64,000 bases of DNA, from NCBI RefSeq assembly GCF_900103365.1, contig NZ_LT629703.1, positions 6,682,501-6,746,500 on the forward strand, given 5' to 3'. A program made the translations under genes and the position numbers. Below are positions 1 through 64,000 of the stretch, piece after piece. The notes beneath the pieces were generated by a model that had not been told where the DNA came from, did no database searches, and was given only the letters and a program-made list of their open reading frames with translations. Every line of letters starts with the position of its first letter. The stretch's first letter is position 1. This DNA is from Afipia sp. GAS231. Lineage in GTDB: Bacteria > Pseudomonadota > Alphaproteobacteria > Rhizobiales > Xanthobacteraceae.

Positions 1-217
1 TGCACGAACTGCGCATGGTCTCGCTGATGAACGGCCGGTAGCTGATCCATTGATTGCCGGTGGCGACGGTGACGTGGACGTTCTTGAGAACATCAGGCCA
101 TCCCTTCCGCGCCCAAAGGCCGCCGGTGATGGACATGTCGCCTTCGATGGTTTTCACTTTATTCCAGCGCGCGATGCCGCCATGGGCATCGATGACAAGG
201 TCGCGAAGCTCGCTCAT
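1..217 (-). CDS. Hypothetical protein, N-terminal part (runs off the window)
   Basis: An open frame reads leftward from an ATG at 217 and is still open at base 1, so only about 72 N-terminal residues are visible. It starts MSELRDLVIDAHGGIARW and contains GDMSITGGLWARKG. There is no signal peptide or recognisable catalytic motif in the visible part, so I assign no function. It is divergent from the HxlR regulator that starts at 341, and the shared 120-base gap holds an inverted repeat. It could therefore be a target of that regulator, as divergent HxlR neighbours often are. Confidence 0.6.
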   Translation of the reverse strand, partial: MSELRDLVIDAHGGIARWNKVKTIEGDMSITGGLWARKGWPDVLKNVHVTVATGNQWISYRPFISETMRSSC

Positions 218-299
218 GCAGATGGTCCCGTTGTTCGAAATTGCTGGTTCAGTCATGCCGCGGTGATGTCAGTCACAGCGGATATGTCGCTCGACAGAT

Positions 300-324
300 A
301 GTAACTCTAATGATAAGAGGTACT
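300..324. promoter_or_regulatory. Imperfect inverted repeat, candidate HxlR operator
   Basis: The arms AGTAACTCT and AGAGGTACT (one mismatch) are separated by 7 bases and end one base before the AGGAGG ribosome binding site of the HxlR gene at 341. The position fits an autoregulatory operator, but that role is inferred only from position and symmetry. Confidence 0.35.
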
Positions 325-340
325 AGGAGGCAAGCGTTTT

Positions 341-832
341 ATGAAGTCCAAGAGCTTTGACGGAATGGCGTGCTCGATCGCCGGCGTGCTGGAGGCGATC
401 GGCGACCGCTGGGCGGTGCTTATCCTGCGCGACCTGTCGCTCGGGCTGAAGCGGTACGAGGATTTGCGCTACTCGACGGGCGTGACCAATGCGACCTTGT
501 CCGACCGGCTGAAACACCTCGAGGATCATGGACTGGTCGAGCGTCGCCGCTACCAGACCAATCCCGAACGATACGAATATGTTCTGACGGTGAGGGGCCG
601 GGATCTGATCCTGGTGACGCAGGCGCTGCTGCAGGTCGGTGACAAGTGGGCAATTTCCGGCAAGGCCGGGCCTCCGCTCAAATTCGTCGATCGGAAAACA
701 GGCCACGCGGTGAAGCTCGCGATGGTCGACGACGAGACCGGGGAGCGCGTCAAGGCGAGGGACCTGCAGCCGCAAGCAGGGCCGGGCGCCGATGAACTGA
801 TCCATTGGCGATTGACGCATTTTCCAAAATAG
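341..832 (+). CDS. HxlR-family transcriptional regulator
   Basis: 163 residues. The first 100 or so form the HxlR winged helix: a conserved early Cys in the context MACSIAGVLEAIGDRWAVLI, the recognition region TNATLSDRLKHLEDHGLVE, and a wing in RRRYQTNPERYEYVLT. The C-terminal 60 residues look like a short accessory domain. ATG at 341 follows AGGAGG by 10 bases. It precedes an enoyl-CoA hydratase/CoA-transferase pair in the same direction, and a second HxlR gene closes the cluster at 3184, so it probably controls this acyl-CoA pathway. The ligand is unknown. Confidence 0.85.
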   Translation: MKSKSFDGMACSIAGVLEAIGDRWAVLILRDLSLGLKRYEDLRYSTGVTNATLSDRLKHLEDHGLVERRRYQTNPERYEYVLTVRGRDLILVTQALLQVGDKWAISGKAGPPLKFVDRKTGHAVKLAMVDDETGERVKARDLQPQAGPGADELIHWRLTHFPK

Positions 833-920
833 GATGCCGGGAATCCAGCTTGCGGGAGAAGCAAGCCGCGGCTTTTGCTTATGAAATGACGATAATCATC
901 TAATTTGCCGAATCGCGATT

Positions 921-949
921 ACCATGACTTGCAAAATGAAAGTCATGGT
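921..949. promoter_or_regulatory. Perfect 10-bp inverted repeat upstream of the acyl-CoA operon
   Basis: The arms ACCATGACTT and AAGTCATGGT are perfect reverse complements separated by 9 bases. The repeat lies 54 bases before the GTG start at 1003. It is the most symmetrical element in the promoter region between the HxlR gene and its presumed target, so it is a plausible operator. That role is an inference. Confidence 0.45.
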
Positions 950-1002
950 GTAGGCTGACGATCAACGAACAGACCGACGCGTCGCGTCGAACAGGGAGGT
1001 GC

Positions 1003-1803
1003 GTGGTGTCCGAGGATGCTTTGGTTACGCGCGAGCAGCGCGGCAATATCTCCGTGTTGACCATGGTTTATCGGCCCTACAATTTGCTGGGGCCGAAGCT
1101 CATCAATGCCATCGTCGGACAGATCGAAGAGGCGCAGAAGGCCGGTAGCCGGGCGATCGTCCTTCGCAGCGGGCTGCGGCATTTTTCCGCCGGCGCCGAT
1201 CTCGATATTTTCGACAAGCGCGTGGAGCAGGGCAGCGGCGATACCGGCGGTGAAAACCGCCGTCTGAACGGCGTCGAGTTTCTCCGCTTCATGGAGTTGC
1301 TGCCGATCCCGTTGGTCGCGAGTATCCATGGCGTTTGCCTTGGCGGCGGTCTCGAACTAGCTTTGTCGTGCGACTACATCATTGCAGCATCGTCGGCCAA
1401 GATCGGCTCGGTCGAGGCGACGCTTGGGCTGCATCCGCTGCTCGGCGGCATCCAGCGTCAGGTGCAGCGCATCGGCGCGCTGCGGGCCAAGGAGATGTCG
1501 ATGCTGGCGCGTCGCTATGATGCGCCGACGCTGGAAAAATGGGGCCTGATCAATCTCACGGTTCCGGAGGAATCGCTGGAGAAGGCGACCATGGCGATCG
1601 CCGAGGAATTCGCGCAAGGCCCGACGCTTGCGCATGCCGCGACCAAGGAATTGGCCTACATCGCCGTTAATGACGGGGTGGCCGCCGCCGACGAGGCGAT
1701 GGCAAGGGTACAGGCGCCGATCTGGGCGTCGGAAGATCTGAAGGCCGGCCTTGCCTCGTTCCGCAAGAACGGTCCCGGTCTCGCCAAATTCGCGGGGCGC
1801 TAA
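1003..1803 (+). CDS. Enoyl-CoA hydratase/isomerase family protein
   Basis: 266 residues with the crotonase fold signature. RHFSAGADLDIF forms the first half of the oxyanion hole, and SIHGVCLGGGLELALSCD is the classic CoA/oxyanion motif. The glutamate in IGSVEATLGLHP lies where the catalytic acid normally sits. Usual family length is 255-290. The GTG at 1003 is preceded by GGGAGG; a second GTG follows at 1006. Its stop is directly followed by the CoA-transferase start, so the two are co-translated. The likely role is processing an acyl-CoA released by the neighbouring CoA-transferase. The substrate cannot be read from the sequence. Confidence 0.85.
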   Translation: MVSEDALVTREQRGNISVLTMVYRPYNLLGPKLINAIVGQIEEAQKAGSRAIVLRSGLRHFSAGADLDIFDKRVEQGSGDTGGENRRLNGVEFLRFMELLPIPLVASIHGVCLGGGLELALSCDYIIAASSAKIGSVEATLGLHPLLGGIQRQVQRIGALRAKEMSMLARRYDAPTLEKWGLINLTVPEESLEKATMAIAEEFAQGPTLAHAATKELAYIAVNDGVAAADEAMARVQAPIWASEDLKAGLASFRKNGPGLAKFAGR

Positions 1804-1804
1804 C

Positions 1805-3070
1805 ATGAGCGGACCTCTCAACGGAATCCGTGTCGTAGATTTCTCCCGCGTGCTCGCCGGTCCACTGTGCGCGCGGACGTTGCAGGATCTCGGCGCCGAG
1901 GTCATCAAGATCGAACCGCCAAGCCCGGACGTATCGCGGTTTGCATTTCCATCCACCGACGGAATGTCTGGGTATTATGCGCAGCAGAACGCAGGTAAAC
2001 GCAACGTCAGCATCAATCTGAACGCACCCGGCGCCTATGATCTGGCGCTAAAGCTCTGCGATAGCGCCGATATCGTGGTGGAAAATTTTCGTGCGGGAAC
2101 GCTTGGCTTCTTCGGCCTTGACTATGCGACCCTGTCGAAACGAAATCCGCGGTTGGTCTACGCGTCTATCACCGGTTACGGCCAAGGTGGCCCCTGGCGC
2201 AGCCGGATGGCTTATGCTCCGACGGTGCAGGCCGAGGCCGGCTTTACCGAGAACAGCGTTCGGCACTATGGTGAGGCCTTGACAGAGCCGCGCACCGACA
2301 GTCTGTCGCATGCCGACGTCTATGCTGGATTGCAGGCGGTGATCGCCATCCTCGCAGCGCTCCACAGTCGGCAGGCGACCGGCCAGGGCCAGTATATTGA
2401 CGTGGCGATGGCAGCGACCTTGCTTGCGGTCAATGAACGCGCGCATGTCGATCTGTCGGATGAGGACATCGGTGCAGAGCCTGCCGTGCTCGGCGCCACC
2501 GATTGCTCTTTCTTTACAGGTCCGCAAGGGGAGCATTTCACCGTCGCCACCAGCATTATCGGCAGCCGGACGTTTCCGTCCTGGCTGCGGGCGATGCGGC
2601 GCGTCGATTTGATGGACGATCCGCGGTTTTCGACCGCCACGGCCCGGCGGCTGAATTTCGGCGCGTTGCACCAGATCATCCAATCCTGGATGCTGACATT
2701 CCCGGACATGGCGACGCTCGACGCACAGTTCGACGAGGCCAAGATCGCGATGGGCGAAATCCGCTCGATCAAGGAGCTGACGAAGTCGGATTGGAGCGAC
2801 TACTGGGGTGCGGTGCAGCTCGTTCCGGATCGCAGTGGCGGAGAATACAAGCTGCCGGGCCGCCCTTGGCGCTTTTCCAGCGATCAACTGACGCCGATCG
2901 GCACTCCGGCTTTCCAGGGCGAACACAACAGAGAGGTGTTTCGCGAGCTGGGTGTGAGCGAGGCGGAATTGCAGCGGCTCTCCGAGACCGGGGTGCTCGT
3001 TACGCACCGTCGTGCGCTTGAACCCGAAGCTGCGGTTAAACCACGGGAGCCTGCCGGGCAGGCGGCTTGA
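1805..3070 (+). CDS. CaiB/BaiF-type (family III) CoA-transferase
   Basis: 421 residues. The N-terminus GIRVVDFSRVLAGPLCARTL followed by GAEVIKIEPP is diagnostic of family III CoA-transferases. The catalytic aspartate is probably the one in SLSHADVYAGLQAVIAILAA, followed by the GQGQYIDVAM motif. ATG at 1805 starts one base after the preceding stop codon. Family length is about 390-430. It would move CoA from a donor thioester onto a carboxylic acid, feeding the enoyl-CoA hydratase upstream in the gene order. The acid is unknown. Confidence 0.9.
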   Translation: MSGPLNGIRVVDFSRVLAGPLCARTLQDLGAEVIKIEPPSPDVSRFAFPSTDGMSGYYAQQNAGKRNVSINLNAPGAYDLALKLCDSADIVVENFRAGTLGFFGLDYATLSKRNPRLVYASITGYGQGGPWRSRMAYAPTVQAEAGFTENSVRHYGEALTEPRTDSLSHADVYAGLQAVIAILAALHSRQATGQGQYIDVAMAATLLAVNERAHVDLSDEDIGAEPAVLGATDCSFFTGPQGEHFTVATSIIGSRTFPSWLRAMRRVDLMDDPRFSTATARRLNFGALHQIIQSWMLTFPDMATLDAQFDEAKIAMGEIRSIKELTKSDWSDYWGAVQLVPDRSGGEYKLPGRPWRFSSDQLTPIGTPAFQGEHNREVFRELGVSEAELQRLSETGVLVTHRRALEPEAAVKPREPAGQAA

Positions 3071-3183
3071 CAGGCTGGTGTCCTCGGTGAGCGATTTCAC
3101 GATCGAAAAGGGCAGGCGGAAAGTACGGATCCCCTGCTATAAGTGAACGGGAATCACCGAGGTAACAGACTGCGAGACACCAC

Positions 3184-3732
3184 GTGAAGCGTTCTTTCAA
3201 TAAGGAATGCTCCGTCGCCCGTGCCATGGAGGTCGTTGGCGACCGCTGGTCGATCCTGCTGCTGCGGGAAGCCTATTACGGCATCAGGCGGTTCGACGAG
3301 TTTCAGTACTATCTTGGCGTTGCGCCGAACATTCTCAGCGCGCGGTTGAAGAAGTTCGTTGATCTCGGCATGATGACGCGCGTGCCGTTGCCGCAGCATG
3401 GTGGGCGTTACGATTATGTCTTGACCAAAAAGGGCCGCGATTTTTTTCCGACTTATCTGGCTCTCAAGAAGTGGGGCGATGACTGGCTTGCCGAGCCGGC
3501 GGGGCCACAGGTCGTGTTCAGGGATCGCAGCAGTGGGCGGCAAATCGAATACCCCACCCCGCTGTCGGCGCGCGGCAAGCCCTTGGAGCTCGAAGACATC
3601 GAAATTGTTGCGGGCTCTGGCGCCGTGCCTTTCAACCGAAAGCGTTTTGGCGCTCAGCGCCCGCTCGCAAAGGTCAAGCCAGATCGGGCGGGTCGAGTTC
3701 CGCGCAAATCCGTATCCGACAAGGACAAATAA
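3184..3732 (+). CDS. HxlR-family transcriptional regulator, second copy
   Basis: 182 residues, starting with GTG at 3184. The motifs CSVARAMEVVGDRWSILLLR and APNILSARLKKFVDLGMMTR define an HxlR winged helix, and the wing sits near GGRYDYVLTKKGRDF. The last 50 residues are basic (KVKPDRAGRVPRKS) and look disordered. It lies 113 bases after the CoA-transferase in the same direction. With the regulator at 341 it brackets the acyl-CoA gene pair, an unusual two-regulator arrangement. The two HxlR proteins are clearly distinct in sequence. Confidence 0.85.
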   Translation: MKRSFNKECSVARAMEVVGDRWSILLLREAYYGIRRFDEFQYYLGVAPNILSARLKKFVDLGMMTRVPLPQHGGRYDYVLTKKGRDFFPTYLALKKWGDDWLAEPAGPQVVFRDRSSGRQIEYPTPLSARGKPLELEDIEIVAGSGAVPFNRKRFGAQRPLAKVKPDRAGRVPRKSVSDKDK

Positions 3733-3890
3733 GGTAAGGTCCGCTCCCGTCCGCGGTACTCACTGAAGCGCGCTCACAGACGATTGCAGATTTGACCATC
3801 TTGGATGTTATTTGTTGGGGTTAGTTCAAACTTGCCCACGATGGATTGGACCGAGATCGATCCCAATTGTTTCAATAGGTTAGAAGGCGG

Positions 3891-3915
3891 CGTGTGCACG
3901 ATGTGTGCACCGAGA
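3891..3915 (+). repeat. Tandem GTGTGCAC element, copy 1
   Basis: Two GTGTGCAC palindromic octamers lie 11 bp apart (3892-3899 and 3903-3910), one helical turn, followed by CGAGA. The same 25-base arrangement occurs at 25744-25768 with 22 of 25 bases identical. Its role is unknown: a shared operator is the simplest reading, a recombination scar the alternative. Confidence 0.5.
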
Positions 3916-4171
3916 GATCAAAGAAAATCTAGCGACGACCAAAGTAAGCGGCGTTCAAAACGCTCACTGGCGTCCGCGGCGGATGTCTGCCCGAACGGTT
4001 GATCTCGCTCGCAAGCCGGATGCGGCCGCCAAAGTATCGAAGTAACCCGAATCGTTCTGAAGCTGGATTGGCAACAGTCCGAAACTCATCCGCAGCCGCT
4101 CAAAGACTCGCATCGTCTATCTCGATTTTGCTGAACGGTTTTGCGAATACGCCGGGGCAGGGCCGTCGTCT

Positions 4172-4185
4172 TTGCGCTTGCGCAA
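4172..4185 (+). promoter_or_regulatory. FixK/NnrR-type box upstream of nnrS
   Basis: TTGCGCTTGCGCAA fits the consensus TTG[A/C]-N6-[T/G]CAA perfectly. Its centre lies 133 bases before the nnrS start. NnrS genes are classic targets of NnrR/FNR-family regulators. Confidence 0.75.
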
Positions 4186-4311
4186 ATGGGATCACCGAAG
4201 AAGTCATACCATCCGGAGCGAGCAACCGTGGCGCTGTTTGCGGTTCGACAAAGAGCCGCGCGTTGCGTTGGCCGCGATTTAGCTGAGAACAGCCGAAGTA
4301 AGGTCCAAATC

Positions 4312-5487
4312 ATGTCAGTATCGCGCTTGAGAGATTATCGCGGCCCCGCCTTATTTTCGTATGGCTTCCGGCCGTTCTTCTTTTTTGGGTCCGTCTATGC
4401 CGGCGCCATCATCCTGGTGTGGCTGCCGGTGTTTTACGGTCAACTGAAGCTCAGTACTGCGTTCGCGCCGCGGGACTGGCATGTCCATGAGATGCTGTTT
4501 GGATATATCGCGGCCGTCGTCGCCGGTTTTCTGCTGACGGCGGTGCCGAACTGGACAGGCAGGCTGCCGCTGCAGGGCAGGCCTTTGATCCTGCTGTTCT
4601 CGACCTGGGTAGCGGGCCGCATTGCGGTCAGCATTTCGGCCTGGATTGGCTGGGCTCCGGCCGCGGCGATCGATTCGGTGTTTCTCATTCTGCTGGCGGC
4701 TTCCGCCGCGCGCGAGATCATTGCGGGCAAGAAGTGGGGCAATCTCATGATCGTCGCCATCATCAGCCTGCTCGCCGCCGGCAATCTGGCGTTTCACCTG
4801 GAGGCGCACTTCTCAGGGTTGGCGGAATACACCACCCGTGGCGGCATCGCTGTGGTGATCAGCCTCATTGCGCTGATCGGTGGGCGGATAATCCCAAGCT
4901 TTACCCGCAACTGGCTGGCAAAACGAAGTCCAGGCCAAATGCCGGCGCCATTCGGCCGCTTCGATGCTGCGACCATCGGCTTGAGCGCGTTCGTGCTCTT
5001 GTTTTGGGTTGTGCGACCACTGGATCGGACCACTGGCGGATTGTTGCTGCTATGCGGCGGCATGCACCTTATCCGCCTCGTGCGCTGGAGCGGATACCGG
5101 ACATTTTCCGATCGACTGGTGCTGATCCTGCACATCGCCTATGCGTTCATTCCGGTGGGCTTCATCCTCTCGGCGCTCAGCGCCTTCGATCTCGTGGCGC
5201 CCGGTGCCGGAATCCACGCATGGACGGGTGGGGCGATCGGCACCATGACGCTCGCTGTCATGAGCCGGGCCACGCTCGGTCATGCGGGGCAGCGGCTTGA
5301 GGCGTCGCCTGCGACGCAACTGATCTATGCTGCCGTGATTATTGCAGCCCTCGCGCGGGTCTGCGCCGTGCTGGAAACGGACCACGCCGGTGTTCTGTTG
5401 GTAGTTGCCGGCATCGCCTGGGCCGTGGCGTTTCTCGGATTTGCTGCGGCTTATTCGGCGGCGTTCTGGTTACCGCGGCGGCCCTGA
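4312..5487 (+). CDS. nnrS: NnrS family haem- and copper-containing membrane protein
   Basis: 391 residues and about a dozen hydrophobic segments. The N-terminus GPALFSYGFRPFFFFGSVYA and the sequence DWHVHEMLFGYIAAVVAGFL, with its paired histidines, are hallmarks of NnrS. HAWTGGAIGTMTLAVMSRAT near the C-terminus is also typical. NnrS proteins relieve nitric-oxide stress during denitrification. I chose the ATG at 4312 because the frame upstream has no membrane-protein character. A FixK/NnrR-type box lies 133 bases upstream. Its stop is 2 bases from the convergent copper chaperone gene. Confidence 0.9.
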   Translation: MSVSRLRDYRGPALFSYGFRPFFFFGSVYAGAIILVWLPVFYGQLKLSTAFAPRDWHVHEMLFGYIAAVVAGFLLTAVPNWTGRLPLQGRPLILLFSTWVAGRIAVSISAWIGWAPAAAIDSVFLILLAASAAREIIAGKKWGNLMIVAIISLLAAGNLAFHLEAHFSGLAEYTTRGGIAVVISLIALIGGRIIPSFTRNWLAKRSPGQMPAPFGRFDAATIGLSAFVLLFWVVRPLDRTTGGLLLLCGGMHLIRLVRWSGYRTFSDRLVLILHIAYAFIPVGFILSALSAFDLVAPGAGIHAWTGGAIGTMTLAVMSRATLGHAGQRLEASPATQLIYAAVIIAALARVCAVLETDHAGVLLVVAGIAWAVAFLGFAAAYSAAFWLPRRP

Positions 5488-5489
5488 GT

Positions 5490-6338
5490 CTATCTGATCA
5501 GGATCGGGGCCGCGATTTGGACCCCGTCGGTCGCCGATAGTTTGATGCCGAGATCAAGCGACCAGCGGCCCGATTGCGGCGCATCCATCCGCGCCACCCA
5601 TTTGTCACCGCCGACATGCTCGGCGATGACAGTCACCGGTGCGATGCCCTTGTCCGGATTGGCGAGCGTCACCGATACGCCTTGGGCCGTGGTGAGCGGT
5701 TGCTCGTCACCGTCCTCGAGCTGGATTGCGATCTCGACCGGACCGGCGCGGCCCGGGGACACCGTGATATTGGCCATCGCCTTCGGGTCGCAGAAATGCG
5801 TGAAGAAGGCCTCGTCGGGATCATCGGCCGCCGCTGGTAGCGCGGGCCGCTGTAACTCCACCTTGGTCAGGGGATCCGGCGCGCGGGCGCCAATTCCCTG
5901 GACCGCAAACGGCACCGTGACCTTGCCGGCCGCCTCAAACGCCAGCGAAACCGGTACCTGCTCGCCTTCCCTGAACGGGGCGGCAAGTCCGATGAACATC
6001 AGGTGCCGGCCGCCGGGCTCGAACTTCACCGTCTTGCCGGCTTCGATGAACAAACCCCCTTCGATCGGGCGCATGGTCATGATGCCCTTGTCCTGGGCCA
6101 TCTCGTGAATTTCGACTTTCCTGGCGGCGTCGCTTGCGCCCGACAACAGACGATCGGGCAGCAACCCTTTGTTCTCGATGGTGAGATAGCCGCCCGCAAC
6201 TGACGCGCCACCCGGCGTGGCGCGGCTCCAAGCCTGGGTGATCACGAGATTGCCAACACTGACTTCGCCGGCGGCGGCGGGCGCAAGCAGCGCCCAGCAG
6301 GCAATTCCACTGGCAAGTCCGAATGCGACATTTCTCAT
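5490..6338 (-). CDS. Periplasmic copper chaperone PCu(A)C fused to a C-terminal CopD/YcnJ-like domain
   Basis: 282 residues. A signal peptide (about residues 1-24) is followed by a PCu(A)C domain (about 28-150). The copper motif is visible as VEIHEMAQ, a methionine run in GIMTMRP, and GGRHLMF, matching H-x(n)-M-x(n)-H-x-M. The remaining 120 residues (AMANITVSPGRAGPVEIAIQ, later GRWSLDLGIKLS) resemble the soluble C-terminal domain of CopD/YcnJ-type copper import proteins. Single-domain PCu(A)C proteins are about 150-180 residues, so this is a fusion. PCu(A)C proteins load CuA centres, which fits the nearby nosZ. It converges on nnrS. Confidence 0.8.
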   Translation of the reverse strand: MRNVAFGLASGIACWALLAPAAAGEVSVGNLVITQAWSRATPGGASVAGGYLTIENKGLLPDRLLSGASDAARKVEIHEMAQDKGIMTMRPIEGGLFIEAGKTVKFEPGGRHLMFIGLAAPFREGEQVPVSLAFEAAGKVTVPFAVQGIGARAPDPLTKVELQRPALPAAADDPDEAFFTHFCDPKAMANITVSPGRAGPVEIAIQLEDGDEQPLTTAQGVSVTLANPDKGIAPVTVIAEHVGGDKWVARMDAPQSGRWSLDLGIKLSATDGVQIAAPILIR

Positions 6339-6466
6339 GATGCTCTCTCCTGTGCGTCATTGGCGCAGCAGTAAAACTATCGCAGGATGGATCGTTGCTA
6401 TCTCGCCTCAGGGCCGTTTCGCAATCAGCTTCGGCCGATTGCTTACGGGCCGAAGCCGACGAATTA

Positions 6467-6874
6467 TCAGGATCTTTGACCCAACTCGTCGATTGCCGGC
6501 GAATTCGGACAGTACTCGTCATACCGTTGGGCGAGAGTGCCGGAGTCGAGATCGTGGTTGCACAGGGCCTTCTGCTGGCATGTCGCGCAGACGCGCACCA
6601 TGTCACGTTGCAGGACAGGTTGCGTCCGCGAGAGCGTCGCTTCGTCGATGCCTAGGACTTTCAGGAGTCTCGGTAATTCATCGCTCGCATGCGGTCCACG
6701 GCGGACGACTGCATCGAGTTCGGCAGGGGTGATGCAAAGGTCCTGCGCGATGCGTGCGTAATCGCGGCTGTTCATATCGCGAAGCTCACGCATCTCCTGC
6801 CGATGCTTGAGCCAGTCGCCGAATAGATTGATGGCGCTTTCGACGATCGGATATGTCTTGGTCCGGCTTGTCAT
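6467..6874 (-). CDS. DUF6455-type four-cysteine small protein
   Basis: 135 residues, no signal peptide. The N-terminal 40 residues are a helical, DUF1127/YjiS-like stretch (LFGDWLKHRQEMRELRDMN). The C-terminal part carries Cys96-x2-Cys99-x5-Cys105-x16-Cys122, a spacing suited to zinc or an iron-sulfur cluster. The first three cysteines have the same C-x2-C-x5-C spacing as classical FNR. A perfect FixK box lies 66 bases upstream, so expression is probably induced at low oxygen. I assign DUF6455 from memory of the pattern. The function is unknown. Confidence 0.7.
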   Translation of the reverse strand: MTSRTKTYPIVESAINLFGDWLKHRQEMRELRDMNSRDYARIAQDLCITPAELDAVVRRGPHASDELPRLLKVLGIDEATLSRTQPVLQRDMVRVCATCQQKALCNHDLDSGTLAQRYDEYCPNSPAIDELGQRS

Positions 6875-6933
6875 GGCCTGTTCCCTCGGATGGCTAAACT
6901 GGCCGAGTATGGACGTGTGAGCGCGTCGCGTCG

Positions 6934-6947
6934 TTGCGGTAGATCAA
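6934..6947 (-). promoter_or_regulatory. FixK box upstream of the four-cysteine protein
   Basis: TTGCGGTAGATCAA matches TTG[A/C]-N6-[T/G]CAA exactly. Its centre is 66 bases before the ATG at 6874, the spacing expected for FNR-type activation at about -41 with a 25-base leader. Confidence 0.75.
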
Positions 6948-6999
6948 ACGGCGTGCTCGTCTGAGCGTTCGCCTGCTTTCAGCGGGTCATCTCATTTCC

Positions 7000-7206
7000 T
7001 TACTGACGCCACACGCGCCAATGCGTCGGATGAATCAACACGGGCTGATCGGCCCAGACATTGAACCACATGGCCTGGCGCCTTCGGCAGGGAAATGCCC
7101 AGGGGCGCACGCCGCCCTTGTCGATCACTCCGAGCTGGAGGTCGCAATCTTCGGGCGCGATGGATATCGGGAGCCACTGGTGGGGCGAAGGATGGGTCTG
7201 CGACAT
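7000..7206 (-). CDS. Small conserved hypothetical protein
   Basis: 68 residues. The pattern HQWLPISIAPEDCDLQLGVI, then PWAFPCRR and PTHWRVWR, belongs to a family of very small cytoplasmic proteins common in Bradyrhizobium, where aromatic residues and a terminal PTHWR are conserved. No function is known. A perfect FixK box is centred 42 bases upstream of the ATG, which would leave almost no leader. It is transcribed in the same direction as the fixLJ-fixK2 cluster. Confidence 0.65.
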   Translation of the reverse strand: MSQTHPSPHQWLPISIAPEDCDLQLGVIDKGGVRPWAFPCRRRQAMWFNVWADQPVLIHPTHWRVWRQ

Positions 7207-7241
7207 GCCGACCCATATGTAAAAGCCGCAACAGACGCGTG

Positions 7242-7255
7242 TTGATCTCTGTCAA
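7242..7255 (-). promoter_or_regulatory. FixK box upstream of the 68-residue protein
   Basis: TTGATCTCTGTCAA is a perfect TTGA-N6-TCAA site in the 92-base gap between two small minus-strand genes. Confidence 0.75.
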
Positions 7256-7298
7256 TGTTCGCACAATAGCGCTGTTAGCCGGGCTCATGGCGCGCGCG

Positions 7299-7556
7299 TC
7301 ACGAGGCGCGGCTCCAGGTGTGTTTGCAGGGGGCGGACGATTGGTTTGAAGGGTGTTCGAACTGATGATGGCCGGTCAGGTGCATCACCTCGACGCAGTC
7401 GGCGTTCAAGCGTTCATTGTCGACCTGCCGCTCGGCAAACACCAACGCCTGCGATGGGCCATCCGATTCGACATCGACCTCGCGCTGCAGGCACTTGAAC
7501 CTATGGCCGTCCGAATTCAGCAGATCCTTGTAGAAGGAAACGCGATAGCTGTTCAT
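7299..7556 (-). CDS. Small conserved hypothetical protein downstream of fixK2
   Basis: 85 residues, starting MNSYRVSFYKDLLNSDGHRF. The beginning resembles short alphaproteobacterial proteins with a single alpha-beta unit (SFYKDLL...FKCLQREVDV). I know of no function. The ATG at 7556 is preferred because upstream codons in the same frame are antisense to fixK2. It lies 74 bases after the fixK2 stop in the same direction and may be co-transcribed with it. The C-terminal 15 residues look less conserved, so the stop may have drifted. Confidence 0.55.
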   Translation of the reverse strand: MNSYRVSFYKDLLNSDGHRFKCLQREVDVESDGPSQALVFAERQVDNERLNADCVEVMHLTGHHQFEHPSNQSSAPCKHTWSRAS

Positions 7557-7630
7557 TTTGAACTCCCATCTTTCTGCAATGCCATCGCACTGCTGTTGTC
7601 GCACCGCCCTTGGCTGGCTGGTTGCCTGCC

Positions 7631-8326
7631 TCAAGCGTCCATGTCTGCAAGCCGCTGGCGGTTGCGCAGCACGATCTGGCGGGCGCTCGAAAACACCAGC
7701 ACACCCTGGTCGTTGAGTTGCGAAAGCGCCCGCGACACGGTTTCCAGGGTAAGGCCGAGATAATCTCCGATATCGCGGCGACACATCGGCAGCGCCAACA
7801 TGCCGGCTTTGGCGAGCCGACGGTCCATTTCCAGCAGGAACGTGGCGACTTTTTCCATCGCGGTTTTGCAGCCGAGCAGCAACATATGATCTTCGGCATG
7901 CCGCAGATCACCTGCGGTCATGGTCCAGAGATTGTGGGCGACCCTGACATTCGATCCGGCGGCCGCCTCGAGGCTGCGCCGTTTCACCAGGCGGACGGTG
8001 GTATCGGTGATGGCTTCGGCAGTCAGGCGATGGACGGAACCGGGATCGAGGCCGAAGACGTCGCCAGCCAAATGGAACGCGCCGATCTGGCGTCGCCCAT
8101 CGTTCAATAGTTTGTAGGTACGAACCGCACCACGGATTACTTGATAGACGTACTCTGCGGGCTCGCCCTCGCCGTAGATTTCCTCGTCCTTCCCAAAGGA
8201 AAATTCGGTCGCGATCACGCCCGAACAGCTCGCGATGACGCTGAACTGGTCGCCCGACGGCGGAAGCAGGGTGCGCGGAGCGTTGAGAATCTTGGCTGCC
8301 GGGGCGGTGATTGTCTGGGTATGCAT
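7631..8326 (-). CDS. fixK2: CRP/FNR-type regulator FixK2
   Basis: 231 residues. A cyclic-nucleotide-like sensor barrel comes first (about 40-140), then the helix-turn-helix in CRRDIGDYLGLTLETVSRAL. It lacks the N-terminal cysteine cluster of FNR. Cys182, just before the recognition helix, corresponds to the redox-sensitive Cys183 of B. diazoefficiens FixK2. The gene lies downstream of fixL-fixJ-frrA in the bradyrhizobial order, which supports the name. GAGGAGATGGCGAC precedes the ATG. It should activate genes with TTG[A/C]-N6-[T/G]CAA boxes, of which eight perfect copies lie in this window. Confidence 0.9.
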   Translation of the reverse strand: MHTQTITAPAAKILNAPRTLLPPSGDQFSVIASCSGVIATEFSFGKDEEIYGEGEPAEYVYQVIRGAVRTYKLLNDGRRQIGAFHLAGDVFGLDPGSVHRLTAEAITDTTVRLVKRRSLEAAAGSNVRVAHNLWTMTAGDLRHAEDHMLLLGCKTAMEKVATFLLEMDRRLAKAGMLALPMCRRDIGDYLGLTLETVSRALSQLNDQGVLVFSSARQIVLRNRQRLADMDA

Positions 8327-8396
8327 GTCGCCATCTCCTCGATGCGGGATGGCTTGGTCTACCGAGGATATGTCTTTCTGAATATTTCGGTCGATA

Positions 8397-8426
8397 TCCT
8401 AGGGGAAGCGCCCTAAGGGGTTTTAC
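8397..8426 (-). promoter_or_regulatory. Candidate FixJ-responsive promoter element of fixK2
   Basis: On the minus strand, GTAAAACCCCTTAGGG is followed by a second CCCCTAGG about 12 bases on, giving two similar half-sites 70-100 bases before the fixK2 ATG. FixJ is known to activate fixK2. The assignment rests on position and the duplicated half-sites; I did not derive a FixJ consensus. Confidence 0.35.
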
Positions 8427-8447
8427 GGAGGCGATCTGCCAGATGAG

Positions 8448-8882
8448 TCACGCAGAGCCTGCACAGCCCGGATTGATGGCATTTCGAACGCATTCGACCA
8501 GGCTGTCCTCGAGATTGGGCTTGAGCAGGACCTGACGCACCCCGGCGGAACTTGCTTTCGTCGTTATGTTTTCGTCCGGATAACCCGTAATCAGAACGAT
8601 CGGCGTGTTGACGTCGAGATCCCGCAGCCTGTGGGCCAACTCCAGCCCGTCGATCCCCGCCATCTTGTAGTCGACCACGAGGCAATCTGCGCCGTGCCGG
8701 GTCGACGACCCCAGCAACGCCGAACCGGTGCTGAATGTGCGGACGTCAAAACCCTCCGTCTCCAGAAGAAATCGCAACGACGTCAGCACGTCGTAGTCAT
8801 CGTCGACGACGTAAATCAGGGATTTCCTGGGCGGTGAGCCGAGCCCGGTATGGTCGGATGGTTTGTGGCGGGCATCTATCAT
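8448..8882 (-). CDS. frrA: Single-domain response regulator FrrA
   Basis: 144 residues consisting of a receiver domain only. The acidic pair is in IYVVDDDYDVLTSL, the phospho-acceptor aspartate in CLVVDYKMAGIDGLEL, and the C-terminal lysine in QVLLKPNLEDSL. The position between fixJ and fixK2 is that of frrA (FixJ-regulated response regulator) in Bradyrhizobium. I chose the ATG at 8882, which keeps a short N-terminal tail before the domain. It starts 43 bases after the fixJ stop. It has no output domain, so it must act through a partner protein. Confidence 0.85.
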   Translation of the reverse strand: MIDARHKPSDHTGLGSPPRKSLIYVVDDDYDVLTSLRFLLETEGFDVRTFSTGSALLGSSTRHGADCLVVDYKMAGIDGLELAHRLRDLDVNTPIVLITGYPDENITTKASSAGVRQVLLKPNLEDSLVECVRNAINPGCAGSA

Positions 8883-8925
8883 GGCCTCAGGATAGCCAGT
8901 TTTCACCCGCCCAAATTGACTTGGC

Positions 8926-9549
8926 TCAATCCTCGATGATCCCGGCCCGGACCGCAAATCTGACCAATTCCGAAAGGTTACTCGCCTGCATCTTGGTCAT
9001 GACGTTGGCCCGATAGACCTCCACCGTGCGGGGACTGATGTCGTATTCCTTGGCGATCACCTTGTTCGATTGACCGGCCACCAGACCCTGCATCACTTGA
9101 CGTTCCCGCTGAGTGAGCGAGGCGACCCTTGCGGCCATGTCGGCCGTGAGCGCTTCGCCTTTCGAGCCGCTTTCGTTCCGCGAGAGGGCGGTCTCGATCA
9201 TGCCGATCAGCCGGTCATCCTCGAACGGCTTTTCGAGAAAGTCGAGCGCGCCAAGCTTCATGGCCTCAACGGCCAGGGGAACGTCGCCGTGGCCGGTCAT
9301 GATGATGACTGGAAGCTTTCGGGCGCCGAAGGCGGGATTCAGCTGACGCAGCAATTCCATGCCGTCGATGCCCGGCATCCGGATATCCGTCACCACGCAG
9401 CCGGCCTCCAGCCTCGGAAGTTCGTTCAGAAAAACCTGCGCCGAATCGAACAGGCGCACGCTGAAACCGGCCGAGCCGAGCAGGAAATCCAGCGAGTCGC
9501 GCATCGCCGGATCATCATCGATGACATAGACCTTACCGCCCTGCGACAT
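8926..9549 (-). CDS. fixJ: Two-component response regulator FixJ
   Basis: 207 residues. The N-terminal receiver domain has [14 protein letters not shown], the phospho-acceptor Asp55 in [12 protein letters not shown] and the conserved lysine in [11 protein letters not shown] LuxR/NarL-type helix-turn-helix follows ([20 protein letters not shown], then [13 protein letters not shown]). Length matches rhizobial FixJ (about 205). The start overlaps the fixL stop by 17 bases, so the kinase and regulator are translationally coupled. Phosphorylated FixJ activates fixK2. Confidence 0.95.
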
Positions 9550-11074
9550 CGTTCACTTCCTTGGCAGATCCAGTGGGCAGGGTGAATCGAAAGGTCGCGC
9601 CACCTGCGCCATTTGTCTCCGCCCACATCCGGCCGCCATGGGTTTCGATGATGGTCCGGCTGATCGAAAGGCCGACGCCCATGCCGGTTTCCTTGGTCGT
9701 AAAGAACGGTTGAAACAGGTTGACATGGGTATCACCGCCGAATCCGTGTCCGGTATCCGACACGGCAATTTCAACCATATCATCGGCGGCCTTGGAGTTG
9801 GAGGCGATCAGCTCGCGGTGCGTCGAACCGGCCATCGCTTCCAGCGCGTTGCGGAAAAGATTGACCAGAACCTGCTGAATCTGGACCCTGTCGGCGAGCA
9901 CCTGGTCGCATGTCGGGTCGAGCTTGAAGCGCAGGAGTACTCCTTGTTCGCGAGCCCCGGTGAGCCCAAGCGCACCGGCCTCCTCGATCAGCTTCGACAG
10001 ACTCTCTACGCGTTTCTCCGATGCCTCGCGCGCGACGAAGTTGCGCAATCGACGGATGATGTCGCCCGCGCGGATCGCCTGCTCCGCGGCACGGTCGAGC
10101 GCGGCCTCGATCTTCGGCGCGTTGACGTCGGTGCTGCCCGCCAGCAGGCGGCGTGATCCCTTCATGTAATTGCTGATGGCCGAAAGCGGCTGATTGAGTT
10201 CGTGGGCAAGTGCGGACGCCATCTCGCCCATCGCGCTGAGGCGCGATACGTGAACGAGTTCGGATTGCAGTTCCTGCAGCCTCGCCTGTGTCTGTTGCTG
10301 CTCGGTGAGGTCGCGCACGAAACCCGTAAAGTGAGGCTCTCCGCCCGAGTGCATCTCACCGATGGTGAGGTGCATTGGAAAGGTGGTGCCGTCCTTGCGC
10401 ATCCCGGTCACGATGCGGCCGATGCCGATGATGTGCCGTTCGCCTGTCTTCAGGTAGCGGGCGAGGTAACCGTCATGGCGGCTACGATCCGGCTCCGGCA
10501 TCAGCGTGCTGATATTGTTCCCGATTGCTTCGGGTTCGGTGTAGCCAAATTGCCGTTCGGCAGCGCTACTGAAAAACTGCATGACGCCATGCTTGTCAAT
10601 CACGATCATCGCATCGGGGACCGTGTCCAAAATAGAACGAAAGTGCCTCTCACGTGTCCTTAGGTCATCCTCGAGGCGCTTCTCATGATCGATGTCGATC
10701 ATGATGCCGCTCAGCCGCGCCGGTCGGCCATCGGCGCCGCTGACGATAGCGCCGAGCGCACGCACCCAGTGACCAGCATCCGAGTGCCGGTGTATGCGGT
10801 ACTGCACGTCGAAATTGCACCCGGTATCGATCGACTGCTGCACCGCCTTCGCGGTGCGATCGCGATCCTGTGGATCCAGCAGGGAAAGAAACAGGTCGTA
10901 GTCGACGGGTTTTTCCGGTGCGACGCCGAACAGCTTCCGTGTGGTATTGGACCAGGTCAATTCAAGGGTCGAAAATTCAAGATCCCAGGTGCCAACGCCG
11001 GATCCTTCGATGCCGCTGCGCACGTTTTGATCGAACGGATCTTGACTGCGAAACCGTCGGTCGACGTCGATCAT
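9533..11074 (-). CDS. fixL: Oxygen-sensing haem PAS histidine kinase FixL
   Basis: 513 residues. The order is PAS-A (about 20-135), haem PAS-B (about 140-260), HisKA and HATPase_c. With the ATG at 11074 the haem ligand is His200 ([10 protein letters not shown]), the oxygen-contact arginine is Arg220 (GIGRIVTG) and the phosphorylated histidine is His291 ([14 protein letters not shown]). These are the exact positions known for B. diazoefficiens FixL, which fixes the start. The ATP lid has DTGHGFGG and [12 protein letters not shown]. No transmembrane segment is seen, so it is soluble as in Bradyrhizobium. It signals low oxygen to FixJ. Confidence 0.96.
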
Positions 11075-11421
11075 GTTCAGCCTTTTCGGCACTCCGTGCG
11101 CGCCGGATATCGCATCCCGACAACCGATGTGGACGCGCCGCGTAGCGAGATTATCAGTAGCGCGTACCTCATTGAAATGAAAGACAATGTCAGCGTGTTT
11201 CGCACCCCGCCTCGTCCCGAAAAAGTCCCGATCGCTGCCATCGGAGAAAGCGCGCCGGCTTGATCTAGGTCAGGTTCGATCCGGAATCGCCGCCTAGGAT
11301 GCAGCTTTATGGGCAGGGCGCCGATATGGCGTTTCGAAGCGGCGTCACCCGTCATCTTGCGATCGAGCCCCGCCGTTGTGCCTTTCTGTCCCTAGGGAAT
11401 TCATGTTGACAAGGAAGCGCC
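11075..11421. other. Divergent intergenic region between fixL and a CBS-domain gene
   Basis: About 350 bases with no convincing gene. It holds one near-miss FixK box, TTGATCTAGGTCAG at 11260-11273, with the last base of the consensus changed. Otherwise I see nothing. Confidence 0.5.
11260..11273 (+). promoter_or_regulatory. Imperfect FixK-like box
   Basis: TTGATCTAGGTCAG differs from TTGA-N6-TCAA only at the final base. It lies about 155 bases upstream of the CBS-domain protein at 11422. It may be a weak site. Confidence 0.35.
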
Positions 11422-11850
11422 GTGCATAAGTTCCTCGAGGCGACCGCCGGACAGTATATGACGCGTGCGGTGAAGACCGTGGCGCGCGATACGACGATGC
11501 GCGAACTCAAGAACATGTTCGACGACGGCGATTTCAACGCTTTTCCGGTTCGCGAAAGCGGCGAGGTCGTCGGCTTGGTGACCAAATTCGACTTTCTGAA
11601 GTGTTTCGCTTTCCATCCCGGTCGCATGGTTCCGGCCTATGATGATCTGCTGTCACGGACGGTCGCCGACGTGATGACGCCGGAATTCATCTATGTCGAT
11701 CCCGCGACCAAGCTGACACGGGTATTGCAGCTGATGGTGGACCATCGGATGAAGAGCATTCCCGTGCTGGATGCCGAACAACGGCTAGCGGGGATCATCG
11801 CCCGCGAAGACGTCATGCGGGCACTGGCGGCGAGCACCGCGCACAGCTAG
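11422..11850 (+). CDS. CBS-pair domain protein
   Basis: 142 residues forming a single CBS pair. The first repeat covers about 10-65 (GQYMTRAVKTVARDTTMREL, then FPVRESGEVVGLVTKFDFLK) and the second about 80-138 (VADVMTPEFIYVDPATKLTR, then IPVLDAEQRLAGIIAREDVM). It starts with GTG at 11422. Standalone CBS pairs bind adenine nucleotides and often act as energy sensors. The setting inside a low-oxygen gene cluster suggests a role in microaerobic adaptation, which is inference. A terminator-like hairpin follows. Confidence 0.8.
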   Translation: MHKFLEATAGQYMTRAVKTVARDTTMRELKNMFDDGDFNAFPVRESGEVVGLVTKFDFLKCFAFHPGRMVPAYDDLLSRTVADVMTPEFIYVDPATKLTRVLQLMVDHRMKSIPVLDAEQRLAGIIAREDVMRALAASTAHS

Positions 11851-11865
11851 TGGCTGGCGGATGAG

Positions 11866-11898
11866 GCAGGATGACTTTTCTTCGAAACGTCATCCTGC
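11866..11898 (+). terminator. Hairpin terminator after the CBS gene
   Basis: A 10-bp stem, GCAGGATGAC paired with GTCATCCTGC, encloses a 13-base loop. The sequence TTGTGCATTTTT follows. It lies between convergent genes and can serve both. Confidence 0.6.
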
Positions 11899-11916
11899 TT
11901 GTGCATTTTTCGTCTG

Positions 11917-11965
11917 GGCATGATCTCCGCGCAAGCGCTTCGCGTTTGTCGCGAGGGGAAAACCG
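11917..11965 (+). repeat. Bradyrhizobial dispersed intergenic repeat fragment
   Basis: GGGCATGATCTCCGCGCAAG followed by CTTCGCGTTTGTCGCGAGGG is a wording I recognise as a dispersed intergenic element of Bradyrhizobium genomes. This identification is from memory and should be confirmed by a genome self-comparison. Confidence 0.45.
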
Positions 11966-11977
11966 GTCCGTAATGCC

Positions 11978-12706
11978 CTAACTGGCCTTTGCCAAATCGG
12001 CGTCTTCCGGGGATTCCAGATACATCCCGGACATGGTGTCGACCCAGCACAGATGATCGTGAACCTTCTTCACGCCGGCGACGTTCTCCGCGCCGACGAC
12101 CGCTGCCTGCCGTGAACGCTCCTCGGTGATGACGCCGCTGAGGTGGACGATCCCGTCGCGCACCATGACATTGAGGCCAAACGGACACCAGTCTTTCCTT
12201 TCCAGAGCATCGATGATGCGGTTGCGAATGTGATCATCGTCGGCGGTCGGGTCGGGAATTTCGCGGGCGAGGCCTGCGACCGCCTGCAGCAGATTGGCAC
12301 GCGACACGATCCCGACGAGCTTTTCGCCGCGCATCACCGGCAGGCGCTTGACGGCGTTGTTTTCCATCGACATCACGATTTCCTCGAGTGGCGTGTCCTC
12401 GGTGATGGTGCGCGGATCTCTGGTCATGACCTCGGATATTTTGCGGCCATTTTCGTGAACGAAATTGGTCGCCGTTTCGCCGGCGCCGAGCAAGAATTTG
12501 AGCCACCGGCCGCGTTTGCGCTGCGTGCCGATTTCGCTGCGGCGAAGGAAATCGCCTTCCGAGACGATGCCGACGAGCTTGCCGGTTGCATCGACCACCG
12601 GAAGTCCGCTGACATGCCACCGCAGCATGACATTCGCGGCTTCGAGAATGGTGGCATCCGGGGTCACAGAAATGACGGAACGGGTCATGATCTGATGGGC
12701 GCGCAT
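11978..12706 (-). CDS. CBS-pair and BON domain protein
   Basis: 242 residues. A CBS pair occupies about 1-135 (MRAHQIMTRSVISVTPDATI, and KISEVMTRDPRTITEDTPLE). A BON domain follows at about 150-225 (IRNRIIDALERKD, then VHLSGVITEERSRQAAVV). The ATG at 12706 follows AGGAG by about 7 bases. The reading frame remains open upstream but crosses the promoter and two FixK boxes, so longer starts are unlikely. BON domains often bind lipids or membranes. It is divergent from the release-factor-like gene at 12954, and a perfect FixK box lies 110 bases upstream. Confidence 0.85.
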   Translation of the reverse strand: MRAHQIMTRSVISVTPDATILEAANVMLRWHVSGLPVVDATGKLVGIVSEGDFLRRSEIGTQRKRGRWLKFLLGAGETATNFVHENGRKISEVMTRDPRTITEDTPLEEIVMSMENNAVKRLPVMRGEKLVGIVSRANLLQAVAGLAREIPDPTADDDHIRNRIIDALERKDWCPFGLNVMVRDGIVHLSGVITEERSRQAAVVGAENVAGVKKVHDHLCWVDTMSGMYLESPEDADLAKAS

Positions 12707-12808
12707 GTGAGGATCTCCTGTTTCATTCCCCGGGAATGACGGCGTGCTGCGGGCTGGCGCAGCGCGACTGGATATAGGCCATACTAGCGGCGCAGGAATC
12801 GAGACCCA

Positions 12809-12822
12809 TTGATTAGGATCAA
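12809..12822 (-). promoter_or_regulatory. FixK box serving the CBS-BON gene
   Basis: TTGATTAGGATCAA is a perfect palindromic TTGA-N6-TCAA site, centred 110 bases upstream of the CBS-BON start on the minus strand. Confidence 0.75.
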
Positions 12823-12874
12823 ACGTTCGCTGTACGAACTGCGGATACAAGCACGCCATGTGGCTATGTCGGGT

Positions 12875-12888
12875 TTGATGTGCATCAA
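12875..12888 (+). promoter_or_regulatory. FixK box serving the release-factor-like gene
   Basis: TTGATGTGCATCAA is a perfect palindromic site centred 72 bases before the ATG at 12954. Together with the box at 12809 it gives each divergent gene its own site. Confidence 0.78.
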
Positions 12889-12953
12889 CTTCGACTGAGC
12901 AGCTGTCGGTTACTTTCCTGAGCGCACCTGGGGCGCTGCAGAGAGAGAAAATC

Positions 12954-13340
12954 ATGACCGTTCACAATCACGTCGTCGTCTGGATCGATCATCGCCTCGC
13001 CAAGGTCTTTTATCTGGGGCTGGATGCCGTTGATGAGCAGACGATTCTTGCCGATCTTCCGACCGCCCATCTGCATCACAAGGCCAATACCATCGGCTCC
13101 GGCAAGGTCCACGACGATCTGACCTTCTTTCCGCGGATCGATCAGGCCCTGCAAAATAGCGAAAATGTCCTGATTGTCGGACCCGGAAACGAGAAAACGC
13201 TACTGCTGAAGCATCTCAAGGAAGGCCTGCGGTCGCAGAAGGCGCGAGTCCTCCACGCCGAGGCCTGCGATCACCCGACTGACCGCGAGATCATCGCGTT
13301 GGGGCGCCGACACTTCCGTCTCGGCGAGCCAGTGCGCTAA
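12954..13340 (+). CDS. Release-factor-1-like (baeRF-type) translational machinery protein
   Basis: 128 residues. The sequence VVWIDHRLAKVFYL at the start, KVHDDLTFFPRIDQAL in the middle and VLIVGPGNEKTLLLKHLKEG later follow the pattern of archaeal/eukaryotic eRF1-like domain 2-3 proteins found in bacteria, usually annotated as translational machinery proteins. It contains only one such domain, so it cannot be a complete release factor. Its perfect FixK box at -72 suggests low-oxygen induction, which points to ribosome hibernation or rescue under respiratory stress. That role is inference. Confidence 0.65.
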   Translation: MTVHNHVVVWIDHRLAKVFYLGLDAVDEQTILADLPTAHLHHKANTIGSGKVHDDLTFFPRIDQALQNSENVLIVGPGNEKTLLLKHLKEGLRSQKARVLHAEACDHPTDREIIALGRRHFRLGEPVR

Positions 13341-13440
13341 GGCTGTTGATGCGCAGGTCGCGCCGCCGGCGGCCGTCGCTGCGTTCAGCCGGATTGCGAA
13401 GAACATGATCGCGTGGATAATAGAGGCGCTGTAGGCGAAG

Positions 13441-13758
13441 CTATTCGAGAGTCTTCAGATACGTTAGCAGGTCGTGAATCTGATCGGGATCGAGCTGGAA
13501 CGTCGGCATGGTCGGATGGCCGGTCTGGATACCTTCGGCAAGCGACTCAGCCAGGGTTTCTATCGGATAGCGCTTGTGCAGTATCCGGAACGGCGGCGCG
13601 ATCTTGAGCGAGCTTTGGCTCACCCGATCGACGGCATGACATCGCGCGCAATTATTCAGCGCGAAGGTCCGGCCACGCTGCTCGTCAGGTGAAGCCGCCA
13701 CGGCCGGCGTCAACGTGATGAGTATCAGTGCCAGGGGCGCCAGAATTCGTCCGATCAT
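13441..13758 (-). CDS. Small class I cytochrome c
   Basis: 105 residues. A signal peptide (1-22) is followed by a single haem site, Cys37-x2-Cys40-His41, and a distal Met84 in HPTMPTFQLD. The C-terminal LLTYLKTLE helix is typical of monohaem class I cytochromes. The ATG at 13758 is chosen because it begins the signal peptide. A perfect FixK box is centred 80 bases upstream, so it is probably made under microaerobic conditions and shuttles electrons in the periplasm. The redox partner is unknown. Confidence 0.85.
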   Translation of the reverse strand: MIGRILAPLALILITLTPAVAASPDEQRGRTFALNNCARCHAVDRVSQSSLKIAPPFRILHKRYPIETLAESLAEGIQTGHPTMPTFQLDPDQIHDLLTYLKTLE

Positions 13759-13831
13759 TGCGGCATCAACTCCAGGAGAATGCGGATTTCCAGATATAAA
13801 TCGCACAATGAAGGTCAAATCGCCCTCGCAC

Positions 13832-13845
13832 TTGATCTGGATCAA
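13832..13845. promoter_or_regulatory. FixK box between the cytochrome c and FNR-type genes
   Basis: TTGATCTGGATCAA is a perfect palindromic site. It lies 80 bases before the cytochrome c start on the minus strand and 118 bases before the FNR-type gene on the plus strand, so it could serve either or both. Confidence 0.75.
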
Positions 13846-13955
13846 TCGGTTGGTCGTGGGTCCCTTAAAATGCAACTGGTCTCGGCGAGCCCTTGAGCAG
13901 CGGTTTGCCGCGACCGGGGATGACTGGCCGATCATCGGTCGAACGGGCAGAGGCA

Positions 13956-14603
13956 ATGATACGGACCACCGCTCCAAATCCAAGTCGTGGCAATTTCGGC
14001 CGCTGCTCGGCCTGCGCCGTCCGATCGCTCAGTATTTGCAGCGCGCTCGACCAGGCTGACCTTGTGGAGTTTGAGCGGATCGCCCGTCACGTTCATTTGA
14101 CTCCCAATGAGGCACTTTTCACCGCGGACCAGGCCGCTGCTTCGGTCCATAATTTGACTGCGGGTGTTGCGCGCCTGTACAAGCTGTGGCCCGACAGGCG
14201 GCGGCAGGTGATCGGCTTTGCGTTGCCGGGAGATTTTCTCGGCCTCATGCCGTCGGATCGCTACAGCTTCTCGGCGGATGCGATCGAAGCTGTTTCGGTG
14301 TGCCGCTTCCCTGCGGACGCCTTTACGCACTTCATTGGGCAAAGGCCGCATTTCCTGCTCCGGATCAACGAATTTGCGGCGCGTGAACTGATGCTGGCGC
14401 AGGAGCAAATGCTTTTGCTCGGCCGGCGCACGGCCGAAGAGAAAGTCGCGGCCTTTCTCATCGGCTGGCGGGCGCGCTTGGCCCATATCGGTGACGAGCG
14501 GCAAACCATTCCGCTGCCGATGAGCCGGCAGGATATCGCGGATTATCTGGGGCTGACGATTGAAACGGTGAGCCGGACAATGACCCGGTTTCGAGCGCGA
14601 TAA
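13956..14603 (+). CDS. FNR/FixK1-type Fe-S regulator, truncated by an apparent frameshift
   Basis: 215 residues as read. Cys17-x2-Cys20-x7-Cys28 plus Cys116 match the four cluster-binding cysteines of FnrN/AadR/FixK1-type oxygen sensors. The DNA-binding helix is in SRQDIADYLGLTIETVSRTM. The frame then ends abruptly after TRFRAR. One base out of frame the expected C-terminus continues to 14676 (RFERDKMLIIVTGGVRLLDA), so one extra C near 14592 appears to have removed about 25 residues. The recognition helix is intact, so partial function is possible. A sequencing error cannot be excluded. ATG 13956 follows GGGCAGAGG. Confidence 0.8.
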   Translation: MIRTTAPNPSRGNFGRCSACAVRSLSICSALDQADLVEFERIARHVHLTPNEALFTADQAAASVHNLTAGVARLYKLWPDRRRQVIGFALPGDFLGLMPSDRYSFSADAIEAVSVCRFPADAFTHFIGQRPHFLLRINEFAARELMLAQEQMLLLGRRTAEEKVAAFLIGWRARLAHIGDERQTIPLPMSRQDIADYLGLTIETVSRTMTRFRAR

Positions 14604-14676
14604 GATGCTCATCATTGTCACCGGCGGTGTGCGGCTGTTGGACGCGACCCGGGCCGAAGCCATGGCAGCGGCGTGA
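14590..14676 (+). pseudogene. Displaced C-terminal codons of the FNR-type regulator
   Basis: Reading from 14593 in the shifted frame gives ERDKMLIIVTGGVRLLDA and ends at TGA 14674-14676. This is the usual C-terminus of FixK1/FNR proteins. It shows that the stop at 14601-14603 is due to a frameshift rather than a natural end. Confidence 0.75.
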
Positions 14677-14704
14677 AGGATTGTGCGCCTTGGCGTTTGT
14701 TGAA

Positions 14705-14718
14705 TTGATTCAGGTCAA
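14705..14718 (+). promoter_or_regulatory. FixK box upstream of a membrane microprotein
   Basis: TTGATTCAGGTCAA is a perfect TTGA-N6-TCAA site centred 52 bases before the ATG at 14764, ideal spacing for class II activation. Confidence 0.75.
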
Positions 14719-14763
14719 AGCCTGACGGACGCGGGGCAGGCATCACTTCACAGGAGGTTAGTT

Positions 14764-14904
14764 ATGCCAGTCGATTCGATGCTCGTTGCCGTAAGCGTAG
14801 TCGTGATGTTCGTCGCCTTTGGCGCGGTGTTGATGTGGGGCGATCTGCAGACGCGTCCGAAGCAATTGGCTCAACAGTCCAACGCCCGGCGCAGGGCTTC
14901 CTGA
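14764..14904 (+). CDS. 46-residue single-pass membrane microprotein
   Basis: 46 residues. A short lead (MPVDSM) is followed by one hydrophobic helix of about 20 residues (LVAVSVVVMFVAFGAVLMWG) and a basic, polar tail with KQLAQQSNARRRAS. An AGGAGG ribosome binding site ends 5 bases before the ATG, and a perfect FixK box is centred 52 bases upstream, so it is a real gene despite its size. The layout resembles tiny accessory subunits of respiratory oxidases (CcoQ- or CydX-like in size), but no family match is claimed. No oxidase genes lie beside it. Confidence 0.65.
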   Translation: MPVDSMLVAVSVVVMFVAFGAVLMWGDLQTRPKQLAQQSNARRRAS

Positions 14905-15061
14905 TCCCCGAAATTGCGGGCGATAGGCCCGTTCTGGAAAAGCTCGTTCCGTGAGCGTCAGTGGAGCGACAGGAATTAGCCGAACATCGCCCGCTATGAG
15001 CAAAATTGCTCAGCCATCGGATGCGGCGCGAGCTATAAGTTCCACCAGTTGGGCCTGCGGA

Positions 15062-15955
15062 TCACTGCAATCCCGATGTGGAGGCGAGATGGCGCAGCCC
15101 CGCGAGCCGCACGATGGATTGCGCGGCAAGTTTCTGCGCGAATTCCATGCTGCTCTGGTCCGCCGCGCGGTCGGCATCGTTGAGATAGATGTTGGACAAT
15201 TGTTCTGCGCGGCGCAGCGCGCGGCGCTTGACCTGTTCGATCTCCTCAAATTTCGTGCCGGTGTCGTTTCCGTCGGTCGGCGTCAGGAAAGGCGGGGGCA
15301 GGGGAACTGGATCGAGGGTCAACAGCTGTTCGCGCCGGACCGGGTCCAGCCGTTGCGACCAGGCCATCATGTCCCTGAGCAGAAGACTCTCCAGCAGCGC
15401 CGCCGAGCCAGCTTCGTCGATCCCCTCGTCGTTCTTCGCTGCATCGTTGCCATCGATCTTTCGTTCGGTGCGCCAGGCAAGCCGCCGCTCGCGGCGCAAC
15501 AGATTGCCGTCGGATAATGCTTCATGCGCGAGTTGCTCGGCGGTCCGGCGCACCAAAGGATCTTCGGCAAGCGCGATGACATAAGTCCAGAATACGAAGG
15601 CGCGCTGGCGGTGGCGGGCCGCAAGCGCCCATGCGGCGTAAGGCGTCGACAGGCTGGAATTCCTGATGTCGGCGATTTCCGCGGCGGGAACGAGATCGAT
15701 CGGCGCCCAGCGCAGATCGGACGCATTGGGACGTTTGCCGCAGGCGGCGGAAAGGATGTCGCAGCGATTGCGCTCGCGTGTTGCGAGGACCTCGAATACG
15801 GGACGCACCGGCAGCAGGCGCTCATCCGTCTGCTTGGCGAGCGCGCCGTATTGCTGTGCGGCCTTTTGCGCTTGGTCAAACGCAATTGCATAAAGCTCGT
15901 TTAGGCTTCGCACCGGAACTGGCGGCACTGCGGTCAGAAGTGGTTCTTTGCGCAT
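15062..15955 (-). CDS. Ferritin-like helical protein divergent from nosR
   Basis: 297 residues from the ATG at 15955; a TTG at 15988 would add 11. The first half (NELYAIAFDQAQKAAQQYGA, then FEVLATRERNRCDIL) and the middle (AFVFWTYVIALAEDPLVRRT, then AEQLAHEALSDGNLLRRERR) have the helix lengths and acidic residues of rubrerythrin/ferritin-like four-helix bundles. The ExxH metal motif is not preserved, so metal binding is doubtful. There is no signal peptide. It shares the promoter region with nosR, and a perfect FixK box lies 56 bases upstream, implying co-regulation with N2O reduction. Function unknown. Confidence 0.55.
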   Translation of the reverse strand: MRKEPLLTAVPPVPVRSLNELYAIAFDQAQKAAQQYGALAKQTDERLLPVRPVFEVLATRERNRCDILSAACGKRPNASDLRWAPIDLVPAAEIADIRNSSLSTPYAAWALAARHRQRAFVFWTYVIALAEDPLVRRTAEQLAHEALSDGNLLRRERRLAWRTERKIDGNDAAKNDEGIDEAGSAALLESLLLRDMMAWSQRLDPVRREQLLTLDPVPLPPPFLTPTDGNDTGTKFEEIEQVKRRALRRAEQLSNIYLNDADRAADQSSMEFAQKLAAQSIVRLAGLRHLASTSGLQ

Positions 15956-16004
15956 GTCCGGTTCTCTCACGCGATAAGTTTGAACCAATCAGGATGCTGG
16001 CAGT

Positions 16005-16018
16005 TTGATCTAGCGCAA
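16005..16018. promoter_or_regulatory. FixK box in the nosR divergent promoter
   Basis: TTGATCTAGCGCAA matches TTGA-N6-GCAA exactly. It is centred 90 bases before the nosR start and 56 bases before the ferritin-like gene. FixK2/FNR-type control of nosR is established in Bradyrhizobium. Confidence 0.82.
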
Positions 16019-16101
16019 CTGACGATCCTCTTCGGTGATCTACCAATGCCCGAGCTTGTGATCCAGAACAACGGCGTTCTGCTGAAATCTGGAAGAAGCA
16101 T

Positions 16102-18399
16102 TTGCGAAAACCCGTCAACATCTATGTCCTTTGGGGATTTCTCGCCGTTCTCGGCTGGATCGCCACGCTTGGAGAGGTCTGCGCGGCAGGCCGGCTGAGC
16201 GATTACCTCGGCAAGGCCGAGCCGTCCGAAATGGTTGCGGGCGCCAATCGTTTTGGACCGCCGCAGGGCGATCCCGCGCTTGTGACGGCCTACAAGGACG
16301 ATCAACTTCTCGGCTTCGTTTACCTGAACTCCGATTTTGCCAACGCCACGGGCTACTCCGGAAAGCCGATCCAGATCCTGGTCGGTATCGATCCCAAGGG
16401 TGTGCTGACTGGCCTCAAGCTCGTCGAGCACAAGGAGCCCATCGTTCTCTTGGGCATTCCGGAAAAACGCATTCTGGAAGCCGTCAACAAGCTGATCGGT
16501 GCCGACATGGATCGCGTCGCGCGCGGCGCAGCACCCGCCCCACAGGTCGATATCGTCAGTGGCGCGACGGTCACGGTCCTGGTGATAGGCGACAGCATCG
16601 TTCGTTCGGCGACGAAGCTCATCAAGAGCGGCCGGCTCGGCAGTCAGGGAAATTTAGCCGCCGGCGCAGCGCAGCAGGCGTCGAAGGCGATCGATGCCGG
16701 GAAGAGCGAAGTCCGCGACTGGCAGAGCCTTGTTGGTGACGGCTCGGTTCGGCGCTTGATCCTTTCCATTGATGACGTGAACAAGGCCTTCGAGAAATCG
16801 CGCGACACCGCAGCGGCGGCGCACCCGGAAGAGGGCGATCCGGGCGACACCTTCATTGACCTCTATGTCGCTGACGTCGCGGTGCCGACTATCGGCCGCA
16901 GCCTGCTCGGCGATGACGGATTCGACCGCCTCGCAGGCCGGCTCAAGCCCGGCCAGCAGGCGCTCGTCGTCGCGGGATCGGGGCGTTACTCCTTCAAGGG
17001 GGCTGCCTACGTCCGCGGCGGGATATTCGACCGCATCGAATTGATCCAGGACACTAACAGCATCCGCTTCCGCGACCGCGACCACACGCGGCTGGGAAGC
17101 CTTGGCGCCGAAGGTGCGCCGGACTTTCCCGAAATTGCGCTGTTCGTGCTGCCAGCGGAATTCACGTTCGATCCGACCGAACCGTGGGTGTTGCAATTGC
17201 TGGTCCAGCGCGTCGTCGGCACCAAAGAAAAAGCCTGGCTCACCTTCGATCTCGGCTACACGCTACCCGATGGCTACATGAAGAGTACGCCAGCACCGCC
17301 GGTGCGGCAGCAAGTAGCCGCGTCTTCGGCGATGCCGTCGGCAGCGCCAGCGGCCGCATCGCGCGACACCGCGGCACCGTTCGCCGTTGAAGACGAACCG
17401 CTGTGGATGAAGATCTGGCGCGGTAACGTCGTCAAGATCAGCACGACGATCGCAGCACTTGGCGCGCTCACTCTGATTTTCTTTTTCCAGAATACGCTGG
17501 TCCGGCGTCCCAAGGTCTATGTGTGGGTCCGCCGAGGCTATCTGCTTTTCATTTTGGTCTGGCTCGGCTGGTATGCGAACGCCCAGCTCTCGGTGGTCAA
17601 CGTCCTGACTTTCGCCAACTCGCTGCTGACCGGCTTCAGTTGGGAATACTTCCTGTCAGCTCCGCTGATTTTCCTGCTTTGGGCCTCGATTGCCGCCGGA
17701 CTTCTGTTCTGGGGGCGCGGGCCATTCTGCGGTTGGCTCTGTCCGTTCGGGGCGCTGCAGGAATTGCTCAACAACATCGCCCAGGCGGTGAAGATCCCGC
17801 AATACAGGCTGCCATGGGGCCTGCACGAGCGGCTGTGGCCGATCAAATACATCATCTTTCTCGGCCTGTTCGGCATGTCGCTGTACTCGACCGCCTTTGC
17901 AGAACAATTGGCCGAGGTGGAGCCCTTCAAGACCGCGATTGTCCTGAAGTTCGCGCGCGAATGGCCATACGTCATTTACGCCTTGACCATGCTTTCCGCC
18001 GGACTGTTCGTCGAGCGATTCTTCTGCCGCTACATGTGCCCGCTTGGCGCCGCGCTCGCTATTCCCGGCCGGATCCGGATGTTTGAATGGCTGCGCCGCT
18101 GGCCCGAATGCGGCACGCCCTGCCAGCGCTGCGCCAAGGAATGCCCGGTGCAGGCGATTCACCCCGAGGGGCACATCAACGTCAATGAGTGCATCTACTG
18201 CATGCATTGCCAGGAACTGTATTTCGACGACCACCGCTGCCCGCACATGATTCAGGTGCGGCTGAAGCGCGAGAAGCGCGATGCGCTGTCGTCGCCCTCG
18301 ATGCGCAGCGGCGGCAAGGGTCCGAACACCATCATCACCGCCGGCGGCAAGCCCATCAAGCTGCCGACCGTCGATGCCATCACCCCACCTGTAACTTGA
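16102..18399 (+). CDS. nosR: NosR, membrane flavo-iron-sulfur protein for N2O respiration
   Basis: 765 residues. A leader helix comes first. A periplasmic FMN-binding domain follows (about 60-420), with the flavinylation-type sequence [17 protein letters not shown]. Then come several membrane helices with two CxxxCP motifs ([13 protein letters not shown] and [12 protein letters not shown]). A 4Fe-4S pair ([13 protein letters not shown], then CIYCMHCQ) sits near the C-terminus. The start is a TTG at 16102 with GGAAGAAG just upstream. NosR is needed for nosZ expression and electron supply to N2O reductase. It heads the nosRZDFYLX operon. Confidence 0.96.
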
Positions 18400-18416
18400 A
18401 AGCCCAGGAGGCTACT

Positions 18417-20372
18417 ATGAACGACAACGAAAACGGAAAAGGCGTAAGCCGCCGCACCTTGCTTGGAACAACCGCGGCAGCCGCAGGCGTGGGTATTGCG
18501 AGCGGGGTTGCGCTCGGCACCGATGGCCTGGGCTTCATCACGGCTGCCGATGCGCAGACCAAGACCGCGGCGCCGAAGGCGCCTGCGGCGCGGCCCGCGG
18601 TCCTGAAGAATGAAGTGGCCCCGGGCGAACTCGACGAATATTACACCTTCTTCTCCAGCGGTCAGTCCGGCGAAATGCGTATCGTCGGCCTTCCGTCGAT
18701 GCGCGAATTGATGCGCGTGCCCGTGTTCAACCGCTGCAGCGCCACCGGCTGGGGCTTGACCAACGAAAGCCTGAAGGTGCTGACCGAGGGGCTGTTGCCG
18801 GAAACCCGCGAATTCCTCAAGACCCGTGGGGGCTCCTACACGAACGGAGACCTGCATCACCCGCATCTGTCCTTCACCGATGGCACCTATGACGGCCGCT
18901 ACGCGTTCATGAACGACAAGGCCAATACCCGCGTCGCGCGGGTGCGCCTTGACGTCATGAAATGCGACAAGATTATTCAGCTTCCGAACCAGCACTCGGT
19001 GCACGGCTTGCGCGTGCAGAAATATCCACGCACTGGCTACGTGTTCGCAAACGGCGAGGATGGCGTGCCTTTGCCGAACGATGGCAAGGTCCTCGATGAT
19101 CCCAAGCAGTATCACGCGATCTTCAGCGCAATTGACGGCGATACCATGAAAGTCGCCTGGCAGGTGATGGTCGATGGCAACCTCGACAACGTCGATGCCG
19201 ACTATCAGGGCAAATACGCCTTCGCCACCTGTTACAATTCGGAAGGAGGCGTCACGCTAGCCGAGATGACCGCCAGCGAGCAGGATTGGGCCGTCATTTT
19301 CAATCTCAAGCGGATTGAAGAGGCGGTGAAGAAGGGCGACTTCAAGGAAATGAACGGCGTGCCCGTGATCGATGGACGTCACGGATCGCGATATACCCGC
19401 TATGTCCCGATTTCCAACAATCCGCACGGCATCAACACCGCGCCCGACGGCATTCACGTCGTCGTGGCCGGAAAACTCTCGCCGACAGTGACGGTGATGG
19501 ACGTCCGGCTGTTCGATCAATTGTTCGACGACAAGATCAAGCCACGTGACGTCGTGGTTGCGGAGCCCGAACTTGGTCTTGGACCCCTGCATACGGCCTA
19601 TGATGGCAAGGGGAATGCGTTTACGACGCTCTTCCTCGACAGCCAGATCTGTAAGTGGAATATCGATCTCGCCAAGCGCGCCTTCAAGGGCGAGAAAGTC
19701 GATCCGATCATCCAGAAGCTCGATGTGCATTATCAGCCGGGTCACAATCACTCTTCGATGGGACAGACCAAGGAAGCGGACGGAAAGTGGCTGATCTCGC
19801 TGAACAAGTTCTCCAAGGACCGGTTTCTCAACGTCGGTCCGCTGAAGCCCGAGAACGACCAGCTGATCGATATCTCCGGCGACAAGATGGTTCTTATTCA
19901 TGACGGCCCGAGCTTTGCCGAGCCGCATGACGCTACCATCGTTCACCGTTCCAAGATCAACCCGATTTCGATCTGGGATCGTGCCGATCCGATGTTTGCG
20001 GATGCGGTCAAGCAGGCCAAGGCCGATGGAATCGATCTCGAAGCCGATTCCAAGGTTATCAGGGACGGCAACAAGGTGCGCGTCTACATGACCTCGACTG
20101 CGCCGGCGTTCGGTCTGGAGCAGTTCCAGGTCAAGCAGGGTGACCATGTCACCGTCTACATCACCAATATCGACGCGGTAGAGGACCTGACCCACGGCTT
20201 CGCGATTACAAATTACGGCATCAATATGGAAGTCGCGCCAATGGCGACGGCCTCGGTGTCGTTCTCGGCGGATCGAGCCGGCGTCTACTGGTATTATTGT
20301 TCGTGGTTCTGCCACGCGATGCACATGGAGATGAAGGGCCGTATGTTGGTCGAGCCCAAGCCGACGGCTTGA
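18417..20372 (+). CDS. nosZ: Nitrous-oxide reductase NosZ (Tat-exported, clade I type)
   Basis: 651 residues, the usual size. A twin-arginine signal ([14 protein letters not shown]) marks it as the clade I type. Histidine-rich CuZ ligand motifs appear in the propeller ([33 protein letters not shown]). The C-terminal cupredoxin has CuA ligands Cys628-x3-Cys632-x3-His636-x2-Met639. The reaction is N2O + 2 H+ + 2 e- to N2 + H2O in the periplasm. It starts 17 bases after nosR, with AGGAGG upstream of the ATG at 18417. Confidence 0.97.
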
Positions 20373-20386
20373 GACGGGAACGACAC

Positions 20387-21748
20387 GTGCACGCCCTTTT
20401 GCGCATCCTCCCGGCGGCGATCTTCGCCGCCGGAGTCCCGGGCTCCGCGGTTGCGGAGACGTTCAAGGCTGCGCCGGAGCAGGCGCTACAGGCTGTGCTG
20501 GACGGGGCGCAGGATGGCGATGTCATCGAACTTGCGCCGGGCGATTACAAAGGCGCGATCAGGATCGACCGGCGCGTCGTATTGAGCGGACGGCCGGGTG
20601 CGGTGCTCGACGGCGGCGGTGTCGGCAATGTCGTCACCGTGACGGTACCGGACGTCACCGTCCGCGGCGTGACCATCCGGGGATCGGGCCACGATCTGCA
20701 GACCATGGATTCCGGCGTATTTCTCGAGAAGACCGCGGAACGGGCGCTGGTCGAAAATAATCGTTTCGAAGGCAACCTGTTCGGCATCTATGTCCACGGC
20801 GCGACAGGATCGCGCGTGCTGCGCAACGTCGTCGACGGCGTGCAGGGCGGACGCCTCAACGAGGCCGGCAACGGCGTGTCGCTGTGGAATGCGCCCGATG
20901 TCACGATCGCCGAGAACACCTTCCGCTACGGGCGCGACGGCATCTTCACGATTTCCAGCCGCAAGGACCGTTTCATCGACAATCGCTTCGAGCAGGTAAG
21001 GTTCGCGGTGCATTACATGTACACCAACGACAGCGAAGTAAGCGGCAATGTGTCGGTCGGCAATCACGTCGGCTACGCCATCATGTATTCGAACCGGTTG
21101 GTCATCCGCAACAACATCTCGGATCGCGACCGCGATTACGGCATGCTGTTCAACTATGCCAATTACGCTGAGATCGACGGCAATTGGGTGGCCGGCGGCT
21201 CGCTCGATAATATCGCAAGCAGCCGGGACGAAGGTCCAGATGATGAGCACAGCATGGTGCCGGAGACAAAGCCCGCACAGGGCCTCCGCAGCGGACCGGA
21301 AAAATGCGTCTTCATCTACAACACCAACCATAACAAGTTCCGCAACAACTGGTTCGAACGCTGCGGTATCGGCGTGCATTTCACCGCTGGCTCCGAGGGC
21401 AACGAGATCACCGGCAACGCTTTTGTCGGCAACCGAAACCAGGTGAAATATGTCGGCACCCGCGACCTCGACTGGTCGAAGGACGGCCGCGGCAATTACT
21501 GGAGCGATAATCCCGCATTCGATCTCAATGGCGACGGCATTGCCGACACCGCCTACCGCCCCAACGATCTGGTCGACCGCGTGTTGTGGACCGCGCCGGC
21601 GGCGAAGGTGCTGATCAACAGTCCAGCGGTGCAGGTGTTGCGCTGGGCGCAGGCGCAGTTTCCGGCACTCTATCCCGGTGGCGTCGTCGATACGCACCCC
21701 CTAATCGCACCGCCGCCGAAACCATCAGCCAGTCGGAGCCTGAGATGA
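20387..21748 (+). CDS. nosD: NosD, periplasmic beta-helix protein for NosZ copper-site maturation
   Basis: 453 residues from the GTG at 20387, which begins a signal peptide (LLRILPAAIFAAGVPGSAVA). The rest consists of repeated right-handed beta-helix (CASH) coils with recurring N-x-F and G-I motifs, such as VENNRFEGNLFGIYVHG and ISSRKDRFIDNRFEQV. NosD works with the NosFY ABC transporter to build the sulfide-bridged CuZ centre. Its stop overlaps the nosF start by 4 bases (ATGA), indicating coupled translation. Confidence 0.94.
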   Translation: MHALLRILPAAIFAAGVPGSAVAETFKAAPEQALQAVLDGAQDGDVIELAPGDYKGAIRIDRRVVLSGRPGAVLDGGGVGNVVTVTVPDVTVRGVTIRGSGHDLQTMDSGVFLEKTAERALVENNRFEGNLFGIYVHGATGSRVLRNVVDGVQGGRLNEAGNGVSLWNAPDVTIAENTFRYGRDGIFTISSRKDRFIDNRFEQVRFAVHYMYTNDSEVSGNVSVGNHVGYAIMYSNRLVIRNNISDRDRDYGMLFNYANYAEIDGNWVAGGSLDNIASSRDEGPDDEHSMVPETKPAQGLRSGPEKCVFIYNTNHNKFRNNWFERCGIGVHFTAGSEGNEITGNAFVGNRNQVKYVGTRDLDWSKDGRGNYWSDNPAFDLNGDGIADTAYRPNDLVDRVLWTAPAAKVLINSPAVQVLRWAQAQFPALYPGGVVDTHPLIAPPPKPSASRSLR

Positions 21749-22650
21749 ATGTTACCGTCGCCGTGAATGGCGTGGAAAAGAGCTTCGGCGTGGTCAAGGC
21801 GCTGCGCAACGTCTCGTTCGACCTCGTTCCGGGACGGCTCAGTGCTCTGGTCGGCCACAACGGCGCCGGCAAGACCACGCTGATCAAATTGATGCTCGGT
21901 CTCATTCACGCCGACCGCGGCGCGGTCCGCGTTTTGGACGAGAATCCGGCGGCCGGCGAATTCTCGGCGCGCCGGCTGCTCGGTTATCTGCCGGAGAACG
22001 TAGCGTTCAACGCTGCTCTGACCGGACGAGAAACGCTGGCATTCTACGCACGGCTGAAGCGGATCAAGCCCGCCTCGGCATGGCCGCTGCTCGACCGCGT
22101 CGGCCTGATGGATGCCGCCGATCGCAGGGTCGGAACCTATTCCAAGGGGATGCGGCAACGTCTGGGACTGGCCCAGGCCCTGCTGGGGCGGCCGCGGGTG
22201 TTGCTGCTGGACGAACCTACAACCGGACTCGATCCCGCGCTGCGCCAGACCTTCTACGAAATCCTGGGCGAATTGCGGGACGACGGCGCCACGGTCCTGA
22301 TCTCATCGCACGCGCTCAACGAGCTCGAGGATCGCGCCGAGCATGTCCTGATCATGAACCGCGGGCTTCTGGTCGCGCAGGGCACGCTGGCGCAACTGCG
22401 CTCGATCTCGCAACTGCCGATCCGGGTCTCGCTGGACCTCGCGCCCGGCGGCAATGGCGCGCCGCCGGCGTGGATGACCGGCGAGTCCGTCGTGACCCCG
22501 CAAGGCCGCGTGATGCTGGTGGCCGATGAGGCCCGCAAGATGGATTTGCTTCGCGTTGCGGCCGGCGATCCCTGCGTCCGCAATATCGAGATTGCGGCGC
22601 CGACGCTTGACGATCTCTATGCCCATTTTCTCCGGGAGAATGCCGCGTGA
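21745..22650 (+). CDS. nosF: NosF, ABC transporter ATPase for CuZ assembly
   Basis: 301 residues. The Walker A motif is GHNGAGKTT, the signature is YSKGMRQRLGLAQAL, Walker B is VLLLDEPTTGLDP, and the switch histidine is in LISSHALNE. The C-terminal 80 residues are the extension usual in NosF. With NosY it forms a membrane ABC transporter thought to export a sulfur species to NosD. The ATG at 21745 overlaps the end of nosD, and its own stop overlaps nosY. Confidence 0.95.
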   Translation: MNVTVAVNGVEKSFGVVKALRNVSFDLVPGRLSALVGHNGAGKTTLIKLMLGLIHADRGAVRVLDENPAAGEFSARRLLGYLPENVAFNAALTGRETLAFYARLKRIKPASAWPLLDRVGLMDAADRRVGTYSKGMRQRLGLAQALLGRPRVLLLDEPTTGLDPALRQTFYEILGELRDDGATVLISSHALNELEDRAEHVLIMNRGLLVAQGTLAQLRSISQLPIRVSLDLAPGGNGAPPAWMTGESVVTPQGRVMLVADEARKMDLLRVAAGDPCVRNIEIAAPTLDDLYAHFLRENAA

Positions 22651-23474
22651 GGAACATCGCCATCATCGCGGCCAAGGAAATCAAGGAAGGGTTGCGCAAC
22701 CGTTGGGTCCTGGCGACCACGCTGCTGCTGGCCGCACTTTCGCTCTCCCTGACATTCCTCGGCAGTGCGCCGACCGGCAATGTCGGCGCCGGTGCGCTAG
22801 ATGTCGTTGTGGTCAGCCTGTCCAGTCTCACGATTTTTTTGCTGCCGCTGATCGCGCTCTTGATTTCGCATGATGCGGTGGTCGGCGAGATGGAGCGCGG
22901 CACCATGATCCTGCTGCTCAGCTATCCCGTTGGCCGGTATCAGGTGATTCTCGGGAAATTCTGCGGGCATGTCCTGATCCTGGCGTTTGCCACCATCATC
23001 GGCTATGGCGCAGCGGCGGCCGCGCTCGCGATCACCGGCGCCTCGGTGCTGGCGGCAAGCTGGTATGCGTTCGCATCCATGCTCGGCACCTCGATCCTGC
23101 TCGGCGCGGTCTTTGTCGCGATCGGATATCTGATCTCCAGCCTGGTCCGCGATCGCGGCACCGCGGCGGGACTTTCGGTGGGTATCTGGCTGCTGATGGT
23201 GCTGGTATTCGACATGGCGCTGCTCGGCATTCTCGTGATCGATCAGGGGCGCATCATCTCGGCGCCTGTCCTCGAAGGACTGCTTTTTCTCAATCCGACC
23301 GACCTTTACCGCCTGACCAATCTGACCGGATTCAATGTCAGCCAGTTTTCGGGGATGGCCGGGCTTGCGGGGACCGCGAGTGTCGGCATTAGCGCGCTGT
23401 TGCTGGGCCTGCTGGTCTGGATCGCAGCACCGCTCGGGCTTGCGACCGTATTCTTTGCGCGGAGGGAATTATGA
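22647..23474 (+). CDS. nosY: NosY, ABC transporter permease
   Basis: 275 residues with six hydrophobic segments. The start RNIAIIAAKEIKEGLRNRW and the central DAVVGEMERGTMILLLSYPV motif are characteristic of NosY/ABC-2 type permeases. It begins with GTG inside the nosF stop (GTGA overlap) and ends overlapping the nosL start. It is the membrane partner of NosF. Confidence 0.94.
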   Translation: MRNIAIIAAKEIKEGLRNRWVLATTLLLAALSLSLTFLGSAPTGNVGAGALDVVVVSLSSLTIFLLPLIALLISHDAVVGEMERGTMILLLSYPVGRYQVILGKFCGHVLILAFATIIGYGAAAAALAITGASVLAASWYAFASMLGTSILLGAVFVAIGYLISSLVRDRGTAAGLSVGIWLLMVLVFDMALLGILVIDQGRIISAPVLEGLLFLNPTDLYRLTNLTGFNVSQFSGMAGLAGTASVGISALLLGLLVWIAAPLGLATVFFARREL

Positions 23475-24013
23475 CCCTGCGAATCCTCTGCGCTGTTCTC
23501 GGCGCCGTCTTCCTCGCCGGATGCAATCAGGACGCAGCCAATTCGGTCGTTCCGCCTCCGGTTGCGCTCAACAGCGACGCGATGGCCGTATTCTGCGGCA
23601 TGAGTCTAGCGGAGCATCCCGGTCCGAAGGGCCAGATCATCACCGCGGGCAGGCTTGACCCGTTCTGGTTTACCTCGGTCCGCGACACCGTGGCCTTCAC
23701 GTTGATGCCCGACCAGCCCCGCGACATCCGGGCGATCTATGTCTCGGACATGGCGCGCGCGACAAGCTGGGAAGATCCGGGCGCCGCGAACTGGATCGAC
23801 GCGCGCAAGGCGTTCTTTGTGATCGAAAGCCGCAAGCAGGGCGGAATGGGCGCGGCCGAGGCCGTGCCTTTCGGGAATCGCGAGGCCGCCGGCACGTTTG
23901 CCGCGGCCAATGGCGGTCGCGTTGTGACGTTTGTGGAAATTCCCAGTGCCTACGTGCTGGGCAGTGACACTGCCGGTGACCAGACCGAACACTCCGACGT
24001 GCGTCTCAACTGA
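23471..24013 (+). CDS. nosL: NosL, periplasmic copper-binding lipoprotein
   Basis: 180 residues. The lipobox LAGC places the lipidated cysteine at residue 18. The sequence FCGMSLAEHPGPKGQI contains the conserved Cu(I)-ligand region of NosL, and TLMPDQPRDIRAIYVSDMA follows. NosL delivers copper to apo-NosZ with NosDFY. The start overlaps nosY by 4 bases, and the stop lies 13 bases before nosX. Confidence 0.94.
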   Translation: MTLRILCAVLGAVFLAGCNQDAANSVVPPPVALNSDAMAVFCGMSLAEHPGPKGQIITAGRLDPFWFTSVRDTVAFTLMPDQPRDIRAIYVSDMARATSWEDPGAANWIDARKAFFVIESRKQGGMGAAEAVPFGNREAAGTFAAANGGRVVTFVEIPSAYVLGSDTAGDQTEHSDVRLN

Positions 24014-24026
24014 CGAGGATCAGCCG

Positions 24027-25025
24027 ATGCTCAACCAAAATCTCACCCGCCGTCGCTTGATTGTCATTGCCGCGACCGCGGCCGGGTCGGCATTTCTGGC
24101 CGGTGGTCGAATGGCGCAGGCCGGCGAAGCCGTGCGGTGGCACGGCTCGGCGCTTGGCGCGCAGGTGTCGATCGAAATCTATCATCCGGACCGGGCCGAG
24201 GCCGGACGGCTGGTCGAGCGCTGTGTGGTGGACGTGCGGCGGTTGGAACAACAGTTCAGCCTCTACAGCGCCAGTTCTGCGATCTCGACCCTCAACCGCA
24301 CCGGCATTCTTGTTGCTCCCGACGCTGACATGGTGGCGCTGCTCAAGGCATCGCTGCAATTTGCCAGGATCACCGGCGGCGCATTTGATCCGACGGTGCA
24401 GCCGCTGTGGCAGCTTTATGCGGATCATTTTACGTCCGACAAGCCGGACAGCGACGGGCCTTCGCCGCAGAAATTGGCCGAAATCTTGGCGAAGGTTGGT
24501 TATGCCGGGCTGCGCGTCAGCGAAGACCGCATCGCACTTACTCGACATGGCGCGGCCATCACGCTGAACGGCATCGCGCAGGGCTACGCTACCGACCGCG
24601 TCGTCGAGCGGCTGCGTAAAGCGGGCCTGTCGACGACTCTGGTGAATATGGGTGAGATACGGGCGATCGGCGCAAGGCCGGAGGGCACGCCGTGGCGCGT
24701 CGGCCTCGCTGATCCCGAGCGGCCGGGCGTTCTCACCGAAACCATCGACCTTGTCGATCGTGCTGTCGCGACATCGGCGGGTGCCGGATTTCGCTTCGAC
24801 ACTTCGGGCCGGTTTACCCATCTGTTCGATCCGGCGACTGGTCGCAGCCCGTCGCGCTACAGCACGGTAAGTGTTGTGGCGCCGACCGCTACCGAAGCGG
24901 ACGCGCTTTCCACCGCATTCAGTCTGATGCCGTTGTCAGGAATTCAGGACGTCGTGACCGTGAGAGCGAACGTGCAGGCTCGGATCACCGATCCCGGTGG
25001 AACTTTGACCGTGTATGGCGCTTGA
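24027..25025 (+). CDS. nosX: NosX, ApbE-family FMN transferase for NosR
   Basis: 332 residues. A twin-arginine-like signal (NLTRRRLIVIAATAAGSAF) is followed by the ApbE fold. Visible motifs are ITGGAFDPTVQPLW, TLNGIAQGYATDRVVERL, VATSAGAGFRF and HLFDPATGRSP, which hold FAD and a divalent metal. NosX attaches FMN covalently to NosR in the periplasm. The ATG at 24027 follows GACGAGGAT. It closes the nos operon before a cytochrome c gene. Confidence 0.93.
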   Translation: MLNQNLTRRRLIVIAATAAGSAFLAGGRMAQAGEAVRWHGSALGAQVSIEIYHPDRAEAGRLVERCVVDVRRLEQQFSLYSASSAISTLNRTGILVAPDADMVALLKASLQFARITGGAFDPTVQPLWQLYADHFTSDKPDSDGPSPQKLAEILAKVGYAGLRVSEDRIALTRHGAAITLNGIAQGYATDRVVERLRKAGLSTTLVNMGEIRAIGARPEGTPWRVGLADPERPGVLTETIDLVDRAVATSAGAGFRFDTSGRFTHLFDPATGRSPSRYSTVSVVAPTATEADALSTAFSLMPLSGIQDVVTVRANVQARITDPGGTLTVYGA

Positions 25026-25128
25026 GAGAGGGCCAGCATGCCGGTGATCTGCACGGTCAGATCGGCGCTTCCCCCGACAACACAAGAATTTCCGGCCCCG
25101 CAAGGGCTAACAAAAACAGGAGATCAAG

Positions 25129-25512
25129 ATGCGAGGATTTATTTTCGTTGCACTTTTGACCATCGCGGGCGCTGGCGAAGTGAGAGCCCAGGATGCCGCG
25201 GCCGGCGAGAAGGTGTTCGGTGTGTGCAAGACCTGTCACCAGATCGGCGAGACCGCGAAGAATGCCGTTGGACCGGTCCTCAACGGGCTGATCGGCCGCA
25301 AGGCGGGCAGCATTGCCGGCTATTCATATTCGGCCGCGAACAAGGACTCCGGGATCACCTGGGACGAGGCTAATTTCCGCGAATATATCAAGGACCCGAA
25401 AGCGAAGGTACCGGGCACCAAAATGATTTATGCCGGCTTGAAGGACGAGCAGAAGACCAACGACCTCGTCGCATTTCTCAAGCAGTTCGATGCCGACGGG
25501 AAAAAGAAATAG
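25129..25512 (+). CDS. Cytochrome c (class I, c2-like)
   Basis: 127 residues. After a signal peptide (about 1-20) the haem site is Cys33-x2-Cys36-His37, and the axial methionine is Met99 in PGTKMIYAG. WDEANFREYIKDPKAKVPGT is typical of mitochondrial/c2-type cytochromes. The gene lies 103 bases after nosX in the same direction, so it is a candidate electron donor to NosZ in the periplasm. That pairing is inferred from position. AACAGGAGATCAAG supplies the ribosome binding site. Confidence 0.9.
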   Translation: MRGFIFVALLTIAGAGEVRAQDAAAGEKVFGVCKTCHQIGETAKNAVGPVLNGLIGRKAGSIAGYSYSAANKDSGITWDEANFREYIKDPKAKVPGTKMIYAGLKDEQKTNDLVAFLKQFDADGKKK

Positions 25513-25887
25513 GGCCGACTGGAGCCGCGCGGTCGGTGTGCGAGCGATGACGGCCGCATGATCTTTGACTCAGACAGCCACCGTTTTTGAGCGCGCTTCC
25601 CTCCGAATTTTGAACCCGCCTCAAAGTTCGAGCAGCTTCGCCCGAAGGTGCGGTTGAACGCATCATGCCGATTTTAGGTGTTGCATACGCTTGCACCGGA
25701 TCGCGGCTTGATCGGTTCCGCGGCGCGTGTGCATTCGGGCTTTCGTGTACACCATGTGTGCACTGAGAATGCGAAATGGCATGATTTGGCTTCCGATCGG
25801 AGCGGATGTGATCCTGGAGAAACCGGAGTAAATAGGCTCACGCGCGCCAGATTTGCCAGTCGGTCCAATCCCTTATAGGATCGACTG
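25513..25887. other. Intergenic region upstream of dusA
   Basis: 375 bases without a convincing gene. The only notable content is the tandem GTGTACAC/GTGTGCAC element at 25744-25768, which matches the one at 3891-3915. No clear promoter box or terminator was seen. Confidence 0.5.
25744..25768 (+). repeat. Tandem GTGTRCAC element, copy 2
   Basis: GTGTACAC (25745-25752) and GTGTGCAC (25756-25763) are spaced 11 bp apart and followed by TGAGA. Of 25 bases, 22 are identical to 3891-3915 in the same orientation. Confidence 0.5.
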
Positions 25888-26904
25888 GTGACAAAAAAGC
25901 CTAACGAAATGAATGACTTAGACCATCGTTTTTCCGTGGCCCCGATGATGGACTGGACCGACCGGCATTGCCGCGTCTTCCACCGTCTGATGACGCGGCG
26001 TGGGCGGCTTTACACGGAGATGCTGACGACCGGCGCCATCATTCATGGCGATCGCCAGCGGCTGCTCGGGTTTGATGCCAGCGAGCATCCGGTGGCGTTG
26101 CAGCTTGGCGGTTCCGATTCCGCTGCGCTCGCGACGGCGGCAAAGATCGGCGAGGATTTCGGCTACGACGAAATCAATCTCAATGTCGGCTGTCCGTCCG
26201 ACCGGGTGAAAGACGGCCGGTTCGGCGCCTGCCTGATGGCGGAGCCTGCGCTCGTTGCCGAAGGCGTGGCCGCGATGAAGCGCGCGGTGAAAATTCCCGT
26301 CACCGTCAAATGCCGGATCGGCATCGACGATCAGGATCCGGAAGTTGCGCTCGACGTGCTGGCGCGCGGCGTGATCGCAGCCGGCAGCGACGCGCTGATC
26401 GTGCATGCGCGCAGAGCCTGGCTCAACGGATTGTCGCCGAAGGAAAACCGCGACATCCCGCCGCTCGATTACGACAGGGTCTATCGGCTGAAGGTCGCAT
26501 TGCCCGATGTGCCCATCATCATCAACGGCGGCATCGACAGCATCGCGCAAGCAAGGCAACACCTCGATCACGTCGACGGTGTGATGCTGGGGCGGGCAGC
26601 CTATCAGGAGCCGTGGCGGCTGCTCAACGTCGATCCCGAGCTGTTCGGCGAGGCGGCACCGTATGCGACGATGAAGGACGTGTTCGCGGCGATGCTGCCC
26701 TATATCGAGGAGCAACTCGCGCAGGGCACGCGGCTGCATTCGATGACGCGGCATTTCGTCGGCGCGTTCCACGGCGTCAAGGGTGCGCGGGCGTTCCGCC
26801 GCCATCTCGCCGAAAACGGCGTCAGGGCAGGGGCCGGCGTCAACGTGCTGGTCGATGCGATGGCGCTAGTTGACGACGCTGCGGCCGCGGCGATGGCTGC
26901 CTGA
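25888..26904 (+). CDS. dusA: tRNA-dihydrouridine synthase A
   Basis: 338 residues from the GTG at 25888; the ATG at 25909 (MNDLDHRF) is an equally possible start. DusA motifs are SVAPMMDWTDRHCR, YTEMLTTGAIIHGDR, the catalytic cysteine in INLNVGCPSDRV, VTVKCRIGIDD and ALIVHARRAWLNGLSPKENR. The C-terminal helical domain recognises tRNA. It reduces uridines in the D-loop of tRNA using FMN and NADPH. Its 3' end overlaps the convergent protease gene by 39 bases. dusA is a known integration site for certain genomic islands, but I see no integrase here. Confidence 0.95.
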   Translation: MTKKPNEMNDLDHRFSVAPMMDWTDRHCRVFHRLMTRRGRLYTEMLTTGAIIHGDRQRLLGFDASEHPVALQLGGSDSAALATAAKIGEDFGYDEINLNVGCPSDRVKDGRFGACLMAEPALVAEGVAAMKRAVKIPVTVKCRIGIDDQDPEVALDVLARGVIAAGSDALIVHARRAWLNGLSPKENRDIPPLDYDRVYRLKVALPDVPIIINGGIDSIAQARQHLDHVDGVMLGRAAYQEPWRLLNVDPELFGEAAPYATMKDVFAAMLPYIEEQLAQGTRLHSMTRHFVGAFHGVKGARAFRRHLAENGVRAGAGVNVLVDAMALVDDAAAAAMAA

Positions 26905-27453
26905 GCCGTTGATGCTTCCCGTATTGATGCTGCCGGTGACGTCGGGATAGCCGTGCAGCTTCAACCTGTCGGCCTGCACGCCCCAGCTCTCCAGCCGGTC
27001 GAGAAAACTCATGCCGAGCAAGTTGGTCTTCATCTGCCCGCGCGGCACCACCAGTGCCGGAATTGACTTCTCGACGAGATGACCGACCGCGAGACGATCC
27101 AGCGTCAGCCGCGCCGCCTTGGTATGACCGCCGGCGGTTTCGACGTCGACATTGTATTCCAGCATCTCGAGCGGCAGTCCGATCGCCTTTGCGGTTTCCC
27201 AGGTCAGCACCACCGAGGTCGCGCCGGTGTCGATCACCATCGGCGCCCTGACGCCGTTGATCTTGACGTTGAGCGCGAATTCGCCGGCCTGGCTGCGCGC
27301 AATCTCGACCGCAGGTGCCGGTTTCACGACGCTCCGGCCCAGCATGTGCGACATCTGTTCGCTGGCGCGCGCGATCTGATCGGGGTCGCCATAGGCGATC
27401 ACGGCGCCGGCGGTAGCGGCGAGCATCAGGACAACGAGTAGGAAGCGGCTCAT
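26866..27453 (-). CDS. Retropepsin-like aspartic protease family protein
   Basis: 195 residues. A single N-terminal membrane anchor or signal (LLVVLMLAATAGAVIAYG) is followed by a retroviral-protease-like domain with the active-site motif VIDTGATSVVL and a later hydrophobic LLGMSFLDRLESWG. This matches the TIGR02281-type clan AA protease family. The active site should face the periplasm. The C-terminal tail after TGSINTGSINGSG is basic and probably disordered. It converges on dusA, with 39 bases of overlapping coding sequence. Confidence 0.88.
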   Translation of the reverse strand: MSRFLLVVLMLAATAGAVIAYGDPDQIARASEQMSHMLGRSVVKPAPAVEIARSQAGEFALNVKINGVRAPMVIDTGATSVVLTWETAKAIGLPLEMLEYNVDVETAGGHTKAARLTLDRLAVGHLVEKSIPALVVPRGQMKTNLLGMSFLDRLESWGVQADRLKLHGYPDVTGSINTGSINGSGSHRRGRSVVN

Positions 27454-27481
27454 GGCGCGCCTCCATCGATGGCTCGTCCGA

Positions 27482-27685
27482 TCAACCGCGTTCCGGCTGC
27501 GGCGTCATCGGCGCGAGGCCGGCCTCCGCCATGCGCGCCGCCAGCCCCTCCATCACGGCCAGCCGCTCCGCGCGCTCCATCTTGTGCCAGCGCGCGATCT
27601 CCGGAAGCGTTCGTCCGCAGCCGAAGCAGAGCTTGGTCCTGGGATCCATCATGCAGACTGCGATACACGGCGTTTCTTTGCTCAT
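27482..27685 (-). CDS. DUF1289 family cysteine-rich small protein
   Basis: 67 residues. TPCIAVCMMDPRTKLCFGCG with the following RTLPEIARWHKM is the DUF1289 signature: four cysteines in a C-x3-C-x8-C-x2-C arrangement, likely binding metal, and a W-x-x-M helix. The family occurs widely in proteobacteria without a settled function. It lies between the retropepsin gene and a histidine kinase, all on the minus strand. Confidence 0.88.
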   Translation of the reverse strand: MSKETPCIAVCMMDPRTKLCFGCGRTLPEIARWHKMERAERLAVMEGLAARMAEAGLAPMTPQPERG

Positions 27686-27721
27686 TGTGGAAGTGTGAAA
27701 TGGTTCGCCCGCTTGTGCAAG

Positions 27722-29323
27722 CTACAGTCCGGTTCCGGCACTCATGATCGGTTTGTTGCGCGCCCGGCCCTTTTCTTCGACGGGAGCGGTCGCGTTTTCC
27801 GGCTGCAACGGCGGGGCTTCCTCGGCCATCGGCGCCAAGGCCGACATCACCCGCTCCGGCGGGAAGGTGACGATGACTTCGGTGCCGATCCGCAGCTTCG
27901 ATTTCAGCGTAAAAGTGCCACCGTGCATGTCGATCAGGCTTTTCGCGATCGGCAGGCCCAGGCCCGCGCCTTGCTCGGCCGACTTGATCGAGTTGGAGCC
28001 CTGGCCGAACGACGCCAGCACGATCGGGATTTCGTCCTCGGCGATGCCGGAGCCGGTGTCCTTGACGCTCAGATACTGGCCGCCCGACGCGGTCCAGCCG
28101 ACCTTCAGCCAGATCTCGCCGCCTTGCGGGGTGAACTTGATCGAGTTCGACAGCAGGTTGAGCACGATCTGGCGGGAGGCACGTTCGTCGCCCCAGATTC
28201 GCGGCATGCCCTGCTCGAACACTTCGTGGATGGTGATGCCGCGGCTGGTCGCGCGCAGTTTCAGCAGATGATGGCAGTCGGCGACGACGTGCACCAGCGA
28301 CACCGCTTCCTCGTTGAGCTCGTAGCGGCCGGCCTCGATCCGCGACAAATCGAGAATCTCGTTGATCAGGTTGAGCAGATGGACGCCGGAATTGTGAATG
28401 TCGGCGGAATATTCCTTGTAGACCGGCACGGTATGCGGGCCGAAAATCTCGCTCTTCATCACCTCGGAGAAACCGAGAATCGCATTCAGCGGCGTGCGCA
28501 ATTCGTGGCTCATCTGCGCCAGGAACCGCGATTTGGCGACGTTGGCGGATTCGGCGCGGTGCCGCGCTTCGTCGGAAATCGCTTTGGCCTGTTCGAGCTC
28601 GCCGATCAGCGCGTCCTTTTCGGCGCGCGCTTCCAGCGTCGCCAGCGTCGTCGAGTGCAGGCGGTGCGCCAGCAGCGCGAAATAGCCCTCGGCGGCGAGC
28701 GCCAGCAGCGCCAGCACGTAGTTGTCGAACGTACCGGCCAGCACGAAGTTGAGCGCGATCGCGGCCGTCACCGGCGCGGTTGCCGCCAGTGCTGCGATCG
28801 GCAGGCTCGCGGCCAGCATGCTCGATACCGCGATCACCAGCAGCATCAGGAACATCATCATCGTGTTGGAGACGACGTCGAGCCCCGCCGGATGGATCAG
28901 GATTGCTGTCCAGCACAGTCCGTAGAGCAGGTCGAGCAGTACGAAGCGGGTGCGCCATTTCCTCGTCGCGGCGAGCGAAGGTTTTTCGGCAAGGAACTTT
29001 CCGCAGTTGCGGATGATCGCGGCGTGGATGCAGAGCATGCCGACGGTCCAGGCCGCCGACCAGAGCGGTTGCATCCAGAGGCCGAATAGCACGCCGGTGG
29101 CAACCACCAGCAACATCACGACATAGGAGGCCGACATCCGGGTCTGGGCGTATTGCCGGAGCAGTTCGGTGTCGAAAGCCGGGCGGGTTCCCGACGTCGA
29201 CGTTAACCGATCGCGCGCCTCGCGAACCCGCTGCGCCGCGACGCGCCGGCTGTTGACCGGCACAGCTGCAGGCGTTTCGGCCGGAAGCTGGACAACTTCG
29301 GGCTTTTCTGCGGGATTACTCAT
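27722..29323 (-). CDS. Membrane-bound sensor histidine kinase
   Basis: 533 residues. The first 60 are proline-rich and cytoplasmic. About six hydrophobic segments follow (65-220), with no large periplasmic domain. A coiled coil (225-262) leads to the HisKA box with His273 in FLAQMSHELRTPLNAILGFS. The ATPase shows NLLSNSIKFTPQGG, DTGSGIAEDEIP and GLGLPIAKSLIDMHGG. The overall layout resembles alphaproteobacterial cell-cycle or PdhS-type kinases, but I cannot name the pathway. No response regulator is adjacent. I start at the ATG 29323 rather than four codons upstream. Confidence 0.88.
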   Translation of the reverse strand: MSNPAEKPEVVQLPAETPAAVPVNSRRVAAQRVREARDRLTSTSGTRPAFDTELLRQYAQTRMSASYVVMLLVVATGVLFGLWMQPLWSAAWTVGMLCIHAAIIRNCGKFLAEKPSLAATRKWRTRFVLLDLLYGLCWTAILIHPAGLDVVSNTMMMFLMLLVIAVSSMLAASLPIAALAATAPVTAAIALNFVLAGTFDNYVLALLALAAEGYFALLAHRLHSTTLATLEARAEKDALIGELEQAKAISDEARHRAESANVAKSRFLAQMSHELRTPLNAILGFSEVMKSEIFGPHTVPVYKEYSADIHNSGVHLLNLINEILDLSRIEAGRYELNEEAVSLVHVVADCHHLLKLRATSRGITIHEVFEQGMPRIWGDERASRQIVLNLLSNSIKFTPQGGEIWLKVGWTASGGQYLSVKDTGSGIAEDEIPIVLASFGQGSNSIKSAEQGAGLGLPIAKSLIDMHGGTFTLKSKLRIGTEVIVTFPPERVMSALAPMAEEAPPLQPENATAPVEEKGRARNKPIMSAGTGL

Positions 29324-29489
29324 CAAACAACACAAATCCTGCCCGCGAACGGCGCGAGCTTTTGCATTGTCTATCTGTGGCGCGAAATCATTAACCCTTA
29401 CCTTAAAGGGCTAAAGAATCTCGTTAACGGGAGGTTAAATTAACTTTTAGGGACAAGCTCAACGCAGAGGCAGCGTGCAGGCTCCAGCC

Positions 29490-29607
29490 GTCATTGCGAG
29501 GAGCGTAAGCGACGAAGCAATCCACTCTTTTGTCGCGGAGAGAATGGATTGCTTCGCGGAGCCTGTCATCGGGCGGGCGTTCGCCCGACCCGTTGGCTCG
29601 CAATGAC
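29490..29607. repeat. Dispersed palindromic intergenic repeat (bradyrhizobial)
   Basis: The element opens with GTCATTGCGAGGAGCG and closes with CTCGCAATGAC. Inside, GAAGCAATCCA pairs with TGGATTGCTTC, and GGGCGGGCG/CGCCCGACC form a second hairpin. Such mosaic palindromes are scattered through Bradyrhizobium and Rhodopseudomonas genomes. It lies between two minus-strand genes. Confidence 0.75.
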
Positions 29608-29634
29608 AGCGAAGGTGACGCCCGTCGATTTTCC

Positions 29635-30504
29635 TTACCGCTGCAACCGTGCCAGCAGGCTCGACGTATCCCAGCGCTTGCCGCCCATCTTCTCGACTTC
29701 CGAGTAGAATTGATCGACCAGCGCGGTCACCGGCAGGTTGGCGCCGTTGCGGCGGGATTCGGCGATGCAGATCGAGAGGTCCTTGCGCATCCATTCGACC
29801 GCGAAGCCGAAGTCGAATTTGCCGTCGTTCATGGTCTTGTAGCGGTTTTCCATCTGCCAGGATTGCGCGGCACCCTTCGAGATGGTCTCGATCACGGCCG
29901 CAACGTCGAGGCCGGATTTCTTGGCGAAGTGAATGCCCTCCGAGAGGCCCTGAACGAGGCCGGCGATGCAGATCTGGTTGACCATTTTGGTGAGCTGGCC
30001 GGAACCCGCGGGTCCGAGCAGCTTGCACATCCGCGCATAGGCCGCGATCACAGGCTCGGCGCCGGCATAGGCGTCGTCCTTGCCGCCGCACATCACGGTC
30101 AGCACGCCGTTTTCGGCGCCGGCCTGTCCGCCGGACACCGGCGCGTCGATGAAGCTGAAACCAGCCTTGGTGGCGGCGGCATCGAGTTCCCGGGCGACCT
30201 CGGCGGAAGCGGTGGTGTGGTCGACGAAGGTCGCGCCCTTCTTCATGCCGGCAAAGGCGCCGTCGGCGCCGATGGTGACCGCGCGCAAATCATTGTCGTT
30301 GCCGACGCAGCACATCACGAAATCCTGGCCTTCGGCGGCGGCTTTCGGTGTTGCCGCGGTCTTGCTGCCGAACTTGTCGGCCCATTCCTTCGCCTTGGCC
30401 GCGGTGCGGTTGTACACGGTCACCTCGTGGCCGCCTTTTTTCACCAGATGTCCTGCCATCGGGAAACCCATGACGCCGAGACCGAGAAAAGCGACTTTAG
30501 CCAT
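29635..30504 (-). CDS. 3-hydroxyisobutyrate dehydrogenase-family NAD(P)-dependent oxidoreductase
   Basis: 289 residues. The Rossmann motif is GLGVMGFPMAGHL. The substrate motif is DAPVSGGQAGAENGVLTVMC. The catalytic lysine lies in GSGQLTKMVNQI, and a later conserved KDL occurs in WMRKDLSICI. Family members oxidise beta-hydroxyacids or reduce semialdehydes. The exact substrate (3-hydroxyisobutyrate, glyoxylate/succinic semialdehyde) cannot be told from the sequence. Confidence 0.85.
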   Translation of the reverse strand: MAKVAFLGLGVMGFPMAGHLVKKGGHEVTVYNRTAAKAKEWADKFGSKTAATPKAAAEGQDFVMCCVGNDNDLRAVTIGADGAFAGMKKGATFVDHTTASAEVARELDAAATKAGFSFIDAPVSGGQAGAENGVLTVMCGGKDDAYAGAEPVIAAYARMCKLLGPAGSGQLTKMVNQICIAGLVQGLSEGIHFAKKSGLDVAAVIETISKGAAQSWQMENRYKTMNDGKFDFGFAVEWMRKDLSICIAESRRNGANLPVTALVDQFYSEVEKMGGKRWDTSSLLARLQR

Positions 30505-30736
30505 GTGTGCTACCTTGTCTTACCTTGGGGTTTTCTTGTGGGTTTTGACCGGACATTGAACTGGCCGGACGGTGTTCTCTGCGTTTTCGAGAGCCGGAGA
30601 GGGGGCTCGGGAGGCGGGAGCCGCACCATAAACCCTGCGCCATGAAGGGCAACCGCCTTCGTTTGGCTGCAGGGGCCGGTTTTGTGCTAGGGTCGGGCGC
30701 GCGTTTAAGACTTCACAAAAAAGGGAGTGACATCGC

Positions 30737-31174
30737 ATGGGCGTCAGCGTGGGCGTGCTTGACCATTTCAATATCCGGACCCGGAAGCTTGCCGACACGG
30801 TCCGGTTCTATGAGGACGTCATGGGGCTGGAAAAGGGCCCCCGGCCCAACTTCGCCTTCCCGGGCGCCTGGATGTACAGCGAGGGCAAGGCGGTGGTGCA
30901 TCTGGTCGATATTTCCAAGACCGACGAGCCGCAGAAGCCGGATTCCGGCGTGGTCCACCACGTCGCGTTTGCCAGCTCCGGCTTCGACGGCATGAAGAAG
31001 CGGCTGGAGTCCAAGGGTATGGCCTATGATAGCCGGCAGGTTCCGGGCGGCGATCTCTGGCAGATCTTCGTCGATGACCCCAATGGCGTCATGATCGAAC
31101 TGAACTACGAGGCTGCCAAGGAAGGCGGCGTCGCGGCGCCCGCCGAGACCCGGGAAGATATCGGGACGAGGTAG
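30737..31174 (+). CDS. VOC (glyoxalase/dioxygenase superfamily) protein
   Basis: 145 residues with one vicinal-oxygen-chelate module. LDHFNIRTRKLADTVRFYED supplies the first metal histidine, VHHVAFASSGFDGMKKRL the second, and IFVDDPNGVMIELNYE the glutamate. These would bind one divalent metal. The size and lack of further motifs fit a generic glyoxalase/bleomycin-resistance-type protein. It is 58 bases upstream of the Mrp ATPase gene and may be co-transcribed. Confidence 0.85.
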   Translation: MGVSVGVLDHFNIRTRKLADTVRFYEDVMGLEKGPRPNFAFPGAWMYSEGKAVVHLVDISKTDEPQKPDSGVVHHVAFASSGFDGMKKRLESKGMAYDSRQVPGGDLWQIFVDDPNGVMIELNYEAAKEGGVAAPAETREDIGTR

Positions 31175-31232
31175 CCTTTTGGGCGGTAACGTCCTATCTG
31201 TCGCATCGAGCTATTATCCAGGAGATGCGCGG

Positions 31233-32396
31233 GTGAGCGTTACGCAGCAACAGGTTATCGATGCCCTCGCCAAGGTGGCGTCGCCGCGCGGCGTCGCCTT
31301 GAGCAACGCCAACGTGCTGTCGGCGATCACGGTGACCGATGGCAAGGTGTTCTTTTCGATCAATGTCGACGCGGCGGAAGCCCGCGCCTGGGAAAGCGTG
31401 CGCGCGCAGGCCGAGGCCGCGGTGCGCGCCATCCCCGGCGTCACCGTCGCCATGATCGCGCTGACCGCCGAGCGCAAGGCGGGATCGCCGGCGCCAGCAT
31501 CTCGGCCCGCGCCGCATTCTCATCCGCATTCTCATGCGGCTGCGCCGAGGCCCGGCGTGCAGCCGGTCGCGGCCCACAAGCCGCCACAAAGCCCGGCGTC
31601 GCCGATGTCCAAGCAATCGGAAATTCCGGGCGTCGCCGCCGTCATCGCGGTCGCATCGGGCAAGGGCGGTGTCGGCAAATCGACCACCGCGCTCAACCTG
31701 GCGCTGGGCCTGCGTGATCTCGGCCTGCGCGTCGGCCTGCTCGACGCCGACATCTACGGCCCTTCGGTGCCGCGGCTGACCGGCATTCACGAAAAACCTG
31801 TACTCGACGACAACCGCAAGATGATCCCGATCCAGCGCTTCGGGTTGTCGATCATGTCGATCGGTTTTCTGGTCGAGGAAGATACCGCGATGATCTGGCG
31901 CGGTCCGATGGTGATGTCGGCAATCACCCAGATGCTGCGCGACGTGGCGTGGGGCACGCTCGATATTCTCGTCGTCGATATGCCGCCCGGCACCGGCGAC
32001 GCGCAACTGACGCTGGCGCAGAACGTGCCGCTGAAGGGCGCGGTCATCATCTCGACCCCGCAGGACCTTTCCCTGATCGACGCGCGGCGCGGGCTCGCGA
32101 TGTTCAGGAAGGTCAACGTGCCCGTGCTCGGCATCGTCGAGAACATGAGCTATTTCCAGTGCCCGGAGTGCGGCACGCGATCCGACATTTTCGGCCACGG
32201 CGGCGCGCGGCACGAGGCGGAGCGGCTGGGCGTGCCGTTCCTCGGCGAGATCCCGCTGCACATGTCGATTCGGACGAGTTCGGATGCCGGTAATCCGGTG
32301 GTCGCCAGCGAGCCCGACGGGCCGCACGCGGCGATTTATCGCGCCATCGGCGTCCAGGTTCGCGACCAGCTCAAGGGCGCCATCGCCGCGGCCTGA
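31233..32396 (+). CDS. Mrp/NBP35-type P-loop ATPase (iron-sulfur cluster carrier)
   Basis: 387 residues. An N-terminal DUF59/MIP18-like domain (about 1-90) is followed by a His- and Pro-rich linker (PAPHSHPHSHAAAPRPG). The deviant Walker A motif is ASGKGGVGKSTTALNLALGL, with MPPGTGDAQLTLAQNVPL further on. The CxxC in CPECGTRSDIFG would bind a bridging 4Fe-4S cluster between monomers. It delivers clusters to apoproteins in the cytoplasm (ApbC in enterobacteria). The GTG at 31233 follows CAGGAGATG. The His-rich linker may bind metal. Confidence 0.92.
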   Translation: MSVTQQQVIDALAKVASPRGVALSNANVLSAITVTDGKVFFSINVDAAEARAWESVRAQAEAAVRAIPGVTVAMIALTAERKAGSPAPASRPAPHSHPHSHAAAPRPGVQPVAAHKPPQSPASPMSKQSEIPGVAAVIAVASGKGGVGKSTTALNLALGLRDLGLRVGLLDADIYGPSVPRLTGIHEKPVLDDNRKMIPIQRFGLSIMSIGFLVEEDTAMIWRGPMVMSAITQMLRDVAWGTLDILVVDMPPGTGDAQLTLAQNVPLKGAVIISTPQDLSLIDARRGLAMFRKVNVPVLGIVENMSYFQCPECGTRSDIFGHGGARHEAERLGVPFLGEIPLHMSIRTSSDAGNPVVASEPDGPHAAIYRAIGVQVRDQLKGAIAAA

Positions 32397-32723
32397 CGCG
32401 GCGTTTTCCAAAGCGCTTTCAAGCGAAAGCCTGCCTCGGACCTGGATGGCGTTGTGGCTTCCGGTCCGCGAACAAGCGCGCCGCCAGCGCGCGCCGGATG
32501 TCCGCGATCGAGAGACGAGCGGGTGAAGCACTGGCGTCCCCCGCGGGCCGGTCGCCAAAGCGGACATCGATCTCCTGCCTCAGCACGCTCGGGATTCCCG
32601 GCGGGATTCTCGTTCAAGTCGGGATTCTCTTTCACGTTCGCTGCTTCGAATGTTCGGTCATCAGCGTGAAATATGTCGCTGCGACACTTGGAGTCCCGAC
32701 AATGAGTATTCCGGAGGCTGATA
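32397..32723. other. Intergenic region before the phosphodiesterase gene
   Basis: 327 bases. It begins with a degenerate stretch (GCGTTTTCCAAAGCGCTTTC) resembling the bradyrhizobial dispersed repeat seen at 36481. GGGATTC occurs three times within about 40 bases (near 32590-32635). No gene or clear promoter was found. Confidence 0.4.
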
Positions 32724-34319
32724 ATGATTTTTGGGAAGATGACCCTGGGGCTGCTGGCCGGCGTTGCCTTCAGCGCGACCGCACAGGCCGCCGACATCGA
32801 TCGCGTCCTGCTCATCAGCGTGGACGGACTGCACGCTCTCGACGTAGCGCGCTACGTTGAAGGGCATCCGAACTCCGCCCTGGCCGAACTATCCCGCCAC
32901 GGCATCACCTACAGCAACGCCCGCACGCCTGCCAACTCCGATTCGTTTCCCGGGCTGCTGGCGCTGGTGACCGGCGGCTCGCCAATCAGCCATGGTCTGT
33001 TCTATGACGTAAGCTATGACCGCACCCTGTTTGATCCTGGCAACCTGACCTGCCAGGGCCCAGCCGGCAACATGATGGTGTTCGATGAAAGCATCGACAA
33101 GTACAACAGCAACAATGTCTCCCAGAATGTGATCGATCCGAAGATGCTGCCGCGCGGACGCAACGAGTTCGGCCAGTGCGTCGCGGTCTATCCCCACAAT
33201 GCCATCCGTACCAATACGATCTTCGAAGTCGTCAAGAGCAAGGGCGGTCGTACCGCATGGGCGGACAAGCACCCCGCCTATGATCTCGTCAACGGCCCGT
33301 CGGGCAAGGGCGTGGACGATCTCTACACGCCGGAAATCACCAACGTGAACGGTCTCGACGCTACGGTCAGCGTCGATTGCACGGTTGCGAACGACCAGCT
33401 GAAGGTCGCCGCCATCATCAAGGAAATCGGCGGCCTCACCCACGATGGCTTGCCTGCCGGTGGCGCGCCGAAGCTGTTCGGAATGAACTTCCAGGCGGTG
33501 AGCGTCGGGCAAAAGCTGGCCAAGGATAACCAGGACGGCAGTTGCGGTCAGAGCACCCACGCGGGCCAGCCCGGCGGCTACATCGACGGCGCCGGGACGC
33601 CGACCGCGGTGCTGGCCTTCGGTCTGCAGAAGACCGACGAAGCCTTGGGCAGCATGATCCAGGCTCTCAAGAGCCGCGGCCTGTACGAGTCCACGCTGTT
33701 CATTGTCAGTGCCAAGCACGGCCAGTCGCCGATCAACCCGGCCAAGGTCAACAAGCCGGGTCATTTCGCCGACCTCGTTGCCGCGCTGCCGGACGCCGGA
33801 ACGAATCCGGGTGCACAGGCCATCGCCAGCGCCAATGCCTGCTCGACCGGTGCGTGCGGTTTCGTGCAGGATGACGACATCGCGCTGATCTGGCTGCAGG
33901 ATCAAACCAAGACCCCGGCGGCGATCGACTATCTGAACGCCAATGCCAAGGCCTTGTTCATTGAGGAGGTGCTCGGCGGTGACGACCTGAAGCTCAAGTT
34001 CAACGATCCGGCGCACGACAGCCGCACACCCGATATAATCGTCCAGCCCGTCTACGGCACCGTCTATACCTCGTCGAGCAAGAAGAACGCCGAGCATGGC
34101 GGCTTCAGCTTCGGCGACACCAACGTCGGGCTGATTGTTTCCAATCCCCGCTTTCCCAGCGTTACCCTCAAAACTCCCGTCGCCACCTCGCAGGTTGCGC
34201 CGACGATCTTGCAAGCGCTCCAAATCGAACCCGAAGCGCTCAATTCCGTGCGCGTCGAGCGCACATCGGTACTGCCCGGCCTATGGGACAAGCGCCAGGA
34301 AGGCCATTGGGACCGCTGA
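32724..34319 (+). CDS. Secreted alkaline-phosphatase-superfamily phosphodiesterase
   Basis: 531 residues. A signal peptide (1-22, ending AQA) precedes the metal-binding start DRVLLISVDGLHALD. The nucleophile region is TPANSDSFPGLLALVTGG, where a serine or threonine takes the phosphoryl group. SAKHGQSPI and NAEHGGFSFGDTNVGLIVSN provide the remaining metal ligands. This is the type I phosphodiesterase/nucleotide pyrophosphatase fold. It should act in the periplasm or outside the cell. Cysteine pairs suggest disulfides. The substrate is unknown. A strong terminator follows. Confidence 0.85.
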   Translation: MIFGKMTLGLLAGVAFSATAQAADIDRVLLISVDGLHALDVARYVEGHPNSALAELSRHGITYSNARTPANSDSFPGLLALVTGGSPISHGLFYDVSYDRTLFDPGNLTCQGPAGNMMVFDESIDKYNSNNVSQNVIDPKMLPRGRNEFGQCVAVYPHNAIRTNTIFEVVKSKGGRTAWADKHPAYDLVNGPSGKGVDDLYTPEITNVNGLDATVSVDCTVANDQLKVAAIIKEIGGLTHDGLPAGGAPKLFGMNFQAVSVGQKLAKDNQDGSCGQSTHAGQPGGYIDGAGTPTAVLAFGLQKTDEALGSMIQALKSRGLYESTLFIVSAKHGQSPINPAKVNKPGHFADLVAALPDAGTNPGAQAIASANACSTGACGFVQDDDIALIWLQDQTKTPAAIDYLNANAKALFIEEVLGGDDLKLKFNDPAHDSRTPDIIVQPVYGTVYTSSSKKNAEHGGFSFGDTNVGLIVSNPRFPSVTLKTPVATSQVAPTILQALQIEPEALNSVRVERTSVLPGLWDKRQEGHWDR

Positions 34320-34341
34320 GTGCTGAGATCAACGAACCGCT

Positions 34342-34379
34342 AAAGCCGAGGGGTCCGGTGCCCCTCGGCTTTTCTTTTC
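34342..34379 (+). terminator. Rho-independent terminator after the phosphodiesterase gene
   Basis: A 10-bp stem AGCCGAGGGG/CCCCTCGGCT with a 7-base loop is followed by TTTTCTTTT, a textbook intrinsic terminator. Confidence 0.9.
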
Positions 34380-34450
34380 TCCCAATTGGGCTCGGTTCTT
34401 GAACCCATGTCGCTCATGGACACCTTCGAAAACCGTTTTTCCACAAACTG

Positions 34451-35104
34451 CTAGTGGGACCTCTCGCGCCGGGCAGGCGACAACGCCGACAGCAATCTGC
34501 CGGAGCCCGAAAGCGACGGGACATCGTTGGCCGGCTGCCCGGATCCAGGCTGCGGCAAAGTGAGGGTGACGGTCTGTTGATCCTTTTCCAGGGTGGCTTG
34601 GCGGGCTTGAACCGAACCCAGCTTCCAACCCTGGTAATAGTCACCGGTCTTTAGCCGAAGAGCTGCCTTGGTTGACGGATTCAAGAATATCCCGAAACTC
34701 TCGTAGCTGGTTGCAATGGTGCCGACCAAAGAGAGCTGCGGATGTTCGGGCTCTTGCGGCTTTGGTGCACTTGCGACCGGTTTATGGATCGGGTTCGGCT
34801 TGGCCGCGGGCGGTCGCCGCGATGGCGAGAAGATTGGCCGTTCGCGTGTGCCGGACAATACGATGAGCGGGATCGCCCACAGCGGGTTGCCACTCAGCGT
34901 TCGGTCCTGCATTGGCACGGCCACGGCTGGAGCTCTAACGACGTCCTCGGGTGCGACAGATTTTTCCCAGACGGCCGGTGTCGCCGGTGATCCGAGCAAT
35001 CGGGCATCATCGGACAGCGCATCCGCGATGGCGGAGGTCAGCGCCGAGGTACCATGCGGGGGTAGCGCCAGCACCACGATACCCATCGCCAATCTCAGCA
35101 TCAT
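34451..35104 (-). CDS. Hypothetical exported protein with a GspC/PilP-like core
   Basis: 217 residues from the ATG at 35104, which follows GGGAGG and begins a signal-like hydrophobic segment (LRLAMGIVVLALPPHGTSAL). A Pro-rich linker (RPIFSPSRRPPAAKPNPIHK) leads to a compact beta domain (HPQLSLVGTIATSYESFGIF, then RLKTGDYYQGWKLGSVQARQ). This RPIF-plus-LVGTI pattern resembles the homology region of type II secretion GspC or pilus PilP proteins. No other secretion genes are near, so the role is uncertain. Confidence 0.6.
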   Translation of the reverse strand: MMLRLAMGIVVLALPPHGTSALTSAIADALSDDARLLGSPATPAVWEKSVAPEDVVRAPAVAVPMQDRTLSGNPLWAIPLIVLSGTRERPIFSPSRRPPAAKPNPIHKPVASAPKPQEPEHPQLSLVGTIATSYESFGIFLNPSTKAALRLKTGDYYQGWKLGSVQARQATLEKDQQTVTLTLPQPGSGQPANDVPSLSGSGRLLSALSPARRERSH

Positions 35105-35385
35105 GTGCCTCCCGCAGTCAGTTATTGAACCGAACCATGACAACAGTGCGAAATCGCAGAAGGTGCGCGTTTCCGCGCAGGGCAAGATTGCTAACCCCGC
35201 CAGGTCGGGCCCGAATCGCGGCCTACGACTTTCGTTTAATCAGTGCAGTCATGCCTTTGTCGCGTATTCGAACGGCCGACTTCCGTGTTAAAGCCCCGCC
35301 AGAGCGCCCCGGAACACGTGGAATTCGCCCCTCCGGAGGAACGCTTGAGCATTATGGGAAACGCCCCGTCTCAAGGAGAGATTGA

Positions 35386-36474
<1,089 letters not shown>

Positions 36475-36480
36475 TACGTA

Positions 36481-36538
36481 GCGTTTTCGAGCGAAGCGGG
36501 TCCCGGTTCGCGTCAGGAAAACGCGTCAAAAAGAAAAG
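36481..36538 (+). repeat. Dispersed bradyrhizobial intergenic repeat
   Basis: GCGTTTTCGAGCGAAGCGGG followed by CGGTTCGCGTCAGGAAAACGCGTCA (split here for length: CGGTTCGCG, then AAAACGCGTC) is a wording repeated many times in Bradyrhizobium genomes. GCGTTTTC and GAAAACGC form its inverted ends. It lies just after the first dctP gene. Confidence 0.7.
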
Positions 36539-36569
36539 TTAGAGCCTGGTCCTGCGGACCAGGCTCTAA
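36539..36569. terminator. Perfect 14-bp hairpin between the dctP genes
   Basis: TTAGAGCCTGGTCC and GGACCAGGCTCTAA are perfect reverse complements around a TGC loop. There is no U-tract, so it is either an RNA-stabilising stem or part of the adjoining dispersed repeat. Confidence 0.6.
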
Positions 36570-36588
36570 ATCCAAAGTCGCAAGAACC

Positions 36589-36620
36589 AGCCCGGTCTCG
36601 TTGAGAGATCGGGCTTTTTT
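36589..36620 (+). terminator. Intrinsic terminator between the dctP genes
   Basis: AGCCCGGTCTC pairs with GAGATCGGGCT (one wobble pair) and is followed by TTTTTT. It should end transcripts from the first dctP gene. Confidence 0.8.
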
Positions 36621-36726
36621 GCGTTTTTTGGACCTGTTCGGGATGGATATCGCCAACCGGATGTTCCATGCTGGCCGCAGGCCTCGACACGAAGGCTGAA
36701 TGACACAACCGATAGGGATGGATTCC

Positions 36727-37815
36727 ATGAAGCGAAGAGACTTTATCAAGGTCACCGGCCTCGGTGCCGCGGGCGCGGCGACCTTGGCGGCGCCGGCGAT
36801 CGCGCAGTCGATGCCGGAGATCAAGTGGCGCATGACGACGAGCTGGCCGAAATCGCTCGATACGCTGCATGGCGGCGCCGAGATGATGGCCAAGGTGGTC
36901 GGCGAAGCCACCGACAACAAATTCCAGATCCAGACTTTTGCGGCAGGCGAGATCGTTCCGGGCCTGCAGGTGCTCGACGCGGTGCAGAACGGCACCGTCG
37001 AAATGGGCCACACCGCCTCCTACTATTATTTCGGCAAGGACCCGGCCTTCACGTTCGGCTCGTCGGTGCCGTTCGGGCCGAACTCGCGCATCAACCAGGC
37101 CTGGTACATGCTGGGCGGCGGCAAGGACCTCCTGAACGAGTTCTACAAGAGCTACAACGTCACCTCGCTTTTGGCCGGCAACACCGGCTGCCAGATGGGC
37201 GGTTGGTTCCGCAAGGAGATCAACACCGTCGACGACCTCAAGGGGCTGAAATTCCGCATCGGCGGCTTCGCCGGCCGCGTGCTGCAGAAGCTCGGTTGCG
37301 TCCCGCAGCAGCTTGCGGGCGGCGACATCTATCCGGCGCTGGAGAAGGGCACGATCGACGGCGCCGAGTGGGTCGGCCCCTATGACGACGAGAAGCTCGG
37401 CTTCTTCAAGGTCGCGCCGCACTACTACTATCCCGGCTGGTGGGAAGGCGGCCCGATGCTGCTGGCGATCGTCAACCTCGACAAGTGGAACGCGCTGCCG
37501 AAATATTATCAGAGCGTGCTCGAACAGGCCGGCCATCTCGCCAACAACTGGATGATGGCCCGATACGACCAGGCCAACCCGATGGCGCTGAAGAAGCTGC
37601 TCGCCGCCGGTACCAAGCTGCACGCATTTCCGCCCGCGGTGATGGAAGCCTCCCTCAAGGCGGCAAGGGAGCTGCACAGCGAAGTGGCCGCGACCAATCC
37701 CAACTTCAAGAAGCTCCTGGAGTCGCTGACCAGCTTCTCCAACAACGGCTACCAGTGGTTCCAGGTCGCCGAAGTCGGCTACGACAATTTCATGGCGCGT
37801 CACTCGCAGAGCTGA
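36727..37815 (+). CDS. TRAP transporter solute-binding protein, DctP type, second copy
   Basis: 362 residues from the ATG at 36727, the same length as the upstream paralogue, which supports this start over in-frame ATGs at 36700 and 36718. The signal is MKRRDFIKVTGLGAAGAATL. The mature protein keeps IKWRMTTSWPKSLDTLHGGA, LKFRIGGFAGRVLQKLG and [20 protein letters not shown]. The two copies are highly similar throughout, a tandem duplication. Differences cluster in the mid-section (residues 125-170), so they may bind different ligands. Confidence 0.92.
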   Translation: MKRRDFIKVTGLGAAGAATLAAPAIAQSMPEIKWRMTTSWPKSLDTLHGGAEMMAKVVGEATDNKFQIQTFAAGEIVPGLQVLDAVQNGTVEMGHTASYYYFGKDPAFTFGSSVPFGPNSRINQAWYMLGGGKDLLNEFYKSYNVTSLLAGNTGCQMGGWFRKEINTVDDLKGLKFRIGGFAGRVLQKLGCVPQQLAGGDIYPALEKGTIDGAEWVGPYDDEKLGFFKVAPHYYYPGWWEGGPMLLAIVNLDKWNALPKYYQSVLEQAGHLANNWMMARYDQANPMALKKLLAAGTKLHAFPPAVMEASLKAARELHSEVAATNPNFKKLLESLTSFSNNGYQWFQVAEVGYDNFMARHSQS

Positions 37816-37834
37816 TCGACGCGCGCAGGTTAAC

Positions 37835-37856
37835 CCCCGGAGCGACTGCTCCGGGG
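37835..37856 (+). terminator. Hairpin after the second dctP gene
   Basis: CCCCGGAGC-GACT-GCTCCGGGG forms a 9-bp stem 19 bases after the dctP stop, without a clear U-tract. It is almost identical to the hairpin at 49826-49851 beyond dctM. Confidence 0.65.
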
Positions 37857-37962
37857 AGCTCGTTTGCGAGTTTGCCTGCAGCAGATGCTTGCGGGTTGCA
37901 AAAAATACTACCGTTCTGTCGGACGGGTGCTATCCTTCGCAGGGTGGAAACGGTGGCACCAG

Positions 37963-38235
37963 ATGCGGATCCTCGGCCTCTTCCTTCGGACGACATTTCT
38001 CGTCATTGTGTTGGTGGTCACGGCCCGTGTCGCAAGTCCGCAAACCGAAAAACTTTGGTCGGCATACGATACGCCTGCCGATTTATTTCGCATCGTCCTG
38101 GGCGCGGCGGTGTGCGTCTTCCTCGCTGTCCAGATTTTTCGCTATTCCAGGGACCCGGCAGACATGCGCAACTGGGTCGTCATCGGACTAGCCGCGGTGC
38201 CCCTTGCGCTGCTTTGCGCCGTGGTCATCTGGTAG
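37963..38235 (+). CDS. Small hypothetical membrane protein
   Basis: 90 residues from the ATG at 37963. Three hydrophobic helices are visible: about 4-22 (LFLRTTFLVIVLVVTARVAS), 38-55 (RIVLGAAVCVFLAVQIF) and 68-88 (VVIGLAAVPLALLCAVVIW). The frame is open upstream but that part is not protein-like. I recognise no family. It lies between the second dctP gene and the convergent efflux operon. Multi-helix small proteins of this type are common in Bradyrhizobium. Confidence 0.55.
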   Translation: MRILGLFLRTTFLVIVLVVTARVASPQTEKLWSAYDTPADLFRIVLGAAVCVFLAVQIFRYSRDPADMRNWVVIGLAAVPLALLCAVVIW

Positions 38236-38287
38236 CCGCCGGCGCTGGATCATGCCGGGAGGCCGCGCCCCGGGTGGAGGCGGGCAA

Positions 38288-39880
38288 CTATTTGGCGTCG
38301 GTCACCTGCACGGCTGCAAGATGCTTGTCTCCCGTGACGCATTCGCGCCAGACCGGTGTTGTGCACTCTGCAGGCCAGCCGCCGCCGAGCGCCATGAAGA
38401 GCGCCGCTGTGTCCGACAGCCGCGTGGCCTGGGCCTGCACGCGAGCGATCGAAGCGTTCAGATAAGCCTGCTGGGCGTTCAGCACGGTGACCTGGTTGAT
38501 TTGTCCCAGCACGAGCTGTTTTTGCACGATTTCGAGGGAGGCTTTGGCGGCATTTTCGGCCTTGATGGCGGCTTGCACGGCGCGCGCATCCGCTTGCAGG
38601 CTGCGTAAGGCGTCGGCGACGTTTTGCAGCGCGGTGATAACAGCCTGACGGTAAAGCGCGCCCGCCTGGTCCAGCGTGGCCTCGGCAGCCTTCTGCCGAT
38701 GGTACAGCGTGAAGCCGTCAAACACCGTCTGCGATGCGCTTCCGGCGACCGTATAGAACAGTGTCCCCGGCGTGAACAGCTGGGCGAGCTTGAAGGCGCT
38801 GGTGCCCGGATTGCCTGTTATCGCGAGGTTGGGCAGCCGTGCAGCTATCGCAACACCGACCAGGGCGCCTGCCGAGTGCAGGTTGGCCTCGGCGGCCCTG
38901 ACGTCCGGGCGCTGCGCCACCAGCGTGCTCGGCAGGCTCACCGGCAAATTCGTCGGTAGCGCGAGGTGTTGCAGATCGAACTTCTGCAGGATCTCGTCGG
39001 CCGAGAATTGCCCGGCAAGGGCGGTCAGAAGGTCGCGCTGGATGGCGAGCTGTTTCTGCAACGGCGGCAGGATCTGCTCGACCTGGGCCAGCGCCGTTTC
39101 CTGGGTCAGCACGTCGACCTGCGCCGCCGAACCGGCGGCGAACTGGCTCTTGAGGATCCCCAGGATGTCGCGCTCGATCTTGACGATGCGCTCGGCGGCG
39201 GCGATCTGGCCCCGCAGCGAGGCCTCCTGGATCGCAGCGGTGACGACATTGGCGGTCAGCGCCAGATACGCCGCCTCAAGCTGGAACTGGGCCTGCTCGG
39301 TGACGGCGTCCAGGCTTTCGACCGCGCGAATGTTCTGGCCCCAGATATCAGGCACGAAGCTGATGTTGAGCTGGGCGGTGTGCAGGGTGTAGCGCGTCTG
39401 CGACGGATCGGCGGGGCCGTTCTGGGTCGCCATGTTGGAGAATTGCTGGTCGGCCGCGGTGTAGTTGGCGCCGACCTGCGGAAAGAACAGCCCGCGCTGC
39501 GCGAGCGCATTGAAATTTGCCACCCGGATCGCGGCTTCGGCCGATTGCAGCGACGGATTGTGCTCGACCGACAGCCGGATCAGCTGATTGAGCGGCGCTG
39601 ATCGAAACGCCGACCACCAGCGCGTGGAGATATCCGCGCCGCTGACGAAATGTTGCGCCGCCACGCCTGGGCCACCCGCTTCAGCGCTCGGTGACTTCAA
39701 CGGCTCCGGGGTGTAGCCCGTCACCTCCGGGGCCGGCGGTGGAACAAAGTTTGGACCGACCGCACAGCTTGCCAGCAGGAGGCTGCCGGCTGCGGCGGCC
39801 AGCGCGCGCGGCCACGCGGCGCGGCGCCTGCAACAAGCAACGACAGAAATCATCGTGAGGACGTTGCGGGTCAACGGCAT
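38288..39880 (-). CDS. Outer-membrane efflux lipoprotein (TolC/NodT family)
   Basis: 530 residues from the ATG at 39880, 4 bases after the RND gene stop. The lipobox LLLASCAVGPNF sets the lipidated cysteine near residue 39. WWSAFRSAPLNQLIRLSVEH and the duplicated helical repeats, including AEANLHSAGALVGVAIAARL, are typical of outer-membrane factors. It forms the trimeric exit duct for the RND pump encoded upstream. Gene order is adaptor, pump, duct, all on the minus strand. Confidence 0.9.
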   Translation of the reverse strand: MPLTRNVLTMISVVACCRRRAAWPRALAAAAGSLLLASCAVGPNFVPPPAPEVTGYTPEPLKSPSAEAGGPGVAAQHFVSGADISTRWWSAFRSAPLNQLIRLSVEHNPSLQSAEAAIRVANFNALAQRGLFFPQVGANYTAADQQFSNMATQNGPADPSQTRYTLHTAQLNISFVPDIWGQNIRAVESLDAVTEQAQFQLEAAYLALTANVVTAAIQEASLRGQIAAAERIVKIERDILGILKSQFAAGSAAQVDVLTQETALAQVEQILPPLQKQLAIQRDLLTALAGQFSADEILQKFDLQHLALPTNLPVSLPSTLVAQRPDVRAAEANLHSAGALVGVAIAARLPNLAITGNPGTSAFKLAQLFTPGTLFYTVAGSASQTVFDGFTLYHRQKAAEATLDQAGALYRQAVITALQNVADALRSLQADARAVQAAIKAENAAKASLEIVQKQLVLGQINQVTVLNAQQAYLNASIARVQAQATRLSDTAALFMALGGGWPAECTTPVWRECVTGDKHLAAVQVTDAK

Positions 39881-39884
39881 CCTC

Positions 39885-42800
39885 TCAACTTGCCGTTTCC
39901 GGCGGGGTGGCGGGGGCTTCTTGATCGGCGACAGGTGTCTCCCTGGACAGAAAAATCTTGCGTAGGGCAGGCGCCACGACAAGCAGCAGCAACGGACCGA
40001 TGAACATGCCGCCGACGACAACGGTCGCGAGCGGCCTCTGCACCTGGCTTCCGATGCCATGTGACAGCGCCGCCGGAAACAAGCCGACGCCGGCCGACAG
40101 CGCGGTCATCAGCATAGGGCGCATGCGCTGTTCCGACCCGTTGAAGACGGCGTCGGTGATGCTCATTCCCGAGGCCCGTAACTCGCGGAAGTAGGTGATG
40201 TTGAGAATGCCGTCCATGACGGCGACACCGAACAGCGAGATGAAGCCGATCGCCGCCGAAATGCTGAAGTCGAGATCGGCGAGGTAGAGCGCGATCAGCC
40301 CTCCGCCGATGGCAAATGGAATGCCGGCAAGCGCCAGCAAGCTGTCGCGCAGCGAATTGAACAGGCTGTAGAGCAGCACGAAGATGAGCAGCAGCGTGAT
40401 CGGTACGACGATCAGGAGGCGGGCTTTCGCCGCCTCGAGGTTGTCGAACTCGCCGGACCAGATGATGCGATAGCCGGTTGGAAGCTGGACGGCCTGTGCG
40501 ACGCGCTGCTGCGCCTCCGCCACCGTACTGCCGAGATCGCGGCCACGGACGCTGAATTTGATCGGGATATAACGCTGGCTGCGCTCGCGGTAGATAAACA
40601 GCGCACCGGTGTCGAGGGAAATATCGGCAAGTTCGCTGAGAGAAATGTAAGCGTTGCTGCCGGAGGGGGTCTGGTAGGCAACCTTGATCTCGCGCACCGC
40701 GTCGATGCTTCGCCGGAACCTGGCGTCAAGGCGAACCGCGACTCCGAAGGAGCGGTCGCCCTCCAGCACGGTCGTTGCGATGGTGCCCCCCAGCGCCGCC
40801 TGCACCACGGTGGTGACGTCGCCAGTGTTGAGGCCGTAGCGGGCGGCCTTTTCCCGGTTGACCCTGATATTGAGGTTGGGTTGTCCGACCAGATGGAAGA
40901 CGCCGAGGTCGGCGACGCCGCGGACCTTGGCCATTTCCTCGGCCACCTTGCCGGCGAGCTGTTCGAGCACGTCGAGATTGGGTCCAATGACCTTCACCGA
41001 GTTCGCGCCTTTCACTCCGGAGAGGGCTTCCTCGATATTGTCCTGGATGTACTGGGAGAAGTTAAGCGTGACGCCGGGCAACTCCTCGTCAAACTCCTTC
41101 TGCAGCTGCTCGGTAAGCTTTTCCTTGGTCAAGCCGGGCGGCCACTCGTCGAATGGCTTGATCGGCGCGAACAGTTCAACGTTGGAAAACGCCGAAGCGT
41201 CGCTGCCGTTATCGGGGCGGCCATGCTGCGAAACGACCGTGATGATCTCCGGATGGCGTAGCAGGATTTCGCGCATCCTGCGCGTCGGTTCGGTGCCGGC
41301 GTCGAGCGCGATGGTCGGCGGCATCGTGGCGCGGATCCAGAAATTTCCTTCCTCCAGCGCCGGCAGGAATTCGCTGCCGAGCCGGCTTGCCGCCAGGGTG
41401 CTGATGCCAAGGAAGATGACTCCGGCAATGACGGCAACCTTCACGTTGGCGAGCGACCAGCGCAGCACCGGCGTGTAGGCCTTGCGCAACCCGCGCACGA
41501 TGAACGTCTCCGCTTCCGCGATATGTTTCGGCAGCAGCAGGGAGGCCAACACCGGCGTCACCGTGAAGGTCGCAAGCAGTGCGCCGGCGAGGGCGTACCC
41601 GTAGGTACGCGCCATCGGCCCGAAGATCTGGCCCTCGACGCCCTGCATCGTGAACAGCGGCACGAAAGCCGTAACCGTGATGGCGGCGGTGAAGAAAACG
41701 GCCTTGTCGACCTGGAGCGCGCTGACGAAGATCATCCGCAGTCGGTCGCTCCAGCGCGCCGCGGACGGTTGGCCGTGGGTCGAGGCGGTCGGATCGGCAC
41801 CCCAGTAGCCTTCCGATAGATGTTGCAGGACCCGCTGGCGATTTTCCGCATTCGATTGGAAATTGCGAAAGATGTTTTCCATCATGATGACGGCAGAATC
41901 GACGATGATGCCGAAATCCACCGCGCCGAGCGACAACAGGTTGGCATCTTCGCCCTGCAGAACCAGGATGATGATGGCGAAGAACAGCGCGAACGGAATA
42001 TTGACGCTCACAATCAGGGCGCTGCGCAGATCGCCGAGGAAGATCCACTGGATCAGGAATACGAGAATGCAGCCGAACACCAGGTTGTGCATGACGGTGT
42101 GGGTGGTGACACCCACCAGTGAACTGCGGTCATAGTAGGATACGATCTTCACGCCTGGTGGCAGGGTGCCGTCGCTGTTGATCTTGGCGACCTCTTCCTG
42201 CACCTTGGGGATGATGTCGTTGGTGTGCTGGGTGCGGCCCATGACCACGATCGCAGCGGCGACGTCGTCATCCTTGTCCTTGCCGGCGATTCCAAGCCTC
42301 GGCACATAGCCGACCGAGACCTTGGCAACGTCCTTGATCTGGATCGGAAGCCCGCCTGACTGGCTGAGCACGATGTTCTGGATATCTTCGACCTTGTATC
42401 CCTTGGTGACGTCGTCGGCGCCGCCGGAGTCGATCAGGCCGATGCCCCGAATGTTGACCGACTGCTGACCGATGGCGATCTCGCGGCCGCCAACATTGAC
42501 GTTGGCGTTTCCGAGCGCCGAGACCAGCTGCGGCACAGTGATATTGTAGCCTTCCAGCTTTTGCAGGTCGGCATCGACCTGGAACTGCTTTGTGGTGCCG
42601 CCCCATGAATTGATCTGCACCACGCCGGGAATGGTCATGAGGCGGCGGGTCACCACATAGTCCTGCAGCGTCCTCAAATTGGTCAGACCGAAATTGGGCG
42701 GACCGACCAGCTGATAGCGGTAGATCTCGCCCACCAGGCTCGACTGCTGAATGGTCGGAACGAGATTGCCGGGCAACTGGATATTCTGCTGGATGCTGTT

Positions 42801-43133
42801 GGCGGCTTGCGTCAGCGCGAAATAGTAGTCGACGCCGTATCGGAAGGTGACGCGCACAAAGGACAGGCCGTAAAACGACGTCGAGCGGATGTTGACGACG
42901 CCCGGCGTGGGATACAGCCCGACCTCCATCGGGATCGTGTAGTATTTCTCCATCTCCTCCGCGGACAGACCCGGTGCCTGGGCGGTGATCTCAAGGATTA
43001 CCGGTGCCGGATTCGGATAGGCCTCGATGTTCAGTTTGGTGAAGGCGGCGATGCCGGCGGCGCAGAAAACCACCAGGCCAAGCACGATGATGGCGCTGCG
43101 GGTCAGACCGAATTGAATGATGCTCTTGACCAA
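39885..43133 (-). CDS. RND efflux pump, heavy-metal (CzcA/CusA) type
   Basis: 1082 residues, close to the usual 1030-1070. It starts MVKSIIQFGLTRSAIIVLGL. GAVDFGIIVDSAVIMMEN in transmembrane helix 4 is the DFG-x3-D...EN motif of HME-type RND pumps, unlike the DD motif of multidrug pumps. A second set of helices has GLFPAALSHGIGSQVQRPLA near the C-terminus. Proton flow drives export of cations across both membranes with the adaptor and outer-membrane partners. The metal (Cu/Ag versus Zn/Co/Ni) is not certain from the sequence. Confidence 0.9.
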   Translation of the reverse strand: MVKSIIQFGLTRSAIIVLGLVVFCAAGIAAFTKLNIEAYPNPAPVILEITAQAPGLSAEEMEKYYTIPMEVGLYPTPGVVNIRSTSFYGLSFVRVTFRYGVDYYFALTQAANSIQQNIQLPGNLVPTIQQSSLVGEIYRYQLVGPPNFGLTNLRTLQDYVVTRRLMTIPGVVQINSWGGTTKQFQVDADLQKLEGYNITVPQLVSALGNANVNVGGREIAIGQQSVNIRGIGLIDSGGADDVTKGYKVEDIQNIVLSQSGGLPIQIKDVAKVSVGYVPRLGIAGKDKDDDVAAAIVVMGRTQHTNDIIPKVQEEVAKINSDGTLPPGVKIVSYYDRSSLVGVTTHTVMHNLVFGCILVFLIQWIFLGDLRSALIVSVNIPFALFFAIIILVLQGEDANLLSLGAVDFGIIVDSAVIMMENIFRNFQSNAENRQRVLQHLSEGYWGADPTASTHGQPSAARWSDRLRMIFVSALQVDKAVFFTAAITVTAFVPLFTMQGVEGQIFGPMARTYGYALAGALLATFTVTPVLASLLLPKHIAEAETFIVRGLRKAYTPVLRWSLANVKVAVIAGVIFLGISTLAASRLGSEFLPALEEGNFWIRATMPPTIALDAGTEPTRRMREILLRHPEIITVVSQHGRPDNGSDASAFSNVELFAPIKPFDEWPPGLTKEKLTEQLQKEFDEELPGVTLNFSQYIQDNIEEALSGVKGANSVKVIGPNLDVLEQLAGKVAEEMAKVRGVADLGVFHLVGQPNLNIRVNREKAARYGLNTGDVTTVVQAALGGTIATTVLEGDRSFGVAVRLDARFRRSIDAVREIKVAYQTPSGSNAYISLSELADISLDTGALFIYRERSQRYIPIKFSVRGRDLGSTVAEAQQRVAQAVQLPTGYRIIWSGEFDNLEAAKARLLIVVPITLLLIFVLLYSLFNSLRDSLLALAGIPFAIGGGLIALYLADLDFSISAAIGFISLFGVAVMDGILNITYFRELRASGMSITDAVFNGSEQRMRPMLMTALSAGVGLFPAALSHGIGSQVQRPLATVVVGGMFIGPLLLLVVAPALRKIFLSRETPVADQEAPATPPETAS

Positions 43134-43245
43134 AACTGCACACTTGCTTTCGAACTGCGGCCGGCACCGCTAACCGCCGGTTTCGGCCAATCGCAAGCGC
43201 GCATTTTCCTCGGTGAGGCGCGTCTTGCGGTATGCTCGCCACCCG

Positions 43246-44466
43246 CTACCCTGTGATCGCGTTGGCAAATTTGTTGCTGAGAAAGATCGCGCCCGTCGAA
43301 GCAACCTGCTCTCCGAGGTCGAGGCCAGCCAGAATCTGGATCCATCCATCCTGCTCGAGGCCGGTCTTCACCGTGCGCCGCTCGAAACGCCGCTGGTCGG
43401 TCGTGACCCACGCGGTCATTGTTCCGTCGCCCTCGCGCACGATCGCCTCTGCGGGCACCGCAACGGTCACTTTGGGAGGCTCCGTTTCAATGCTGAAGTT
43501 TGCCAGCATACCGGCACGAAGCTTATGCTGGGGGTCCTGGACCACCGAGCGCACCAACTGACGGTGAGAACTCGGGTCGATGTTCATGCCAATCGTCGTG
43601 ACATATCCGCGGAACGCAATTTCGGGATAGGCCGGTACCCTCACTTCCACCGGTTGCCCCAGCCTGTAGGCGGGCGCGTCGGTTTCGATCACATTGGCGA
43701 CCATCCACATGGTGGACAAGTCGGCCAGCGTATACGGGGCGGGAGCGTTGCCGGGTTGAACGTAGAGCCCCGGGGCAGCGTTCCGGGCTATGATCTGGCC
43801 CGAGATCGGGCTCGGCACGATAAGGGTCGAATCGAGCTTGCGTTCTGCCACGATGCGGTCGATCTCGACGTCGGTCTTTCCGAAGATCCGTACCGCGTCG
43901 CGCGCGGCTTTGAAGTTGCCTTCCGCCGTCTGCTGGTCGGAGGTGGCTTGATCGACATCCTTCTGAGCGCCTCCGCCGGTTCTGAGCAGTTGCTTCACGC
44001 GGGCCAGCGTCCGCGTCTGCAGCTCGAGCACGCCCGCAGAAGCGAGCAGCGAAGATTCCGCCTGCAACAGATCGGGACTGTCGATGGTGAACAGGGTGTC
44101 TCCCTTGTTGACCTCGTCACCAACGTTGAAGGGCGTATCGACGATCCTGCCCGGGTTGGTCGTGAACGCCTGCACCAGCATGTTCTGGTTGAAGTCGATC
44201 GAGCCCACCGCGTTCTTGAGAACGTTGAAAGCGCGCGGCTCGACCGGCCTGACCTTGAAGGCCGCGGCCTGTTTTTCGCTAATGTCGACATAGTGCTGCT
44301 CGGCGCTGACATCCGATTTCGAGATCGTCTGGGCAGCCATCGTCTGGGCAGCCTTGGCAGTCGAAGTATTGGTGGCATGAGGCATCATCCATGCACCGGT
44401 CAGCAGGCCGGCTGCCGCGATCGCGGATGCTGCATAGCCTGCATGTTTGGGACGAAATGACGCCAC
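43246..44466 (-). CDS. RND periplasmic adaptor (membrane fusion) protein
   Basis: 406 residues. A signal/anchor (residues 10-30) is followed by a split lipoyl domain (GRIVDTPFNVGDEVNKGDTL, then STLIVPSPISGQIIARNAA) around a long alpha-hairpin (about 125-200), and beta-barrel and proximal domains. This fits CusB/CzcB-type adaptors, but the Met- or His-rich metal-binding N-terminus is short. It is the first gene of the pump operon and is divergent from its presumed two-component system. The 3' end is 112 bases from the pump gene. Confidence 0.9.
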   Translation of the reverse strand: MASFRPKHAGYAASAIAAAGLLTGAWMMPHATNTSTAKAAQTMAAQTISKSDVSAEQHYVDISEKQAAAFKVRPVEPRAFNVLKNAVGSIDFNQNMLVQAFTTNPGRIVDTPFNVGDEVNKGDTLFTIDSPDLLQAESSLLASAGVLELQTRTLARVKQLLRTGGGAQKDVDQATSDQQTAEGNFKAARDAVRIFGKTDVEIDRIVAERKLDSTLIVPSPISGQIIARNAAPGLYVQPGNAPAPYTLADLSTMWMVANVIETDAPAYRLGQPVEVRVPAYPEIAFRGYVTTIGMNIDPSSHRQLVRSVVQDPQHKLRAGMLANFSIETEPPKVTVAVPAEAIVREGDGTMTAWVTTDQRRFERRTVKTGLEQDGWIQILAGLDLGEQVASTGAIFLSNKFANAITG

Positions 44467-44868
44467 TGATCTTGTCCGTTCTTGTTCGCTTCAGGCGCTG
44501 CCGCGCACGAAATGAAATCCGTTGCATTTTGCCCACGGCGATACGCCTGCCGGCAACGGGAACGTGTTATCAAGGCTAGCTTACATCAACCTTACAAGTG
44601 GGTTGCGAATAGCAGGAATGAAAAGCAATTTTTGTCGGCCGGCGCGGTGCATTTATAGGAAACGCTGTTTCATTAGTATAAAAAAGATAGCGCGATTTGC
44701 TCGACTGAATGAGTCTGATTAAATGTAGATCGTTTGCATAGTGCAGCTGCCCAAGAGTCGGTCGGTTTGAATTTTTTTGATTGGATTTGCGCAATGGGGA
44801 ATACGCTATCGGCGTTACACGGCGCGGTCGAAAAACGGCCCGGTGTCCTGTGATGGCAGGTTGAATGG
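44467..44868. other. AT-rich divergent promoter region of the efflux operon and its two-component system
   Basis: 402 bases with no gene. It includes an 11-bp-period direct repeat at 44580-44596 and AT-rich stretches (TTATAGGAAACGCTG, TTAGTATAAAAAAG, TTTGAATTTTTTTG) suited to promoters. Confidence 0.55.
44580..44596. promoter_or_regulatory. CTTACA direct repeat, candidate OmpR-type response regulator box
   Basis: CTTACA-TCAAC-CTTACA repeats with an 11-bp period, the geometry bound by dimers of OmpR/PhoB-type regulators. It lies 114 bases before the adaptor gene. The neighbouring response regulator at 44869 is the natural candidate. Confidence 0.5.
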
Positions 44869-45543
44869 ATGCGTCTTCTTATCGTCGAGGATAACATTGA
44901 GCTCTCGCGGCTTGTCGCCAATGGTCTTGCGGCGGCGGGCTACCAAACCGACGTCGTGAACAGCGCGGGCGATGCGCGCGACGCGGTCGGCAGGATCAGC
45001 TACGCCGCCATGATTCTGGACCTCGGACTGCCGGACGGGGACGGTCTTTCGGTGTTGATCGAGCTTCGCCGCAGGATGGATCCGCTGCCAGTGCTGGTGT
45101 TGACCGCGCGCAATGGCTTGCAGGATCGTGTCAACGGTCTGCGCAGCGGGGCGGATGATTACCTGGCCAAGCCGTTCGCTTTGGAAGAACTGATGGCAAG
45201 GTTGGAGGCGATCCTGCGCCGCCCGGGCCAGTTGCTGGGCAGATCCCTAAATCTCGCCAACCTTGTTTACGACACCGAGAGCCGACAGGTATTCATCGAC
45301 AGTGTGCCAAGGGCATTTTCGTCGCGGGAAACCTTCGTGCTGGAGATATTGCTGAGAAGGCACGGACGCGTGGTACCGAAAAAGAACGTCGAAGATCACA
45401 TATTCGGACTCTCAGGCGATGTGGCTTCCAACGCCGTCGAGGTTTATGTCTCGCGCCTTCGCAAGCAGCTCGGCGAGTATGGTGCAAGGATCCAGATCCA
45501 TACCATCCGCGGCGTAGGCTACTTGATGGCCGAGGAGAAATAG
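44869..45543 (+). CDS. OmpR-family response regulator
   Basis: 224 residues. The receiver domain shows LLIVEDNIELSRLV, phospho-acceptor Asp51 in ILDLGLPDGDGL and the lysine in DDYLAKPFALEEL. The C-terminal winged helix has SRETFVLEILLRRHGRVV, then SNAVEVYVSRLRKQLGE and the RGVGYLM hairpin. It lies 1 base before its kinase gene and is divergent from the metal efflux operon. It is therefore a CusR/CzcR-like regulator by position. Confidence 0.92.
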   Translation: MRLLIVEDNIELSRLVANGLAAAGYQTDVVNSAGDARDAVGRISYAAMILDLGLPDGDGLSVLIELRRRMDPLPVLVLTARNGLQDRVNGLRSGADDYLAKPFALEELMARLEAILRRPGQLLGRSLNLANLVYDTESRQVFIDSVPRAFSSRETFVLEILLRRHGRVVPKKNVEDHIFGLSGDVASNAVEVYVSRLRKQLGEYGARIQIHTIRGVGYLMAEEK

Positions 45544-45544
45544 C

Positions 45545-46876
45545 GTGTTTCACTTCACGTCACTGACGTCACGCATTGTATTTCTGCATATCGTGGCCGT
45601 AGCGGTGGCGGCGATCTTCTTGCCCATGGTGCTGCTTTGGCTGTTGAACTCGGAGATTGACCATCTGCATCGCGACGCGATGCGGGACCAGGCCGAGGCG
45701 CTGGCGCAGGGGCTGGCCGTCGGTCCTGACGGGGCAATGACCCTCAGTCTGCCCGAGAGCCTGAAGGATCTTTATTCCGAGGCTTATGGTCGTTATCGAT
45801 ACGAAGTTCTCGATACTGCGGGCCGGGTGTTGTTTTCCTCTTGGAAAAACGCCGCACCAATGCCTGGCTCGGACCGGTCTTCGCCTGGCACGATTTCCGG
45901 AGCAGGCATCGTCAAGGCAATCGGCGGGCAGACCGTGCGCATTCAGGTTGCCGAAGATCTTGCGCATCGGGATGTCATCATCGACGACATCGTCGCGAAT
46001 TTCTTCCGGCGTGTGGGATGGATCACCATTCCGATACTGTTCGCACTGCTCGCCATAGATATCGTTATCTTTCGTCGCGCAGTTGCTCCGCTGCTTCGCG
46101 CTTCCGAGGAGGCTAAAAATATCGGTCCCGCGCGGACCGATGTCCGGTTGCCGACCAGGCAGATCCCGAGCGAAATCCTGCCGCTTGTTACCGCCGTCAA
46201 CCAGGCGTTCGACAGGCTCGAGGATGGCTTTCGCGTGCAGCGCCAGTTCACTGCTGATGCGGCGCATCAGTTGCGGACGCCGCTGGCGATCCTCCGGACG
46301 CGCCTTGAGACCCTGGGGGAACGCGCCGGAACGCAGGAGCTGCACGCGGATATCGAAGGCATGAGCCGAATCGTCGGTCAATTGCTCGATATCGCAGAAC
46401 TGGATACACTCGTGCTCGATCCGTCAGAGACCGCCGATTTGCGCGCCGTCTGCGCGGAGGTGGTCGGTTCGATCGCGCCTTACGCGCTGGCCGGGCGCAA
46501 GGATATCGCGCTCAAGGGCACCGACGATCCCGTCCGCATTAGAGGCAATGCGGAGATGCTGCAGCGCGCGATCTTCAATCTTGCGGAGAATGCAATCAAA
46601 TACACCGCTCCGGACACCTCGGTAGATATCGAAGTGCGCAACGACGGCTCGGTGCGCGTTCGCGACCGCGGCCCGGGCATTGCTGCCGCTGAGCATGGGC
46701 TTATCTTCCAGCGCTTCTGGCGAGGCGACCGACGACGTACCGACGGTGCGGGACTGGGACTCTCCATCGTTCGCGGGGTGATCGACGATCACGCTGCAAC
46801 CATTGCGGTCGAGAACCTCTCGACCGGCGGAGCCCAGTTCACGCTGAACTTCCGGTTAGCGGAAGTGCAGTCCTAG
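45545..46876 (+). CDS. Membrane sensor histidine kinase
   Basis: 443 residues starting with GTG at 45545, one base after the regulator's stop. Two membrane helices (about 10-34 and 155-177) flank a periplasmic sensor domain of about 120 residues. A HAMP-like linker follows, then His241 in FTADAAHQLRTPLAILRTRL, NLAENAIKYTAPD, and the ATP-binding GLGLSIVRGVIDDH. It phosphorylates the regulator encoded upstream, presumably in response to periplasmic metal. The periplasmic part has no obvious Met or His cluster, so the signal is uncertain. Confidence 0.9.
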   Translation: MFHFTSLTSRIVFLHIVAVAVAAIFLPMVLLWLLNSEIDHLHRDAMRDQAEALAQGLAVGPDGAMTLSLPESLKDLYSEAYGRYRYEVLDTAGRVLFSSWKNAAPMPGSDRSSPGTISGAGIVKAIGGQTVRIQVAEDLAHRDVIIDDIVANFFRRVGWITIPILFALLAIDIVIFRRAVAPLLRASEEAKNIGPARTDVRLPTRQIPSEILPLVTAVNQAFDRLEDGFRVQRQFTADAAHQLRTPLAILRTRLETLGERAGTQELHADIEGMSRIVGQLLDIAELDTLVLDPSETADLRAVCAEVVGSIAPYALAGRKDIALKGTDDPVRIRGNAEMLQRAIFNLAENAIKYTAPDTSVDIEVRNDGSVRVRDRGPGIAAAEHGLIFQRFWRGDRRRTDGAGLGLSIVRGVIDDHAATIAVENLSTGGAQFTLNFRLAEVQS

Positions 46877-46878
46877 CG

Positions 46879-47080
46879 CGCTATTGTTTCGGCTGGCCGA
46901 AATCGAGCGGTGGCAATTCGATCTGCGGCACCTCGATTCTGACCTTGGAGAGGTCGACGTCGAGCGGCTTGTCGAGCAGGCCGGTGACCACGACCGGGAA
47001 GGCGATCACGATCGCCACCATGATCAGCTGCAGGCGATCCAGGGTAGTGTGCGCCCCAGTAGATGTCGGAGCTCTTGACT
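46879..47080 (+). repeat. Direct repeat of the dctM 3' end, copy 1
   Basis: About 200 bases, roughly 93% identical to 49872-50073 in the same orientation by eye. The two copies bracket the MocR-PaiB-DMT cassette. The differences include amino-acid changes (I to V, K to R, N to Q), so this is a diverged allele, not a fresh duplication. Confidence 0.8.
46881..47080 (-). pseudogene. Decayed copy of the dctM 3' end
   Basis: This segment (repeat 46879 to about 47080) reads IVIAFPVVVTGLLDKPLDVD to the end FGQPKQ, nearly the same as the last 45 or so residues of the intact dctM at 49874. Upstream a 1-base deletion and a 2-base insertion shift the frame, but SSDIYWGA is still visible. Only the last 65 or so codons are present, so it is a remnant. 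It lies 4 bases after the kinase stop, on the opposite strand. Confidence 0.85.
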
Positions 47081-47140
47081 TGCACGAGCGCACACTGGCA
47101 CAGGAGAATCAGAAAATTCGTCGGTTATCGAGTGGTCCAG

Positions 47141-48625
47141 ATGAATACGGTTTCGGGGAAACGCGCCGCGCGAATGGGGGCGCGCCAGATCTACGAAACA
47201 CTCAGGGATCAGATCGTGGAGCAGGTATACGGCGTTGACGGCCTGCTGCCGTCATCCCGCGCACTCGCCGGCGAGCTGGGCGTCTCGCGCACCACCGTGA
47301 CGGTCGCTTACGAACAGCTCGCGGCGGAAGGTTTTATCGAAACTCGACATGGGGCTCGGCCGCGCGTTGCCCGCACCGTCGTCGAGAGAGGGCGCCCCCG
47401 CGGCGTATCCAAGCCCTCGGCACGCAACAGGAGACTTTCGAACTTCGGCGAGCGACTGCGACGGAACCCGCCTCGCTGGACCGAGCCGCCGGGCGACCTC
47501 GTCGCAAACTTCAGGTATGGCGACCTCTCGCCGTCGGACTTTCCGGTGCTTGCCTGGAAGAAGGCTGTGGTCGCGACGCTGAGCCGGCGGCCCGTGAGAT
47601 TGGCCTACGACGATCCCTGTGGTTCCCTGCGGCTGCGAACGGCGCTTCAGGGCTATCTCTGGCGTTCGAGGAGCGTGCGTTGCGACGTCGACCAGATTGT
47701 CGTCGTGAACGGATCGCAGCAGGGGCTCGACATCTGCGCGCGGATGCTGCTCGACGCCGGCGATCGGTTCGTCATGGAGGATCCGGGTTACCTGATGGCG
47801 AAGCACGCTTTCTCGGCAACCGGCGCCGTCGCGGTGCCAGTTGCCGTCGATCGCGACGGTCTGGAGACGGAGCAACTCGCGACGATCGAAGCCCGGCTCG
47901 CCTACGTTACGCCGTCACATCAATATCCGCTGGGCGGGGTCTTGCCGATAGGACGCCGGCATCAGTTGCTCGCTTGGGCGAGACGGTTCGACGCCTATGT
48001 GATTGAAGACGACTACGACAGCGAGTACCGATACGACACGAAACCGGTGCCGCCTCTTCATGCGCTGGAAGGTAGTGGGAACGTCGTCTATCTCGGCACC
48101 ATATCCAAGACGCTGTCTCCGACATTGAGGATCGGCTATTTGGTGGTGCCCCCCGGAATGCAATCCGCATTCGGCGCGGCAAAGCAGATCATGGACAGGC
48201 ATTCGCCTCAGGTCGGGCAGGAGGCGCTCGCCACGATTCTGGAGAGCGGCGCTTACGAGCGCCATGTCCGCCGCGTCCGTCGGCGCAACGCCGAACGCCG
48301 GCAGGCCTTGCTCGATGCCTTGCGCCGCAGGTTCGGCGGCAAGGTCCGGATCGACGGTGCGGATGCTGGCTTGCACGTCGTGGTTTGGTTCGACGATCTG
48401 CCGCAGGGGTGCGAAGAGGCGTTGATCCGGTTGGCGCGATCGAAGGGCGTTGGCGTCTATCCCGTTTCTGTCCTGTTCGATCGACGCCGGCAGGGCCGGC
48501 GTCCTCGTCCGGAGGTCGTCGGTCTCGTGATGGGTTTCGCGGCCTTGGAGGCGGGGCAGATCGAGCGGGGCTGCAAGCTCCTCGCCCAAGCCGTCGACGA
48601 AGTCGGCCACCGGCGGATCCGCTAA
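47141..48625 (+). CDS. MocR-type GntR/aminotransferase transcriptional regulator
   Basis: 494 residues. The N-terminal GntR winged helix is visible as QIYETLRDQIVEQVYG, then LPSSRALAGELGVSRTTVTV. A long linker leads to a fold-type I aminotransferase-like domain with SHQYPLGGVLPIGRRHQLL, IEDDYDSEYRYDTKP and the PLP lysine in GTISKTLSPTLRIGYLV. I chose the ATG at 47141 because longer starts run into the dctM repeat. MocR proteins use PLP or an amino-acid adduct as signal. It probably controls the paiB-like and transporter genes that follow. Confidence 0.9.
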   Translation: MNTVSGKRAARMGARQIYETLRDQIVEQVYGVDGLLPSSRALAGELGVSRTTVTVAYEQLAAEGFIETRHGARPRVARTVVERGRPRGVSKPSARNRRLSNFGERLRRNPPRWTEPPGDLVANFRYGDLSPSDFPVLAWKKAVVATLSRRPVRLAYDDPCGSLRLRTALQGYLWRSRSVRCDVDQIVVVNGSQQGLDICARMLLDAGDRFVMEDPGYLMAKHAFSATGAVAVPVAVDRDGLETEQLATIEARLAYVTPSHQYPLGGVLPIGRRHQLLAWARRFDAYVIEDDYDSEYRYDTKPVPPLHALEGSGNVVYLGTISKTLSPTLRIGYLVVPPGMQSAFGAAKQIMDRHSPQVGQEALATILESGAYERHVRRVRRRNAERRQALLDALRRRFGGKVRIDGADAGLHVVVWFDDLPQGCEEALIRLARSKGVGVYPVSVLFDRRRQGRRPRPEVVGLVMGFAALEAGQIERGCKLLAQAVDEVGHRRIR

Positions 48626-48709
48626 CTGGACCAGTAAAAACTCCGAAAACTGGCAGTTTCGTATGTACCAGATTTCGGCTATCTCCGAACCGGGAAACGG
48701 AGAGACGCG

Positions 48710-49339
48710 ATGTACGTACCCCCAGCCTTCAAGGACGATGACGTCGAGAGCATCCGGGCGACCATCCGCAGCGCCCGGCTGGCCACTCTGGTAACGGCTA
48801 CGGCCGAGGGCCCGGTGGCGACGCCGCTGCCGCTCTTCCTCGACGAGACCGAAGGAGAGCGCGGAACGCTGTACGGGCACCTCGCGAGGGCCAACCCGCA
48901 GTGGCGCCTGCTTCCGATCGGCGAGGCGCTGGCGATCTTCGCAGGTCCGGAGGCCTACGTATCGCCGTCCTGGTACGCGACGAAGCAGGAGACCGGAAAG
49001 GTCGTACCGACCTGGAATTACGTCGCGGTGCACGCTTACGGCCCTGTCGAGTTCTTCCAGGAGCCCGATCGTCTGCTCGATGTGGTGACGCGCCTGACGA
49101 ACAAGCACGAAGCAGCGCGTGCGAACCCCTGGGCCGTTACTGATGCTCCCGCCGATTTCATCGCGTCGCAGTTGCGGGGAATTGTAGGTATACGCATTCC
49201 CGTCGTACGCTTCGAGGGCAAACGCAAGATGAGCCAGAACCGTCCGGAAGCCGATCGCGTCGGCGTCGCGGGTGGGCTGGCGGCCAGCGAAAACCCGCAG
49301 GACCGGGAGGTCGCGCCTCTCATCCCGGTTCCGGGGTGA
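48710..49339 (+). CDS. PaiB-type FMN-binding protein
   Basis: 209 residues. YVPPAFKDDDVESIRATIRS at the start, TPLPLFLDETEGERGTLYGH, then WYATKQETGKVVPTWNYVAV are the PaiB/FMN-binding split-barrel signature. Family members are annotated as negative transcriptional regulators but are structurally flavin-binding proteins. It lies 84 bases after the MocR gene and 37 bases before a DMT transporter, forming a three-gene cassette. GGAGAGACG precedes the ATG. Confidence 0.9.
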   Translation: MYVPPAFKDDDVESIRATIRSARLATLVTATAEGPVATPLPLFLDETEGERGTLYGHLARANPQWRLLPIGEALAIFAGPEAYVSPSWYATKQETGKVVPTWNYVAVHAYGPVEFFQEPDRLLDVVTRLTNKHEAARANPWAVTDAPADFIASQLRGIVGIRIPVVRFEGKRKMSQNRPEADRVGVAGGLAASENPQDREVAPLIPVPG

Positions 49340-49376
49340 AGCACGCTTCTCCAGCCGGAGAACTTGGAGACATGCG

Positions 49377-49823
49377 ATGTTGAAGCTGGCGTTCCCGATG
49401 ATCCTGGCCGCTGCGGCCGGGATCAGCCTGGTGGTGCAGCAGGCGCTCAACGCGAACCTGCGTGCGGCGCTGAGTTCGGCGGCCTGGTCGGGCTTCATGA
49501 GCTATTTCATCGGTGTCATCTGCATGGCGGCGCTCGCGCTGCTGTTGCAGGATCCGATTCCCTCGGCGGTGACCGCCGCCCGCATACCCTGGTTCGCCTG
49601 GAGCGGCGGTCTGTTTGGCGCGATCTTCATCAGCCTTGGGATATTCCTAGTCCCCCAGCTCGGCGCAGCGACCTTCTTCGCACTCCTCATCGCCGGCCAG
49701 ATGCTCGGTTCGATCGCATTCGACCACTTCGGACTGCTGGGCGTTCCCGTTCACCCCATCAGCGCTGTCCGCGTTGTTGGTGCCGCCATGCTCGTCGGCG
49801 GGGTCGTGCTGATACGCATATAG
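49377..49823 (+). CDS. DMT/YdcZ-type (DUF606) membrane transporter
   Basis: 148 residues with five hydrophobic helices. The pattern AAAAGISLVVQQALNANLRA and FFALLIAGQMLGSIAFDHFG is that of the YdcZ half-size branch of the drug/metabolite transporter superfamily, which usually has 140-150 residues and works as a dimer. It is the last gene of the MocR cassette. The substrate is unknown. The hairpin terminator at 49826 begins 3 bases after its stop. Confidence 0.85.
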   Translation: MLKLAFPMILAAAAGISLVVQQALNANLRAALSSAAWSGFMSYFIGVICMAALALLLQDPIPSAVTAARIPWFAWSGGLFGAIFISLGIFLVPQLGAATFFALLIAGQMLGSIAFDHFGLLGVPVHPISAVRVVGAAMLVGGVVLIRI

Positions 49824-49825
49824 GA

Positions 49826-49851
49826 AACCCCGGAGCGAAAGCTCCGGGGTT
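49826..49851. terminator. Bidirectional hairpin between the DMT gene and dctM
   Basis: AACCCCGGAGC-GAAA-GCTCCGGGGTT forms an 11-bp stem with a GNRA loop. It lies between convergent genes and can stop both. Its core matches the hairpin at 37835-37856 after the second dctP gene. Confidence 0.8.
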
Positions 49852-49871
49852 GTTCAAGTCGGCAGGTTGGC

Positions 49872-50073
49872 CGCTAATTCTTCGGCTGGCCGAAGTCGAG
49901 CGGTGGCAATTCGATCTGCGGCACCTCGATCTTGACCTTGGAGAGATCGACGTCGAGCGGCTTGTCGAGCAGGCCGGTGACCACGATCGGGAAGGCGATC
50001 ACGATCGCCACCATGATCAACTGCAGGCCGATCCAGGGCAGCGCGCCCCAGTAGATGTCGGAGCTCTTCACTT
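49872..50073 (+). repeat. Direct repeat of the dctM 3' end, copy 2 (intact gene)
   Basis: This is the part of intact dctM that recurs at 46879-47080 in the same orientation. Confidence 0.8.
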
Positions 50074-51475
50074 CCTTCGGCGCGACGCCGCGCAGGTAGA
50101 ACAGTGCGAAGCCGAACGGCGGATGCAGGAACGAGGTCTGCATGTTGACGCAGAGCATGACGCCGAACCAGATCAGCGCGGCATCGGGCCCGACCACCGG
50201 CGCCAGCACCTTCTGCGCGATCGGCGCGATCATCGGCAGGATGATGAAGGCGATCTCGAAGAAGTCGAGGAAGAACGCCAGGAAGAAGATGAACAGGTTG
50301 ATGAAGATCAGGAAACCCCAGACGCCGCCGGGGATCGAGGTCAGCATGTGCTCGAGCCAGACGCCACCGGAGACGCCGAGGAACACCACCGAGAAGCAGG
50401 TCGAGCCGATCAGGATGAACACCACCATGGTGGAGATGCGCATGGTGGTCTCGTAGCCCTGCTTGATCAGGTCGCGCAGGTCGGGAATGCGGACGGCTTC
50501 GAGGCAGATCCAGACCACGGCGATGTAGACCACCGCGAAGATCAGCTTGAAGATCGTTCCGTCGCCGATCAGCATGCCGATGATGGCACCGATGCCGGTG
50601 GCGACGATGCCGATGATGACCATCTTGTGGCCGGTCGAGGAGAGATCCTTGTGGTGGATCGCGGCGAGCACGATGGCGCCGATGGCGCCCATGGCGCCGG
50701 CTTCCGTCGGCGTCGCCAGGCCCAGCATCATGGTGCCCAGCACCACGAAGATCAGCACGGCGGAGGGAATGATGCCGAGCAGACACTTTTTCCACAGCGG
50801 CCACCCGGTCAGCGTCAGCGCCGTCTTCGGCACCGCCGGCACGTGGTCCGGCTTGATGATGCTGAGCAGGAAAGTGTAGCCGGCGAACAGAAAGATCTGG
50901 AACACCGACGGTCCCCAGGCGCCGAGATACATGTCGCCGACCGATTTGCCGAGCTGGTCGGCGAGCACGATCAGCACCAGCGAGGGCGGCACCAGCTGCG
51001 TGATGGTGCCCGAGGCCGCCAGCACGCCGGTGATGTAGCGCATGTTGTAACCGTAGCGGATCATCACCGGCATCGAGATCAGCGCCATGGCGATGACCTG
51101 CGCCGCCACCGTGCCGGTGATGGCGCCGAGAATGAAGCCGACGATGATGACGGAATAGCCGAGGCCGCCGCGGATCGGGCCGAACAACTGGCCCATCGAG
51201 TCCAGCATGTCCTCGGCAAGGCCGCATCGTTCCAGAATAGCACCCATGAAGGTGAAGAACGGGATCGCCAGCAGCAGCTCGTTGGACAACACGCTGCCGA
51301 AGATGCGGCCGGGGATTGCCTGCAGGAAGTTGAGGTCGAAGAAGCCGAGATGGATCGAAAGGAATCCGAATGCGAGGCCAAGCGCGGCCAGCGTAAACGC
51401 CACCGGGAAGCCGATCAGCATGGCCAGAACCAGGCCGCCGAACATCAGCGGCGGCATCATATCCAGCGTGATCAT
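49874..51475 (-). CDS. TRAP transporter large permease, DctM type
   Basis: 533 residues from the ATG at 51475, which overlaps the dctQ stop by 4 bases. It has about 12-14 hydrophobic helices. PLMFGGLVLAMLIGFPVAFT at the start and TPTEAGAMGAIGAIVLAAIH are hallmark DctM motifs. The extra loop around residues 270-330 and a C-terminal tail (IEVPQIELPPLDFGQPKN) are seen in the longer subfamily. It forms the sodium-driven membrane unit with DctQ. Its binding proteins are probably those at 35.4-37.8 kb. Confidence 0.93.
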   Translation of the reverse strand: MITLDMMPPLMFGGLVLAMLIGFPVAFTLAALGLAFGFLSIHLGFFDLNFLQAIPGRIFGSVLSNELLLAIPFFTFMGAILERCGLAEDMLDSMGQLFGPIRGGLGYSVIIVGFILGAITGTVAAQVIAMALISMPVMIRYGYNMRYITGVLAASGTITQLVPPSLVLIVLADQLGKSVGDMYLGAWGPSVFQIFLFAGYTFLLSIIKPDHVPAVPKTALTLTGWPLWKKCLLGIIPSAVLIFVVLGTMMLGLATPTEAGAMGAIGAIVLAAIHHKDLSSTGHKMVIIGIVATGIGAIIGMLIGDGTIFKLIFAVVYIAVVWICLEAVRIPDLRDLIKQGYETTMRISTMVVFILIGSTCFSVVFLGVSGGVWLEHMLTSIPGGVWGFLIFINLFIFFLAFFLDFFEIAFIILPMIAPIAQKVLAPVVGPDAALIWFGVMLCVNMQTSFLHPPFGFALFYLRGVAPKEVKSSDIYWGALPWIGLQLIMVAIVIAFPIVVTGLLDKPLDVDLSKVKIEVPQIELPPLDFGQPKN

Positions 51476-52011
51476 TGCGTCGGCCTCTCGTATTTCGCAT
51501 CGATCACGACATAACCCTTCAGTGCAGCGATGCGCTTGATCACCTCGGAGACACCTTGCAGCGCCAGCAGCACGAAGCCGACCGGGACCACGATCTTGAT
51601 CGGCCAGCGCACCAGTCCGCCGGCGTTGCTCGAAATTTCGCCGACGTTGTAGGCCTGCATGAAGAACGGCCACGACAGGTAGCTGAGCAGCAGACAGGAC
51701 GGGATCAGGAAGAACAGCGTTCCGATCATGTCGAGCCAGAGCTGGCCGCGTTCCGACAGCATCAGATAGAGGATTTCGACGCGGACATGCTCGTTGCGCT
51801 TGAAGGTGTAGGAGGCGCCGAACATCACGAAGACGGCGAACATGTACCACTGCAGTTCGAGCCAGCTATTGGAGCTGTAGCCGAACGCGTAGCGGATCAT
51901 CGCGTTACCGGCGCTGACCACGCAGGCCGCCAGCACGAGGAAATTGCAGACGTCGCCCAGTCTCTGATTGAGCCAGTCGATACTTTCGCTGATTGCCAGC
52001 ATTGGGCGCAT
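51472..52011 (-). CDS. TRAP transporter small permease, DctQ type
   Basis: 179 residues from the ATG at 52011 (GAGGAG upstream). Four membrane helices and the motif SNSWLELQWYMFAVFVMFGA, then FKRNEHVRVEILY, define DctQ. It overlaps dctM by 4 bases, so the two are co-translated. The small permease bridges the binding protein and the large permease. Confidence 0.92.
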   Translation of the reverse strand: MRPMLAISESIDWLNQRLGDVCNFLVLAACVVSAGNAMIRYAFGYSSNSWLELQWYMFAVFVMFGASYTFKRNEHVRVEILYLMLSERGQLWLDMIGTLFFLIPSCLLLSYLSWPFFMQAYNVGEISSNAGGLVRWPIKIVVPVGFVLLALQGVSEVIKRIAALKGYVVIDAKYERPTQ

Positions 52012-52385
52012 CACGTTCTCCTCGGACACGTCATCGCAGCGCGCCGGATGTTTCAGCCGATGTCGCAACGCCACCACGCGCGAAGCGTGCGGGGCGAATA
52101 CCCGGCGCCGGGCGCACAAAACCGATCCCGCGCGCAAAGCGCGCAAGGTCCTGGCTCATTCGCAGGAGCGATTGCAACTGTTGTCCTCCCCCAATCCTGG
52201 TGCTTCCGCCGTCTTGGCTGCGCCTGTCGTCATCCAGAGGAGACGGGGCGCAGCGGCCTGTTCCGGCCGTGCTGGCGTGAAAGCCGGGGCACCATTTCAG
52301 CGCCGTGTGGCGCCGTCAATTGGAAAATCGGCAAATTGACGCAGCGCCAATTCATTGGGCGCGGGAATAAATCCGTTACCGGCAA
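52012..52385. other. Intergenic region upstream of dctQM
   Basis: 374 bases between moaA and dctQ, both on the minus strand. It must hold the dctQM promoter, but I recognise no box, terminator or gene. Confidence 0.4.
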
Positions 52386-53414
52386 TTAGCCGCCGGTCAC
52401 GCTCATGTGGCGGCTGACGCTCGGGCGGTTATGCCGGCGGTCGATGATGAAGTCGTGGCCCTTCGGCTTCAGGCCGATGGCGCGATCGATCGCAGCCGAG
52501 AGCAGGTCGTTGTCGGCCGAGGCCCGCAACGGCTTGCGCAAATCGGAGGCGTCCTCGTGTCCGAGGCAGGTGTGCAGGGTTCCGGTGCAGGTGATCCGTA
52601 CCCGGTTACAGGACTCGCAGAAATTATGCGTCATCGGCGTGATGAAGCCGAGCTTGCCGCCGGTCTCGGCGACCCGGACATAGCGGGCAGGGCCGCCGGT
52701 GTCGTCGTCGAGGTCGGTCAGCGTATACTGCTTGGCGAGGCGGGCGCGCAGCAGCGACAGCGGCACGTACTGGTCGATGCGGCCTTCGCCGATATCGCCC
52801 ATCGGCATCACTTCGATCAGGGTCAGCGCCATGCCCTTGCCGTGCGCCCACTGCATCAGCGAGGGGATTTCCTCCTCGTTCATGTTCTTCAGCGCCACCG
52901 CGTTGATCTTCACCGCAAGGCCCGCGGCGCGCGCGGCCTCGATGCCATCAAGCACCTTGTCGAGATCGCCCCAGCGGGTGATGGCGCGGAATTTCGCGGC
53001 GTCCAGCGTATCCAGCGAGACGTTGATCCGGCGCACGCCGCTGTCGCGCAGTTCGCCGGCGAAGCGCGCCAGTTGCGAGCCGTTGGTGGTCAGCGTCAGT
53101 TCGTCGAGCGCGCCGCTTCCGAGATGCCGCGACAGCGAGCGCACCAGCGTCATCACGTTGCGCCGGACCAGCGGTTCGCCGCCGGTGAGGCGGATCTTGC
53201 GCACGCCTTTGGCGACGAAGGCCGAGCACAGCCGGTCGAGTTCTTCCAGCGTCAGCAGATCGGCTTTCGGCAGGAACGTCATGTCCTCGGACATGCAGTA
53301 GAAGCAGCGCAGGTCGCAGCGATCGGTGACGGACACGCGCAGGTACCGGATGGTGCGCCCGAACGGGTCGACCATCGGACGGAACAACAGATCGGGAGAA
53401 CTCAATACGCTCAT
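52386..53414 (-). CDS. moaA: GTP 3',8-cyclase MoaA (molybdenum cofactor biosynthesis)
   Basis: 342 residues. The radical-SAM cluster motif is [14 protein letters not shown] (C-x3-C-x2-C). The second cluster is in [20 protein letters not shown]. The protein ends with the catalytic Gly-Gly (SVTGG). [10 protein letters not shown] is also diagnostic. It converts GTP to 3',8-cyclo-GTP with SAM, the first step of molybdenum cofactor synthesis in the cytoplasm. The ATG at 53414 is preferred to a TTG one codon earlier. Confidence 0.96.
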
Positions 53415-53589
53415 CAATGGGTGCTTTGCTGGCGTGCCGTGTTTGGCGCGGGGGCCGCGATGTCGATGCTCCCGCTAGCACAATCTAGGCACGTTGCAAG
53501 GCAGCTACAACAAGGCTGCACCAACAAGCCGCTCACCGGGCACGGCTTTTTTGGTGCGATGCGGCGCATCGGGCGATTTGGAAAACCGA

Positions 53590-54036
53590 TCAGCGCGTCG
53601 CGGGCGCGGTGGCCGGCAACGGTGACCCGGCGTCAGCCGGGGCGCCGGCCGCCTTTGGCTTCGGCCGCATCGGCTTGCGCACCTTCGGCGGCGGCCCGGC
53701 GGGCTTCAGCTCGGCAAATACCGGGCTCGGCTCGATGACGGTGGTGGCGGGGTTGGCGAAATCGCCGGGGTTCCGGATCACCTGCACGGGAACCGTGACC
53801 GGCTGGAACCTGGGCAACGCAAAGGTGACGGCGAAGCCGGCATCGGGCGCCGGCACGGTGACCGTGCAGGGCGTCTTGCAGCCGGGTCCGAGCGAGGTGG
53901 TGGCATCGGCGCCCGGAGGCACCGAATCGATCTGGACCTGGACCGGTGGCGGCGTCGGCTTGAAGGAATCGAGGGAAAACGAGGAGCAGCCGGCGAGGCT
54001 GATCCCGGTAACGGCAATCGCGATGGCACGACGCAT
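53590..54036 (-). CDS. Hypothetical lipoprotein with PEGA-like segment
   Basis: 148 residues. The lipobox ISLAGCSS gives a lipidated cysteine at residue 17. VQVQIDSVPPGADATTSLGP followed by CKTPCTVTVPAPDAGFAVTF resembles a PEGA-type beta unit (PPGA... with a paired Cys-x3-Cys). The C-terminal third is Pro/Ala/Lys-rich (PPPKVRKPMRPKPKAAGAPA) and could contact peptidoglycan. Function unknown. Confidence 0.75.
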   Translation of the reverse strand: MRRAIAIAVTGISLAGCSSFSLDSFKPTPPPVQVQIDSVPPGADATTSLGPGCKTPCTVTVPAPDAGFAVTFALPRFQPVTVPVQVIRNPGDFANPATTVIEPSPVFAELKPAGPPPKVRKPMRPKPKAAGAPADAGSPLPATAPATR

Positions 54037-54187
54037 GATCGGTCACTCTACTGTGGCAAACCGCCACAATCCCCTTTTGGGACCATAGGAGTGCCCGAAC
54101 AGAGCTGCAACCGCGCGCGCCAAAATCGTTAAAGGATGGTTAACGCGGAACCCGGGCGCTTCCGTATCTGCCCGCTGGTTCAGCAGG

Positions 54188-54874
54188 TTACGGGTGGGAC
54201 GCCGCCCCGATCAGGCTATGGACGGCCTCGGGCAGATCGCGAAAGTGCCCGATCAGCCGGTCCGGCTTCAATTCGGCGATCGGCACATCCGTGTAGCCGA
54301 ATTCGACCCCGATCACGGGAATCCCGGCCCGCCGGGCCACGCCGACGTCGGGGCCGGCGTCGCCGACCATGATGGCCGACGACAACTGGCCGCCCGCTTG
54401 CGCCAGCGTCTGCTGCAGGATCACGGGGTCGGGTTTGGCGACGCCGAACGTATCGGCGCCGCAGATCGCCGCAAAACGCGCGCTCATGCCGAGCTGGTCG
54501 AGCAGGCGCTTCGACAGCCATTCCAGCTTGTTGGTGCACACCGCGAACTGGAATCCCTGGCCCTGCAGCTCATCGAGCGCGGCTTCCAGCCCCTCGAACG
54601 GGCGTGAGGCATCGGCGATATGGTCGGCGTAATAGTCGATGAAGTCCTTGGTCAGCCGGTCGAGGTCGCCGGGGCTGATGGCGCGGCCGTCGACCTCGAG
54701 CCCGCGTTCGAGCAGCTTGCGGGCGCCGGCGCCGATCATGTTGCGCGCCTTGTGCAAAGGGACCGGCGGCAGGCCCTCGCGGTCGAGCACGAAATTGAGC
54801 GCGGCGATCAGGTCGGGCGCGGTGTCGACGAGGGTGCCGTCGAGATCGAATACGAGGGTGCGGGGAAGGGTCAT
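54188..54874 (-). CDS. gph: Phosphoglycolate phosphatase (HAD superfamily)
   Basis: 228 residues. The HAD nucleophile motif is LVFDLDGTLVDTAPD. Motif II is VCTNKLEWL, motif III lies in GVAKPDPVIL, and motif IV is MVGDAGPDVGVARRAGI. A cap domain lies between motifs I and II (about 20-85). Length and motif set match Gph-type enzymes, which hydrolyse 2-phosphoglycolate. Other small HAD substrates are possible. Confidence 0.88.
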   Translation of the reverse strand: MTLPRTLVFDLDGTLVDTAPDLIAALNFVLDREGLPPVPLHKARNMIGAGARKLLERGLEVDGRAISPGDLDRLTKDFIDYYADHIADASRPFEGLEAALDELQGQGFQFAVCTNKLEWLSKRLLDQLGMSARFAAICGADTFGVAKPDPVILQQTLAQAGGQLSSAIMVGDAGPDVGVARRAGIPVIGVEFGYTDVPIAELKPDRLIGHFRDLPEAVHSLIGAASHP

Positions 54875-54941
54875 CCAAATTCGCTATCCGTGGCGGCGGC
54901 TTCATGCAAGTAGGGAAGTTCAAATCGCGGGAGGAATTGTC

Positions 54942-55778
54942 ATGCGTGAGCTTGCCGGCAAGACGGCCTTTGTCACCGGCGGGGCCGGTGGAATCGGGCT
55001 TTCGATGGCGCAGGCGTTCGCGGAAGCCGGCATGAAGGTGATGATCGCCGATATCGAGGCTGATGCGCTTGGCACCGCGGTCGAAAGCCTGCGCCGGATC
55101 ACGCCCGACATCGAAGGCGCCCGCTGCGACGTCACCGAGGCCGAAAGCGTCGAGCGCGCGGCGCAGGCGACGTTCGACAGGTTCGGCAACGTCCATGTGG
55201 TCTGCAACAATGCCGGCGTCGCCGCCGGCGGCGGCATCGACCATATCTCGCTCGACAACTGGCGCTGGGTGATCGACGTCAACCTGATGGGCGTGCTGTA
55301 CGGCATCCGGAGCTTTCTGCCGCACATCCGCGCGCACGGCCAAGGCGGCCACATCGTCAATACCGCCTCGATGGCGGGGATGCAGGGCGGCCTCGGCTTC
55401 AGCCCCTACGGCGCCAGCAAGTTCGCGGTGGTCAGCATGTCGGAGGGGCTGCATGCCCAGCTCCGGCCGCACGGCATCGGCGTCAGCGTGCTGTGTCCGA
55501 GCTATGTCCGAACCAAAATCGGCGAGAGCGGCCGCAACCGCCCGGAGCGCTACGGCGCGTCGCAGCCGCTCGATCCGGCCAGCCCGGCGGCCGCGATGGT
55601 CGCCGAAATCGCGAAAAATCTGCAGGCCGGACTCGACCCCGCCGACGTCGCCGCGCGCGTGATCGCGGCTATCCGCGACGACCGGCTCTATATCTTCACC
55701 CATCCCGGCATGCGCGCCGAGGTCGAGGACCGGTTTGCGGCGATCCTGGCCGCCATGGACGCGGTCACGGCCCCATAA
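54942..55778 (+). CDS. Short-chain dehydrogenase/reductase
   Basis: 278 residues from the ATG at 54942, preceded by GGGAGG. The cofactor motif is VTGGAGGIGLSMAQAF, with CNNAGVAAGGG next. The catalytic Ser is in IVNTASMAGMQG and the Tyr-x3-Lys in SPYGASKFAVVSM. The acidic residue in MIADIEADAL after the second strand suggests NAD preference. The substrate is unknown. Confidence 0.88.
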   Translation: MRELAGKTAFVTGGAGGIGLSMAQAFAEAGMKVMIADIEADALGTAVESLRRITPDIEGARCDVTEAESVERAAQATFDRFGNVHVVCNNAGVAAGGGIDHISLDNWRWVIDVNLMGVLYGIRSFLPHIRAHGQGGHIVNTASMAGMQGGLGFSPYGASKFAVVSMSEGLHAQLRPHGIGVSVLCPSYVRTKIGESGRNRPERYGASQPLDPASPAAAMVAEIAKNLQAGLDPADVAARVIAAIRDDRLYIFTHPGMRAEVEDRFAAILAAMDAVTAP

Positions 55779-55904
55779 AACCACCCCTGCAAGGGTCATT
55801 AGCGGCTGTTCCCGGGGCCAAAACGACGCTAGAGAAGCGTCACCGGCGGGGTTCCCCGCGAGCGTCCGGTTTCCGGGCCGGTTCCTGAAAGGCACTGTTT
55901 TCAC

Positions 55905-56612
55905 GTGGATATGGACGCACTGAAACGGCAGGCGGCGGCAACAGCGCTGGAGCATGTCCGCGACGGCATGCAGCTCGGGCTCGGCACCGGCTCGACCGCG
56001 AAACACTTCGTCGATCTCTTGGGCGAAAAGGTCGCCGCCGGCATGAGGGTGGTGGGGGTACCGACCTCGGAAGCGACCCGCATCCAGGCCGAGCAATGCA
56101 GAATTCCGCTGACCACGCTGGACGCGATCGACCGGCTCGACCTGACCGTCGACGGCGCCGACGAGGTCGACGGCGCGCTCAACCTGATCAAGGGCGGCGG
56201 CGGCGCACTGCTGCGGGAAAAGATCGTGGCCGCGGCCTCGGATCGCATGATCGTGATCGCCGACGAGACCAAATGGGTCGATGTCCTCGGCCGTTTTCCC
56301 CTGCCAATCGAAGTGATCCCGTTCGGGTTGGCGGCGACGCAGCGGGCGATGGCGAAAGCCTTTGCCGAAAGCGGCGTTTCCGGGCAAATGGTGCTCCGCA
56401 AGGGCAAGGACGGCCACGTTTTTGTCACCGATGGCGGCCACTGGATTATCGACGCCCATCTCGGACGGATCGCCGATGCGCCGCGCCTGGCCGGGCTGCT
56501 GAACCCGATCCCGGGCGTCGTCGAACACGGCCTGTTCATCGGCCTCGCCACCACGACCGTGCTGGCGGGCGCCCAGGGAATTCGCGTCGTTACAGGAAAT
56601 TCGCGTAGCTGA
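55905..56612 (+). CDS. rpiA: Ribose-5-phosphate isomerase A
   Basis: 235 residues from the GTG at 55905 (an ATG at 55911 is also possible). Active-site motifs are [32 protein letters not shown] and [13 protein letters not shown]. It interconverts ribose-5-phosphate and ribulose-5-phosphate in the pentose phosphate and Calvin cycles. It is followed after 33 bases by the DUF2059 gene. Confidence 0.95.
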
Positions 56613-56645
56613 AGGCGGCAACGCCGCACATCGAGGAGAATTGGA

Positions 56646-57185
56646 ATGAAGAGCTTTTCACGAGTAGCGTCGGCTGCCGCCCTCGCATTGGGACTGGCGC
56701 TGGCAGCCGCCCCGGCCAGCGCGCAGCAGAAGGACGCGCCGCCAGCAGCAACGCCGCTGAAGCCGGCGTCGCCGGCAGCCCTTGCGGCGGCCAAGGACAT
56801 CCTGACCATGAAGAACGCGGCCGCGATGTACGCCAACGCCGTTCCCAACCTGGTCGCGCAGACCAAGAACGGCCTGATCCAGAACAACCTCAACTACCAG
56901 AAGGATCTCGACGAGGTCGCGGTGATCGTCGCCAAGCAACTGGCCGGCCGCGAAAAGGAAGTCGGCGACGCCATGGCGCAGATCTACGCCAACGAGTTCA
57001 CCGAGCAGGAACTGAAGGACCTGGTGACGTTCTACAAGTCGCCGCTGGGCGCCAAGCTGCTCGCCACCGAGCCCCGCGCTATCCAGTTCAGCATGTCCTA
57101 CATGAACCAGTGGGGGCAGCAATTCGCGGCCACCGTCGACAGCGCGTTCCGTGCCGAGATGAAGAAGCGCGGCAAGCCGATCTGA
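56646..57185 (+). CDS. DUF2059 exported protein
   Basis: 179 residues. A signal peptide (1-26, ending SASAQQ-like APASAQQ) is followed by a Pro/Ala segment and a helical DUF2059 domain with IYANEFTEQELKDLVTFYKS and PLGAKLLATEPRAI. The family is periplasmic and uncharacterised. It lies between rpiA and gor in the same direction. Confidence 0.88.
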   Translation: MKSFSRVASAAALALGLALAAAPASAQQKDAPPAATPLKPASPAALAAAKDILTMKNAAAMYANAVPNLVAQTKNGLIQNNLNYQKDLDEVAVIVAKQLAGREKEVGDAMAQIYANEFTEQELKDLVTFYKSPLGAKLLATEPRAIQFSMSYMNQWGQQFAATVDSAFRAEMKKRGKPI

Positions 57186-57224
57186 TCGAGCTATCGCGTG
57201 ATCCAAACGATACTATATTAACTG

Positions 57225-57250
57225 GAGCCCGGTCCTTAGGATCGGGCTTC
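57225..57250 (+). terminator. Hairpin between the DUF2059 gene and gor
   Basis: GAGCCCGGTCC and GGATCGGGCTTC form a stem with one wobble pair around TTA, followed by AATTTCTT. It is a moderate intrinsic terminator. Confidence 0.6.
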
Positions 57251-57270
57251 AATTTCTTGAGGACAGGACT

Positions 57271-58659
57271 ATGGCTGAGTTCGACGTCGATCTGTTCGTC
57301 ATCGGGGGCGGCTCGGGCGGCGTGCGCGCCGCGCGGATCGCGGCCAACCACGGCGCCAAAGTCATGGTCGCCGAGGAATACCGGATGGGCGGCACCTGCG
57401 TGATCCGCGGTTGCGTGCCGAAGAAGCTGTTCGTGATCGGCTCCCATATCAAGCACGAGATCGAGGACGCCGCGGGTTTTGGCTGGACCGTCGGCGACGT
57501 TGCCTTCGACTGGCCGACGCTGGTCGCCAACAAGGACAAGGAAATCGCGCGGTTAGAGTCCATCTACACCACCAATGTGGAAAAGAGCGGCGCCAGGGTC
57601 GTGAAGACGCGCGCGGTGCTGGAAGACGCCCACACCGTTCGGCTGATGACCGGCGAAAAGGTCACCGCAAAATACATCCTGATCGCGACCGGCGGCGCGC
57701 CCAACCACGGCCCGGCATTTCCCGGCATCGAGCACGTGATCTCCTCCAACGAGGCGTTTCACCTGAAGGAACTGCCGAAGCGCATCGTGATCCAGGGCGG
57801 CGGCTATATCGCGCTGGAATTCGCCGGCATCTTCAACGGCTACGGCTCCGACGTCACGGTGATCTATCGCGGCGACAACATCTTGCGCGGCTTTGACGAG
57901 GACGTCCGCAGCCACGTGCGGACCGAGATGGAGAAACAAGGCATCACCATTCTCACCGGCTGCACCGTCAACAAGGTCGACAGGCACGGCCACGAATTTA
58001 CCACGCACCTGTCGAACGGGTCGAGCATCGCCTCGGACCAGGTGATGTTCGCGATCGGCCGGCATCCGAACGTCGGGGGTCTCGGACTGGAAACGGCTGG
58101 CGTCGCCATCAACCCGAACAACGGCGGCGTCGCCGTCGACGGCTGGTCGAAATCCTCCGTCGACAACATCTATGCGATCGGTGACGTCACCCACCGCCAC
58201 AACCTGACCCCGGTCGCGATCCGCGAGGGCCATGCCTTCGCCGACACCGTGTTCGGCAAACGCCCCGTGCAGGTCGATCATGCCACCATCCCGACCGCGG
58301 TGTTCTCGCAGCCCGAAGTCGGCACCGTCGGCCTGACGGAGCAGGAGGCCCGCGCGCAGTTCTCCCATGTCGATATCTACAAGACCGATTTCCGCCCGAT
58401 CAAGGCGACGATGTCCGGCCGCGACACCCGCATCCTGATGAAGCTCGTGGTCGACGGCGCAAGCGACCGCGTGCTCGGCTGCCACATCGTCGGCGACGCC
58501 GCCGCCGAAATCACCCAAGCCGTCGCGATCGCGGTGAAGCTGAAGGCGACGAAAGCCGATTTCGACGCGACCATCGCGCTGCATCCGACCGCGTCCGAAG
58601 AACTGGTGACGATGCGGACGCCGACGGCAAGGTATGTCAGGGAAGCGGCGGCGGAGTAG
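57271..58659 (+). CDS. gor: Glutathione-disulfide reductase
   Basis: 462 residues. The FAD motif is VIGGGSGGVRAARI. The redox-active disulfide is Cys43/Cys48 in GGTCVIRGCVPKKLF. NAD(P) binding is shown by IQGGGYIALEFAGIFNGYGS. The interface domain ends with the catalytic His-Pro-Thr in ALHPTASEELVTM. It uses NADPH to keep glutathione reduced. It is the last core gene before the AT-richer ATPase/protease island. Confidence 0.95.
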   Translation: MAEFDVDLFVIGGGSGGVRAARIAANHGAKVMVAEEYRMGGTCVIRGCVPKKLFVIGSHIKHEIEDAAGFGWTVGDVAFDWPTLVANKDKEIARLESIYTTNVEKSGARVVKTRAVLEDAHTVRLMTGEKVTAKYILIATGGAPNHGPAFPGIEHVISSNEAFHLKELPKRIVIQGGGYIALEFAGIFNGYGSDVTVIYRGDNILRGFDEDVRSHVRTEMEKQGITILTGCTVNKVDRHGHEFTTHLSNGSSIASDQVMFAIGRHPNVGGLGLETAGVAINPNNGGVAVDGWSKSSVDNIYAIGDVTHRHNLTPVAIREGHAFADTVFGKRPVQVDHATIPTAVFSQPEVGTVGLTEQEARAQFSHVDIYKTDFRPIKATMSGRDTRILMKLVVDGASDRVLGCHIVGDAAAEITQAVAIAVKLKATKADFDATIALHPTASEELVTMRTPTARYVREAAAE

Positions 58660-58719
58660 GGGGGCGTCAACCCAGGACGGCGCACCGTTGTGATGACGCG
58701 TCCAAATATTTAGCGCTCC

Positions 58720-61275
58720 CTAGGGACCGACCCGAACTGGTGCGCGCGGTTTTAACGCCAAAGGCGCTCGTACCTCTTCGTAAATCGGCAGGGTTTCATC
58801 GTCGGTCTCCAGCGTGGCTACCAGCCCAAACCGAACAAGGTCTGGCAGTTGGTCGCCTTGATCTGGGTCTCGAGCAACGCGAAGTTCGACCGCGTCGCCA
58901 GCAACGAAATTGCGAGCGGCCATGCCCTCCCAAAAGCGGTGATAGATGGTTCCTCGCGGTTTCCTATCTGGTTGTCCGTCCAGCGCCCGCGTGCATATCG
59001 CCTTATACTGAGGTTCTTCAACCTTCAAACGAACGCCGCGGTAGGCGCGACGACCAGATTGGACCGGCGTAAACCAAGCCAACGTTACGCTCAATTTCCG
59101 CGGTCCCCGCACACCGGACAGCGATATGGGGAGAGGAAGGCTGAATACCTTTGCTTCGTTCTCCCCTATCACACCTTCTCCCCAGAGCGTGGCTCGTGAA
59201 CTTATGCAGCCGAGTACTTCCTCGACGTCTGGAACGCCGAAACCGAAAATGCGTTGTACATTTGCCTTCCGCTTGCCTCCCTCACTTGCACCTGGAGGAC
59301 CAAATACGTCGTTTATCAGCAAACGGCTTTCCTCAGGAACGGATGCACGATGTACAAGAAGAGCCTTGATAATTACGGCACGGGCATCCGCCGGCAGCTG
59401 CATGAAATCCTCTCCATATGCAGTTTCAAGAGCATCATGGATGAGATGACATGCCCGTGTAGCGAGGGCCGTGGCTGCGCTCGTAGAACCTGAATGCTGC
59501 ATCTGCGAGGCGACACCCGCTGCGTTGACGCCGGGCCCAGCAGCCCTCACTCCGCCGAACCTGTTGCCGCCGTCGAAAACAAGACGGGCCACAGTCGGAT
59601 CGGTCTGTTGCAACAGCGCACGCAAACGTCCCCCGGGGAAAAGAAGGTCGGGCTTTATGGAGCTTCGATAGCCGAGGCCCATACGAGAGACAGGAGTTGC
59701 AAATATGCCGACTGGAAGAGGATCCCTGGATTGCCCCATGTCTGGTGCCGCCGCTATCTCGTCGTCGTGCAGCGCTCCAATCGCTAAACAGTTCATGGCC
59801 TCCGATGGAGGCAACAATCGGCGACTGTGCATTCCCCAATTTAGACCGGCTAGGGTGGCTCGAGTACGCTGCTCGCCACGACTATTCGCGAACGTCGCCA
59901 TGTCCATATTAGGAATGAGAAGACTTCTGCAGTTGCCTGCGCTTACGAGAAAAAGAATGCCGTACGATGCGGCGAGCCAATCAATTGCACGCGCAAACGC
60001 GGAAATCCTGCTGCCAAACGGACGTTTTGCGTCACCAATCGACAGGTTCACGATGAGAACGTCTGGTGCCACAGGCGGAGAGCCAGCGTCGCCGACTTTC
60101 AGTCGCCGGATTGCTTGAACCAGAATGTCCACTATCAGTCGGTTGGCAGGCGGCGCTTCGTCCACAAAATTCGGATCATTCACCGCCGAATACATGATCG
60201 GCAGGAATACTAATCGCCTAGAGAGGGCCGGTTCGTTCTTTGCCAAGTCGCCGTGGATCACCAGAGATGCCATAGCGGTCCCGTGCATTCTGGGCCCAAC
60301 AGTAATTCCCTCAAGTCCTAAAAAATCTTCGACTGTGACGCGCGCTCCAATCAGGACGTGATTTTGTTGCGGAACAGCGTCAAGGATGGCCGCGATGGGC
60401 GGGCCAAGTGCCGAAGCTTCAGATGAGAGTTCCGCAGGCTCAGTGTCAACCTCCGTAGAAACATTCAACACGCTTTGTGGTCTAATAGAAAAAACATCGA
60501 CCAATCTCGCCAAGCTATCGTCAGCTCGTTGTGCAATGGCTACCGCCGCCTCGTTTTCCAAGTCGACCAATAACGCATCGTACGCGATTTCGGAAATTCG
60601 GGAGATGCTAGTAACTCTGCCGCCCGCCTCCTCAACCGACCGAATTACTTCCGTACGATGCGAAGTTGCAGTGTCTTCGTTTGGTTCGAAGGCAAGTTCA
60701 ATTTCTAAACGCACGTTGGATTGAGGGTAGGTCGCCGCATCCTCTATAATCGCCGCGGCGTCTTCATCAGTCACTCGATCCTTCGGCCCCCACCTCCTTA
60801 AACTGTGAAGACACCCGAAGACCTTGGCCCACTTCGCGTGTTGGCCTAAATCGTCTTCGTCACTCCAGAGTTTCCAAAGCCGCAGCAACTCTTCGATAGC
60901 CCGCTGGTCGGGCATAGTCAGGTAGTAGTGGCCTTTGGTCAGAACGTCGTCGTCGTCAAACTCGACTTCGTCATCAGCAAGTATTCGAAGCCCAATGTCC
61001 TCGCATGCTTCCGCAAATATAATAAGTGGTCCCTTCGTCTCAAAAACGACCAACGTCTCGGGCGCAAGAGCATTTGGCTCATCTCTCAGAGTAAGCATAT
61101 CTTCGCCCTGCTCAACTACTTGGCGAAGTCGATCAAAGATCGGGCCGAGCTGACGAGTTTGTCGTGTTCTCTGATATGCAGCCGGTTGAGGGATTCTACT
61201 TGGCGCGCCGCTTGCTCTTTTGGCGTTTCCGGGCGGATCGAACTTTAGTATTGGCTTGTCTTGGTCTCTTGGCAT
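58720..61275 (-). CDS. ietS: Cytoplasmic subtilisin-like serine protease, IetS type
   Basis: 851 residues without a signal peptide. The first 290 residues are non-catalytic and partly acidic (VEFDDDDVLT). The S8 triad is Asp299 in IAAILDAV, His331 in PRMHGTAMASL and probably Ser599 in HSGSTSAATAL, with the oxyanion Asn448 in LVSAGN. A C-terminal beta region follows. The start overlaps the upstream AAA+ ATPase gene by 80 bases, so the two are coupled. This ATPase/subtilase pairing matches IetAS, known from Ti-plasmid stability and as an anti-phage system. Base composition is clearly AT-richer than neighbouring genes. Confidence 0.85.
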   Translation of the reverse strand: MPRDQDKPILKFDPPGNAKRASGAPSRIPQPAAYQRTRQTRQLGPIFDRLRQVVEQGEDMLTLRDEPNALAPETLVVFETKGPLIIFAEACEDIGLRILADDEVEFDDDDVLTKGHYYLTMPDQRAIEELLRLWKLWSDEDDLGQHAKWAKVFGCLHSLRRWGPKDRVTDEDAAAIIEDAATYPQSNVRLEIELAFEPNEDTATSHRTEVIRSVEEAGGRVTSISRISEIAYDALLVDLENEAAVAIAQRADDSLARLVDVFSIRPQSVLNVSTEVDTEPAELSSEASALGPPIAAILDAVPQQNHVLIGARVTVEDFLGLEGITVGPRMHGTAMASLVIHGDLAKNEPALSRRLVFLPIMYSAVNDPNFVDEAPPANRLIVDILVQAIRRLKVGDAGSPPVAPDVLIVNLSIGDAKRPFGSRISAFARAIDWLAASYGILFLVSAGNCRSLLIPNMDMATFANSRGEQRTRATLAGLNWGMHSRRLLPPSEAMNCLAIGALHDDEIAAAPDMGQSRDPLPVGIFATPVSRMGLGYRSSIKPDLLFPGGRLRALLQQTDPTVARLVFDGGNRFGGVRAAGPGVNAAGVASQMQHSGSTSAATALATRACHLIHDALETAYGEDFMQLPADARAVIIKALLVHRASVPEESRLLINDVFGPPGASEGGKRKANVQRIFGFGVPDVEEVLGCISSRATLWGEGVIGENEAKVFSLPLPISLSGVRGPRKLSVTLAWFTPVQSGRRAYRGVRLKVEEPQYKAICTRALDGQPDRKPRGTIYHRFWEGMAARNFVAGDAVELRVARDPDQGDQLPDLVRFGLVATLETDDETLPIYEEVRAPLALKPRAPVRVGP

Positions 61276-62236
61276 GTGGCACGGCCCCCAACCGCTTTGA
61301 CCAAAGTATCATTTGCTCGTCAATCAAGCTCGCAGGCGAACGTTGGCCCAGTGCGAGGACGTTTTTTCTCTGAACGTCAAAAATAAACTCGGTGGCTTCT
61401 GCATAACTTAGCAGGCCAATTTTTTGGACGAGCTTCTTTGGATTGGCTGGGATGTCAGCAGCTTTAAATGCTTGAGAGAAGAATTCGGCAAGTTGATCGA
61501 ATGAGGGGGCTGGCATGGCAAGTCGCAACTGAAATCGTCGCCATGCAGCCCGATCGAGGAGTTCAGGGTGATTGGTTGCCCCGATAATCACCACGTAACT
61601 AGGAAGTGCATCAACTTGCAATAGAAAATTAGCGACAACTCGCTTGATTTCTCCGGTTTCGTGTTCGTCTCCCCGCTCTTTGCCAATCGCGTCGAACTCA
61701 TCAAAGAGGACCACACAGGGAATGGTTCTGAGGAAATCAAAAAGCCGCCCGAGCCGCTGTGCAGTTTCTCCGAGATAGCTTCCGATCAAAGCCTCATAGC
61801 GAACAGAAAAAAATGGGAGGGCGAGAGCTTCTGCCATCGCTTCAGCCAAGGCGGTCTTTCCATTTCCCGGAGGACCAGACAGGAGCACTCTATGTCGTGG
61901 TTGTAGTCCGTGGCTACGCAGTAGGTCACCGCGAAATTGTTCTTCAATTAGTTCTCGGCACTGCTGCTCAACTTCAGAAGCTAGAAATAAGTCGGAAAGT
62001 CTCTTCGTTGGCTTTGTCTCTAGGATCAGTTCGCGCCCGGAAATGGGCCTCGGCGCACCCGGGAGTTGGGTTGAGCTGATTTGCGAGTTGAGAGCGCGTG
62101 TTAGTTTGTCCGCAAGTGCGTCATGCTGTTGAGCACGCTCCTCCGCCGCAATGGTTTCAACGGTCGTTCGGAGCATCGTCCGGTCACCGGTCGTAGCTGC
62201 CCGAACAAGCGAAATCAAAAGATCAGATCGAGCCAT
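61196..62236 (-). CDS. ietA: AAA+ ATPase partner of the subtilase, IetA type
   Basis: 346 residues from the ATG at 62236. The N-terminal 80 residues are helical (MARSDLLISLVRAATTGDRT, then AEERAQQHDALADKL) and typical of the standalone FtsH/CDC48-like ATPases paired with subtilases. Walker A is GPPGNGKTAL at 121-130, Walker B is VVLFDEFDA at 175-183, sensor 1 is IIGATNHPE, and RAAWRRFQLRL holds the arginine finger region. The basic C-terminus (RSARKRQKSKRRAK) could bind nucleic acid. It probably controls or feeds the protease encoded next to it. Confidence 0.85.
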   Translation of the reverse strand: MARSDLLISLVRAATTGDRTMLRTTVETIAAEERAQQHDALADKLTRALNSQISSTQLPGAPRPISGRELILETKPTKRLSDLFLASEVEQQCRELIEEQFRGDLLRSHGLQPRHRVLLSGPPGNGKTALAEAMAEALALPFFSVRYEALIGSYLGETAQRLGRLFDFLRTIPCVVLFDEFDAIGKERGDEHETGEIKRVVANFLLQVDALPSYVVIIGATNHPELLDRAAWRRFQLRLAMPAPSFDQLAEFFSQAFKAADIPANPKKLVQKIGLLSYAEATEFIFDVQRKNVLALGQRSPASLIDEQMILWSKRLGAVPHAKRPRQANTKVRSARKRQKSKRRAK

Positions 62237-62535
62237 TACCGCGTCGCCTCTACCCCTGATCGTTTGCAGGGCCCACAGATCGATAACATGTCGATTGGCG
62301 AAAGGACACTTGCGCGCTCGCAGACTTAGCGCCCATTCGAGCTCCCTGTGGACAGCAGCGCGAAGGGGCGGACTTGGAATGGCTCGCCTATGACCGCAAA
62401 GGACCGGCACCGACAAATCATACGGCAAGTGACCGAGGTCCAGTTTTGGCGAGGGCCACTCGTTGACGCCTTAGGCCTTGATAAATCTCACATATTTTTC
62501 GTGCGTCGCCGTTCCTCTCGCGGTTTGCTTTTACT
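62237..62535. other. Promoter region of the ATPase/protease island
   Basis: About 300 bases between the ATPase start and a small-gene remnant. Open frames here are not protein-like. No integrase, tRNA end or clear attachment repeat was seen. Confidence 0.4.
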
Positions 62536-62817
62536 TCAACGTATTCGCGAGCGTGAACGTTCGAAAGCATCATTGGGCAACCATTGGTCCTGCCCAATCA
62601 CCGCTCCTCGCTCCGGACGCACCCACTTGTACGGCGTAATTTGCTGCGTCCCGGTCAGCTTGATGATGTGCATCGGCGGCGCGTAGCGGCCCTTGCGGCA
62701 GTTGCACTCCACTTCCAGAAGGCCGAGTCCGCCGTTGAGCATTGCCGGATGGTGGGTGAGGGCTGCGCCGGGCCGCCATAGCCTCCCATCCGGATCGACC
62801 AGGCAAAGCCTCCTCAT
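62536..62817 (-). CDS. Small hypothetical protein at the island edge
   Basis: 93 residues. The central part (LNGGLGLLEVECNCRKGRYA, then MHIIKLTGTQQITPYKWVRP) looks like a real small cysteine-containing protein, while both ends are poor. It begins with ATGA overlapping the stop of the 36-residue frame upstream. It may be a remnant cut by the island insertion. I recognise no family. Confidence 0.35.
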   Translation of the reverse strand: MRRLCLVDPDGRLWRPGAALTHHPAMLNGGLGLLEVECNCRKGRYAPPMHIIKLTGTQQITPYKWVRPERGAVIGQDQWLPNDAFERSRSRIR

Positions 62818-62924
62818 GGTCGGCTTTGCGGATCCTGTTTGGCTTCCGCGCGCGCGGCCTCGGCGCGGATGCGCGCGCCCATGATCTGGCCGCCCCAGAT
62901 GACCTCGCGCGATCTCGTGCTCAT
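62814..62924 (-). CDS. 36-residue hypothetical protein
   Basis: A short frame starting STRSREVIWGGQIMGARIRA and ending in a charged Ala/Glu/Lys-rich helix. It is translationally coupled (ATGA) to the 93-residue frame that follows. The size and lack of a strong ribosome binding site keep confidence low. Confidence 0.35.
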   Translation of the reverse strand: MSTRSREVIWGGQIMGARIRAEAARAEAKQDPQSRP

Positions 62925-63140
62925 GAGGGCATTACAGCGGTGCTACGCCACTAGGATTGGCGGGCGGGAACGCGCTGGCCACACCACGGCTCGGTCAATG
63001 CGCCGTCCGATACCGGCATTGCGATTCGGTCCGCGGCGATTTTCGCGGGCGGACGAGGGGGGCTTCCAACAGACTACCTCTCCCCGCCGCCCTCTGCTAA
63101 CGCTATCCGCCAGCACAGGGATAACGGAGTTAGGTGACCC

Positions 63141-63992
63141 ATGATTGAGCAGATCGGTATCGTCGGCGCGGGCACGATGGGCAACGGGATCGCGCAAGTC
63201 TGCGCGGCGGCGGGGTTGTCGGTGACCATGACCGATATTTCCGATGCCGCGCTGACGCGGGGCATGTCGGTCGTGACCGGCAGCCTGGAGCGGCTGGTCA
63301 ACAAGCAGAAGATGACCGACGCCGACCGGCAGGCGGCGCTGGCGCGCATCGCCACCACGACCGACAGCGCCAAACTCGCCAATTGCGATCTGGTGATCGA
63401 GGCCGCGACCGAGAACGAGGATCTGAAGATCAAGATTCTGAAGGATCTCTGCACCAAGCTGCGGCCCTCCGCGCTGCTCGCGACCAACACCTCTTCGATC
63501 TCGATCACCAAACTCGCCGCCGCCACCGACCGGCCGGATCGCTTCATCGGCATGCACTTCTTCAATCCGGTGCCGCTGATGGCGCTGCTGGAATTGATCC
63601 GGGGTTTTCAGACCTCCGACGACACTCACGCCAAGGCCGCCGAATTTGCCAAGCGCATCGGCAAAGTCGCGGTGACCGCAAAGAACAGCCCGGGCTTTGC
63701 GGTCAACCGCATCCTGTGCCCGATGATCAACGAGGCGATCTTCGCGCTGGCCGAAGGCATCGCCACCGCCGAGGATCTCGACGCCGGCATGAAGCTCGGC
63801 TGCAACCACCCGATCGGGCCGCTGGCGTTGGCCGACATGATCGGGCTCGACACCATGCTGTCGGTGATGGAAGTGTTTTACGAGGGCTTCAACGATCCGA
63901 AATACCGGCCCGCGCCGCTGCTGAAGGAAATGGTCGCCGCCGGCCATCTCGGCCGCAAGACCGGGCAGGGGTTTTACAGTTACGGGAAGTAA
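63141..63992 (+). CDS. 3-hydroxybutyryl-CoA dehydrogenase
   Basis: 283 residues. The Rossmann motif is IGIVGAGTMGNGIAQVCAAA. The catalytic histidine is in FIGMHFFNPVPLMALLELI, with the dyad glutamate just downstream. VTAKNSPGFAVNRILCPMIN and HLGRKTGQGFYSYG close the second domain. This is the Hbd/PaaH size class, oxidising (S)-3-hydroxyacyl-CoA with NAD for beta-oxidation or polyhydroxybutyrate metabolism. The gene is complete and ends 8 bases before the window edge. Confidence 0.93.
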   Translation: MIEQIGIVGAGTMGNGIAQVCAAAGLSVTMTDISDAALTRGMSVVTGSLERLVNKQKMTDADRQAALARIATTTDSAKLANCDLVIEAATENEDLKIKILKDLCTKLRPSALLATNTSSISITKLAAATDRPDRFIGMHFFNPVPLMALLELIRGFQTSDDTHAKAAEFAKRIGKVAVTAKNSPGFAVNRILCPMINEAIFALAEGIATAEDLDAGMKLGCNHPIGPLALADMIGLDTMLSVMEVFYEGFNDPKYRPAPLLKEMVAAGHLGRKTGQGFYSYGK

Positions 63993-64000
63993 CTTCGTAG

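Follow-up and report, generated by a model that had tools for sequence, protein, structure and literature searches.

An ietAS-like gene pair inserted at the gor–hbd junction of Afipia sp. GAS231, a probable defence module of a protease restrained by its ATPase partner

In this soil bacterium, the junction of the housekeeping genes gor and hbd in the window (the whole stretch of 64,000 nucleotides analysed here) carries a two-gene cassette, both genes on the minus strand, which encodes an ietA-like AAA+ ATPase and an ietS-like protease. The pair is a new copy of the known IetAS plasmid-stability/anti-phage family and belongs to a little-studied branch; the literature searched contained no experimental work on this pair or on its branch. 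The cassette is intact and was probably acquired horizontally and, in a judgement made jointly for the whole explanation, it likely represents a toxin–antitoxin-type defence module, in which the ATPase restrains a harmful protease. This explanation draws on family membership by profile, intact sites, pairing and co-inheritance, the gene overlap, foreign base composition and, in one relative, a junction that is almost empty. The pair matters because IetAS is listed in defence databases and its mechanism is called unknown in a 2025 report (PMC11878078).

58665..63071, no strand: inserted segment at the gor–hbd junction (limits approximate; blastn to relatives, GC)
62597..62943, minus: relict of a small gene inside the inserted segment (search of 190 genomes)
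61196..62236, minus: ietA-like AAA+ ATPase, 346 aa (ORF, PADLOC IetA, Pfam AAA)
58720..61275, minus: ietS-like S8 family protease, 851 aa (ORF, PADLOC IetS, Pfam Peptidase_S8)

Both proteins match the PADLOC profiles of the family near full length. IetA scores 446.9 bits with PDLC04232 (residues 1-318, profile 1-322 of 330) and IetS 801.2 bits with PDLC04233 (residues 6-845, profile 3-850 of 855), the genes are adjacent with the ATPase first, and the S8 triad and Walker A/B motifs are intact. The equivalog cut-offs of NCBIfam IteA/IteS are missed (66.8 of 900 bits and 210.5 of 510 bits). The IetAS identity put forward in a preliminary description of this DNA thus holds by the PADLOC ietA/ietS profiles and does not extend to the NCBIfam equivalogs; judged by sequence, the pair is a branch divergent from IteA/IteS but already covered by PADLOC.

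The alignments comprise 87 IetS and 48 IetA relatives, taken from 120 proteins listed per search (of the 15 places that make up the 51-56% group, the second one in G180 is left out). The triad that had been assigned to the 851-residue protease, Asp299, His331 and Ser599, is invariant, together with an oxyanion-type Asn448, both across 88 aligned IetS sequences (that of the window among them) and across 92 IetA/IetS pairs. Of the Walker motifs ascribed to the ATPase, Walker A and the Asp-Glu of Walker B (179-180) do not vary across 49 aligned IetA sequences, among them the window's own. In 78 of the 80 retained loci (the best 80 of 492), the gene directly upstream of ietS is ietA; the other two (L158 and L172) come without upstream sequence. 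Across the 92 pairs, IetA distances correlate with IetS distances (r = 0.941; 0 of 999 permutations as high). In one locus (L100), IetS is interrupted in the alignment between residues 299 and 301, and this locus was excluded from the correlation and from the overlap count given below.

Sequence blocks shared with relatives by blastn end at about 58659-58664 and restart at 63072-63153, varying by relative. The gor and hbd genes are kept close in 4 of 19 sampled relatives, with 115-930 bp between the aligned blocks (115 bp in L068), and therefore the ietAS pair cannot sit at those junctions; the synteny comparison thus finds that the pair is not universal at this locus. The operon has a GC content of 0.544, compared to 0.644 for gor, 0.633 for hbd and 0.559 for the inserted segment, and none of 100 windows of equal length from the same genome (0.631 ± 0.019) is as low as the operon. 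The compositional contrast perceived earlier is real, albeit milder than the 45-55% first estimated: 400-bp windows from 58800 to 62399 range from 0.497 to 0.590.

Among candidate target-site duplications, the best border-to-border matches (8-bp direct, 10-bp inverted) are not counted as evidence; no tRNA was found in the window, and Rfam gave no match at the gathering threshold between 57 and 64 kb. No promoter-like site was detected upstream of ietA, and the counts of promoters (3 versus 1.8 in shuffles) and terminators (8 versus 5.0) are near shuffle level. PADLOC models match none of the seven neighbouring gene products between 53593 and 63989, which places the pair outside any recognised defence cluster in the range scanned. 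A counterpart of the relict at 62597..62943 is common in the genus and intact in both relatives examined (L084 and L086), adjoining an SRAP gene (Pfam) in the former.

IetS-like matches occur in 77 plasmid records (57 cover at least 80% of the query; 35 are predicted conjugative) as well as in 27 contigs of IMG/VR, where the weakest are only 23-30% identical, and both match lists may contain other IetAS branches. No match was found in 50,697 annotated phage records, and a phage-borne origin was rejected on this ground, though the IMG/VR contigs have matches. The plasmid records raise the alternative that the pair is a maintenance (addiction) module only, a relic of a plasmid or of an integrated element that does not serve in the defence of this host. 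The seven neighbour products devoid of defence matches and the relict, a sign of decay of the inserted segment, fit this reading as well. Yet ietA and ietS are both fully open in an otherwise decaying insert, suggesting continued selection, and the family is linked to phage resistance in a 2025 report (PMC11878078) and in a table row of a review. We regard an addiction role without defence as rather unlikely.

The overlap between the two genes bears on how their products might be coordinated.

61196..61275, minus: overlap of ietA end and ietS start, 80 nt (ietS frame +1 relative to ietA)
61240..61257, minus: IetS N-terminal motif KPILKF (family KPLLRL), residues 7-12 (conservation by position, 69 loci)
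61199..61285, minus: IetA disordered basic tail, residues 318-346 (pLDDT 35-40 in blocks)

With the ietA start set at the conserved MARSDLL (ATG 62236, stop at 61196), the genes share the 80 bases described previously, and an overlap of at least 20 nt is found in 72 of 78 named loci among the best 80 of 492. The conserved DPTKPLLRL of the IetS N-terminus is encoded inside the overlap. Three positions are set by the motif anchor itself; it does not fix the neighbouring D, P, K, R, L or an R at +12, and in the IetS frame this last residue is R in 44 of 45. Under the IetA tail, the bases are mostly less conserved in the IetA frame than in the IetS frame (69 loci), and IetA ends without a basic tail in the six loci that lack the overlap (L136, L148, L165, L178, L180 and L181). 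The basic tail noted earlier is thus present in this copy, yet predicted to be disordered and mostly poorly conserved; it is largely the IetS N-terminus read in the other frame, a by-product of the overlap. As a counterpoint, the IetA residues (A/G)-E-R-S at the overlap start are conserved (R 61/69, E 43/69, S 43/69), so that the IetA frame is constrained at this spot. A general DNA-binding role of the tail was rejected, since it is disordered in the model, varies where IetS is conserved and is missing in the six overlap-free loci.

In the restrained-protease module that we infer, IetS would be a cytoplasmic subtilisin-type protease (its N-terminus reads as lacking a signal peptide), which harms the cell when unrestrained, and IetA would be a ring-forming, possibly threading AAA+ motor that binds IetS and uses ATP to keep it in check. 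The long overlap puts the ietS start inside ietA, and we propose that both proteins are consequently made together by translational coupling, the ATPase first. A signal of phage or of plasmid loss might then act as the trigger that disturbs the IetA–IetS pair, whereupon freed IetS would cut phage or host proteins as its substrates and either stop phage spread or kill element-free cells. For other pairs of this kind, others have shown that the protease is toxic and that the ATPase neutralises it. Counted against this explanation are the low NCBIfam scores, the lack of a recognised defence cluster and of a promoter-like site, and the SGI1 operon without killing (see below).

The individual domains and motifs suggest further ways in which the two proteins may work.

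62078..62230, minus: IetA N-terminal three-helix segment, residues 3-53 (predicted model)
61853..61876, minus: IetA Walker A GPPGNGKT, residues 121-128 (invariant, 49 sequences)
61775..61777, minus: IetA Tyr154 in SYLGET, candidate pore-loop-1 aromatic (alignment; assignment after Vps4/FtsH-type AAA proteins)
61697..61714, minus: IetA Walker B VVLFDE, residues 175-180 (alignment)
61535..61540, minus: IetA Arg233-Arg234, candidate arginine fingers (invariant 49/49)
60793..61050, minus: IetS predicted ferredoxin-like domain 1, residues 76-161 (secondary structure of model; our fold reading)
60478..60714, minus: IetS predicted ferredoxin-like domain 2, possibly propeptide-like, residues 188-266 (model; our fold reading; Foldseek)
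60472..60483, minus: IetS RPQS, residues 265-268, variable linker next (alignment)
59206..60405, minus: IetS subtilisin catalytic domain, about residues 291-690 (Asp299, His331, Asn448, Ser599)
58804..59196, minus: IetS C-terminal beta-rich domain, residues 694-824 (model; reached by KP-43 and ProN-Tk-SP alignments)

The AAA part of the predicted IetA model (pLDDT 79.6) matches p97, Vps4, FtsH, PAN and 26S ATPases; the structure comparison spans residues 62-324, and the N-terminal three-helix segment lies outside the matches. Position 154 is Tyr in 32 and Phe in 17 of 49 sequences, and we take it to be the aromatic position of pore loop 1 by analogy with Vps4/FtsH-type AAA proteins, as we presume an arginine-finger role for Arg233-Arg234. 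In the AlphaFold2 model of IetS (pLDDT 90.3), the N-terminal part, initially described as holding no recognised domain and as a possible sensor, is predicted to form two ferredoxin-like domains; the secondary-structure order of the one before the catalytic domain would fit this fold. With the whole model as query, Foldseek ranks the pro-subtilisin ProN-Tk-SP first (E 2.1e-18), followed by PCSK9 structures. Some rows of the structure alignments start with residues 1-4 at the subtilisin-domain start, and others begin at 277-292. In a sequence profile search of solved structures, the IetS matches are weak (5fax E 0.17, 1wmd E 0.22).

These features would also suit a two-step zymogen, in which ferredoxin-like domain 2 is a built-in propeptide with its RPQS end held in or cut by the active site, and IetA pulls the prodomain off and thereby switches IetS on. 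Apart from the predicted fold and the pro-subtilisin match, the retained aromatic pore-loop position and the near-invariant RPQS (R in 84, P in 86, Q in 87 and S in 82 of 88; exact in 74 of 92) with its variable linker fit such a zymogen. Ser268 lies 31 residues ahead of Asp299, the same spacing as between residue 1 and Asp32 of subtilisin, and together with the preceding domain this resembles a subtilisin propeptide. Against it, the count from Q267 to Asp299 ranges from 30 to 36 across aligned IetS, Pfam, scanned with IetS to E 0.1, yielded Peptidase_S8 alone and no Inhibitor_I9 propeptide, and the structure is a prediction. RPQS is absent from all 10 upstream segments from other IetAS-like branches (closest L019 with TQS; the L029 site is spurious), and as a universal cleavage site it is unsupported beyond this branch. 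Moreover, in other pairs the ATPase is the antitoxin and the lone protease toxic, according to two reports (PMC8562856, PMC5006074). A zymogen is accordingly an unlikely reading, and its extended version for this branch, where domain 2 presents RPQS to the active site and IetA acts on IetS via the N-terminal KPLLRL encoded in ietA, is decidedly doubtful; if true, overlap, dosage and activation would be a single regulatory device.

A two-part, proteasome-type AAA+ protease without self-toxicity, in which IetA would unfold phage proteins and pass them on to IetS, would accord with the structural matches of the AAA part and the conserved pore-loop position but is improbable, given that the subtilisin-type fold of IetS presumably leaves the cleft open instead of enclosing a chamber and that the lone protease, being toxic in the other pairs of those reports, seems to need no ATPase in order to act. 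The overlap with mainly its protease frame conserved, the near-invariant RPQS, the conserved aromatic pore-loop position and the predicted tandem ferredoxin-like domains are handles on a little-studied branch.

Among known systems, ProN-Tk-SP (3afg) and KP-43 (1wmd) align with IetS at 13-17% identity. Both possess a subtilisin domain and a C-terminal beta domain, ProN-Tk-SP also a prodomain, and both are secreted enzymes with no known ATPase partner. Within the genus, the IetA-like genes L018-L032 resemble ietA in that an ORF follows close behind, of IetS type in both loci checked (L107 and L108, the loci of L018 and L019). They differ in that their IetA is 34-41% identical, the segments examined have no RPQS, and in 13 of 15 the next ORF starts between 1 nt ahead of the ATPase stop and 24 nt past it, with no long overlap.

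The Mycoplasma pair A132/T133, from another phylum, likewise joins an AAA-ATPase to a subtilisin-like protease (757 aa), the toxicity of which is reported to be neutralised by the ATPase (PMC8562856); the likeness is one of description. SgiAT (S026/S025) of Salmonella Genomic Island 1 and IetA/IetS of pTiC58 are both presented as an AAA-ATPase antitoxin with a subtilisin-type toxin, and the SGI1 operon under its own promoter gave no post-segregational killing (PMC5006074). They share the two-protein design of the present pair, again by description. On a Pf prophage, IetAS is statistically linked with phage resistance in the 2025 report (PMC11878078). The anti-phage pair NCBIfam IteA/IteS (NF042959, NF042956) has the same two-protein design and significant similarity, yet the present pair falls far under its equivalog cut-offs. 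PADLOC IetAS (IetA PDLC04232/04231, IetS PDLC04233/04234) agrees in gene order, near full-length matches and intact catalytic sites; no tested feature separates the present pair from it, and the pair belongs to the branch that those profiles describe.

The pair of genes between gor and an hbd-type gene is a further example of an already known family, IetAS. The genes and the segment that contains them are as follows:

62236 to 61196, minus strand: AAA+ ATPase (IetA-like), 346 aa, ORF
61275 to 58720, minus strand: protease (IetS-like), 851 aa, ORF
57271-58659: gor, pyridine nucleotide-disulphide oxidoreductase domains
63141-63992: hbd-type gene, 3-hydroxyacyl-CoA dehydrogenase domains
about 58665 to 63071: inserted segment
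62597-62943, right part of the inserted segment: relict, now broken, of a small gene that is common in the genus

The preliminary description of two genes sharing 80 bases agrees with these reading frames, and the IetAS-type pairing proposed there was recovered by PADLOC, which assigns residues 1-318 of the ATPase to IetA (PDLC04232, 447 bits) and residues 6-845 of the protease to IetS (PDLC04233, 801 bits). The NCBIfam equivalogs IteA and IteS also match the two proteins, with scores far below cut-off. The products of the seven neighbouring genes (53593 to 63989) gave no match to PADLOC models.

IetA relatives (E <= 1e-40) occur in 49 of 195 sampled genomes of the genus, including the window's own, and form two groups of 51-56% and 34-41% identity. 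The closer group comprises 15 places in 14 genomes, the window's own not counted, and an IetS of the same branch adjoins in all 14 places fetched, in one of which (L100) it is broken. Near-identical ietAS copies reside on replicons of about 979 kb in three genomes (L096, L105 and L106). In a set of 92 pairs that includes 13 other Bradyrhizobium-type loci, the window's IetS is closest (45-47%) to those of Brevundimonas, a Hyphomonadaceae MAG and a Rhizobiales MAG rather than to those 13. Closer relatives (67-88% across 86-95% of the query), one of them in Bradyrhizobium sp. LMG 9283, are listed by a wider protein search; the closest kin are thus rare, though some belong to the same genus. The correlation of IetA and IetS distances over the 92 pairs (0.941; reached in 0 of 999 permutations) argues that the two proteins are inherited together.

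The gene overlap recurs in this branch, spanning 53-101 nt in 13 of 13 evaluable genus relatives (14 fetched; three of the 13 are plasmid copies of near-identical sequence, and L099 has two possible GTG starts, giving 83 or 53 nt). Among 78 named loci, taken from the best 80 of 492, 72 overlap by at least 20 nt (range 23-197 nt) and six do not overlap. In 69 loci the IetS frame around the PLL anchor is conserved (D 61, P 60, K 56, R 59, L 61) and third codon positions vary most within the motif, while the IetA residues encoded by the same bases are variable; selection therefore acts mainly on the IetS N-terminus. Right where the overlap begins, the IetA residues (A/G)-E-R-S are conserved in these loci as well, and IetA is under some constraint there.

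Besides this branch, the genus contains one or more other groups of IetA-like ATPases, 34-41% identical (L018-L032 and L107-L110). In 13 of the 15 loci L018-L032 the start of the next ORF lies no more than 1 nt ahead of the ATPase stop and no more than 24 nt beyond it; L026 has a script-chosen start 50 nt ahead of the stop, and L022 gave no assignment. This ORF is IetS-like in both cases checked, and several such ORFs begin with a PHLLF-like motif.

The expected contrast in base composition is evident: operon GC is 0.544 versus 0.644 in gor and 0.633 in hbd, and at third codon positions (GC3) the ATPase gene has 0.487 and the protease gene 0.534, versus 0.875 in gor and 0.873 in hbd. In 100 segments of equal length, sampled at 20 places in this genome (a single contig of 7.58 Mb), GC never falls to the operon's value (mean 0.631, sd 0.019, minimum 0.568).

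Around 13-15 kb beyond gor was surveyed in 19 relatives. An hbd match was found in four, with gaps of 115, 423, 757 and 930 bp between aligned blocks, and none within that distance in the other 15. The locus with the 115-bp gap (L068) is an almost empty gor-hbd junction. The one with the 930-bp gap (L063, in relative G023) harbours genes for a MazE-type antitoxin and a PIN-domain protein (L063:632-1305), and therefore the junction accepts small modules and could be a minor hotspot for toxin-antitoxin modules. The window's genome also contains a second gor copy, 83% identical (L082, G000:C1:4955560-4956947), with no hbd match within 15 kb beyond it on one side.

Upstream of the ATPase gene, positions 62237-63090 match 115 of 190 genomes, many weakly. 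The gene of the relict is intact in both loci inspected (L084 and L086); in L084 it adjoins a gene for an SOS response associated peptidase (SRAP), and its neighbour in L086 resembles that gene by eye. Two ORFs of L098, judged by eye to be SRAP-like and similar to the small gene, respectively, are also no more than about 5 kb away from ietAS.

By title and abstract start, none of the matches listed in a full-text search concerned this branch, its overlap or the near-invariant IetS motif RPQS; the search covered few subscription papers and no bioRxiv preprints, and hence this is weak evidence of absence. Pf-prophage IetAS is reported to be statistically linked to phage resistance by a mechanism called unknown (PMC11878078), and IetAS appears in a review-table row on functional phage proteins (PMC10286901). 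We propose that IetA would restrain IetS, which infection or the loss of the encoding element would set free. Pairs of the same kind act as toxin–antitoxin systems: SGI1 S025 is reported to take less than 30 minutes to show its toxicity in E. coli and to be neutralised by S026 (PMC5006074), and a mycoplasma subtilase/AAA pair to behave likewise (PMC8562856).
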